Positions 1 to 38,453 of a stretch of DNA of 38,453 nt are shown here, piece by piece. The stretch is from NCBI GenBank assembly GCA_017940545.1, contig JAGAYI010000021.1, positions 1 to 38,453 of the forward strand, read 5' to 3'. The translations under genes and the position numbers were made by a program. Each line of letters opens with the position of its first letter. Position 1 is the stretch's first letter. The notes beneath the pieces are model-generated. The model ran no database searches and was not told the DNA's origin. It saw nothing but the letters and a program-made list of their open reading frames with translations. This stretch comes from Prevotella sp. (GTDB lineage Bacteria > Bacteroidota > Bacteroidia > Bacteroidales > Bacteroidaceae).

Positions 1-7
1 AGTAAAA

Positions 8-301
8 TTGAGAGACTGCAAGAGGATGGGAAGAACTACATCTTGTGTGGTCAGTCCCAACTATCCTGCGGCTTCCAACGAGGACTATCTATTTGACTGC
101 ATGAACTTATATGCCAGGCTTGGTGATGACGGGACGGTTGAACTATCGGGGACTGTTTTCTATTGGGATCCTGTCGATGGCGATACTCAGAAGTCCACGA
201 CAATCAAGACATTCCCAGACCTTGATGACTGTCTTAGTTGGCTTGGCAATGAGAGTGCCGCCCGTGACAAGTGTGTTGAAATGTTAGACGAAAATTGTTA
301 G
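8..301 (+). CDS. Hypothetical protein, possibly 5'-truncated by the window edge
   Basis: The frame encodes about 97 residues, acidic and fairly rich in Cys, with no signal peptide, membrane segment or motif that I recognise. It opens with TTG at 8; an ATG lies at 26. The frame stays open to the left edge, so the true start may lie outside the window. Its TAG stop overlaps the upstream part of the next reading frame, and the next gene starts 5 bases later at 307, which suggests co-transcription. Composition is AT-richer than the core genes after 1900, in keeping with the accessory character of this end. No function is proposed. Confidence 0.45.
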   Translation: MRDCKRMGRTTSCVVSPNYPAASNEDYLFDCMNLYARLGDDGTVELSGTVFYWDPVDGDTQKSTTIKTFPDLDDCLSWLGNESAARDKCVEMLDENC

Positions 302-306
302 TGAGT

Positions 307-675
307 ATGAAGAAACTTTTATTGTTCATTGTCATGTTTCTCTCTGTATCTGGTATTCAGGCACAGAGCATAAGCCATATTGAGACAACAAAGAACTGGT
401 ACTACATCTATGACCAGAATGGCAAAAAAATCAAAACTCTCAGCACCGGTCAAGGTGAGCTGAAGGGTTATAGCAGCACGTTCTACATTATCAAACAAGG
501 TTCAGCATTTTATGTTACCTATGATGTTAACGGGAAACGTCTGCATACATTCGGTGCTGCGTCCGTTGGTGAGATCCTGGCAGTGTCGGGTGACACCTTT
601 ACGAGTCGCCAAGGCGCATGGATCTATACATGGGACAAAGAGGGTAAGAAGATTAGTACAAGGGCAGCTAAATAA
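307..675 (+). CDS. Small secreted protein with WG-like repeats
   Basis: The ATG at 307 gives 122 residues, beginning with a clear signal peptide (MKKLLLFIVMFLSVSGIQAQ), so the earlier TTG at 295 is unlikely to be used. The mature part has three imperfect repeats of an aromatic strand followed by D-x-N/E-G-K: YYIYDQNGKKIKTLS, FYVTYDVNGKRLHTFG and WIYTWDKEGKKISTRAAK. This is the pattern of WG/beta-propeller-like repeat proteins, here too short for a closed propeller. It follows the preceding gene by 5 bases. It is probably periplasmic or surface-exposed. A binding role is only an inference from repeat type. Confidence 0.6.
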   Translation: MKKLLLFIVMFLSVSGIQAQSISHIETTKNWYYIYDQNGKKIKTLSTGQGELKGYSSTFYIIKQGSAFYVTYDVNGKRLHTFGAASVGEILAVSGDTFTSRQGAWIYTWDKEGKKISTRAAK

Positions 676-690
676 CAAATTGTATATCTT

Positions 691-1527
691 ATGAATCAAT
701 ATTTTAAAAACTTTTATGAAGGATTAAATCCTGCTGACTATATTGATATTCCTGACAAAAAATAAGAGATTTGTTGTGGGAAGCTTACAATGATAACGGA
801 GTTGTTGTAAACACTAACAAACTATACGAAGCTTATCAACTTTGTAATTCTGCATATATCATTCTAAAAGAACAAGAATATCAGATTGAAGCTGATAATG
901 CAGAGATTAACGGAGAAAACGGCTTCTCTTTATTGTATGGGATTAATGATGACGAATACCATGCAATACAATCTATGTATGAAATTTGCGAGATCTACCA
1001 TAAATATTTTAAATTTTTCGATACATCACAAATCAAGTCCAATCAAGTTGAAACAATAGAGCAAGAAGAAGCCATTCAAGAATCAGAATCATTTGATTAC
1101 ATAATTGATAATGACCCGGAGCATGAAAAATTGGTATAGATACAGACAAAGACCTTTTTATATATCGGTTTACTGGTCTTGTAAAACAAGGAGCGTCATT
1201 TCTTCCTAGTGAAAAGATAAAATGGTATGGAAAAAACGTTTTATTAGGGCATATTATCCGATGCCTAACCTCAGATAACAAATATTACCCTGAAAAAATG
1301 GAAATAGCTGCTGAATTCTTTGAATCAAAGACCGGAAAAAAATAAATTTGGCTTCCGCAAGGCACGTTAACGTATCTAACTTTGAAGATGAGAAAGATAG
1401 TATTGATCCAAATTTTGTTGAAGCTGTAGAGCTACTACGAAAGTGCGGTTTCATCAATGCAGAATACACCTCAAGGCGGAGAGAAACGCTCCAATACAGG
1501 AAAAAGAATGGTCGAACCCAAAATTGA
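691..1527 (+). pseudogene. Hypothetical gene broken by three single-base losses in A tracts
   Basis: Reading starts at ATG 691 (MNQYFKNFYEGLNPADYIDI) and hits TAA at 763. Adding one A to the A6 run at 757-762 joins it to the frame that runs to TAG 1137 (IRDLLWEAYNDNGVVV). Adding one A to the A5 run near 1126-1130 joins that to the frame ending at TAA 1343 (GIDTDKDLFIYRFTGLVKQG). Adding one A to the A7 run at 1336-1342 joins that to the frame ending at TGA 1525 (INLASARHVNVSNFEDE). The repaired product would be 279 residues, acidic in the middle and basic at the C-terminus. The largest intact piece, 771-1139 from TTG, is 122 residues. I do not recognise the family. It is either a decayed gene or homopolymer sequencing error. 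Confidence 0.6.
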
Positions 1528-1590
1528 CCGTTAAACTTTCATAAAAGAAAAACGGAACCTAAAACGGAACCCCAAAAGGAGAGAAAAACA

Positions 1591-1615
1591 AAACCTGCTG
1601 AAAATCAGCAGGTTT
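1591..1615 (-). terminator. Rho-independent terminator of tRNA-Ser
   Basis: A perfect 10-bp stem (AAACCTGCTG with CAGCAGGTTT) encloses a 5-base loop. On the minus strand it is followed by TGTTTTTCTC, a T-rich tail. It lies 14 bases beyond the 3' end of tRNA-Ser and fits as its terminator. Confidence 0.8.
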
Positions 1616-1628
1616 CAAAGTTTTTGAG

Positions 1629-1713
1629 CGGAGAGAGAGGGATTCGAACCCCCGGTGCCTCTCAGCACGACGGTTTTCAAGACCGTTGTAATCGACCACT
1701 CTACCATCTCTCC
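1629..1713 (-). tRNA. tRNA-Ser (anticodon UGA)
   Basis: The reverse complement starts GGAGAGATGGTAGAGTGG and folds as a class II tRNA with a long variable arm. The acceptor stem pairs GGAGAGA (1707-1713) with TCTCTCC (1630-1636), with a G discriminator at 1629 and no encoded CCA. The T arm contains GGTTCGAATCC. The anticodon loop CTTGAAA gives UGA, which reads UCA. Length is 85 bases. Its 3' end faces the AT-rich accessory strip, the usual geometry for an element integrated at a tRNA. Confidence 0.95.
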
Positions 1714-1751
1714 TTGCTTGGATAAACCATGCGGCCGTCTCAAAAGCGGTG

Positions 1752-1783
1752 CAAAGGTAATACATTCTGACGAAACAAGCAAA
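1752..1783 (-). promoter_or_regulatory. Bacteroidota promoter of tRNA-Ser
   Basis: On the minus strand TTTG (1780-1783) is followed by 20 bases and TACCTTTG (1752-1759), close to the Bacteroidota primary sigma consensus. The tRNA 5' end lies 38 bases downstream of the -7 element. Confidence 0.75.
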
Positions 1784-1874
1784 TTTTTGCCACACTTTTT
1801 TGTCTGATTATTATAAAATGATTACAATTGACACCTCACCGAAGGTACTCACGCTTGAGAAAACTTAAAAAAAT

Positions 1875-1906
1875 TTTGGTTTTCTGCTCGCTTAATCGTA
1901 CCTTTG
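1875..1906 (+). promoter_or_regulatory. Promoter of mutS2
   Basis: TTTG (1875-1878), 20 bases, then TACCTTTG (1899-1906). The mutS2 ATG begins at 1911, only five bases after the -7 element, so a transcript from here would be leaderless or nearly so. Confidence 0.75.
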
Positions 1907-1910
1907 CAAC

Positions 1911-4490
1911 ATGATTTACCCACAAAACTTTGAAACGAAGGTAGGATTCAACGAGGTCAGAAGACTACTGAAGGAACATTGCCTAAGCTCGTTAGGCAAG
2001 GAGAAAGTCGATGAACTGTCTTTCTCGACAGATTCCGACGAGGTGAACGAATGGCTGCAACAGCTACGAGAGTTCCGGCGCCTTCAGGCAGAAACTGACA
2101 GTTTGCCGCTCAATTATTTTTTTGACGTACGTGAGGCCATCAGCCGCATTCGCTTAGAGAACACCCATCTGGAAGAAAACGAACTGTTTGACTTGCGCCG
2201 GTCACTGGAAACGATTGGAAACATAGTGAACTTCTTAAACAGAAGCACGAAGGACGAGGCAAGTAGAACACGCATTGCAGCTGCCGAGGAGGACCCCGAA
2301 GACGAAAAGGCGGAGTACCCCTACCCTGCCCTTCACCGTCTGGCCAAAGACGTGCAGACCTTCCCCGCCATGTTGCGCCGCATTGACTCTATTCTTGATA
2401 AGTTCGGAAAAATCAAAGATTCAGCATCCATGACACTGGCCGGCATCCGTCACGACCTGTCGCAGACGGAAGGCAGCATCTCACGTACACTATATACCAT
2501 TCTGCATGCAGCCCAACGTGACGGTCTGGTGGATAAGGATGCCAGCCCCGCATTGCGTGACGGCAGGCTGATGATTCCCGTTGCACCTGCCCTGAAGCGG
2601 AAGATAAAGGGCATTGTACACGACGAGTCTGCTACGGGAAAGACCGTATTCATAGAGCCTGCTGAGGTGGTGGAGGCCAACAACAAGGTGCGCGAATTAG
2701 AAGCAGCTGAACGCCGTGAAATCATACGTATTCTGACGGTTTTCTCTGACGAGGTGCGCCCACAGGTACCCCTGCTGCTGGCCAGCTATGATTTTCTGGC
2801 TACCATCGACCTTATTCGTGCCAAAGCCGAATGGGCCCGTGATACACAAAGCTATGAGCCAACCGTGAAAGACCAGCCGCACATTGACTGGATACGGGCT
2901 GTGCACCCGCTGCTGCAGCGTTCGCTAAAGAAACAGGACAAGCAGGTGGTTCCATTGGACATCATGCTGGAATCATCCTCCCGTCTTCTCATCATCTCAG
3001 GCCCTAATGCCGGCGGCAAGTCAGTCTGCCTGAAGACAGTCGGACTGTTGCAATACATGCTGCAATGCGGGCTGAGCATTCCTGTGGGCGACCGTTCTAC
3101 GGTGGGACTGTTTCACAACATTATGATTGACATTGGCGACGAGCAGAGCATTGAGGATGACCTCTCGACCTATTCCAGCCATCTGCTGAACATGAAGATG
3201 ATGATGCGTCAGGCCAACGACCACACCCTGCTGCTGATTGACGAGTTCGGTGGCGGTACGGAACCCACCATTGGCGGAGCCATTGCCGAAGCCGTGCTGA
3301 AGCAGTTCTGGCAGAAGAAGGCCTTTGGTGTCATTACCACCCACTACCAAAACCTGAAACAGTTTGCCGAGGGGCACCCGGGTGTAGTAAACGGTGCTAT
3401 GCTCTATGACCGCCACGAAATGCGTGCCCTGTTCCAGCTCAGCATCGGTCAGCCGGGCAGTTCTTTTGCCATTGAGATAGCCCGCAAGACGGGTCTTCCA
3501 AACGAAGTGATACAGGATGCCACCGACATTGTAGGTTCAGAATATGTGCAGAGCGACAAATACCTGCAGGACATTGTGCGCGACAAGAGATACTGGGAGG
3601 GCAAGCGACAGACCATTCACCAGCACGAGAAGAGGTTAGAGGAACGTGGTGAGAGGCTGGATGCCAGCATCGAGGAAATTGAGCGTGAGCGGAAGGCCAT
3701 TCTGCGGCGTGCCAAGGAACAGGCTGAAGAGCTGCTCCGCGAGAGCAACAGGAAAATTGAGAACGCCATCCGTGAGATTCGTGAGTCGCAGGCAGAAAAG
3801 GAACGCACGCGACTCATTCGCGAAGAGCTGAAGACGTTTGGTGACGAGGTGGCAGGCATTGACACCCGTGCCAGCGACGAACTGATAGAGAAGAAGATTC
3901 GCCAGATACAGGAACGAAAGGAGCGCCGCGAGAAGCGGAAAGAAGCAAAACGGTCCCAACCCCTCCCTAAGGGAGGGGAGTCTGCAGCTGCCTCCAAGAC
4001 ACCTGTCCCCAGTAAGGGGTTGGCTGTTGGCGACACGGTACGCATCAAGGGGCTTACTTCGGTGGGCAAGATAGAGAGCACCGACGGCAAGATGGCTACC
4101 GTCATCTTCGGCGACATGCGCACCAAGATGCGTGCCGACCGGCTGGAGCCGGCAGAAATGCCCAAGACCGAGGAGAAGCACGAAGGACTGGGACAGATGC
4201 ACTTCAGTCGCCAGACGCGCGAGACCATTGACGAACGCCAGAAAAACTTTCATCAGGACCTTGACGTGCGGGGCATGCGCGGCGACGAGGCCATCAATGC
4301 CGTCACCTACTTCATTGACGATGCCATACTGGTGGGCATGCCCCGGGTACGCATTCTGCACGGCACGGGCACCGGCATACTGCGCCAGCTCATACGCCAA
4401 TACCTGAAGACGGTTCCCAACGTCAGCCACTTCCGCGACGAGCACGTACAGTTCGGCGGGGCAGGCATTACGGTGGTCGATTTGGAATAA
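1911..4490 (+). CDS. mutS2: Endonuclease MutS2 family ATPase with Smr domain
   Basis: An 859-residue MutS2. These proteins bind branched DNA or stalled, collided ribosomes, depending on species. The start MIYPQNFETKVGFNEVRRLL is the usual Bacteroidota MutS2 N-terminus. The ATPase carries Walker A GPNAGGKSVCLK near residue 364 and Walker B TLLLIDEFGGGTEP near 438. A long charged coiled coil (about 560-680) leads to the C-terminal Smr nuclease domain with DLDVRGMRGDEA (about 782) and HGTGTGILR (about 816). Residues about 682-704 are encoded by a GC-rich palindromic element (3955-4023) that sits in frame just before the conserved VGDTVRIKG segment and looks inserted. It is probably monocistronic. 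Confidence 0.93.
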   Translation: MIYPQNFETKVGFNEVRRLLKEHCLSSLGKEKVDELSFSTDSDEVNEWLQQLREFRRLQAETDSLPLNYFFDVREAISRIRLENTHLEENELFDLRRSLETIGNIVNFLNRSTKDEASRTRIAAAEEDPEDEKAEYPYPALHRLAKDVQTFPAMLRRIDSILDKFGKIKDSASMTLAGIRHDLSQTEGSISRTLYTILHAAQRDGLVDKDASPALRDGRLMIPVAPALKRKIKGIVHDESATGKTVFIEPAEVVEANNKVRELEAAERREIIRILTVFSDEVRPQVPLLLASYDFLATIDLIRAKAEWARDTQSYEPTVKDQPHIDWIRAVHPLLQRSLKKQDKQVVPLDIMLESSSRLLIISGPNAGGKSVCLKTVGLLQYMLQCGLSIPVGDRSTVGLFHNIMIDIGDEQSIEDDLSTYSSHLLNMKMMMRQANDHTLLLIDEFGGGTEPTIGGAIAEAVLKQFWQKKAFGVITTHYQNLKQFAEGHPGVVNGAMLYDRHEMRALFQLSIGQPGSSFAIEIARKTGLPNEVIQDATDIVGSEYVQSDKYLQDIVRDKRYWEGKRQTIHQHEKRLEERGERLDASIEEIERERKAILRRAKEQAEELLRESNRKIENAIREIRESQAEKERTRLIREELKTFGDEVAGIDTRASDELIEKKIRQIQERKERREKRKEAKRSQPLPKGGESAAASKTPVPSKGLAVGDTVRIKGLTSVGKIESTDGKMATVIFGDMRTKMRADRLEPAEMPKTEEKHEGLGQMHFSRQTRETIDERQKNFHQDLDVRGMRGDEAINAVTYFIDDAILVGMPRVRILHGTGTGILRQLIRQYLKTVPNVSHFRDEHVQFGGAGITVVDLE
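3955..4023 (+). repeat. In-frame palindromic element inside mutS2
   Basis: The inner hairpin is CCCCTCCCT (3960-3968) and AGGGAGGGG (3970-3978). An outer pair CCAACCCC (3956-3963) and GGGGTTGG (4016-4023) brackets the whole. The 69 bases equal 23 codons, so the frame is kept, and the encoded Pro/Gly/Ser/Ala-rich peptide lies in the linker before the Smr region. The base pattern differs from surrounding coding sequence and looks like an interspersed palindromic repeat. Confidence 0.65.
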
Positions 4491-4547
4491 AAAAAGCAAC
4501 TCACGTTACGGCAAACATACACCAAACAATACTTACCTAAAACTGTT

Positions 4548-6008
4548 ATGAAGCACATTAATATTTATGAGGAGACTGACCGATGTCTGTTATGTCAGGA
4601 CGCACCATGTACCAAGGCCTGCAAGACCGGCGACCCTGCACGCGCCCTCCGTGCCATTCGCTTTTACAACACCAGTAATGCTGCCAAATGGGTGGCCGAC
4701 TGTACCGATGCCGACCTGGAGGCCGCCGAGCAGGCGTGCATCCACTTCAACCGGCCCATCCGCATCAGGGAGGTAGTACACGCCTTACAGCCTGCACCGG
4801 CAACGAGCGGAGAAACCCCCGACCTGAGCATCGACTTCTGCGGAATACGCTGCGAAAACCCCTTCTTTCTCGCATCGTCAGCCATATGCACCAACTACGA
4901 CATGGTGGCCAGGGCATTCGACGCCGGCTGGGCGGGGGTCTTTTACAAGACCATCTGCCTGAAGGAAATCAAGGAGGTCTCACCACGCTTTGATGCCATG
5001 CACTCCTTCGGCAGCCACGGCGACTTCTACGGTTTCCGCAACATGGAACAGCTGAGCGAGAACCCCGTCGAGATGGACTTCGACATTCTGCGAAGACTCA
5101 AGCAAGACTACCCCACGAAGGTTGTCATAGCCTCCATCATGGGACAAACGGAAGAGGAGTGGATGGAACTGGCAAAAATGTCGGAAGCTGCCAGTGTTGA
5201 TGCCATCGAGCTGAACTTCTCGTGCCCGCAAATGCGACTGACCGGCATGGGCAGCGACGTGGGACAAGACCCTGAACTGGTGGCATCCTACACCGCCTGC
5301 GTGAAAAGCTGCGTAAAAATACCCGTCATTGCAAAAATGACACCCAACATCACTCACATCATCCACCCCGCCATGGCTGCCTACCATGCCGGAGCCGACG
5401 CCATCTCGGCCATCAACACCATCAAGTCGGTGACAATGAACCGACACGCCGAGGTGGCCAACCAATATACCATATCCGGATACTCAGGACGAGCCATCAA
5501 GCCCATCGCCCTGCGCTACATTCTGGAAATGGCCAACAACCGCATCTTGAAGGGAGTGCAGCTGAGCGGAATAGGAGGCATAGAAACCTGGTACGACGCG
5601 CTGCAATTTATGCAGTTAGGCTGCAGCAACGTTCAGATATGCACCGCCGTCATGCAGTTTGGCTACCGCATCATTGACGACATGACCGAAGGACTCCGGC
5701 ACTACATGGCACAGCAGGGAACGACGCGCCTGAGCGACCTTGTTGGCGAGCAGCTCAAGTCGTTCGTCATGCCGCACGACCTGAACCGCTCAACCATTGT
5801 ATTTCCCAAATTCAACTACGAGCGCTGCGTGGGCTGTGGCCGCTGTGAACTGTCGTGCAGAGACGGAGGCCACCAGGCCATCAACTTCGACAAGGAAGAG
5901 CGCCGGCCGCACCTTGTTGGAACCAAGTGCGTAGGCTGCCACCTCTGCCGGCTGGTGTGCCCCGCCGGAGCCATCAGCGTAACCCGGCGCACAGAGAAGA
6001 AACAATAA
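4548..6008 (+). CDS. preA: PreA-like dihydropyrimidine dehydrogenase iron-sulfur protein
   Basis: A 486-residue protein resembling PreA, the pyrimidine-reducing subunit of NAD-dependent dihydropyrimidine dehydrogenase. The N-terminus has a CxxC-x4-C-x3-C cluster (C13, C16, C21, C25), as in the N-terminal iron-sulfur domain of mammalian DPD and of GltD/PreT-type partners. A dihydroorotate dehydrogenase-like FMN barrel follows (about 92-400; motifs LNFSCPQM, AKMTPN, SGIGGIETW). Two C-terminal 4Fe-4S motifs begin at C427 and C461. The loop that carries the catalytic Cys in pig DPD (CGQDPE context) reads MGSDVGQDPEL here, without that Cys. No PreT-like flavoprotein lies nearby. It could be a related reductase with another substrate. 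The cupin gene follows by 21 bases. Confidence 0.8.
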   Translation: MKHINIYEETDRCLLCQDAPCTKACKTGDPARALRAIRFYNTSNAAKWVADCTDADLEAAEQACIHFNRPIRIREVVHALQPAPATSGETPDLSIDFCGIRCENPFFLASSAICTNYDMVARAFDAGWAGVFYKTICLKEIKEVSPRFDAMHSFGSHGDFYGFRNMEQLSENPVEMDFDILRRLKQDYPTKVVIASIMGQTEEEWMELAKMSEAASVDAIELNFSCPQMRLTGMGSDVGQDPELVASYTACVKSCVKIPVIAKMTPNITHIIHPAMAAYHAGADAISAINTIKSVTMNRHAEVANQYTISGYSGRAIKPIALRYILEMANNRILKGVQLSGIGGIETWYDALQFMQLGCSNVQICTAVMQFGYRIIDDMTEGLRHYMAQQGTTRLSDLVGEQLKSFVMPHDLNRSTIVFPKFNYERCVGCGRCELSCRDGGHQAINFDKEERRPHLVGTKCVGCHLCRLVCPAGAISVTRRTEKKQ

Positions 6009-6029
6009 CAAACAAAAAACACTCAAACA

Positions 6030-6509
6030 ATGAAAAAAATCATGCAATGGATGTTCGCCGCCATCCTCACCATCTGCGGTACAACGTCAGCAAGCATTCT
6101 GCTCAGCTCCTGCAAGACTGCAGCCACCGCTGCCCAGACCCCGTCACAAGTAGTATCTACCGAACTCATACGCACCAGCCAGAGTTGGGACGGCGTAGAA
6201 CTGCCCGACTACCTGCAGGGACGCCCCGAACTGGTAGCTATGAAGTATGTGTTCCCCGCCGGACAAAAATTAGGATGGCACCACCACCCCGTCATGAACT
6301 ACGGCATACTGGCACAAGGCGAACTGACCATCATCGGTCAGGACGGAAAAGAAAAAGTGGTGCACGAGGGTGAAGCCGTCGTCGAAATGGTAAACACCAT
6401 CCACCACGGCGAGAACCGTGGCAAGAAGCCCGTCGTTCTATACATGTTCTACCTCGCGCAGAAGGGCATGCCGCTGGCCGTGCAGCACCCCGAAATTCCG
6501 TTAGAGTAA
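6030..6509 (+). CDS. Cupin-domain lipoprotein
   Basis: A 159-residue protein with a signal sequence and lipobox ILLSSC (Cys28), so it is probably anchored in the envelope. The mature part is a single small cupin barrel. Motif 1 is GWHHHPVMNYGILAQGEL, with a His cluster for a metal ion. Motif 2 includes GEAVVEMVNTIHHGEN with another His pair. These are the metal ligands expected of a cupin 2 protein; substrate and reaction are unknown. It lies 21 bases after the preA-like gene in the same direction and probably shares its transcript. Link to pyrimidine metabolism is inference from position only. Confidence 0.8.
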   Translation: MKKIMQWMFAAILTICGTTSASILLSSCKTAATAAQTPSQVVSTELIRTSQSWDGVELPDYLQGRPELVAMKYVFPAGQKLGWHHHPVMNYGILAQGELTIIGQDGKEKVVHEGEAVVEMVNTIHHGENRGKKPVVLYMFYLAQKGMPLAVQHPEIPLE

Positions 6510-6642
6510 CGGTTACCAAAGTCGGGATTAAAACGATAATACGATTCTATTTCCGAGACGAGTTACAACTTTGCCCTCAGATTATAAATCTTTATATAAA
6601 AAGGAAAGGGGCGCAACATGAAAAAACAAATTCTTTTCTCCG

Positions 6643-6674
6643 TTTGGTTTTGTCATTATTTTTTCATACCTTTG
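6643..6674 (+). promoter_or_regulatory. Near-consensus promoter reading into the repeat island
   Basis: TTTG (6643-6646), 20 bases, then TACCTTTG (6667-6674), as good as the tRNA and mutS2 promoters in this window. No credible gene follows on this strand before 7450, only the 18-bp and 22-bp repeats and then a terminator hairpin at 7059-7087. It may drive a non-coding transcript of roughly 400 bases. Confidence 0.6.
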
Positions 6675-6685
6675 CACATACATAG

Positions 6686-6739
6686 TATTCTGATTACTCT
6701 GAGTATTCTGATTACCCCGATTATTCTGATTATTCAGAA
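6686..6739 (+). repeat. Three tandem 18-bp repeats
   Basis: Units begin at 6686, 6704 and 6722, each starting TATTCTGATTA and then diverging. The array starts 12 bases after the -7 element of the promoter at 6643-6674 and precedes the 22-bp phased blocks. Confidence 0.8.
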
Positions 6740-6762
6740 ACAACCAGGAAACAACAGGTTTT

Positions 6763-6941
6763 CAGCGCCCGCTGCTCTTACTTTCACCGCCCGCTGCTCT
6801 TACTTTCAGCGGGCGGTGCTATTAGTTTCAGCGCCCGCTGAAACCCAGAGCCCCCGGCAGTTTTTCCCAGTTTCCCTTACTCAAACTCCCGGTTTCCCCG
6901 GCAGTTTCTCCCAGTTTCCCCGACACGGTTTCCCGAGTCAA
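6763..6941 (+). repeat. 22-bp phased repeat island, two sequence blocks
   Basis: Block one has units at 6763, 6785, 6807 and 6829, sharing CAGCGCCCGCTG or its variant CAGCGGGCGGTG and a TTTCA/TTTCC junction. Block two has units at 6854, 6876, 6898 and 6920, sharing CAGTTTyTCCCAGTTTCC. Both blocks use 22-bp units, with a 3-base slip between them (6851-6853). Block two contains GGTTTCCCCGGCA (from 6891), the reverse complement of a core in the array at 28327-28597. Confidence 0.85.
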
Positions 6942-7058
6942 TTAGGTGAGTGTAAGAAACGCGTCTGGGTATGATTTGTATTACAGGCTCTCGCATTGAA
7001 GCTTGGATGGCTAAGATTCCACCATGCTTGGTCATGCTTTTTTGTGTTTCTGAAAAAA

Positions 7059-7087
7059 ATGCCGGCTCTCGAAACGAAAGCCGGCAT
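7059..7087 (-). terminator. Terminator of tRNA-Thr, possibly bidirectional
   Basis: A 9-bp stem ATGCCGGCT / AGCCGGCAT surrounds an 11-base loop. It is flanked by seven A on the left (T tract on the minus strand) and GTTTTT on the right. It can end the minus-strand tRNA-Thr transcript and any plus-strand transcript of the repeat island. Confidence 0.8.
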
Positions 7088-7138
7088 GTTTTTAAAAAAA
7101 CTTAACAAGAATTGCTTGCGCTATCCTTGTGCTCTTCG

Positions 7139-7212
7139 AGCCTCTTGTCGGATTCGAACCAACGACCCCGAGATTACAAATCACGTGCTCTGGCCAACTG
7201 AGCTAAAGAGGC
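7139..7212 (-). tRNA. tRNA-Thr (anticodon UGU)
   Basis: The reverse complement begins GCCTCTTTAGCTCAGTTGG. The acceptor stem pairs GCCTCTT (7206-7212) with AAGAGGC (7140-7146), with discriminator U at 7139 and no encoded CCA. The T arm reads GTTGGTTCGAATCCGAC. The anticodon loop TTTGTAA gives UGU for ACA codons. The anticodon stem appears to have one U-U mismatch. Length is 74 bases. Confidence 0.93.
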
Positions 7213-7333
7213 GGGTGGACGAGCTGACTGTATCGCGCCGCTACAACCAAGTACCCTTGCTATGTTCCCATCCTGGGGGATTCCGAGGGAGCTGGCCGTA
7301 CAGGACTCGCCCGTGTTTGCTGAAAAGCGGGTG

Positions 7334-7341
7334 CAAAGGTA
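7334..7341 (-). promoter_or_regulatory. -7 element of tRNA-Thr promoter
   Basis: TACCTTTG on the minus strand, 122 bases upstream of the tRNA 5' end. I see no TTTG at the -33 distance, so this is weaker than the tRNA-Ser promoter. Confidence 0.5.
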
Positions 7342-7350
7342 ATGTTTTTT

Positions 7351-7443
7351 GTTGAGAGTGGAGCTATGTCGGTTGGGCGTTTTTCGCTTTTTTTGAATAT
7401 TTAACAATCTACGCTCAATGGCCAACGCTCAACTCTCAATAAA
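7351..7443. repeat. Inverted heptad repeat between tRNA-Thr and the DUF4199 gene
   Basis: Five successive 7-base units at 7409-7443 (CTACGCT, CAATGGC, CAACGCT, CAACTCT, CAATAAA) face an opposite 7-base series from 7351 (GTTGAGA, GTGGAGC). TTGAGAGT (7352-7359) is the exact reverse complement of ACTCTCAA (7432-7439). It lies between two divergent promoter elements and contains no gene. Confidence 0.55.
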
Positions 7444-7449
7444 AAGCAT

Positions 7450-7457
7450 TACCTTTG
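7450..7457 (+). promoter_or_regulatory. -7 element before the DUF4199 gene
   Basis: TACCTTTG, 67 bases before the ATG at 7525. No TTTG at the -33 distance was seen. Confidence 0.55.
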
Positions 7458-7524
7458 CACCGTCAAAATGACTGTCAAGCAATAAAACAGTCAGAAACAG
7501 TCAGAAATAGAAAAAAAATAAAAT

Positions 7525-8085
7525 ATGTCTCCTGCAGAATATCAACAACTCAAGGCTTTCGCCCGCATTGACGGGGCACTGCTGTCAGGGCTATGGATAG
7601 GCAGCTTTGCCTTATACATCAAGGGGATGAGCAACCCTACGCTGGGCATCGTCAGCATGCTGCTGATGGCCGTCAGCCCATTCTACGCAGCCAAATGCCT
7701 GCGGACGTTCCGCGACAAGGCTCGTGAAGGCATCATCAGCTTTGCACGCGGATATGCCTACGTGATTCTTATTTTCTTCTACTCCGCCCTGTTGTTCGCC
7801 ATTGTTCAGTATGCTTATTTCACCTACATGGACAACGGCTTCCTGATAGCCAAGTTCACAGAGATGGCCAATACGCCCGAAAGCGTACAATTAGGACTGA
7901 AGGACATGATGCAGGAAAGCATCAGCCAAATGGCCGCCATGCGCCCCATTGACCTGTCGCTGAACGTGCTGACAGCCATCATCGTGGTCGGCTTTGCCTT
8001 AGGGCTGCCCATTGCCGCCCTGCTGCAGCGCACGAAGCCTGCGCTTTCGGGCAATGACGAGGCGGAAACGACAAAGAATGGTTGA
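7525..8085 (+). CDS. DUF4199-family membrane protein
   Basis: A 186-residue integral membrane protein. Hydrophobic segments lie at about 17-34, 38-56, 74-97 and 144-165, giving four likely transmembrane helices, with a short charged C-terminal tail. Size and segment pattern match DUF4199 proteins, which are common in Bacteroidota and often lie directly before a DPM1/GtrB-like glycosyltransferase, as here (44-base gap). The function is unknown; a role with the glycosyltransferase in lipid-linked sugar handling is an inference from that association. It starts with ATG after an A-rich leader and heads the operon that runs on to the Crp/Fnr gene. Confidence 0.75.
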   Translation: MSPAEYQQLKAFARIDGALLSGLWIGSFALYIKGMSNPTLGIVSMLLMAVSPFYAAKCLRTFRDKAREGIISFARGYAYVILIFFYSALLFAIVQYAYFTYMDNGFLIAKFTEMANTPESVQLGLKDMMQESISQMAAMRPIDLSLNVLTAIIVVGFALGLPIAALLQRTKPALSGNDEAETTKNG

Positions 8086-8129
8086 AAATTTAGGGTGTAA
8101 AGAAAAATGAAGCTAAGCAAACCGAGAAT

Positions 8130-9086
8130 ATGTTAGATATTTCAGTCGTCATACCTCTTTATAACGAGGAAGAATCAATACGAGAGCTATACGAATGGAT
8201 AGAGCGCGTCATGCAGCACAACGCTTTTTCCTTTGAAGTCATTTTTGTGAACGACGGCTCTACTGACCGCTCATGGGATATTATTGAGGAGCTCAGCAAG
8301 AAGTCGGAGCACGTAAAGGGCATCAAGTTCCGCCGCAACTACGGCAAGTCGCCGGCACTGTACTGCGGCTTTGCCCAGGCTCAGGGCGACGTAGTCATAA
8401 CGATGGACGCTGACCTGCAAGACTCTCCCGACGAGATTCCCGAGCTGTACAAAATGATTAAGGAGGACGGCTTTGACCTGGTGAGCGGCTACAAGCAGAA
8501 GCGCCACGACCCGCTGTCGAAGACGCTTCCCACCAAGCTTTTCAACGCCACGGCCCGACGGGTCAGCGGCATCAGGAACCTGCACGACTTCAACTGCGGG
8601 CTGAAGGCCTACCGCCGTGACGTGGTGAAGAACATCGAGGTGTTTGGCGAGATGCACCGTTTCATCCCCTATCTGGCCAAGAATGCCGGTTTCGACAAAA
8701 TAGGCGAGAAGGTGGTGCACCACCAGAAGCGCCAATACGGCAAGTCTAAGTTCATGGGTTGGAACCGCTTTGTGAACGGATATCTGGATTTGATAACGCT
8801 TTGGTTCTTAGGCACATTCGGAAAGAAACCGATGCATGTGTTCGGATTCCTGGGCACCATCGTCTTCTTTATCGGTTTCGTTTCTGCCTTCTGGTTAGGC
8901 GCAGAAAAGCTGTGGGCTCTGTCGCAGGGCATCCCCATGCGCCTGGTGACTGACTCGCCGTTCTTCTACATTGCCCTGACCATGATGATGATGGGCACCC
9001 AGCTGTTTCTGACGGGGTTCGTGGGCGATCTCATCAGCCGCTCATCGCAAGGGCGCAACGACTATCAGATTGAGAAAACGATTTAA
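8130..9086 (+). CDS. Glycosyltransferase family 2, DPM1/GtrB-like
   Basis: A 318-residue enzyme of the polyprenyl-phosphate sugar transferase type, moving a sugar from a nucleotide donor to a lipid phosphate at the inner face of the membrane. The GT2 fold begins SVVIPLYNEEESI, followed by VNDGSTDRSW and the metal-binding DADLQD at residues 93-98. The HHQKRQYGKSKF segment is typical of this subfamily. Two C-terminal transmembrane helices (about 232-257 and 277-302) match GtrB-like proteins. Sugar and lipid cannot be told from sequence. The stop is followed at once by octamer repeats that run up to the next start codon. Confidence 0.88.
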   Translation: MLDISVVIPLYNEEESIRELYEWIERVMQHNAFSFEVIFVNDGSTDRSWDIIEELSKKSEHVKGIKFRRNYGKSPALYCGFAQAQGDVVITMDADLQDSPDEIPELYKMIKEDGFDLVSGYKQKRHDPLSKTLPTKLFNATARRVSGIRNLHDFNCGLKAYRRDVVKNIEVFGEMHRFIPYLAKNAGFDKIGEKVVHHQKRQYGKSKFMGWNRFVNGYLDLITLWFLGTFGKKPMHVFGFLGTIVFFIGFVSAFWLGAEKLWALSQGIPMRLVTDSPFFYIALTMMMMGTQLFLTGFVGDLISRSSQGRNDYQIEKTI

Positions 9087-9208
9087 AAGTAAAAAGGTAA
9101 AATAGTAAAAAACGATGAAGATGTCAGAACACATAAAAAGAATAAAGCGACGCGTAAGGGGCTTGAGCCTTTTAGCTTTTTACCTTTTTACCTTTATACC
9201 CTTATACC
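9087..9208 (+). repeat. Inverted octamer arrays spanning the start of the next gene
   Basis: The left array has three 8-base units (AAGTAAAA, AGGTAAAA, TAGTAAAA; 9087-9110). The right array has four (TTTTTACC twice, TTTATACC, CTTATACC; 9177-9208). The two arms are imperfect reverse complements and could pair, leaving the start codon at 9115 in the loop. The right arm is translated. Confidence 0.65.
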
Positions 9209-9654
9209 TCTCTTGCTCTTCCATCGACTGCCCGGTGGAAAACGTGGTAGCCTCCATTTACTATATCAAGAATGCCGACGGAACCGAAGCTACGCTGAAA
9301 GACTCGCTCAGCGTTGTGAGCTGGCGAAAGAACCGCACCGACACACTGCTGCTGAACAAGGAAGCCGCCCTCACATCGTTCCAGCTGCCCATGGGCTACG
9401 TGAACCCGGAAGACACTCTGGTCTTTATTGTGAACACCACCACCCATAACGCCTACAAGGACACCCTCTACATTAAGAAGGAGAACCATACGCACTTTGA
9501 GTCGGTAGATTGCAAAATAGCCTATTTCCATACTGTCACGGCCTTACGCCTGAGTTCTCATAACGCCATCGATTCCATCACTATTGTAAAACCAGAAGTG
9601 AACTATGACCTATCATCAGAACATTTCCACATTTATTTCAAGACTTGGGATTAG
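9115..9654 (+). CDS. DUF6452-like lipoprotein
   Basis: A 179-residue lipoprotein starting at ATG 9115 (ATG 9121 is also possible). A very basic N-terminus (KRIKRRVRG) precedes the hydrophobic segment LLAFYLFTFIPLYLSC, with Cys34 as the lipidation site, followed by SSIDCPVENVV. This matches the small DUF6452-type lipoproteins of Bacteroidales; function unknown. The codons for AFYLFTFIPLY are the translated right arm of the octamer repeat at 9177-9208, so the signal-peptide core seems built from repeat DNA. The 3' end overlaps the next gene by 50 bases. Confidence 0.75.
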   Translation: MKMSEHIKRIKRRVRGLSLLAFYLFTFIPLYLSCSSIDCPVENVVASIYYIKNADGTEATLKDSLSVVSWRKNRTDTLLLNKEAALTSFQLPMGYVNPEDTLVFIVNTTTHNAYKDTLYIKKENHTHFESVDCKIAYFHTVTALRLSSHNAIDSITIVKPEVNYDLSSEHFHIYFKTWD

Positions 9655-10294
9655 TCTGCTCGTGCTGCTCTTCTCGTGGCAGGGTGCTCAGGCACAGAAA
9701 GTCTTTGTCATTGAGAAAGACTCCATTCCCCTGTTCAGAGGCTTTCAGCTGTCGTTCGACCTGGTGGGACCGGCCATGTTAGCCCTTGGAGACTACGGCC
9801 AATATGAAGGTGCCTTCCGGCTGAACCTGCACGACCAGTGGTTTCCGGTCATAGAAGCCGGTCTGGGTAAGGCTGAGCGTCACGACGAAGTGACCGAGAT
9901 ATTCTACAAGGCAACAGGTCCCTTCTTCCGGGCAGGAATCGATTTCAACGTGATGAGGAACAAGCACAGCGACAACCGCATCTTTGTCGGCGTTCGCTAT
10001 GCCTTAGCAACCTATAAGGTAGATTTGGAGCGCCGCGACCTGCCCGACCCCGTATGGAACTGGGATTCCGGCTTCCGCATTGACGGGGCCTCGTGCTCAC
10101 ACCACTGGGCAGAAATCGTCTTCGGCATTGATGCAAAAATATTCGGCCCACTACACCTTGGCTGGAACGTGCGCTACAAGCGGCGGCTCATACACAAGGA
10201 CAGCAAAATAGGACAAGCCTGGTATGTTCCCGGGTTCGGCATCAACAACTCTGACCGCATCGGGGGCAACTTCAACGTAATCATTGACATTTAG
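9605..10294 (+). CDS. DUF6048-like outer-membrane protein
   Basis: A 229-residue protein with a signal peptide (SLLVLLFSWQGAQAQ, cleavage near residue 30). The mature part has alternating amphipathic strands with many aromatic residues and ends in FNVIIDI, as expected for a small outer-membrane beta barrel. The family resembles DUF6048, which accompanies DUF6452-like lipoproteins in Bacteroidales. The start lies inside the preceding gene; the only in-frame ATG is at 9605 and the signal peptide supports it. The pair is probably translationally coupled. Role unknown. Confidence 0.75.
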   Translation: MTYHQNISTFISRLGISLLVLLFSWQGAQAQKVFVIEKDSIPLFRGFQLSFDLVGPAMLALGDYGQYEGAFRLNLHDQWFPVIEAGLGKAERHDEVTEIFYKATGPFFRAGIDFNVMRNKHSDNRIFVGVRYALATYKVDLERRDLPDPVWNWDSGFRIDGASCSHHWAEIVFGIDAKIFGPLHLGWNVRYKRRLIHKDSKIGQAWYVPGFGINNSDRIGGNFNVIIDI

Positions 10295-10302
10295 AAAAAC
10301 CT

Positions 10303-11346
10303 ATGGAGGACAAACAAAAGAAACGCCTCGTATGGCAAATTCCCTTCCTGCTGTTGCTCATTATAGGCACCGTATGGGTCATTAAGAACCAGCACGACAC
10401 GCCCTATCAGACTGACGAAGGTTTTGTATTCGGAACGGTCTATAAAATCACCTACCAACACCCCGACAACCTGAAAGCAGAGATTGAGTCGGAGCTGAAA
10501 AAGGTTGACGGTGCGCTTTCTATGTTTAACGACGCATCAGTCATTTCCAGCATCAACAAGGGCAGCACCACCATTCCGCAAAGCGAGACGGGCAAGATGT
10601 TTCTTGACGTCTATCAGCTGGCCATGCAGATTTCCGAGGTAACCGACGGAGCCTTCGATATCACCGTAGCACCTTTGGTCAATGCATGGGGCTTTGGCTT
10701 CAAGAACGGCACCACGCCCTCAACGACCCAGGTTGACAGCATCCTACAGTTTGTGGGATACAAGAAAATCTCGCTCAATGCCCAACACACGACTCTGCGA
10801 AAGAAAGACCCGCGCATCATGCTCGACTGCTCTGCCATTGCCAAAGGCTATGGTTGCGACGTAGTGGCCCGTTACTTGGAGAAACGGGGCATTCAGAACT
10901 ACATGGTCATGATAGGCGGAGAAGTGGTGACAAAGGGTATCAACCCCGGGCGACTGCCTTGGCGTATAGGCGTCACCAAACCTGTTGACGACACGTTGGG
11001 ACTGTCACAGGAAAACCAGACGGTGCTCAACGTTACTGACAAGGCCATGGCCACCAGCGGCAACTACCGTAACTTCTACTACAAGGGCGGAAAGAAATAT
11101 GCCCACACCATTGACCCCGCAACAGGCCGACCGGTGCAACACTCCCTGCTGTCAGCCACCGTGCTGGCCAAAGACTGCGCCACGGCCGATGCCTATGCCA
11201 CGGCATTCATGGTCATGGGAACGGAGCGTGCCCGAAAACTGATAGAACAACACCCCGAACTGATGGCCTATTTCATCTATTCTGACCGTCAGGGACAGTT
11301 AGACGTATGGTTTTCCCCCTCTCTGCAAGACAAGATCAGCCAGTGA
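10303..11346 (+). CDS. apbE: FAD:protein FMN transferase ApbE
   Basis: A 347-residue ApbE/Ftp protein, which attaches FMN to Thr or Ser of target subunits such as those of the Na+-translocating NADH:quinone reductase. An N-terminal membrane segment (about 9-25) without a clear lipobox places it at the periplasmic face. Family motifs include DCSAIAKGYGCD, MIGGEVVTKG, ATSGNYRNFY and the metal-binding HTIDPATGRPV. Length matches the family. It starts eight bases after the DUF6048-like stop. Its stop TGA overlaps the GTG start of the next gene, so the two are coupled. Confidence 0.93.
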   Translation: MEDKQKKRLVWQIPFLLLLIIGTVWVIKNQHDTPYQTDEGFVFGTVYKITYQHPDNLKAEIESELKKVDGALSMFNDASVISSINKGSTTIPQSETGKMFLDVYQLAMQISEVTDGAFDITVAPLVNAWGFGFKNGTTPSTTQVDSILQFVGYKKISLNAQHTTLRKKDPRIMLDCSAIAKGYGCDVVARYLEKRGIQNYMVMIGGEVVTKGINPGRLPWRIGVTKPVDDTLGLSQENQTVLNVTDKAMATSGNYRNFYYKGGKKYAHTIDPATGRPVQHSLLSATVLAKDCATADAYATAFMVMGTERARKLIEQHPELMAYFIYSDRQGQLDVWFSPSLQDKISQ

Positions 11347-12017
11347 ATCCAGAACTGAAGATATACGAAAAACTGTTACAGTTCCCGCTATTCCAAGGCA
11401 TGAGCCGAGCTGAGCTGATGCAGGTGGTGGCCCACACCAAAATGGGGTTCTCAAAACATGCCGCAGGCAAGCGCATCGTCAGGGAAGACGAGAACTGCAC
11501 CCACCTGTATTTCCTGATTAGCGGCACCATGGAAGCGCGCACAACAGCCGACGACCACAGCTACTCCGTCGTCGAGCAGCTCTCAGCACCTTACATCATA
11601 CAGCCAGAGCGCATCTTCGGCATCAGCCAGCGCTACACGTCGGCATTCAAGACCGCCACGCCCTGCCACTTCATCACCATCGACAAACAGGAAGTGATGC
11701 TGCTGACTGAAACGCAACTGATTTTCCGACTAAACCTGCTGAACCTCATGGCTACCGAGACACAACGGCTGGCCCGCCAACCCTGGCGACCTGTTGCCTC
11801 AACTCTCCGCGATGCTCTTACCCGATTCTTCATACGGCACACCCTGTACCCGGCAGGAGCAAAGACTTTTTATGTGCTGATGAAACGGTTAGGGAACGAA
11901 TTGCGTTGCACCCGACAGGAAATATCGCAGGTGCTCAACCAAATGCAGGACGACGGGCTGCTCACCCTGCACCGGGGGCGCATAGAGATACCCATGCTGG
12001 AGCGGTTGCTCATGTGA
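11343..12017 (+). CDS. Crp/Fnr-family transcription regulator
   Basis: A 224-residue regulator starting at GTG 11343, overlapping the apbE stop by four bases (GTGA). The longer frame from 11307 would add 12 residues with no family match. Residues about 10-130 form a cyclic-nucleotide-binding-type beta barrel (FPLFQGMSRAELMQVV, EDENCTHLYFLISG). The C-terminal winged helix contains RLGNELRCTRQEISQVLNQMQDDGLL. There is no Cys cluster for an Fnr iron-sulfur centre, so the ligand is unknown. The coupling with apbE suggests that both are made together, but a target cannot be read from the sequence. Confidence 0.88.
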   Translation: MNPELKIYEKLLQFPLFQGMSRAELMQVVAHTKMGFSKHAAGKRIVREDENCTHLYFLISGTMEARTTADDHSYSVVEQLSAPYIIQPERIFGISQRYTSAFKTATPCHFITIDKQEVMLLTETQLIFRLNLLNLMATETQRLARQPWRPVASTLRDALTRFFIRHTLYPAGAKTFYVLMKRLGNELRCTRQEISQVLNQMQDDGLLTLHRGRIEIPMLERLLM

Positions 12018-12085
12018 CACACACATTCGCATGGCAGCGGTGAGGCGTTTTACCCATACTCCTGCATAGTTAATCTTCCATAAAT

Positions 12086-12119
12086 TTGCGGTCGTTACCG
12101 TGATTTTTACTACTTTTGC
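12086..12119 (+). promoter_or_regulatory. Promoter of the M3 peptidase operon
   Basis: TTTG (12086-12089) and TACTTTTG (12112-12119) with a 22-base spacer, slightly longer than the 19-20 seen elsewhere. The ATG is 24 bases downstream. Confidence 0.55.
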
Positions 12120-12143
12120 AAGTCGAAACAAAGAACTATTGAT

Positions 12144-14303
12144 ATGACTACGCATAAAAATCCTTTTCTGGAACCTTACAACACGCCGCACGACACTGTG
12201 CCCTTTGACCGCATACGTCTTGAGGACTACGAGGAAGCCTTCATGGAGGGCATACGGCGCGACAACGAACTGATAGAAAAAACCATCAACAACCCGGAGC
12301 GCCCCACATTCGACAACACCATCATCAACAAAGATGAAGACGAGGACGGTTACTATGACCTGCTGAGCCGAGTTTCCACCGTCTTCTTTAACCTCTTGTC
12401 TGCTGAAACCAACGACGAGATGGACGCACTGGCTCAAAAGATGCAGCCCATATTGACCAAACACGCCAACGACGTGAGGCTGAACCCCAAACTTTTTGAG
12501 CGCATCAAGGCTGTACACCTGCACCACCGCAAGCTGACAGCCGAAGAGAAAAAACTGCTTGACGATACGTATGAGGGACTGGTACGCGGCGGTGCGCTGC
12601 TTGACGAGGCCGGCAAGGAAAAATTGCGCCAGCTGACTGAAGAGGCTTCGATGCTCTCGCTGCAGTTCTCGCAGAACCTGTTGAAGGAGAACAAGGCTTA
12701 CACCCTGCGAATTACCGACAAGGCACAATTAGACGGACTGCCTGAGACGGCTGTCGAAGCTGCTGCATTAGCATGGAAGGAAACCCAACACGACACAACC
12801 GACGAGGGCTGGCTCTTTACGCTCGACTACCCCAGCTACTCGCCTTTCATGACCTACTCCACACAGCAGGACCTGAGGAAACAGATGTACATGGCACGTA
12901 ACACCGTGTGTACCCACGACAACAAGGAAAACAACCTTGAAATATGCAAACGGCTCGTCAACCTGCGCCGTGAAATTGCCCAACTGCTGGGCTATAAGAC
13001 TTATGCCGACTATGTGCTGAAACACCGTATGGCCAGCAACACACGCAATGTCTATAAACTTCTGAACGACCTCATTGATGCCTACAAGCCTACTGCGATG
13101 AAGGAAAGAGAGGAACTGAAGCAGGCACTCAGAGTAGAGTGTAGAACTAAAAGTGTAGAGTATGCTACCACACACGACAATGCGCAAGCCACAACTGCGG
13201 CAGCAAACTCTAAGCCCTATACTCTAAACTCTAAACTTTATCCTTGGGACATAGCCTTCTACAGTCACAAACTGCAGATGAAGAAGTACAACATCGACGC
13301 CGAGATGCTGCGCCCCTACTTCGAATTGTCAAGAGTTATCGACGGGGTCTTCGGCCTGGCTCATCGGTTGTATGGCATCACGTTCAAAGAGAACAAAGAC
13401 ATTCCCGTCTATCACCCTGACGTAAAGGCATACGAGGTGTTCGACAAGGACGGTTCTTACCTCGCCGTCTTCTATGCCGACTTCCACCCACGCAAGGGAA
13501 AGCAAAGCGGAGCCTGGATGACGGAATACCAAGGCCAGTGGATTGACAGGAAAGGCGAGAACGTGCGCCCCCACGTCTCAGTAGTCATGAATCTGACGAA
13601 ACCTACCGAAGAGAAACCGGCACTGCTGACGCTGGGCGAGGTGGAAACATTCCTGCATGAATTCGGACATTCGCTGCACGGCATGTTTGCCAACACACGC
13701 TTCGAGAGCCTCAGCGGCACGAACGTATGGTGGGACTTCGTAGAGCTGCCATCACAGTTCATGGAAAACTACGCCGTGGAAAAAGAATTTCTACGCACCT
13801 TCGCCTTCCACTACCAGACGGGAGAGCCCCTGCCCGACGAGCTCATCAACCGCATCGTCAAAAGCCGTAACTTCATGGCAGCCACGGCATGTCTCCGACA
13901 AGTTTCTTTCGGCCTGCTTGACATGGCATACTATACCCAAAAGGACAAGTTTACCGGCGACATCATGACTTTCGAGAAAGAAGCATGGAAGAAAGCCATC
14001 ATAGGCGAACAACTGAAAGAAACCTGCATGACGGTGCAATTCTCACACATCATGGCAGGCGGCTATGCTGCCGGTTACTACAGCTACAAATGGGCCGAGG
14101 TGCTCGACGCTGATGCCTTTGCCGTATTCAAGCGCCACGGCATCTTCAACCAGGAAACAGCACAAAAATTCCGCGACAACATTTTGAGCCGGGGCGGCAC
14201 GGAACACCCGATGACACTCTACAAGCGTTTCCGCGGAGGAGAACCGACAATAGAAGCATTACTAAAGCGAAATGGAATCAAACGACAAACAAAAAAGGCT
14301 TGA
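12144..14303 (+). CDS. dcp: M3-family metallopeptidase, peptidyl-dipeptidase Dcp-like
   Basis: A 719-residue zinc peptidase of the thimet oligopeptidase clan. The zinc motif HEFGHSLHG lies near residue 505 and the third-ligand region FVELPSQFMENYA follows. The conserved LYPWDIAFYSHKL segment and the C-terminal GGYAAGYYSYKWAEVLDADAF are typical of Dcp, which removes dipeptides from C-termini of short peptides. There is no signal peptide, so it is cytoplasmic. Residues about 330-365, just before LYPWDIAFY, are encoded by inverted heptad repeats (13131-13239) and look inserted; E. coli Dcp is shorter by about this much. The 3' end overlaps the dCMP deaminase gene by 32 bases. Confidence 0.92.
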   Translation: MTTHKNPFLEPYNTPHDTVPFDRIRLEDYEEAFMEGIRRDNELIEKTINNPERPTFDNTIINKDEDEDGYYDLLSRVSTVFFNLLSAETNDEMDALAQKMQPILTKHANDVRLNPKLFERIKAVHLHHRKLTAEEKKLLDDTYEGLVRGGALLDEAGKEKLRQLTEEASMLSLQFSQNLLKENKAYTLRITDKAQLDGLPETAVEAAALAWKETQHDTTDEGWLFTLDYPSYSPFMTYSTQQDLRKQMYMARNTVCTHDNKENNLEICKRLVNLRREIAQLLGYKTYADYVLKHRMASNTRNVYKLLNDLIDAYKPTAMKEREELKQALRVECRTKSVEYATTHDNAQATTAAANSKPYTLNSKLYPWDIAFYSHKLQMKKYNIDAEMLRPYFELSRVIDGVFGLAHRLYGITFKENKDIPVYHPDVKAYEVFDKDGSYLAVFYADFHPRKGKQSGAWMTEYQGQWIDRKGENVRPHVSVVMNLTKPTEEKPALLTLGEVETFLHEFGHSLHGMFANTRFESLSGTNVWWDFVELPSQFMENYAVEKEFLRTFAFHYQTGEPLPDELINRIVKSRNFMAATACLRQVSFGLLDMAYYTQKDKFTGDIMTFEKEAWKKAIIGEQLKETCMTVQFSHIMAGGYAAGYYSYKWAEVLDADAFAVFKRHGIFNQETAQKFRDNILSRGGTEHPMTLYKRFRGGEPTIEALLKRNGIKRQTKKA
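13131..13239 (+). repeat. Inverted heptad repeat in frame inside the dcp-like gene
   Basis: Left arm: AGAGTAG, AGTGTAG, AACTAAA, AGTGTAG, AGTATGC (13131-13165). Right arm: AAACTCT, AAGCCCT, ATACTCT, AAACTCT, AAACTTT (13205-13239). The arms are imperfect reverse complements (GTGTAGAGTAT against GTTTAGAGTAT) around a 39-base spacer. No stop codon arises in the coding frame. Confidence 0.7.
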
Positions 14304-14712
14304 CAACCGTTATCTGCGCATGGCACGCATCTGGGCAGAGAACTCCTATTGCACGCGTCGGCAGGTAGGGGCTTTGGTCGTCAAGGACAAAATGATTATC
14401 AGCGACGGCTATAACGGCACCCCCAGCGGATTCGAGAATGTTTGTGAGGACGACCAAAACGTGACAAAGCCCTACGTGCTTCACGCTGAAGCCAACGCCA
14501 TCACCAAGTTGGCACGTTCCAGCAACAACTCCGAAGGTGCCACCATCTACATTACGGCATCGCCTTGCATCGAATGTGCAAAACTCATTATTCAGGCTGG
14601 CATCAAACGGGTAGTGTATGGCGAGCAGTACCGACTGACCGACGGCATCGAACTGCTGCAACGTGCCGGCATCGAAGTCCTGTTTATTGACATCAGCAAC
14701 ATGACAAAATAA
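14272..14712 (+). CDS. Deoxycytidylate (dCMP) deaminase family protein
   Basis: A 146-residue zinc deaminase of the ComEB/dCMP deaminase type, converting dCMP to dUMP for dTTP synthesis. The zinc site is H71-A-E73 (VLHAEANAI) plus C99 and C102 (SPCIEC). The N-terminal RQVGALVVKDKMIISDGYNGTPSG is characteristic. There is no signal peptide. It starts inside the 3' end of the M3 peptidase gene, so the two are probably translationally coupled. The S41 peptidase gene follows after 39 bases in the same direction. Confidence 0.92.
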   Translation: MESNDKQKRLDNRYLRMARIWAENSYCTRRQVGALVVKDKMIISDGYNGTPSGFENVCEDDQNVTKPYVLHAEANAITKLARSSNNSEGATIYITASPCIECAKLIIQAGIKRVVYGEQYRLTDGIELLQRAGIEVLFIDISNMTK

Positions 14713-14751
14713 CGAAATACCGAAACATCGGAATAACGTAAAAATTAAAAT

Positions 14752-16458
14752 ATGCATAACAAAAACCGTTACATGCCGCTACTCATGGCATTGTGCATCG
14801 TGATTGGCATACTGATTGGAACATTCTACGCCAACCACTCTTCCGGCAACCGGTTGAGCATCATCAACTCCAGTGGCAACAAGCTGAACAGCCTGTTGCA
14901 GATTGTCAGCGACCAATATGTTGACACCGTCAACGTTGACCAGCTTGTTGAAGGTGCCATGCCACAAATTCTTTCCGAACTGGACCCTCACTCCGTCTAT
15001 ATTGCTGCCAAGGACGTACAGATAGCCAACGACGACCTGCGCGGTTCCTTCTCGGGTGTAGGCATTGAGTTTACCATCCGTCAAGACACCATTCATGTGC
15101 AGAACGTCATCAGCAACGGGCCATCTGAACGTGCAGGACTGCTGGCCGGCGACAAGATTGTCAGCATCGACGGCCAGCCGTTCGTGGGCAAGATTGTGAC
15201 CAACGAGGAAGCCATGCACCGGCTGAAGGGACCCAAGGACACGCAGGTGAAGATTGGCGTCATTCGTTACGGCGAGAAGAAAGAAAAATTCTTCACCGTT
15301 ACCCGTGGCGAAATACCCATCAAGAGCGTCAACTCTGTCTATATGCTCAATAGCAATACGGGATACATTCGCATCAAGAACTTCGGCGAGAACACCTACT
15401 CAGAGCTGCTCATTGCCCTGGGCACACTGGCAGAAGAGGGATTCTCAAACCTGGTCATCGACCTGCGCGGCAACACAGGAGGCTATCTGGGGTCTGCCGT
15501 CAAGATTGCCAATGAGTTCCTGCCCCGCAACAGCCTGATTGTCTATACGGAAGGACGCAAGTCTCCACGACAGGAATACCGTAGCGACGGCCACGGCTCC
15601 TATCAGCAGATTCCGTTGGTCGTGCTCATCGACGAGGGTTCTGCCTCTGCCTCCGAAATTCTGGCCGGTGCCATTCAGGATAACGACCGCGGCACCATCA
15701 TTGGCCGCCGTTCGTTCGGCAAGGGACTGGTACAGCAGCCCCTGTCATTTGCCGACGGCTCCATGATTCGCCTGACCATTGCCCGATACTACACGCCTTC
15801 TGGACGCTGCATTCAGAAGCCCTACACGTCAGGCGCTGACCAGGACTATGAGTCAGACCTGATGACCCGTTATCAGCATGGAGAATATTTCTCACAAGAC
15901 AGCATCAAGCATACCGGGCCCGCATACCACACCCTGAAAGAGCAACGCACCGTCTATGGCGGTGGCGGCATTACGCCCGACCTCTTTATTCCAGAAGATA
16001 CCCTGAACGTAACATCTTACTATAAGGAGGCGGTCATGACGGGACTCATCCTGCAGTTCGCCTACACCTATGTTGACGAGAACCGTGCAACACTGAAGAC
16101 CATGAAGGATATGAAAGCGCTTGAAGCCTACCTGATCAAGCAAAACTCGGTTGAGAAATTTGTCAGCTATGCCGAAAAGAACGGACTGAAGCGTCGTAAC
16201 CTGCTCATTCAAAAATCGCACAAACTGTTGGAACGGTTCATCAACAGCCGAATCATCTATAACATGATGAGCGAACAGGCATGGACGGAATACCTGAATG
16301 CCGACGACCCTGTCATTAAGGCTACCATCCAGCTCTTCAAGGACAACAATGCCTTCCCGAAGAATACAGAGAAGAAAGGCAAACAGCAGAAAGTGGCACA
16401 TGCGGCCTTCGACTACCGGAGCACCCATGTGCAGACCATCATCATGGCTCATGCTTAA
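14752..16458 (+). CDS. S41 carboxy-terminal processing peptidase
   Basis: A 568-residue CtpA/Prc-type serine protease of the periplasm, anchored or exported through an N-terminal hydrophobic segment (about 6-24). A PDZ domain lies at about 95-175. The catalytic Ser/Lys pair fits S299 in GSASASEI and K324 in FGKGLVQQ, spaced 25 apart as in E. coli Prc. The C-terminal region (about 420-568) is the helical extension seen in Bacteroidota CtpA. It probably processes or degrades envelope proteins from their C-termini. Its last codons overlap the next gene by eight bases. Confidence 0.93.
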   Translation: MHNKNRYMPLLMALCIVIGILIGTFYANHSSGNRLSIINSSGNKLNSLLQIVSDQYVDTVNVDQLVEGAMPQILSELDPHSVYIAAKDVQIANDDLRGSFSGVGIEFTIRQDTIHVQNVISNGPSERAGLLAGDKIVSIDGQPFVGKIVTNEEAMHRLKGPKDTQVKIGVIRYGEKKEKFFTVTRGEIPIKSVNSVYMLNSNTGYIRIKNFGENTYSELLIALGTLAEEGFSNLVIDLRGNTGGYLGSAVKIANEFLPRNSLIVYTEGRKSPRQEYRSDGHGSYQQIPLVVLIDEGSASASEILAGAIQDNDRGTIIGRRSFGKGLVQQPLSFADGSMIRLTIARYYTPSGRCIQKPYTSGADQDYESDLMTRYQHGEYFSQDSIKHTGPAYHTLKEQRTVYGGGGITPDLFIPEDTLNVTSYYKEAVMTGLILQFAYTYVDENRATLKTMKDMKALEAYLIKQNSVEKFVSYAEKNGLKRRNLLIQKSHKLLERFINSRIIYNMMSEQAWTEYLNADDPVIKATIQLFKDNNAFPKNTEKKGKQQKVAHAAFDYRSTHVQTIIMAHA

Positions 16459-16990
16459 AACAGAACTGCGGAATATGATTCGTCAACGCAAGCAGACCTT
16501 CTCCCGCCAACAACTGGAAGAATGGTCGCTTGACGTGACGGAACAGCTCAGGCAGGAGCCCCACTTCGAAAAAGCCAGAACCGTCCTGCTCTACCACTCC
16601 CTGCCCGACGAGGTGGTTACCCGTCATCTACTGGAAGAAGTGACGGGAAAGAACATTCTGCTGCCGCGGGTCATCAACAATGAAGAAATGGAGCTGCGGT
16701 ACTATACAGACATCCAGGACCTGCAACGGGGAGCCTTCGGCATCATGGAGCCCTGCGGAAAACTGTTCCACGAATACCGGCAGATTGATGTGGCCGTTGT
16801 TCCCGGCATGGCATTCGACATGAAAGGACATCGTTTAGGCCGCGGCCGCGGTTATTATGACCGTTTCCTTTCGCGCGTACCTTTTATATATAAGATAGGG
16901 CTTTGTTTCGGTTTTCAGTTGGTCGAGGAGGTCCCGACCGACGAAAACGACATCCCGATGGACAAAGTCATCTGCGAAAAAGCTTTATAG
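16451..16990 (+). CDS. 5-formyltetrahydrofolate cyclo-ligase
   Basis: A 179-residue enzyme of the 5-FCL family, which uses ATP to convert 5-formyl-THF to 5,10-methenyl-THF. The ATG at 16451 gives the expected MLKTELRNMIRQRK N-terminus; the longer upstream frame from 16298 lies inside the peptidase gene and is not plausible. The C-terminal signature GHRLGRGRGYYDRFL is the substrate and ATP-binding loop. It overlaps the peptidase stop by eight bases. It ends two bases before the stop of the converging DUF721 gene, with no terminator between, so the two transcripts probably overlap. Confidence 0.92.
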   Translation: MLKTELRNMIRQRKQTFSRQQLEEWSLDVTEQLRQEPHFEKARTVLLYHSLPDEVVTRHLLEEVTGKNILLPRVINNEEMELRYYTDIQDLQRGAFGIMEPCGKLFHEYRQIDVAVVPGMAFDMKGHRLGRGRGYYDRFLSRVPFIYKIGLCFGFQLVEEVPTDENDIPMDKVICEKAL

Positions 16991-16992
16991 AA

Positions 16993-17283
16993 TCAGCAAA
17001 ACCGGATATTAGCAATAACCTGGCTTTGCACATAGTCGTTCAATGTCTGTACGAGTTGCTGGCTGCGCATGCTGAGTTCTGCACGCAAGGCCGGACTCGA
17101 CAAGCGCACGTACAGCGTCTGATTGCGAATAACGACGTCCTGTGTGTAACGGGCAACAGTCTGCCCCGCCACAACAGGCCATGCGTCAACAACCCGCTTC
17201 TGCAACAATGGTGTCTCCAACCCCTGTGCCCGCAGGTTTCTCAGAATAAGCTCTTCTATTTGTTTTACGTCGCGTTTAAACAC
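16993..17283 (-). CDS. DUF721 (DciA-like) protein
   Basis: A 96-residue protein, MFKRDVKQIEELILRNLRAQ at its start, with the DUF721 pattern VVDAWPVVAGQTVARYT and LYVRLSSPALRAELSMRSQQ. Proteins of this type next to recF or dnaA are related to the replicative-helicase loader DciA; whether this short form loads helicase is not shown by the sequence. It lies 27 bases downstream of recF on the same strand, so it is the second gene of a recF operon. Length and order are usual for Bacteroidales. Confidence 0.88.
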   Translation of the reverse strand: MFKRDVKQIEELILRNLRAQGLETPLLQKRVVDAWPVVAGQTVARYTQDVVIRNQTLYVRLSSPALRAELSMRSQQLVQTLNDYVQSQVIANIRFC

Positions 17284-17310
17284 CTTGATAATTAACCTTT
17301 TAATAATTCT

Positions 17311-18441
17311 CTATTTTGAACTTTCCGCCACATTCCCGTTATCTACGTGAAACATCCGATAGTCAAATGAGCTGTGCCGCATCATCTTGTCCAAATGTTC
17401 CCTGTTGGTATCTGTAATAAAAATCTGCCCGAAAGCTTCCCCTGCCACTAAGCTGACTATCTGCTCCACACGGTCAGCATCCAGTTTATCGAAAATGTCG
17501 TCAAGCAATAGCAGCGGCGTGGTGTGCGATGCAGTACGTTTCAGAAAATCAAACTGTGCCAGTTTCAGGGCAATGACATACGTCTTGCTTTGTCCCTGCG
17601 AACCTTCACGCTTCATTTGGTGGCCACCTAACGTAAACTCCAGGTCGTCCCGATGGACACCATGCAGCGAGTAGCCTACTGCACGGTCTTTCGCCCTGTC
17701 ACGCTGAATGACATCAAGCAACGGGCCACGCTGGCAGTGAGAGACATACGAAAGGCCTACCTCTTCACGGTTCTGCGAGATAATCTGATAGTAGTGCTGA
17801 AACACAGGAGCCAGCTCTTCCACAAAGGCTGTACGCTTCTGGAACAACAGTTCCCCTTCCTGTGACATCTGCTCTTCCAGGATACTCATCACGTCAGGGT
17901 CCGGTTCCCGGTCTTCCATCTTCAGGAGTGTGTTCCGCTGTTGCAGGGCCTTGTTATAGCGGTTCAGGGTGTCTATATAGACATGGTCGTACTGTGAAAT
18001 CACCATGTCCATGAGCCGGCGCCGCTCCTCACTTCCGCCATCTATGAGCAGCGTGTCACCCGGCGAAACCACAACCAGAGGAATCAGTCCTATGTGCTCA
18101 GAGAGCCGCTTGTACTCTTTCTTGTCACGTTTAAAGTGTTTCTTGGTGCCACGTTTCATACCGGCGTAGATGTGAACCGGAGGTTCTTCATCCCCCGCGC
18201 TTAACTGTTCGCCTGACACGTACTCACCTTCGAGTACGAAGAAATCGGCCTCGTGGCGAATCACTTGAGAGTCAATAGGGTTTTGCTGACTACGGCAGAA
18301 CGAGAGGTAGTAGATAGCATCCAGCACGTTCGTCTTCCCCACCCCATTATGACCGATAAAGCAGTTCATTTTGGGTGAAAAAGCCAGCGTAGCTTCCGCT
18401 ATATTCTTATAGTTTAAAATCGACAACTGCCGTAAAATCAT
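17311..18441 (-). CDS. recF: DNA replication and repair protein RecF
   Basis: A 376-residue RecF starting at ATG 18441 (MILRQLSILNYKNIAEATL). The open frame extends to 19113, but that part lies opposite the TPR gene and lacks family features. Walker A is GHNGVGKTN at residues 30-38. The signature region GSQGQSKTYVIALKLAQ and Walker B TPLLLLDDIFDKLD are near the C-terminus. RecF helps load RecA at gaps through RecFOR and is cytoplasmic. DUF721 follows in the same operon. A -7-like TATTTTTG lies 32 bases upstream. Confidence 0.95.
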   Translation of the reverse strand: MILRQLSILNYKNIAEATLAFSPKMNCFIGHNGVGKTNVLDAIYYLSFCRSQQNPIDSQVIRHEADFFVLEGEYVSGEQLSAGDEEPPVHIYAGMKRGTKKHFKRDKKEYKRLSEHIGLIPLVVVSPGDTLLIDGGSEERRRLMDMVISQYDHVYIDTLNRYNKALQQRNTLLKMEDREPDPDVMSILEEQMSQEGELLFQKRTAFVEELAPVFQHYYQIISQNREEVGLSYVSHCQRGPLLDVIQRDRAKDRAVGYSLHGVHRDDLEFTLGGHQMKREGSQGQSKTYVIALKLAQFDFLKRTASHTTPLLLLDDIFDKLDADRVEQIVSLVAGEAFGQIFITDTNREHLDKMMRHSSFDYRMFHVDNGNVAESSK

Positions 18442-18472
18442 ATCAGCAACACGTTTTTCTTGAAATGCGATG

Positions 18473-18480
18473 CAAAAATA
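18473..18480 (-). promoter_or_regulatory. Possible -7 element of recF
   Basis: TATTTTTG on the minus strand, 31 bases before the recF ATG. No TTTG at the proper -33 spacing was found, so this is tentative. Confidence 0.4.
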
Positions 18481-18563
18481 ATCAAAATATTTCAAACGAA
18501 CGAGTGAAAAAGCACAAAAGTTAGGACTTTTGTCACTACAAAACAAAAAAAGTCGGCAATAAA

Positions 18564-18595
18564 TTTCACTATCTCCAATAAAATGACTAACTTTG
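18564..18595 (+). promoter_or_regulatory. Promoter of the TPR protein-ribH operon
   Basis: TTTC (18564-18567), 20 bases, TAACTTTG (18588-18595). The -33 element is one base off consensus. The ATG is 38 bases downstream. Confidence 0.6.
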
Positions 18596-18633
18596 CCGCG
18601 CATTTTTAATAAGCATACAAAAATAACATAATA

Positions 18634-19308
18634 ATGGCAGACAAAAACGTAAAGAATGCGCAAACAACAGAGAGCGCATTGAACAAATCGGAAGCCTTCT
18701 TCCTGAAATACAAGAAGGCAATCATCGGATGTATTATTGCAGTAATAGCAATTATCGCTGCGTGGGTTCTCATCGACATGTTCGTTCTTACCCCCAACCG
18801 GGTAAAGGGACAGGAAGCAATGGCTAAAGGTCAGCAGCTCTTCGCTAACGACGAGATGCAGAAGGCCATTCAGGGTGACAGCACCGGTTTCGTAGGTTTT
18901 GCAAAGCTTGCTGAAGAGTACAGCGGTCAGAATGGCAACCTTGCCAACCTCTACACCGGTCTGGCATACGCCCAGCAAGGCAAGTGGAACGAGGCCGTTC
19001 AATACTTGGAGAAGTACAAGGATCAGGGCGACGAGATGATTTCTCCCGCTGCTGAAGGTGCTCTGGGTAATGCCTACGCCCACCTGCAGAAGCTCGACGA
19101 GGCCGTTAAGCATCTGAAGAATGCCGCTAAGCGTGCCGACAACAACTCTCTGTCTCCCACTTTCCTGATTCAGGCCGGCGAGATTCTCGAAAGCCAGGGC
19201 AAAAAGGCTGAAGCGCTGGAGCTCTACCAGGAAGTGAAGGACAAGTACTTCCAGTCTATGCAGTACCAGACCATCGACGCATACATTGAACGTGCATCAG
19301 CAAAATAA
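18634..19308 (+). CDS. Membrane-anchored tetratricopeptide-repeat protein
   Basis: A 224-residue protein with a short cytoplasmic N-terminus, one transmembrane helix at about 29-51 ([19 protein letters not shown]), and a periplasmic domain with TPR-like helical pairs ([48 protein letters not shown]). It resembles YfgM-type anchored TPR proteins of Bacteroidales. Partners are unknown. Its stop TAA shares a base with the ATG of ribH (TAATG), so the two are translationally coupled. The divergent recF and downstream ribH are a common neighbourhood in this order. Confidence 0.85.
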
Positions 19309-19784
19309 TGGCAACAGCACTTCACAACCTTAGCAATTACGACTTTTCGAAGGTTCCCGATGCCTCGAACATGTGCTTCGGCATTGTCGTGTCTGAGTGG
19401 AACCCCGAAATAACCGGCGCACTGTTAGAGGGAGCCGTGAGCACCCTTGAGAAGCATGGCGCCATCCCTGAGAACATTCACGTCAAAACCGTTCCGGGCT
19501 CCTTCGAGCTCATCTACGGTGCCCACCAGATGTCCCTCAACGACGGCTACGATGCCATCATCATCCTTGGCTGCGTCATTCGCGGTGAGACTCCTCATTT
19601 CGACTACATCTGTCAGGGAGTAACCCAGGGCATCGCCCGTCTGAATGCCACAGGAAACATTCCTGTCATCTACGGACTGCTCACTACGAACGACCTGCAA
19701 CAGGCGCGCGACCGTAGCGGTGGGCGTTTCGGCAACAAAGGCGACGAATGCGCCATTGATGCCATCAAAATGGCAAAGTTCTAA
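19308..19784 (+). CDS. ribH: 6,7-dimethyl-8-ribityllumazine synthase
   Basis: A 158-residue lumazine synthase, joining 5-amino-6-ribitylaminouracil and 3,4-dihydroxy-2-butanone 4-phosphate in riboflavin synthesis. Motifs include [41 protein letters not shown] and the downstream [18 protein letters not shown]. Length is normal. The ATG overlaps the upstream stop codon. I see no FMN riboswitch before the operon. An intrinsic terminator follows 26 bases after the stop. Confidence 0.95.
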
Positions 19785-19809
19785 TAACACAGGATAAATT
19801 AACAAGCAG

Positions 19810-19840
19810 GCGTGCTCCATTAAGTGGGCACGCTTTTTTT
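19810..19840 (+). terminator. Intrinsic terminator after ribH
   Basis: GCGTGCTC and GGGCACGC form an 8-bp stem with one wobble pair, followed by seven T. Confidence 0.85.
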
Positions 19841-19866
19841 ATATACATTCAAATATACCCACAACA

Positions 19867-20619
19867 ATGAAACTCATTTCATGGAACGTTAACGGACTGA
19901 GGGCCTGCGAAGGCAAGGGTTTCAGCGAAACATTCAAGCAGTTAGATGCCGACTTCTTCTGTCTGCAGGAAACGAAGATGCAGGCCGGTCAGCTCGATTT
20001 GGCTTTCGACGGCTATGAGTCCTACTGGAACTATGCCGAGAAGAAAGGCTATTCCGGCACGGCCATCTTCACCCGCCACAAGCCACTCCACGTCACATAC
20101 GGCATTGGCATTGACGAGCACGACCACGAAGGGCGTGTCATCACACTCGAAATGGAGCGGTTCTTCCTCGTTACCGTCTATACTCCAAACTCGCAGGACG
20201 AACTGCGACGACTGGACTATCGCATGCAGTGGGAGGACGATTTCCGCCAGTACCTGCTGTCGTTAGACCAGAAGAAGCCCGTCATTGTATGCGGCGACAT
20301 GAACGTTGCCCACGAGGAGATAGACCTGAAGAACCCGAAGTCGAACCGCCGCAATGCCGGTTTTACCGACGAAGAACGCGAGAAGTTCACCACCCTCTTA
20401 AACAGTGGCTTCACCGACACCTTCCGCTGGCTCTACCCCGAGCAGGTCACTTACTCCTGGTGGTCGTACCGCTTTCAGGCCCGTCAGAAGAATGCCGGCT
20501 GGCGCATTGACTACTTCGTCGTGTCCGACCGTCTGCGTGACTCCATTGACGATGCAAAGATACACACCGACATTCTCGGCAGCGACCATTGCCCTGTGGA
20601 ACTGACCATCAAAGACTGA
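19867..20619 (+). CDS. xthA: Exodeoxyribonuclease III / AP endonuclease
   Basis: A 250-residue ExoIII-family enzyme that cleaves DNA at abasic sites and trims 3' ends. Motifs in order: [83 protein letters not shown] and the catalytic [11 protein letters not shown] near the end. All the usual metal and catalytic residues appear present. It starts 83 bases after ribH, beyond a terminator. No promoter was recognised in the short gap. Confidence 0.95.
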
Positions 20620-20667
20620 GCAGCAAACAGCTATTTCAGCCTCGAAATGAAAATAAGTTTAATTTTT

Positions 20668-20698
20668 TTTGGTTATTTGGCACTAATTCGTAACTTTG
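20668..20698 (+). promoter_or_regulatory. Promoter of the Ala-rich lipoprotein gene
   Basis: TTTG (20668-20671), 19 bases, TAACTTTG (20691-20698), an exact match to the Bacteroidota consensus. It is 50 bases before the ATG. Confidence 0.8.
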
Positions 20699-20748
20699 CA
20701 GCGGTTTAAACACCACTAACATGTTTTACTAAAAAAGAGAAAGAAGTT

Positions 20749-21327
20749 ATGAGAAAGATTCTTTTAGCAGTGATGGCTGTTGCTGCCATCGGTTTCACAT
20801 CATGTAACAACAAGAACGCCAAGACCGACGTTGCCATTGACTCTACAAGCATCGTTGAGACTGCCAGCGCAGCCGAACTTGCCGGTATCGACGCAGAGAA
20901 CCTGACCAAGGACCTGGCCGAGAAGATTGCTGCCAACAACCCCGAGGCTGTTCAGAGCATCATTCAGCAGGCCAAGGACAAGATTGCCGAGCTGCTGGCC
21001 CAGGGCGATGCTGAAGCTGCCAAGGCTTACCAGGCTAAGATCAGCGCATTCCTGACCGAGAATGCTGACAAGATCAAGGCTGTTGTAGGCGAGCAGAACG
21101 AAGCTGTCAACACCCTGATTTCTGCCATCAGCGCCGTTCCCACCGAGGCTACTGAGGCTGTCGAGGGTGCTGTCGATGCAGCTAAGGAGAGTGCTGAGCA
21201 GAAGGTAAACGAGGCCAAGGAAGAGGCTCAGAAGAAGGTTGACGAGGCTGTTGACGCCCAGAAGAAGAAGGCTGCCGACGCTATCGACAACGCTGCCAAC
21301 GATGCCAAGAAGAAGCTTGGCCTGTAA
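20749..21327 (+). CDS. Alanine-rich helical lipoprotein
   Basis: A 192-residue protein with a lipoprotein signal (MRKILLAVMAVAAIGFTSC, Cys19). The mature chain is rich in Ala, Glu, Lys and Asp and almost free of aromatic residues. It should be a long amphipathic helix or coiled coil, with an 11-residue-like pattern at the end (AKEEAQKKVDEAVDAQKKKAADAID) reminiscent of LEA or apolipoprotein-like helices. Codons are strongly uniform (GCC, GCT, AAG), and it has a perfect promoter and a strong terminator, which suggests high expression. It stands alone. The function is unknown; an envelope spacer or stress-protective role is only a guess. Confidence 0.75.
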   Translation: MRKILLAVMAVAAIGFTSCNNKNAKTDVAIDSTSIVETASAAELAGIDAENLTKDLAEKIAANNPEAVQSIIQQAKDKIAELLAQGDAEAAKAYQAKISAFLTENADKIKAVVGEQNEAVNTLISAISAVPTEATEAVEGAVDAAKESAEQKVNEAKEEAQKKVDEAVDAQKKKAADAIDNAANDAKKKLGL

Positions 21328-21389
21328 ACCATACTGAACGACTGGCGTAGCTGCAACAGCAGCCCAAACGCCAAGACACACAACCATGT

Positions 21390-21423
21390 CCCGGTTCCGT
21401 TTGCTGACGGAATCGGGCTTTTT
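21390..21423 (+). terminator. Intrinsic terminator after the Ala-rich lipoprotein gene
   Basis: CCCGGTTCCGT and ACGGAATCGGG form an 11-bp stem with one wobble around TTGCTG, followed by CTTTTTG. Confidence 0.88.
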
Positions 21424-21433
21424 GTTGAAAATT

Positions 21434-21465
21434 TTTGTCTGCCGCCGGCAAAAAGCATACTTTTG
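21434..21465 (+). promoter_or_regulatory. Promoter of the beta-helix lipoprotein gene
   Basis: TTTG (21434-21437), 20 bases, TACTTTTG (21458-21465), 31 bases before the ATG at 21497. Confidence 0.75.
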
Positions 21466-21496
21466 TGGGCAGAAACACCAAAACAACAAAAAGATT

Positions 21497-23344
21497 ATGA
21501 AAAAGTATTTGTATGCAGCGATGTTCATCGCAACCATTTTCACCACAACAGCATGTTCCGGCGAAGACCCCGTGAGCGACATCCTGAACGGACAGACTAC
21601 CCCCGACAGCAGCAGTAGCAACGACAACAGTAGCAACAGCAGCAGCGACAACCAGTCGGCCGCATCAAACGTCAGCAGCGAACTGCTGTCCTTCGTCGTC
21701 AACATTGACAAAGACACGGCAGAGCCTGCCACCACGGCTACGGCCACCTACCCTGACGAGAACGACGACATCAGCAAGCGTTCTTTCACGACCATCGTCA
21801 ACATTGACATGTCGAACCCGACCGCCAAGACGGAAAACGGAGTGACCATTACCGTTGACGGGCACGACGTCACCGCCAACCATGCCAGCATCGAGAACGT
21901 CTGCTACGTGGTGACGGGCAGCACCACCGACGGTTCGCTGACCATTGACGGCAGTACGGACTACGAGTTGGAGCTCAACAACACCAGCATTACCAACACC
22001 CACAGCACGGCCATCGACCTGGAAAGCAAGCAGAGTGCGTTTATTGTCTTGGTGGGCAGTAACAAGCTGACCGACGGCACCAGTGCCGACGACAGCCACA
22101 AGGGTGCTCTCTTCGGCAAGGGCAAGCTGCTGTTCAGCGGCACGGGCTCGTTAGCAGTCTATGGCACTTACAACAACGGCATCCACGGCAAGAGCAACAT
22201 CGTGTTCGACAAGGGCATCAACCTCTATGTCAACTCTACCGCCAACCACGGCATCAAGGCCAGCGACAACATCTACATCAACGGCGGCATCATCAATGTC
22301 GAGGTGTCAGCCCCGGGTGCCAAGGGCATCAACGGCGACATTGACGTCATCATCAACGGTGGCCGCACCACCGTCGTCAGCACCAGCAACGGCGAGTGGG
22401 ACACGGAGGACTTAGAGACCAAGGCTTCTGCCGGCATTGCCTGCGAGAACATTCTCACCATGAACGACGGCGAGGTCTATCTCAAATCGACCGGCAGTGG
22501 CGGTAAAGGCATGAAAGCCGACTGGGAGGCATACATCAACGGCGGAAAGATACGTATCATCACCACCGGCGGCCTCTACTACAGCAACGGCACCAACGAG
22601 AGCCATAACTATACGGGCAACACCGACAATCTGGACGATGCCTACACCTCGTCGCCCAAAGGCATCAAGGTGGGAACAAAGAACGAGCACGGCGTGCTGA
22701 CCATCACCGGCGGCGACATCATGGTTCGCACCAGCGGTAACAATGCTGAAGGCATGGAGAGCAAGGGCACCCTGGACATTACGGGCGGAACGGTGCTCAT
22801 TGCAGCCCACGACGATGCCATCAACTCGTCGGGCGACCTCACCATCAGCGACGGTACGGTCGTGGCCGTAGGCACCAACAACGACGGCATCGACGCCAAC
22901 GGCAACATGTACATCAAGGGCGGAACCATCATTGCCTATGGTGCTAACGGGGCCGAAACAGGCATCGACATCGACGAGCAGCACCGTCTCTACATTACCG
23001 GCGGCAGCCTGTTTGCCATCGGCGGCCGTGCCGACGGTTCTGTCGGCAGCACCACACAGGGCATCATCAGCGCCTCTGGTTCCGTACAGGCCAACGGCAC
23101 CGTCACGGTGAAGAGCGGCGAGACAACCGTTGCCTCGTTCACCATGCCGCCTTACTCCTACTCCAACGGAGCAATTATCATTACCTCACCCTCCATTACC
23201 AACGGCGGCAGCTACACGCTGAGCTTAGGCTCGGGCTCTTCGTCGGTAACGGCTTCCAACACCATCTCCGGCGGTTCCATGGGCGGTGGAATGCCTGGCG
23301 GTGGGATGCCTGGCGGCGGCGGTGGCCCCGGCAACCAGTGGTAA
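21497..23344 (+). CDS. DUF4353-like carbohydrate-binding beta-helix lipoprotein
   Basis: The ATG at 21497 gives 615 residues with a lipobox (FTTTAC, Cys20); the longer frame from 21386 overlaps the promoter. A Ser/Asn/Asp-rich linker (about 30-65) precedes a long region of repeated turns such as YGTYNNGIHGKSNIVFDKGI, INGGIINVEVSAPGAKGING and ISDGTVVAVGTNNDGIDANG. This is the right-handed beta-helix pattern of DUF4353 proteins annotated as carbohydrate-binding. The C-terminus is Gly/Met/Pro-rich (MGGGMPGGGMPGGGGGPGN). It is probably surface or periplasmic. The sensor kinase and regulator follow on the same strand and may control it. Confidence 0.82.
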   Translation: MKKYLYAAMFIATIFTTTACSGEDPVSDILNGQTTPDSSSSNDNSSNSSSDNQSAASNVSSELLSFVVNIDKDTAEPATTATATYPDENDDISKRSFTTIVNIDMSNPTAKTENGVTITVDGHDVTANHASIENVCYVVTGSTTDGSLTIDGSTDYELELNNTSITNTHSTAIDLESKQSAFIVLVGSNKLTDGTSADDSHKGALFGKGKLLFSGTGSLAVYGTYNNGIHGKSNIVFDKGINLYVNSTANHGIKASDNIYINGGIINVEVSAPGAKGINGDIDVIINGGRTTVVSTSNGEWDTEDLETKASAGIACENILTMNDGEVYLKSTGSGGKGMKADWEAYINGGKIRIITTGGLYYSNGTNESHNYTGNTDNLDDAYTSSPKGIKVGTKNEHGVLTITGGDIMVRTSGNNAEGMESKGTLDITGGTVLIAAHDDAINSSGDLTISDGTVVAVGTNNDGIDANGNMYIKGGTIIAYGANGAETGIDIDEQHRLYITGGSLFAIGGRADGSVGSTTQGIISASGSVQANGTVTVKSGETTVASFTMPPYSYSNGAIIITSPSITNGGSYTLSLGSGSSSVTASNTISGGSMGGGMPGGGMPGGGGGPGNQW

Positions 23345-23364
23345 GTCACTCCCGTAGTATGTGT

Positions 23365-23401
23365 GCGTGGGGGCTATAGAGAATCTGCAGTCCCCCCACG
23401 C
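23365..23401 (+). terminator. GC-rich hairpin after the beta-helix gene
   Basis: GCGTGGGGG (23365-23373) pairs with CCCCCACGC (23393-23401) around a 19-base loop. No T tract follows, so it could be a processing or attenuation structure rather than a true terminator. Confidence 0.5.
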
Positions 23402-23475
23402 AATAACTTTCCTTATTCAGCGTTTATTCATTAAGTAACCGATACAATAACTTGGTATTACTAAGAAGCCTATCG

Positions 23476-24642
23476 ATGAAAACTTTACACAAGCATGAGA
23501 ACCTGACCTATCTGGCACTATGGGGCATACTCTTCATAGCCCCCCTGCTCAGCATGTACATTGGCGTCATGAGCGGCGACATTGACAGCTTTCGCTGGGA
23601 CGAGCTGTTCCACGTCTGGCAGCAGTTTGCCTCCTTTCTGGTTCTCTTCCTCCTTCACAATTTCCTGCTGGCTCCCCTGCTCATCAACAAGCAGCGGCAT
23701 TCGCTCTACATCGGCAGCGTCATCCTGCTCATCTTCCTGTTCGCACTCTACCAGTGCACCACCCACCCGGGGCATAACGGCCCGCGGCCCGGACCCCACG
23801 GACACCGGCCGCCACTCGAAATGGCAGAACACCACCGTCCGCCACACCTCGCTGACGATGCTCCGCCACCCCGAGAGTTCATGCCCCACGGCGACAAGGA
23901 GCACAGGGACGGCCCCACGGTTCATCGCGACCCCTTCATGTTCGACTGGCACGACGTGTTCAGCATCATTACGCTCATCCTCATGTTAGGCATGAACCTC
24001 GCCGTCAAGCTCTACTTCAAGAACCGCCACGACCAGCAGCAGATGGCCCAGCTGGAACACCAGAACCTGGAGCGGCAGCTGGAGTACCTGCGCTACCAGA
24101 TTAATCCCCACTTCTTCATGAATACGCTCAACAATATTCATGCGCTGGTGGACATCGATTCCGAGCAGGCCAAGAGTACCATCCTCGAACTGTCGAAGAT
24201 GATGCGCTTCGTGCTCTACGAGGGTAACAAGCAGCGCGTGCCGCTGAACAGCGAACTGAGCTTCCTGCGCAACTACATCACGCTGATGAGCCTGCGTTAC
24301 ACCGACAAGGTGACCATCAGCGTGCAGCTGCCCGAGGCCGTCAGCAAGGGCGAGGTGCCTCCCCTGCTGTTCGTCACGTTTGTGGAAAACGCCTTCAAGC
24401 ATGGCATCAGCTACCAGCAGCAGTCGTTCATCGAGATACGTGCCACCCTCAGCGACGACGACATGCTCCACTTCTTCTGCCGCAACAGCAAGCAGCAGGA
24501 GAAGGACGCCGGGAAGCCGGGCGGCGTGGGGCTGCGCAACATCCGTCAGCGGCTCGACCTCATCTACGGCAAGCGCTACTCGCTCGACATCAACGACGGA
24601 GTGGCTGACTACACCGTGGAACTGAAAATACCCGTGAAATAA
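23476..24642 (+). CDS. LytS-type sensor histidine kinase with His-rich periplasmic loop
   Basis: The ATG at 23476 (MKTLHKHENLTYLALWG) gives 388 residues; the TTG at 23452 is less likely. Four membrane segments lie at about 11-33, 48-70, 78-95 and 157-175. The loop between the third and fourth, about 60 residues, should be periplasmic and contains some 14 His among many Pro, Asp and Glu. The cytoplasmic part has the His_kinase motif RYQINPHFFMNTLNNIHALV, with H212 as phosphoacceptor, and an HATPase region with VENAFKHG and GVGLRNIRQRLDLIYG. The response regulator follows by 17 bases. The ligand may be a metal ion, an inference from the His-rich loop. Confidence 0.88.
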   Translation: MKTLHKHENLTYLALWGILFIAPLLSMYIGVMSGDIDSFRWDELFHVWQQFASFLVLFLLHNFLLAPLLINKQRHSLYIGSVILLIFLFALYQCTTHPGHNGPRPGPHGHRPPLEMAEHHRPPHLADDAPPPREFMPHGDKEHRDGPTVHRDPFMFDWHDVFSIITLILMLGMNLAVKLYFKNRHDQQQMAQLEHQNLERQLEYLRYQINPHFFMNTLNNIHALVDIDSEQAKSTILELSKMMRFVLYEGNKQRVPLNSELSFLRNYITLMSLRYTDKVTISVQLPEAVSKGEVPPLLFVTFVENAFKHGISYQQQSFIEIRATLSDDDMLHFFCRNSKQQEKDAGKPGGVGLRNIRQRLDLIYGKRYSLDINDGVADYTVELKIPVK

Positions 24643-24659
24643 ACCGTAAAAATTCGAAT

Positions 24660-25388
24660 ATGATCAAGTGTTTAGCCATTGACGACGAGCCGTTGGCACT
24701 CAAGCAGCTCGTTGCATACATTGAGAAAGTGCCCTATCTGGAACTGGCCGGCCAGGCCAGCAACGCCGTCGAGGCGCGTGCCTTCCTGCGCGACAACACG
24801 GCCGACGTCATGTTCTGCGACATCAACATGCCCGACCTCAACGGCATGGACTTCGTCAAGTCGCTGGCAGCGCCGCCCCTCGTGGTGTTCACCACGGCCT
24901 ATGCCGACTATGCCGTCGAGGGGTTCCGCGTCAATGCCGTTGACTATCTGCTCAAGCCTTTCGGCCTGGACGAGTTCCGCCGTGCGGCCGAGCGCGTCAA
25001 GGAGCGCCTGAGCACGGAAGCCTCTCAGCAGACGGAGCCTGCCATCCACAGCAACGACGACTCCCTGTACGTGAAGTCCGACTACCGCGTGGTGCGCATC
25101 ACGGTGAGCAAGATTCGCTACGTGGAGGCCATGTCAGAGTATCTGCGCATACACGTCGAGGGCGAGCCGAAGCCCATCACCACCCTGCTCTCCATGAAGA
25201 AGATGGAGGAGTGGCTGCCCGACACCTTCATGCGCATTCACCGTTCTTACATTGTGAACCTGCAGCAGGTGCAGGAGGTCAACAAAAACCGTATTATCCT
25301 GGATGCCGACACCTATCTGCCCATAGGCGACATGTATCGCGAAGCCTTCCAGCAATACCTTGACCAGCGGTTCCTGGGGAGAAGCTAG
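24660..25388 (+). CDS. LytTR-family response regulator
   Basis: A 242-residue regulator of the LytR/AlgR type. The receiver domain (about 2-120) has the acidic pair D8-D9, phosphoacceptor D54 (FCDINMPD), Thr79 and K99 (YLLKPF). The C-terminal LytTR DNA-binding domain (about 133-238) includes IRYVEAMSEYLRIHV and FMRIHRSYIVNL. It is the partner of the kinase 17 bases upstream. Targets are not evident; the beta-helix lipoprotein gene upstream is the nearest candidate. A heptad repeat begins three bases after its stop. Confidence 0.93.
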   Translation: MIKCLAIDDEPLALKQLVAYIEKVPYLELAGQASNAVEARAFLRDNTADVMFCDINMPDLNGMDFVKSLAAPPLVVFTTAYADYAVEGFRVNAVDYLLKPFGLDEFRRAAERVKERLSTEASQQTEPAIHSNDDSLYVKSDYRVVRITVSKIRYVEAMSEYLRIHVEGEPKPITTLLSMKKMEEWLPDTFMRIHRSYIVNLQQVQEVNKNRIILDADTYLPIGDMYREAFQQYLDQRFLGRS

Positions 25389-25390
25389 AA

Positions 25391-25527
25391 GGAGTTAGGA
25401 GTTAGGAGTTAGGAGTTAGGAGTTAGGAATTAGGAGTTAGGAGTTACAATAAAAAAAGGAAGCCCACCACCGTGGTGAGCTTCTCTTTTTCCAACTCCTA
25501 ACTCCTAACTCCTAATTCCTAACTCTA
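25391..25527. repeat. Inverted heptad repeat filling a convergent intergenic gap
   Basis: Eight units of GGAGTTA (one GGAATTA) occupy 25391-25446; five units of AACTCCT and variants occupy 25493-25527 in reverse orientation. The arms abut the stop codons of the two converging genes (3 and 1 bases away). The spacer holds a bidirectional terminator. Confidence 0.9.
25459..25483. terminator. Bidirectional terminator between converging genes
   Basis: GAAGCCCACCA and TGGTGAGCTTC pair with one mismatch around CCG. Seven A precede and CTCTTTTT follows, so it can work for the LytTR gene and for the Ig-like protein gene. Confidence 0.85.
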
Positions 25528-25528
25528 A

Positions 25529-28183
25529 TTACTTTATGAACTTGCGGCCGTTCTGAATCACCATGCCCTTGTAGTTCTTCGTCACGCGGCGACCGCTCAG
25601 GTCGTAGGTGGGAGCCGACTCGTCGGTGTCCGTCTTGACGGCATTGATGCCCAGGGCTGAGCTTTCAACCAGAGCCACTTCCTTCACCGTCTTGCCGGGA
25701 GCGTCAATGCTTACGCCGAGGCTCTGCTTCAGTGTCTCGGCAGCCTCGTCGGTCTTGATGACGAAGCTGACGGTCTTGATGTCAGACGTTTCCTCAGCAA
25801 CAATCTCAAAGTCGGTGCCACAGGTCAGCATCTTCGGGCTGCTGGTAGTATCCAAGTACTTCAGCACCTCCTTGAGGCTTTCCTCGGGGCTGGCAATGGT
25901 CTCGGCGAACGTCACGCGGATGGCGGTGCCCTTCTTCACGCCGGCAAACTCGTCGTAGTTGGTGAAGTGGCACGGAGCAATGACCGGTGTGGGGTCGCTG
26001 GGACTGGTAATCCATACTGACTGGTCGCTGTATTCCTCAGGTGTGGGGGCAATCTCGATGGCGTTCATCTCGAAACCGTTACCTGCCACCTGCAGACCGT
26101 TCTTCTCGGTAATCGAGAGGATGTCGCCCGTCAGTACGAAATCTACCTCAATCAGGCTTCCGGCAGCACGGCGCGGTGCGGGCGGTGCGGGAGTCACGAC
26201 GCGCATTACGGAGCGTACGCCCTCTATCTCGCGGCCGTCGTAGGTCATGAGGCGAATCTTTGCGTTTTCGGTTGTCTTCGTTATTCTGAAGCGTATGCGG
26301 TCACCGGGTCTCGGCTTGTCTTTGAGCAACTCCTTCAGAGCTTCCTTCGTAATCTTGATGGGATTTTCGATGGCAATAGGCGTGTTGGTCCACCATACGG
26401 GCTTGGTTTCCTCCTCGTCGCTGCTACCACCTTCCCCTATCAGCTGAATCGTGATGCCGTAGTTGCCGTCAATCTTGATTTTATACGTTCCCCGGCCCAC
26501 AATCAACTGCGTGCCAAGCTGCTTTTGCATCTGCTTGCGCTCGCCACCAGGCGTCAGTTTGTCCGGTATATCACTTTCCACGGTTGCATAACGGTAGTTC
26601 GCGTTGAACGTATTCCAGTCTGCTGCCACCGGCACGTCGCTGACGGTGAAGTAGAAGTTCTCACTCTCAGAGATGATGTCCAGTTCGTAGTTGCCCTCTT
26701 CACTAACCTGCATCTTCTCCATCGTCGAGAGGTCCCACGAGTTGTTGTCGCCAATGATGAAGAGAGCATGCTTCCTGGTGGTTTCTACGGTAAGCGCCTT
26801 GCCTTCGGGCATCTGGGGGTCATAGATGAAGGTAACGTCATACAGGCCCGATTCCTTAAACTCATAAGTTCCCCAACCTGCTCCTTCTGCATAGGTAGTC
26901 TTGTTGGAAACGACCGACCAGCTGAATCCTGTTACTTCACCTTTTTCTACATAGACAGGAACGTCTGTACGTGTCAGCCTGTACTTGCCGTCATCACACG
27001 GCAGCATCTTTTCAGAGTCTTGCAGGTTTGAAAAACCGGTAAAGTTACCAAAGAGAGCTTTTTCTAATGATTTCTTTAATGAGGCAGCTGCTTCTGTATC
27101 ACCGGTTTGGCTCCATACATTACCCTGGATATGGTAAGATTTTTCATTAACAACCACCAAGTTGAAGGATTCTGCAATACCTGCATGTGTATCATCGCCA
27201 GGGAACCGTGCAGTAACTGGCGTTGAGCCGACCTTCTTCAGAATCAGTTGGTTGTTCGCCGGGTCATATTCAGCAATGTCGGTGTAGGTCACCGACCATT
27301 CTATGGGCGCATTCTGCAACACCTCGTCGCCAGCCGTAATCGTTACCGTAGGCAGGGCGAATGTGCGGTCGCCCAGTATGGCAGAAGCATTCTTAGGGCC
27401 GTTGATTTTTATTTTCGAGTTCTGCTTATAAACGGTTTCAACGGTAAGCTGTTTTTCGAATCCTGCATTAGGATCATACGTAAAGGTAATGTCATACTGT
27501 CCTGCCTTGTTGATGGGGAGCCAAGTATTATTTAGAGTATTATTTAGATAGTACTCGGCATACGTTTTATTAAATGCCAGGGCATAGGTTATTCCTACCC
27601 CGTCAACGCCCACGATGATGTGTTTGTAACTGAGCTTATATAAGCCCGTCGTTTCGTCGTAGTAAAATTCCTCTTTGCTAGTAAGGTCTTCAGGATATAT
27701 CTGAGCAGTAGCTGCGCGATTGAAGAGTTGCATACTGACGGAGTTCAACACCCCTTGATCTACTTGAGTGCCACTTTGGGCTGCCACGAATGCATAGAGA
27801 TGAACAGAAGAAATCTTCGATACGGTCAGTTCGAAGCTTGCAGAGCTGCTTTCGTAGCCGCCATTTCCCGGGAATGTTGCGGTAATGGTGGTAGTGCCCG
27901 GGCCCTTTATTGACAGTCCGTTAAACGAAGAAGCAACTTCTGCCACTTGAGTATTTGAGCTTGTCCACGTGACATAAGTGTTGGGCACTTCTTCATTGTT
28001 AGCATCAAGCACCTTAGCTGTCGGCAGGTCGTATGTATGCCTGTTCTCATATATGTTCTCGGAATATTCATCCAGGTCGAGTGACACCGTTGAAGCTGCC
28101 TTGGTGTCGTCAGCAAACATGCTACCTCCACACAGCATGGCGAGCACGCTCAGTAGCGAAAAGCGTAATAGTTTGTACTTCAT
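25529..28183 (-). CDS. Large secreted Ig-like repeat protein with C-terminal sorting-like tail
   Basis: An 884-residue protein with a signal peptide (MKYKLLRFSLLSVLAMLCGG, cleavage near 25). It contains a tandem duplication of about 220 residues: each copy (31-253 and 254-471) starts with an Ig-like domain of the Big type (TYVTWTSSNTQVAEV; APIEWSVTYTDIAEY) and ends with a matching module (GQYDITFTYDPNAGFEKQLTVET; GLYDVTFIYDPQMPEGKALTVET). A SusE/F-like segment follows (FIIGDNNSWDLSTM, about 475-580). The end, YDLSGRRVTKNYKGMVIQNG then RKFIK, is the tail common on exported Prevotella proteins and like a type IX sorting signal. Surface carbohydrate or protein binding is likely; ligand unknown. 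Confidence 0.8.
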   Translation of the reverse strand: MKYKLLRFSLLSVLAMLCGGSMFADDTKAASTVSLDLDEYSENIYENRHTYDLPTAKVLDANNEEVPNTYVTWTSSNTQVAEVASSFNGLSIKGPGTTTITATFPGNGGYESSSASFELTVSKISSVHLYAFVAAQSGTQVDQGVLNSVSMQLFNRAATAQIYPEDLTSKEEFYYDETTGLYKLSYKHIIVGVDGVGITYALAFNKTYAEYYLNNTLNNTWLPINKAGQYDITFTYDPNAGFEKQLTVETVYKQNSKIKINGPKNASAILGDRTFALPTVTITAGDEVLQNAPIEWSVTYTDIAEYDPANNQLILKKVGSTPVTARFPGDDTHAGIAESFNLVVVNEKSYHIQGNVWSQTGDTEAAASLKKSLEKALFGNFTGFSNLQDSEKMLPCDDGKYRLTRTDVPVYVEKGEVTGFSWSVVSNKTTYAEGAGWGTYEFKESGLYDVTFIYDPQMPEGKALTVETTRKHALFIIGDNNSWDLSTMEKMQVSEEGNYELDIISESENFYFTVSDVPVAADWNTFNANYRYATVESDIPDKLTPGGERKQMQKQLGTQLIVGRGTYKIKIDGNYGITIQLIGEGGSSDEEETKPVWWTNTPIAIENPIKITKEALKELLKDKPRPGDRIRFRITKTTENAKIRLMTYDGREIEGVRSVMRVVTPAPPAPRRAAGSLIEVDFVLTGDILSITEKNGLQVAGNGFEMNAIEIAPTPEEYSDQSVWITSPSDPTPVIAPCHFTNYDEFAGVKKGTAIRVTFAETIASPEESLKEVLKYLDTTSSPKMLTCGTDFEIVAEETSDIKTVSFVIKTDEAAETLKQSLGVSIDAPGKTVKEVALVESSALGINAVKTDTDESAPTYDLSGRRVTKNYKGMVIQNGRKFIK

Positions 28184-28256
28184 AATGTTGTTTTTAAAAA
28201 GTTAATAATTATTGTATATTCTTTTAGTTTATCACTTTCACAATGGTTGGTGGGTG

Positions 28257-28288
28257 CAAATATACAAAATAAATGTGAAAGAGACAAA
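28257..28288 (-). promoter_or_regulatory. Promoter of the Ig-like protein gene
   Basis: On the minus strand TTTG (28285-28288), 20 bases, TATATTTG (28257-28264). The -7 element ends 74 bases before the ATG at 28183. Confidence 0.75.
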
Positions 28289-28326
28289 CTTTCCACCCGT
28301 TTTTTTCTATGCCGTTCTCTCCGACA

Positions 28327-28597
28327 GTCTATGCCGGGGAAACCTATCGTTTGTGCTGGGGAAACCTACAGTCTGTGCCGGGGAAACCAACATTTGACTA
28401 AAGTCAAACAATCATTTGACTGGAGTCGGACAATCGTTTGACTGAAGTCAAACAATCATTTGACTGAAGTCAAACGGTTGGAAAACCGTAGTCAAACGGT
28501 TGGAAAACCGTAGTCAAACGGTTGGAAAACCGTAGTCAAACGGTTGGAAAACTGTAGTCAAACGGTTGGAAAACTGGTGTCGGACGGCGAATTTTGC
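28327..28597 (+). repeat. 22-bp phased repeat island, three sequence blocks
   Basis: About twelve units of exactly 22 bp with no spacers. Block A (28327, 28349, 28371) shares TGCyGGGGAAACC. Block B (28393, 28415, 28437, part of 28459) has the palindrome TTTGACTnnAGTCAAA. Block C (28470, 28492, 28514, 28536, 28558) has the hairpin ACGGTTGGAAAACCGT. Through all blocks AAAC (or GGAC twice) recurs at 28340 and every 22 bases up to 28582. The rest of the 610-base gap holds only the two divergent promoters. Confidence 0.92.
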
Positions 28598-28726
28598 TTA
28601 CCGCTATCAGCAAGTTTCCTTAACTCTTTAGAAAGTTACTTCTCCATTTGTACCAACTTATTTTTTACGGTTACTGAATCCTGAAATCCCCAGATGACCT
28701 CGTTAGCAAAAAAATCATGAAGATTG

Positions 28727-28758
28727 TTTGGCTGTTTTGGATTTTCTGGTTAACTTTG
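28727..28758 (+). promoter_or_regulatory. Promoter of dsbD
   Basis: TTTG (28727-28730), 20 bases, TAACTTTG (28751-28758), 35 bases before the ATG. Confidence 0.75.
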
Positions 28759-28793
28759 CTGCCTATATATAATAAAGAGATATAAGAATAATC

Positions 28794-30890
28794 ATGAAAC
28801 AACTGCGAAAGAGGACAGCTGCCGTGCTGACGTTGTGTCTGCTGACGCTGACGGCCCTGGCCCAGATGGCCACCCCCGTGCACTCGTCGGCCGAAATGAA
28901 GCAGCTCGGCGGCAACGAGGCCGAACTGCTGTTCCACCTGAAGATAGATGCCGGCTGGCACGTCTATTCGCCCGACGTGACGGGCGGCCCCATAGCGGCC
29001 ACGTTTAATGCCGACAAGATGGAAGGCGCCAAGGCGGTGGGCAGACTGAAAAGCCGCGGCAAGGAAATCAAGAAGTTCGACCGGCAGTTTGGCCAGGAGC
29101 TGCAGTATTTTGAAAACAGCGTGACCTTCGTGCAGAAGGTGCAGCTGACGGGTGGCAGCTACGACATTGACTGCTACTTGGAGTACGGTGCCTGCAACGA
29201 CCGCATGTGTCTGCCCCCCGGCGAGGTGACGCTGAAGGCGAAGGGAGAAGCCCCCAGCCCCGCCCAGGAGAAGCCGCTGAAGCAGGCTGCCGACAAGAAG
29301 GAAGCGGCGGACAAGGCGGTTGCAGGCAGAGATACCGTTGCCACGACAGCTGCTACAGACACTATTGCCGCCACGGCAGACACTACCGCCACGGCGACCG
29401 CAGCCAGTCCGGCGGCAGGTGACAGCCTCTGGGCCCCGGTGACTGACGAGCTGCGGGCCCTGGGCACGGCCGACGACCTGACCGACCACTCGCTGCTCTA
29501 CATTCTGCTGATGGGCTTTGTGGGCGGACTGCTGGCCGTGTGCATGCCCTGCATCTGGCCCATCATTCCCATGACCGTCAGCTTCTTCCTGAAGCGGGCC
29601 AAGAGCGACAAGCGCAAAGGCATTGGCGATGCGCTGACCTACGGCCTGAGCATCATCGTCATCTATCTGACGTTGGGACTGCTCGTGACGGCCCTCTTCG
29701 GCAGCGACACGCTGAACGCGCTATCGACGAATGCCGTCTTCAACATCTTCCTGTGCCTGCTGCTCGTGGTGTTCGCCCTGTCGTTCTTCGGCTGGTTCGA
29801 ACTGAAACTGCCCGAGAGCTGGTCGAACAAGGTAGATCATAAGAGTGACGAGTTATTCACCCTACACTCTACACTCTCCATCTTCCTCATGGCCTTCACG
29901 CTGGTGCTGGTCAGCTTCTCGTGCACGGCCCCCATCGTGGGCCTGCTGCTGGTAGAGACGGCCACCAGCGGCAACTGGCTGGCGCCTGCCTTAGGCATGC
30001 TGGGCTTTGCCGTGGCCCTGGCGCTGCCCTTCACGCTCTTCGCCCTGTTCCCCTCGTGGCTGAAACAGGCTCCGAAGTCGGGCTCCTGGATGAACACCAT
30101 CAAGGTGGTGCTGGGATTCATTGAGCTGGCCTTCGCCCTGAAGTTCTTCTCGGTAGCCGACCTGGCCTACGGTTGGCACCTGCTGGACCGCGAGGTGTTC
30201 CTCTCGCTGTGGATTGTCATCTTCGCGCTGCTGGGCGTCTATCTTGTCAGGAAGGCACCGCTGTTCGCTCGTGACGAAGAAACGCACGGCGACATGGAGC
30301 TGCACGCCTATTCAGCCTGGGGCAGCATAGGCGGGTCGGCCACGTTCCTGCTGGGCATTGCGTCGCTGGCCTTCGCCGTCTATATGGTGCCGGGCCTGTG
30401 GGGTGCTCCGTGCAAGGCGGTGAGTGCCTTTGCGCCGCCCATGAACACGCAGGACTTCAACCTGAACACGAAGACCGTTGAGGCACGGTTTACCGACTAC
30501 GAGGCGGGCATGGCCGCGGCGCGTGCCGAGGGGAAGCCCGTGCTGATAGACTTTACCGGCTTCGGCTGCGTGAACTGCCGCAAGATGGAGGCCGCCGTAT
30601 GGACTGACCCGCGCGTGGCAGAGAAACTGACGAAGGACTTTGTGCTCATATCGCTATACGTTGACGATAAGACCCCGCTCAGCGAGCCCTACGACGTGCC
30701 CGACGGCGAAGGCGGCACCCGGCGGCTGCGCACCGTGGGTGCCAAGTGGAGCTACCTGCAGAGCTCGAAGTTCGGGGCTAACGCCCAGCCGTTCTACGTC
30801 ATTACCGACGGCTACGGCAAGCCGCTGCGCGGCAGCCGCGCCTACGACGAGGACGTGGAGGCGTATCTCAGGTGGCTGAGCGGCGAGTAG
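28794..30890 (+). CDS. dsbD: Thiol:disulfide interchange protein DsbD
   Basis: A 698-residue DsbD-type protein carrying electrons from cytoplasmic thioredoxin to the periplasm. After a signal peptide, the N-terminal domain has C134 and C139 (GACNDRMCLPP). An Ala/Thr-rich linker (about 148-210) precedes the membrane core of about eight helices with C250 and C253 (CMPCIWP) and C377 (SFSCTAP). The C-terminal thioredoxin-like domain has C592-V-N-C595 (GFGCVNCRKME). The second transmembrane-core Cys and both outer domains are intact. The codons for LFTLHSTLS (29860-29880) contain a tandem heptad like the repeats elsewhere. It is strongly GC-rich. A barrel protein gene with its own promoter follows. 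Confidence 0.93.
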   Translation: MKQLRKRTAAVLTLCLLTLTALAQMATPVHSSAEMKQLGGNEAELLFHLKIDAGWHVYSPDVTGGPIAATFNADKMEGAKAVGRLKSRGKEIKKFDRQFGQELQYFENSVTFVQKVQLTGGSYDIDCYLEYGACNDRMCLPPGEVTLKAKGEAPSPAQEKPLKQAADKKEAADKAVAGRDTVATTAATDTIAATADTTATATAASPAAGDSLWAPVTDELRALGTADDLTDHSLLYILLMGFVGGLLAVCMPCIWPIIPMTVSFFLKRAKSDKRKGIGDALTYGLSIIVIYLTLGLLVTALFGSDTLNALSTNAVFNIFLCLLLVVFALSFFGWFELKLPESWSNKVDHKSDELFTLHSTLSIFLMAFTLVLVSFSCTAPIVGLLLVETATSGNWLAPALGMLGFAVALALPFTLFALFPSWLKQAPKSGSWMNTIKVVLGFIELAFALKFFSVADLAYGWHLLDREVFLSLWIVIFALLGVYLVRKAPLFARDEETHGDMELHAYSAWGSIGGSATFLLGIASLAFAVYMVPGLWGAPCKAVSAFAPPMNTQDFNLNTKTVEARFTDYEAGMAAARAEGKPVLIDFTGFGCVNCRKMEAAVWTDPRVAEKLTKDFVLISLYVDDKTPLSEPYDVPDGEGGTRRLRTVGAKWSYLQSSKFGANAQPFYVITDGYGKPLRGSRAYDEDVEAYLRWLSGE
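29842..29880 (+). repeat. Short heptad repeat inside dsbD
   Basis: CCTACACTCTACACTCTCC contains two and a half copies of a 7-base unit (CTACACT), with AGAGTG at 29842-29847 as a short opposite arm. It encodes part of the loop before a membrane helix, in frame. It matches the heptads of the dcp element in reverse complement. Confidence 0.45.
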
Positions 30891-30970
30891 CTCCCCGGGA
30901 CAGCAGGAACAGGGAAACGGGCTGCCCTATGAGAAATAGGGAAAACCCCACGGGGAAGTAGGCAAATACC

Positions 30971-31002
30971 CTTGCAGGGAAAGGTGAGAAAAAGTATCTT
31001 TG
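30971..31002 (+). promoter_or_regulatory. Promoter of the barrel protein gene
   Basis: CTTG (30971-30974), 20 bases, TATCTTTG (30995-31002), 27 bases before the ATG at 31029. The preceding 80 bases hold GGGAAA-type repeats with a partial 22-base spacing. Confidence 0.6.
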
Positions 31003-31028
31003 CAATGAACTTAAAAAACAATGAGACA

Positions 31029-31691
31029 ATGAAAAAGTTATTTGCAATTCTTTTCGCGACGGCACTCACACTGCCCATGTTCGCACAATACGGCCGCATA
31101 TACCCCGGCAGGCCGACGAGACCGATGCCGCCAACGCGCAGCTACCACTACGACAACTACTACGGACTGCGCCTCGGCGTAGGCTTTACGACGGTGAACT
31201 CTGACGACAGCCGACTGGACGGCGGCACGTCGAAGGCCGGCCTGAACCTGGGCTTCGCCGCCGGCTTCCAGATAGTGCCTTCGTCGCCACTCTACTTCGA
31301 AACGGGCCTGTACTACACCGAGAAGGGCGGCAAGGGCAGCTACGACGCCAAGAAGTTCACGTACAACCTGAACTACTTAGAGGTGCCCCTGCTGCTGAAG
31401 TATGCCATACCGTTCAGCTACCGCGGCAGCGTGCAGCCCTACGTGGGCGGATACCTGGCCTGCGGCATCGGCGGCAAGGTGAAGGACTATGGCAACCGTC
31501 AGGCCTTCAGCTCGTTCAGCAGCGACAACTTCAGGCGCTTCGACGGCGGCCTGCGCCTTGGCTGCGGCGTGCAGTACGACATCGTCTATGGCGAAGTGGC
31601 CTACGAGTTCGGACTGGCCAACGTCTGCAACGATGCCTTCGAAACGTCGCACAACCGCTGCCTCTATCTGAACGTGGGAGTGAACTTTTAA
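31029..31691 (+). CDS. Outer-membrane beta-barrel (porin-family) protein
   Basis: The ATG at 31029 gives 220 residues with a signal peptide (MKKLFAILFATALTLPMFAQ); the longer frame from 30972 starts inside the promoter. After a Pro/Arg-rich stretch (GRIYPGRPTRPMPPTRSY) the chain shows about eight amphipathic strands (YGLRLGVGFTTV, AGLNLGFAAGFQIV, LYFETGLYYTEKG, YLEVPLLLKYAI, VQPYVGGYLACGIGG) and ends in an aromatic Phe (LNVGVNF). This is the PorT/outer-membrane barrel pattern common in Bacteroidales. Ligand unknown. Heptads of GAATGAA follow immediately after its stop. Confidence 0.85.
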   Translation: MKKLFAILFATALTLPMFAQYGRIYPGRPTRPMPPTRSYHYDNYYGLRLGVGFTTVNSDDSRLDGGTSKAGLNLGFAAGFQIVPSSPLYFETGLYYTEKGGKGSYDAKKFTYNLNYLEVPLLLKYAIPFSYRGSVQPYVGGYLACGIGGKVKDYGNRQAFSSFSSDNFRRFDGGLRLGCGVQYDIVYGEVAYEFGLANVCNDAFETSHNRCLYLNVGVNF

Positions 31692-31711
31692 AATGAAGAA
31701 TGAAGAATGAA
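31691..31711 (+). repeat. Three GAATGAA-type heptads
   Basis: AAATGAA, GAATGAA, GAATGAA follow the stop codon at once, and AACTATGAACTATC (two heptads) lies near 31731. This is the same class of 7-base tandem units as at 25391 and 13131. Confidence 0.6.
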
Positions 31712-31755
31712 GAGTTTGCTGCCGCCATAACAACTATGAACTATCATAAGGAAAG

Positions 31756-32268
31756 GTGAACAGAAACAAAGCTCAGGAGAAACTACAGAAAAGCCAGGCG
31801 TATGCAAACCTGCAGCGCCTGGCCGACTGGATGGACCGCTTCTACGTGGATGCCATCGTGGGACTGGCCATGCCCTACGGCATCGGCGACCTGGCCATGG
31901 CCGTCTTCTCGCTGGTATATATCTACTTCTCGCTGGTCGTACTGCACAGCATCCCCTTGACGCTGGCCATCATCAACAACACGCTGCGCGACATTGCCAT
32001 CGGACTCATTCCGTTCTTCATAGGCGACATACTGGACTTCTTCCACAAGTCGAACCGCCAGAACATGACGCTCATTGAGGGATTCGTCAGCGGCGACCGC
32101 GCCACCATTCACGAGGTGAACGCCAAGGCCATACAGTCGGTGGTCATGGTCATGGTGCTCGTCATCATCATCGTCCTGCAGCTACGCATGTACTACTTAG
32201 TGGCTAACACCGTGCTCAACATCTTCAGCGGCATCGGTGACGCCCTGCTACAATTATTTACTGTATAA
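31756..32268 (+). CDS. DUF4112-family membrane protein
   Basis: A 170-residue protein starting at GTG 31756, preceded by AAGGAAAG, an unusually clear purine-rich ribosome site for this genome. It has the DUF4112 pattern LADWMDRFYVDAIVGLAMPYGIGDL near the N-terminus and IGLIPFFIGDILDFFHKSNRQN in the middle, with hydrophobic segments at about 40-65, 68-95 and 125-160. Function unknown. Its stop codon is directly followed by the ATG of the SulP gene with no gap, so they are coupled. Confidence 0.8.
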   Translation: MNRNKAQEKLQKSQAYANLQRLADWMDRFYVDAIVGLAMPYGIGDLAMAVFSLVYIYFSLVVLHSIPLTLAIINNTLRDIAIGLIPFFIGDILDFFHKSNRQNMTLIEGFVSGDRATIHEVNAKAIQSVVMVMVLVIIIVLQLRMYYLVANTVLNIFSGIGDALLQLFTV

Positions 32269-33969
32269 ATGAAAACATTTGACTTCAAGCCGCAACTGGC
32301 GGCAACCCTTCGCAACTACAACCGGCAGACGTTCATGAAAGACCTCATGGCGGGTGTCATAGTGGGCATTGTGGCCCTTCCGCTGGCTATTGCCTTCGGC
32401 ATAGCCTCGGGCGTGTCGCCCGAGAAAGGCATCATCACCGCCATCGTGGCCGGACTCATCATCAGCGTCTTCGGCGGCTCAAAGGTGCAGATAGGCGGCC
32501 CTACGGGTGCCTTTATCATCATTATCTACGGCATCATTCAGCAGTACGGCATGGAGGGCCTGACCATTGCCACGCTCATGGCAGGCGCTTTTCTGGTGCT
32601 GTTCGGCCTGCTGCACTTAGGCACCATCATCAAGTACATTCCCTACCCCATCATCGTGGGCTTCACCAGCGGTATAGCCGTCACCATCTTCACCACGCAG
32701 GTGAAGGACCTGCTGGGACTCACCATGGAGCATGTGCCGGCCGACTTCATTGAGAAGTGGATAGCCTATTTTCAGAAGATCGGCACCATAGACTGGTGGA
32801 GCGCCGCCATCGGCATAGGCAGCGTGGCGCTCATCGCCCTGTGGCCGCTCATTCCCATGGGCCGCATACGCACGCTGAAGGCGCTGCCGGGGTCGCTCAT
32901 CGCCATCATCGTCATGACCGTCGTGGCGATGCTGCTGAAGCAGTATGCCGGCGTGACAACCATCGAGACCATCGGCGACCGCTTCTCCATCAGCAACGTG
33001 CTGCCTGACGCACAGGTGCCGCAACTGACGTGGGAGACCATCAAGAGCCTCGTAGGGCCGGCAGTCACCATTGCCGTTCTGGGAGCCATTGAGTCGCTAC
33101 TGTCGGCAACGGTGGCCGACGGTGTGACGGGCGACCACCATAACTCGAACACCGAGCTCATTGCACAGGGACTGGCCAACCTGGCCACGCCCATCTTCGG
33201 CGGCATACCGGCAACAGGTGCCATTGCACGCACCATGACCAACATCAACAACGGCGGACGCACACCCATAGCAGGCATCATTCATGCCGCCGTGCTGCTG
33301 CTCATCTTCCTGTTCCTCATGCCGCTGGCACAGTATATTCCCATGGCCTGTCTGGCCGGCGTGCTCGTCGTGGTGAGCTACGGCATGTGCGGATGGCGCT
33401 CGTTCAAGGCTCTGCTGCGCAACCCGAAGAGCGACGTGACGGTGCTGCTGATGACCTTCCTGCTGACCATCATCTTCGACCTGACCATTGCCATCGAGGT
33501 GGGACTGATTGCCGCCTGCCTGCTCTTCATGCGACGCATGGCAGAAACAACGGAGGTGAAGGCCATACTGGACGAGATAGACCCCAACGAAGATGCCGAC
33601 ATACAGGCCGGCAACCTGGAGCACCTGACCATTCCCGAAGGTGTCGAGGTTTATGAAATCAACGGCCCTTACTTCTTCGGTGCCGGCAACCGCTTTGAAG
33701 ACCTCATGGCAGGTTTCGGCGACCGTCCCAAGGTGCGCATCATCCGCATGCGAAAGGTGCCGTTTGTCGATTCCACGGGCATACACAACCTGACCAACCT
33801 CTGCCTGATGAGCAAGAAGGAAAACATCGAGGTGGTGCTGTCGGGCGTCAACCCCAAGGTGGAAGCCGTGCTGAAGAAGGCCGGGTTCAACCAGCTGGTG
33901 GGCGAGGAGAACATCTGCAACCACATTAACCTGGCACTGGAACGCGCCAAAGAAATAGTCAACGCATGA
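32269..33969 (+). CDS. SulP-family anion transporter with STAS domain
   Basis: A 566-residue SLC26/SulP transporter. The N-terminal core has GVIVGIVALPLAIAFGIASG, FGGSKVQIGGPTGAF and the conserved GGIPATGAIARTMTN, in about 12-14 membrane segments up to residue 430. The C-terminal STAS domain (about 445-560) includes GPYFFGAGNRFEDL and VPFVDSTGIHNL. Members carry sulfate, bicarbonate or other anions; the substrate is not readable here. It lies between DUF4112 with zero spacing and a coiled-coil membrane protein with a four-base overlap (ATGA), a compact operon. Confidence 0.93.
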   Translation: MKTFDFKPQLAATLRNYNRQTFMKDLMAGVIVGIVALPLAIAFGIASGVSPEKGIITAIVAGLIISVFGGSKVQIGGPTGAFIIIIYGIIQQYGMEGLTIATLMAGAFLVLFGLLHLGTIIKYIPYPIIVGFTSGIAVTIFTTQVKDLLGLTMEHVPADFIEKWIAYFQKIGTIDWWSAAIGIGSVALIALWPLIPMGRIRTLKALPGSLIAIIVMTVVAMLLKQYAGVTTIETIGDRFSISNVLPDAQVPQLTWETIKSLVGPAVTIAVLGAIESLLSATVADGVTGDHHNSNTELIAQGLANLATPIFGGIPATGAIARTMTNINNGGRTPIAGIIHAAVLLLIFLFLMPLAQYIPMACLAGVLVVVSYGMCGWRSFKALLRNPKSDVTVLLMTFLLTIIFDLTIAIEVGLIAACLLFMRRMAETTEVKAILDEIDPNEDADIQAGNLEHLTIPEGVEVYEINGPYFFGAGNRFEDLMAGFGDRPKVRIIRMRKVPFVDSTGIHNLTNLCLMSKKENIEVVLSGVNPKVEAVLKKAGFNQLVGEENICNHINLALERAKEIVNA

Positions 33970-35525
33970 CCCGCAACGAGAAGAAATATGCCGCACGGTA
34001 TCTGGAAGCATGGAACCGCTACGGCAACAACCTGCCCAACGAGGAGTATGACCGGCTGAGCCTGCTGCGCCGACAATTAGGCATCAGGCTGGCACGCGCA
34101 CAGCAGGTGGAACGCGACATCGTCATAGAGGCGGCAGGAGGAACCACACTGCCCCTGCGCAAGACGCAGCTGCTGAAAGGCGACGAGGCCAGCATGCGCT
34201 ACGACCTGACGACGCTCTCGTCGCCACTCGCCACGACACCCTACGACCAGATGCTGAGCGAGGTGGCACAGTATGAGGCAACCATCGACGAGATACTCAG
34301 CGAGGTGAGCGACGTGTCTGAAAAGATGGAAACCATCAAGAAACAGCTCATCAGCGTCAGCGGCAGCCTCATCAAGGAGAGCATACGGCTGATGCGGCGC
34401 AAGCACTACCACAGCGGCAAGTCGAAGACGGGACTCATCGTCAGCGCATCGGGAGCAGCACTGGGACTGGCAGCCTATGTTTTCCAGTCGTACCGGCAGC
34501 GCATCATCGAGAAGAAACGCTCAGAAAAGCTCGACGAGCTGCTGCTGAAGAAAAAGGAGATTGCCGAGGTGCGCCTGGAAACCATACAGCAGCTGCGCGA
34601 CAGCTTCAAGCGTACCATCGTGCCGCGCATGGCACAGCTCTACGACAAAGAGTTCAGGCAGGAGATAGCCATCGACGACCCCATACGCCAGCAGAAGGTG
34701 GACTCCTTCAGGCGCGACTTCGTGCTGGCGGTCAAGACGCGATACCTGGAAGCCATACTCGACTACGTGGTGGCCGAGATGCAGTCGTGGCAGCAGTCGA
34801 AGCAGCACTCACAGCTGCCACGTCCCGACATCAACAAGACCATTGACGAGGAACTCATGACGTGGCCCAAGAAACTCGACATGACACGCGACGACGGCAG
34901 CGACTGGGACGACATGCTCAGCGACTACATCAGCCAGCCGCGAAAGGCATACCCCTACCCCATCTACCTCATGCTGAGCGACCCCTACATGCTGCGCACC
35001 TACGTGGGACTCGACATACAGTCGGCCAGCAACGCATCAGAGCCACTGCTGCAATTGGCATACAAGGAGGACGAACACCACATCAGGGTGACAACACCCG
35101 CACAGCAGACCGCGGCCGACGCACAGCAAGCCACAGCCGACGCACAGCAAGCCACAGCCGACGCACAACAGGCCAGCATTCCCGTGCAGCACATTCTGGA
35201 GCAGAACCCCTACTACCGCGACTGCGTGCGCATGCTCGACGACAGCCATGTGCCGTCGCCCAAGGGCTTCGGCTGGCGCGACGCACTGATAACCGCCCTC
35301 TACGTCATGGTACTCCTGGCATTAGCCTGCCTGATATGGCAGACCGACGGCCTGCTGTTCACCGTGCTCACCGTCATCTACTGCATCAGCGTGCCGTTCA
35401 CCGTGCTGCCCGTCACCGAGAACCTGCCCTACGTCAGGGAGGAGATTCGCTACGAGGAAATGCTGGAAGCCATCAAGCGGCGTGAAAGCGTGATAGCCAA
35501 AAAGTATAACAAGATAGTTATTTAA
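33966..35525 (+). CDS. Coiled-coil membrane protein of unknown function
   Basis: A 519-residue protein that I do not recognise. Residues 1-150 are helical and charged, with a coiled coil around 95-145 (VAQYEATIDEILSEVSDVSE). A Gly/Ala-rich hydrophobic segment lies at 156-173, then a long charged helical region with KKxRSEKLDELLLKKKEIAE. A tandem ADAQQAT linker lies at about 382-402, and two membrane helices near 439-458 and 463-480 precede a basic tail. The gene overlaps the SulP stop by four bases, so the products are probably made together. A scaffold or regulator of the transporter is an inference from coupling. Confidence 0.75.
   Translation: MTRNEKKYAARYLEAWNRYGNNLPNEEYDRLSLLRRQLGIRLARAQQVERDIVIEAAGGTTLPLRKTQLLKGDEASMRYDLTTLSSPLATTPYDQMLSEVAQYEATIDEILSEVSDVSEKMETIKKQLISVSGSLIKESIRLMRRKHYHSGKSKTGLIVSASGAALGLAAYVFQSYRQRIIEKKRSEKLDELLLKKKEIAEVRLETIQQLRDSFKRTIVPRMAQLYDKEFRQEIAIDDPIRQQKVDSFRRDFVLAVKTRYLEAILDYVVAEMQSWQQSKQHSQLPRPDINKTIDEELMTWPKKLDMTRDDGSDWDDMLSDYISQPRKAYPYPIYLMLSDPYMLRTYVGLDIQSASNASEPLLQLAYKEDEHHIRVTTPAQQTAADAQQATADAQQATADAQQASIPVQHILEQNPYYRDCVRMLDDSHVPSPKGFGWRDALITALYVMVLLALACLIWQTDGLLFTVLTVIYCISVPFTVLPVTENLPYVREEIRYEEMLEAIKRRESVIAKKYNKIVI
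35115..35177 (+). repeat. Three 21-bp tandem repeats in the coding frame
   Basis: Units at 35115, 35136 and 35157 begin GCCGACGCACA and encode ADAQQAT. The unit is a multiple of three, so copy number can change without a frameshift. Confidence 0.85.
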
Positions 35526-35553
35526 GTAAAGAGTGAACTATGAACTAAAAACT

Positions 35554-35952
35554 ATGGAAGAAATCAAGAAACCCACAGAAATCATCAAGATTGACCCTAT
35601 TCCCGAACTGACCACGGCAACAGAAGGACTGAACAACATCAACTCGCTGGCCGACAACATTCTGAACACCGTCAGCTCGTGGAAGCAGATGGAGCGCGAC
35701 ATGCACCAGATGGACGTGCAGTTCAATGCCTACCTGGCCAAACTCGATGCTGACCTGGAACAGTATAAAATCAGCGCCCCCATTGTCAGCAAGCAGCTGG
35801 ATCGCGTGAACGACCTCATGTCGCGCATCCTCGACAAGGTGGTCGATATGGATGTCAAGACGGAACTGGACATGCAAAATAAGAATCGAATGATGGACTC
35901 ACTCGATTCTTATATTGACAAAATGGCGGAGATGATGGTCAAGCTGCTGTAG
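35554..35952 (+). CDS. Small coiled-coil protein of the SulP operon
   Basis: The ATG at 35554 (MEEIKKPTEIIKIDPIPELT) gives 132 residues; an upstream GTG at 35533 would add seven residues encoded by heptad repeats (CTATGAA, CTAAAAA, CTATGGA). The protein is acidic and entirely helical in appearance, with hydrophobic heptads from about 30 to 130 (LNNINSLADNILNTVSSWKQ, LDRVNDLMSRILDKVVDMDV) and no membrane segment. It lies 28 bases after the coiled-coil membrane protein and is likely its partner. I do not recognise the family. A 6-bp hairpin (TAGTAG/CTACTA, 35950-35968) overlaps its stop. Confidence 0.7.
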   Translation: MEEIKKPTEIIKIDPIPELTTATEGLNNINSLADNILNTVSSWKQMERDMHQMDVQFNAYLAKLDADLEQYKISAPIVSKQLDRVNDLMSRILDKVVDMDVKTELDMQNKNRMMDSLDSYIDKMAEMMVKLL

Positions 35953-36013
35953 TAGCTCAAGACTACTATAAATGCACTTTTTGATCATACTGGTCTTGAC
36001 GCTGCAAGACTTA

Positions 36014-36313
36014 CTAATAATAGAATTGCTTAAAAAAGTGCTTGCTCTCTCGCCATGCGCCGTGCTCCCGCCACCTGATGATGTAAAGCTCACCGCGTCG
36101 GGGAGCCGGTATGCGCCGACCGTCGAGCGTATAGTACTCCGGCTGGCTGTCGGCAGGAGCATCGCCGTCCACCCGTTTGATGTCCGTGCCCACCGGCGGC
36201 GTGTCGCCGCCAAGGCTGCCACCGTTGTCTAACGAGTCAATGCCACTCTGGGCCAGCGACGGGGTGGAGCATAAGAACAGCACCAGCACTACTGCTTCTT
36301 TGATTGTTGCCAT
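36014..36313 (-). CDS. Short secreted protein made mostly of a C-terminal tail motif
   Basis: A 99-residue protein with a signal peptide (MATIKEAVVLVLFLCSTPSL, cleavage after AQ). A short linker follows: SGIDSLDNGGSLGGDTPPVG. Then comes EYYTLDGRRIPAPRRGELYI, the pattern of the C-terminal tails on exported Prevotella proteins (compare YDLSGRRV at the end of the 884-residue protein). There is almost nothing between signal peptide and tail. The last 20 residues are basic and aromatic, unlike a usual tail end. It may be the remnant of a longer gene or a small exported peptide. NGGSLGGD is shared with the peptide encoded at 38051-38278. Confidence 0.6.
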   Translation of the reverse strand: MATIKEAVVLVLFLCSTPSLAQSGIDSLDNGGSLGGDTPPVGTDIKRVDGDAPADSQPEYYTLDGRRIPAPRRGELYIIRWREHGAWRESKHFFKQFYY

Positions 36314-36330
36314 CTATGTTTTTTTTGCTG

Positions 36331-36401
36331 AGCCGTAATTGTTTTTCTGTCGCTGACGGGGCTTCAGTGCCCCGCCCTACGACAGAAAAACAATTACGGC
36401 T
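36331..36401. repeat. Perfect 22-bp inverted repeat with inner hairpin
   Basis: AGCCGTAATTGTTTTTCTGT plus CG (36331-36352) is repeated exactly in reverse complement at 36380-36401. The 27-base centre contains CGGGGC and GCCCCG around TTCAGT. It lies between two minus-strand genes and codes for nothing. No T tract follows in the right place for a standard terminator; a small mobile element or interspersed repeat is possible. Confidence 0.85.
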
Positions 36402-36451
36402 GTTTGCGTTCGTTCATTTTCGTTCGTTCACCTTTTTGGGGAGGTAAGTTC

Positions 36452-38005
36452 TCATTGGACGAGGACGGGCCGCACGGATTGACCGCCGCTACGGTTGGAG
36501 ATGTTGTCCGCTTTCACGCCGCTATCGTCGAAGCGCAGTCTCCACGCGCCGACCGGGTTGTCCGAGCCGAGCTCACTCGACCAGTAGCGGCCGCTCGACC
36601 CCTGGCCGCTCAGACTCGTACCGTAGCGGTAGCCCGCAGCGGGCAGGAAAAGCAGGATGTTGTCAGAAGCATCGTAGAAGGCAAGACCGGCTACACCAGT
36701 ACTGTTATAGCTCGATGTCCAACAGCAACGCTTGGTACGGGAAGACGAGCTATATGGGTATTGCGATACCAACTCCTGCCACTGGGCATGCGTCGGCATC
36801 TTCCATGCACTGCCCCAGTTGAAGGTGGCGGCATCGTCCTCGGGTTGTAGTACTGTATATGTACCGGAATCTCCAGAATTGTTATACTTGGTGAATCCGT
36901 AATTAGGAGATGCACTGCTGTTATATGTACCATACGCTGTCGTGTAGCCGGCCCAGTCGAAGGAACGGCCGTCGGAGGTGTCGCTGCCATAACCCGTCGT
37001 CTCGCCCCAAGCAAAGAAGAGACCATAGTCCTCAGGCTTGCTGGCACCGACGTTCATCTTCGCCCAAAGCGTACCGCTGGGAAGGCCAAGATCGACAACG
37101 TCGTCACGCAAAGTAAACTCATTGGGACCTGCGGTGTAGTATTTGTTCTCGGCTAAGGTGATGGCATTACCATCTCCGAGATTACCAATAGCAATCTGGC
37201 CTTGCTTGTCTCCACTGGTCATCGTCAACTTGGCTTTTATGCCGCTGCTGACGATGCCGGGAGGCAGGACCACATAGAGGACGGTACTGGCTGCATCGGT
37301 CAGGATAACATCTTTCAGGGTGATGGTACCATCCTCTGAACCAACCGTCAAATTACCCGTAGCTGGGTCGAGCGTGGCAGAGTTCTTCAGTCCGGTACCC
37401 CTGAGTACGATGTCACACTTGTCACCGTTGCTGGCTCCGTTCACCTGGATGGTCCACTTGATGAGCGACATCTTGTGGGTGAAGGTGAAGTTACGTGTGG
37501 CATAGGTAGATGTGGCATAGAACAACTCATAGTCAAAGGCTGACGCTGCCGTAGCACCCACTTGTGTCGCGAGGTTTGCCGTAACGTTGTTGCCATCCAC
37601 TTCAATGGCATCGTTTTCGTTGTCGATCACGGCATAGAGCGGGGTACTGCTTGTCGGCTCGCTCTGGCTGTTGAGACGACCGCTGAACTTGCCCGTCCCC
37701 GTACCGGCACCAGAAATCAGCCTGAAGCCATGCTCCGACAGATTTCCTGATTGAATGTCACCTGTCCAGATGGTCAGCTGGTCGCCATCCTCCCACTGGC
37801 TCTTCTTTGTCTCCGTGGGGTTTACTGCCACGCGTCGGCTGCCTTGGGCGCTGGCGTCGGCTCCGCCCGGCGTGCCGGCCTCCACGGTGATGTACTCGCT
37901 CCAGCCGTTCCCGGTCTGGGCGGTCTGCTGCTGCATCTCATCGCTGCTACAGGCTGTTGTGAGCAACGCGGCAGCAGAAAGAATCATCATTGTAATCTTT
38001 TTCAT
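36452..38005 (-). CDS. Fimbrillin-like lipoprotein with FISUMP domain
   Basis: The ATG at 38005 gives 517 residues with a lipoprotein signal (MKKITMMILSAAALLTTAC, Cys19); the TTG at 38029 is less likely. Residues about 20-300 resemble fimbrillin-like (Mfa-type) beta domains (WEDGDQLTIWTGDI, FTHKMSLIKWTIQVNG). The C-terminal 200 residues are a FISUMP/Fib_succ_major domain: VDLGLPSGTLWAKMNVGA, FFAWGETTGY, WKMPTHAQWQELV, LFLPAAGYRYG, GRYWSSE and GGQSVRPVLVQ. It is probably surface-exposed; adhesion is plausible but not shown. The small Gly-rich peptide gene lies 45 bases upstream and is likely co-transcribed. Confidence 0.85.
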   Translation of the reverse strand: MKKITMMILSAAALLTTACSSDEMQQQTAQTGNGWSEYITVEAGTPGGADASAQGSRRVAVNPTETKKSQWEDGDQLTIWTGDIQSGNLSEHGFRLISGAGTGTGKFSGRLNSQSEPTSSTPLYAVIDNENDAIEVDGNNVTANLATQVGATAASAFDYELFYATSTYATRNFTFTHKMSLIKWTIQVNGASNGDKCDIVLRGTGLKNSATLDPATGNLTVGSEDGTITLKDVILTDAASTVLYVVLPPGIVSSGIKAKLTMTSGDKQGQIAIGNLGDGNAITLAENKYYTAGPNEFTLRDDVVDLGLPSGTLWAKMNVGASKPEDYGLFFAWGETTGYGSDTSDGRSFDWAGYTTAYGTYNSSASPNYGFTKYNNSGDSGTYTVLQPEDDAATFNWGSAWKMPTHAQWQELVSQYPYSSSSRTKRCCWTSSYNSTGVAGLAFYDASDNILLFLPAAGYRYGTSLSGQGSSGRYWSSELGSDNPVGAWRLRFDDSGVKADNISNRSGGQSVRPVLVQ

Positions 38006-38050
38006 TTTTCTATGGTTGTTTGTTTTCAAATTTGTACTGTTTGTTACTCT

Positions 38051-38278
38051 CTAATTTCCTCCTGTGACGGTGGTGCCGAGGTTACCGCCCCATTCCATGT
38101 CTTCGATGCTGTTGTTGCCGGAGTCGCCGCCAAGGTCGCCACCATTGCCCATGTCCTCGAACGTACCCGTGCTGGTAGCAAGCAGGGAGATGTTGTCGTC
38201 AGACAGGTCAATAGTGCTGGCTGCCGGGCGCATGTAAGCCTTCCTGGGAGCTGTTCTTGTGCTGTTTGTCTTTTTCAT
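38051..38278 (-). CDS. Small Gly-rich peptide upstream of the FISUMP lipoprotein
   Basis: A 75-residue peptide without a standard signal peptide. A basic N-terminus (MKKTNSTRTAPRKAYMRPAA) leads to STIDLSDDNISLLATSTG, then a Gly/Asn/Asp tail with NGGDLGGD and WGGNLG. Short proteins of this style, with a basic start, a hydrophobic LLA-S-G step and a Gly-rich end, are frequent beside Prevotella and Bacteroides surface-lipoprotein genes, but I know of no function. The layout is like a leader-plus-core peptide, which is only an analogy. The ATG is followed by an uninterrupted frame; the gene may share its transcript with the lipoprotein gene 45 bases downstream. Confidence 0.6.
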   Translation of the reverse strand: MKKTNSTRTAPRKAYMRPAASTIDLSDDNISLLATSTGTFEDMGNGGDLGGDSGNNSIEDMEWGGNLGTTVTGGN

Positions 38279-38331
38279 TATCTTTTCTGTATTAATTAAT
38301 GATGTTGTCTGAATGAATAAGTAAGTGCTGC

Positions 38332-38402
38332 CCTATGCCCGACGGGGCATAGGCATACAAGTATAGCGCGGCAGATGCCAGCCATGCATCAGCCGCGCTA
38401 TG
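38332..38402 (-). promoter_or_regulatory. Two leader hairpins upstream of the peptide-lipoprotein operon
   Basis: Hairpin one: CCTATGCCC (38332-38340) with GGGCATAGG (38345-38353). Hairpin two: ATAGCGCGGC (38363-38372) with GCCGCGCTAT (38392-38401), containing an inner GATGC/GCATC pair. Both lie 54-124 bases before the start codon at 38278 and would be in the 5' leader of a minus-strand transcript. Confidence 0.5.
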
Positions 38403-38431
38403 CGCTCTGTTACAGATGTTTACGCTATGAT

Positions 38432-38453
38432 TGTGTGTGTGTGTGTGTGTGTG
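38432..38453. repeat. TG dinucleotide tract at the window edge
   Basis: At least eleven TG units run to the end of the window. It lies upstream of the minus-strand peptide operon. Its full length cannot be seen. Confidence 0.9.

Follow-up and report, generated by a model that had tools for sequence, protein, structure and literature searches.

A dispersed modular intergenic element with 22-bp units in a Prevotella genome

The locus and its paralogous copies

The window analysed here is a stretch of 38,453 nucleotides, positions 1 to 38,453 of contig JAGAYI010000021.1 of Prevotella sp. (assembly GCA_017940545.1). The element under study sits in the gap between two divergent genes. The protein on the left appears by eye to be secreted and Ig-like, and the one on the right we take to be DsbD-like (Table 1). 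Boxes of the TAnnTTTG type were recognised by eye on either side of the element, at 28257-28264 and 28751-28758. These presumably represent the promoter consensus and belong to the two divergent genes; because they flank the element, it may lie between two promoters.

Table 1. Coordinates of the element, its parts and its two neighbouring genes in the window
Feature	Position	Strand	Basis or remark
Left neighbour gene, 884 aa, secreted and Ig-like by eye	25529..28183	-	ORF list; divergent
Whole element copy	28311..28597	+	Aligns with paralogues at four other loci in this genome (C10, C30, C16, C22); first detected by BLAST
Left terminus, GCCGTTCTCTCCGAC	28311-28325	+	
Block A, leader units of GCCGGGGAAACCTA type, 22-bp period	28318..28383	+	Read, TRF, aligned with other copies
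Block B, four middle units of AAACAATCATTTGACTGAAGTC type, dyad TTTGACTnnAGTCAAA	28384..28471	+	Read, TRF, copy alignment
Block C, five tail units AAACGGTTGGAAAACCGTAGTC, dyad ACGGTTnnnnAACCGT	28472..28581	+	
Right terminus, GTCGGACGGCGAATTTTGC	28579-28597	+	
Right neighbour gene, 698 aa, presumed DsbD-like	28794..30890	+	ORF list; divergent

The 22-bp array is real. The tetranucleotide AAAC occurs at 28340, 28362, 28384, 28406, 28450, 28472, 28494, 28516, 28538 and 28560, with GGAC at 28428 and 28582, exactly where an earlier note on this DNA had placed them, as both reading and recomputation confirm. The tandem period of 22 bp that it described was recovered independently by TRF, which reports period 22 at 28324-28392, 28384-28475 and 28468-28574. 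A single phase modulo 22 holds all ten AAAC, against a maximum of three in 20,000 mononucleotide shuffles of 28318-28600. A second AAAC series, 11 bp off phase, runs through block C (28483, 28505, 28527, 28549 and 28571). By eye, the dyads reported for each unit of blocks B and C can be recognised. To call the three blocks unrelated was an overstatement, as 12 of 22 positions are identical between the consensus sequences of B and C (with AGTCAAAC in common), 8 between those of A and B, and 6 between those of A and C. The first unit of block B is an A/B hybrid. Adjacent units of block C are identical at 22, 22, 21 and 20 of 22 positions.

A BLAST search with the array found further places in the same genome, on contigs C10, C30, C16 and C22. 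When the copies are written in rows of 22 bp and aligned, they follow a single order of leader (A), middle (B) and tail (C), and the homologous element spans approximately 28311-28597, slightly more than the array as first noted (28327 to 28597). The copies differ in which part is expanded. Where the window copy has its five tail units, those on C30 and C16 have a single related one. The middle is expanded in C10, whose tail-like stretch is shorter, and the first leader unit is expanded in C30; C22 aligns over A and B only, with the tail absent. The ends, GCCGT...CCGAC and GTCGGACGGC, are short, weakly inverted and common to most copies, and no target-site duplication was recognised by eye at the aligned copies.

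The earlier note had concluded that at this locus one sequence is replaced by another with the spacing held. The four aligned paralogues do not bear this out. Because the same A-B-C order recurs across the copies, the shared phase of the blocks is inherited from one composite element, and the apparent replacement consists of modules plus local tandem expansion, block C being a tandem expansion of the tail unit. The phase does hold through the window copy, as was claimed, but the copies in C30 (L003) and C16 (L004) contain 23-bp steps, where an extra base falls in units with a dyad core lengthened by one base; the 22-bp phase is therefore not absolute. The sequence at 28311-28597 represents a single copy of an intergenic element that is modular, non-coding and dispersed, here with its tail amplified to five units.

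The same genome holds further arrays. The pattern (AAAC N18)x4 gives 23 forward and 15 reverse matches at 17 separate places, which fall into several unit families. The control for this pattern was its reversal, which also finds 22-bp arrays, gives higher counts than the forward pattern in several genomes, and so provides no null for the periodicity. In 260 kb of C30 and C16, two contigs chosen for their length and their BLAST matches, non-coding regions with a match of at least 60% in 66 bp were found 10 times at lag 22, four times at lag 44 and once at lag 26, with no other lag between 10 and 50; at 55% match, other lags turn up once or twice. Only 29 of 369 pairs of arrays in this genome agree at 15 or more of 22 positions, so that several unlike unit families are present, and one sequence-specific protein would not read them all.

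Other repeats were seen in the window. A second composite 22-bp array lies at approximately 6740-6938, with GC-rich CAGCGCCCGCTG units followed by GTTTCCCCGGCAGTTTCTCCC units, near a tRNA and an SRP RNA gene; similar composites occur on other contigs (L027, L097, L102, L105 and L107). Two mutually inverted heptamer arrays, (AGGAGTT)x8.1 at 25390-25446 and (AACTCCT)x4.7 at 25493-25525, occupy the gap between two convergent genes, and a 21-bp tandem repeat of 3.7 copies is found at 35099-35175.

Distribution in related genomes

The earlier note had suggested a search of related genomes for 22-bp autocorrelation, and this did reveal lag-22 non-coding runs, with other unit sequences. The pattern (AAAC N18)x4 is present in 57 of 100 genomes of the genus and in 30 of 247 genomes of the order (the own genome included in both), in the latter mostly as one or two matches, with a few rich genomes. 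Eighty loci from named relatives were fetched via the DsbD-like protein, and were therefore not chosen for arrays. Their non-coding regions gave lag 22 in 47 cases, 44 in 26, 21 in 19, 14 in 18 and 23 in 11, and a lag-22 region is present in 35 of the 80, including the cultured species Prevotella histicola, P. pallens, Hoylesella enoeca and Hallella bergensis. The stretches from Bacteroides fragilis and B. fluxus have no lag-22 regions. A random sample of 20 further Prevotella-group genomes, taken as stretches of which some were very short, gave a weaker signal than the named loci: lag 22 accounts for 6 regions in 4 genomes and is not the top lag (lag 14 has 9, 21 has 7 and 28 has 6). Prevotella-group stretches often show lags of 14, 21 and 28, and arrays of heptamers can give rise to lags of 14, 21, 28 and 35.

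In other families of Bacteroidales (20 genomes, again as stretches, some very short), a single lag-22 region was found in 269 kb. Genomes G288 and G304 have periods of 20-23, and G304 also 10, 14 and 30; three G304 loci (L191, L192 and L194) carry intergenic arrays of 20 bp (10 bp) of CTCATAAGAA type. Searches of plasmids and phages gave no match to the window array. Of 80 loci from viral contigs, all picked from among the matches listed for the AAAC pattern, 66 have a lag-22 array, many of them coding or plain 11-bp repeats. One viral contig, L312, has 22-bp AAAACCATAGGTTT-type units at 6050-6163, similar to one unit family of the own genome. Among the relatives, the 22-bp array is a widespread but patchy trait.

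Unit sequences differ between species and are often common to several loci within one. Pairs of array consensus sequences agree at 15 or more of 22 positions in 65% of 1365 comparisons within genomes, a figure dominated by G058 and G017, and in 7% of 9945 between genomes. Block B was found in 7 of 397 other genomes of the genus (E<=1e-8), beside other block types; in G056 it adjoins leader-like units that resemble those of C22.

The DsbD-like protein has matches in 367 of 398 genomes of the genus, and the gap next to its gene was compared at loci from 30 of the 367, the window (L128, with its non-coding lag-22 array) included. At L130, from genome G453, an array occupies the orthologous gap, which as in the window lies between a gene whose product starts MKYKLLR and the DsbD-like gene, and it is a 22-bp array of unrelated units. 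In L153 and L155 the lag-22 regions are on the other side or elsewhere, and the remaining 26 of the 30 loci have no lag-22 array. The comparison of orthologous gaps put forward in the earlier note thus yields one gap with a 22-bp array of unrelated units, but this is a single comparison, the neighbours differing in most relatives. The G453 gap also holds two small ORFs (L130, 2680-3281), which by eye resemble an antitoxin and a RelE/ParE-like toxin.

A further comparison is given by G058 and L218, whose aligned blocks are 82-87% identical. An array upstream of the DsbD-like gene aligns between them without gaps, its units being identical at 13, 13, 14 and 19 of 22 positions, and its flanks cannot be aligned. 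Another G058 array was not found behind the same gene in L218 (approximately 85% identity), which is one case of presence and absence between related species.

Spacing and symmetry of the units

Genome G058 is rich in arrays, with 40 in 333 kb, of which the array caller assigns exactly four units to 26. Several types of end flank the same kind of core. A site scan with no spacing rule found 128 neighbour pairs within 17-30 bp, of which 126 are spaced at 22 bp, one at 21 and one at 17, with spacer columns that hold only 0.16-1.15 bits. The likeness of units within an array is mostly no higher than between arrays, with a weak excess for units 1-4 (z 2.7) and 3-4 (z 2.2), and recent duplication therefore does not explain the spacing. 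In many cases the units alternate in orientation, their core bases being matched (FRFR in 8 of 40), and unit pairs 1-2 (z 2.5) and 3-4 (z 2.0) are complementary above shuffles. The type I elements keep their whole length, at 222-223 nt in 7 of 10, so that freedom from indels extends beyond the array.

A dyad within each unit is much more frequent in 22-bp arrays than in other repeats. By column permutation (p<=0.05) it is present in 87 of 130 lag-22 arrays and in 8 of 107 repeats of other periods. The difference is large despite the limits of the sample, in which coding repeats were kept in both sets, a control repeat may consist of just two copies, and as many as three G058 arrays are counted twice through the named set. 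The positive arrays are distributed unevenly: 30 of 35 in G058, 37 of 48 in the named set, 7 of 13 in G158, 12 of 28 in the own genome and 1 of 6 in G024. Unlike dyads are not enriched at 22 bp apart (5 pairs, with a background of 4.4 in each bin), and a lattice common to unlike dyads thus has no statistical support at that distance. One case of unlike dyads exactly 22 bp apart was seen by eye, in L282. The excess of unlike dyads at 11, 33 and 55 bp is what would be expected from the period combined with mirror symmetry. In most sets, though not in G158, the content of A/T has an 11-bp component (z 12.6 in G058, 4.2 in the named loci, 4.1 in the own genome, 2.2 in G017, 1.8 in G024 and -0.7 in G158), and in several sets the 5.5-bp component is stronger.

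The dyads could be a property of the DNA or of an RNA transcribed from it. In RNA stems, G-U pairs should be accepted much more readily than A-C. Across 39 arrays between co-directional genes, read in gene sense, the mismatched dyad pairs comprise 122 G-T and 130 A-C, with more G-T in 16 arrays and more A-C in 19, arrays of one family not being independent. This absence of a G-T excess favours a DNA dyad over RNA hairpins, and it weakens the chain of RNA hairpins envisaged in the earlier note. Arrays are also found in all types of gap. Of 137 that could be placed, 70 lie in tandem, 38 in convergent and 29 in divergent gaps (the sets include stretches selected for their arrays, namely G017, part of G158 and some of those from the own genome), the gaps of at least 250 bp numbering 239, 73 and 108 respectively; convergent gaps are somewhat favoured. 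An apparent bias in G058, where a crude gene call put 0 arrays in 19 divergent gaps, disappeared once genes were scored by codon use, with 9 arrays in divergent gaps, 20 of which reach 250 bp. The lack of a wobble bias and the presence of arrays in all gap types together point to a symmetry of double-stranded DNA.

Possible origins and comparison with known systems

Twenty-two base pairs correspond to two turns of slightly underwound DNA. On the basis of these observations, we propose that the element is a modular, dispersed one on a 22-bp lattice, with a DNA dyad in many of its units, and forms a phased array of dimer sites on DNA, a reading to which we give an even chance of being correct. 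The lattice would be kept by a dimeric DNA-binding protein, or by an array of proteins, binding one dyad per two helical turns on one face of DNA that would be slightly underwound. Copies would have dispersed through mobilisation in trans or through recombination; in the window copy the tail unit was amplified in tandem to five. A protein array on one face of the DNA, as the earlier note conceived it, is possible, and the recurrence of this spacing in relatives with very different sequences hints at a reader of DNA geometry. The architecture of 22 bp with small dyads described there holds up and has counterparts with other units in relatives and in one orthologous gap; replacement at this locus is not supported, and RNA hairpins are disfavoured. 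Against the phased array of dimer sites are the unlike unit families, the 23-bp steps, the lack of enrichment of unlike dyads at 22 bp, the weaker random sample and the constancy of whole length in G058, together with the dyad test, which only 12 of 28 own-genome and 1 of 6 G024 arrays pass.

A wider and more tentative form of this proposal, which we hold to be rather doubtful, is that Bacteroidaceae have an intergenic class that keeps chiefly its geometry, a dyad per 22 bp, with unit sequences that change from one genome to another and also inside a single genome. A protein array of the host would then maintain the class by reading the two-turn phasing more than the sequence, or the reader would evolve fast, and the class would amount to a hitherto undescribed layer of regulation or chromosome organisation. 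Sequence is the usual basis for grouping bacterial intergenic repeats. Here the common trait appears to be spacing and symmetry, with the sequence free to change, which is unusual. If a protein reads the lattice, the arrays would represent a novel type of regulatory or nucleoid site in a dominant family of the gut; even if there is no reader, the elements make up a genome-wide class of repeats that searches by sequence are prone to overlook.

The main rival is a selfish dispersed repeat of the BOX or MITE kind with an internal minisatellite, whose period was inherited and homogenised with no protein reading it. We consider this a serious alternative, if a less probable one. It would explain why ends and unit order are common to five loci (C22 without tail), and it fits with growth by tandem duplication, with the occupation of all gap types, and with the G058 array not found behind the same gene in a relative of approximately 85% identity. 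It is less easily reconciled with the recurrence of period 22 with unrelated units in many species, with the far higher frequency of dyads in 22-bp arrays than in repeats of other periods, or with G058, where the spacing is locked while the spacers diverge and the units are not homogenised; nor was a target-site duplication or a cognate transposase identified.

The remaining explanations are much weaker. A chain of RNA hairpins, acting as a terminator, stabiliser or processing array, is improbable. Ten G058 elements do fold, with minimum free energies of -60.9 to -100.6 kcal/mol on the forward strand (without a shuffle control), and the partial complementarity of neighbouring units noted above is in its favour. 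However, G-U is not above A-C in the sense of the flanking genes, the strand bias of folding is inconsistent (mean difference -6.5, SD 12.3, n=10), 29 of the 137 placed arrays and the window array itself are in divergent gaps, and Rfam reports only two tRNAs and the SRP RNA over the window, with four sub-threshold hits to the array and none at gathering score. Ordinary tandem duplication in place, with the phase kept by chance, is more improbable still: it would suit the nearly perfect block C, but the order A-B is found again at four further loci, and for blocks A and B it is refuted by the paralogous copies. Least probable of all is a REP/REPIN mobilised by a Y1 (RAYT) transposase, since, for all that these are intergenic palindromes in many copies and PF01797 exceeds its cut-off in the own genome (1) and in the array-rich G006 (1), G050 (4) and G089 (1), it fails as a general explanation on five array-rich genomes without a PF01797 match (G058, G017, G024, G003 and G026, of which G024 is a single contig of 99% completeness).

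The proposed phased array of dimer sites can be compared with several known systems. Plasmid iterons and centromere-like arrays are evenly phased sites under a protein array, at few loci per replicon and with one sequence, and BldC is reportedly bound to direct repeats. The even phasing is similar here, but there are dozens of loci and several sequences, the protein array would be a putative one, and the immediate neighbours of the window array are the 884-residue and the DsbD-like proteins. BOX elements of Streptococcus pneumoniae are intergenic and modular as well, with an end, a repeated middle and a second end, but they belong to another phylum and have a 45-bp middle unit, and we know of no two-turn lattice for them.

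Among the titles listed from the open-access literature there is no description of such a class, and the nearest are BrickBuilt, PINSR and the TAACTGA arrays. The TAACTGA direct repeats likewise form many intergenic sets per genome, some of them in Bacteroidetes, but they use one fixed heptamer and are mostly located just upstream of putative start codons, and the description in the abstract has no dyad lattice (PMC4679880). PINSR of Prevotella intermedia and P. nigrescens is, like the present element, a Prevotella repeat that is intergenic, multi-copy (177 and 184 copies) and probably non-coding; it is described as lacking terminal inverted repeats and as amplified before the two strains split, and its single consensus, compared here by description, is 188 bp long (PMC4755523). 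BrickBuilt, a MITE of Porphyromonas gingivalis and P. gulae with 19 copies in ATCC 33277, is also intergenic and modular, with a leader and a tail (up to 285 and 318 nt) around tandem short units that vary in number and are predicted to form stem-loops (PMC4596501). It differs in the great length of its leader and tail, in its 23-nt unit, the period here being 22 with a few 23-bp steps in two copies, and in its 12-nt IS5-type inverted ends such as GAGACCTTTGCA, which by eye are unlike the short ends GCCGTTCTCTCCGAC and GTCGGACGGC (PMC4596501). From what is described of the two, the element is nearest to BrickBuilt and PINSR, neither of which can be claimed as the same family.
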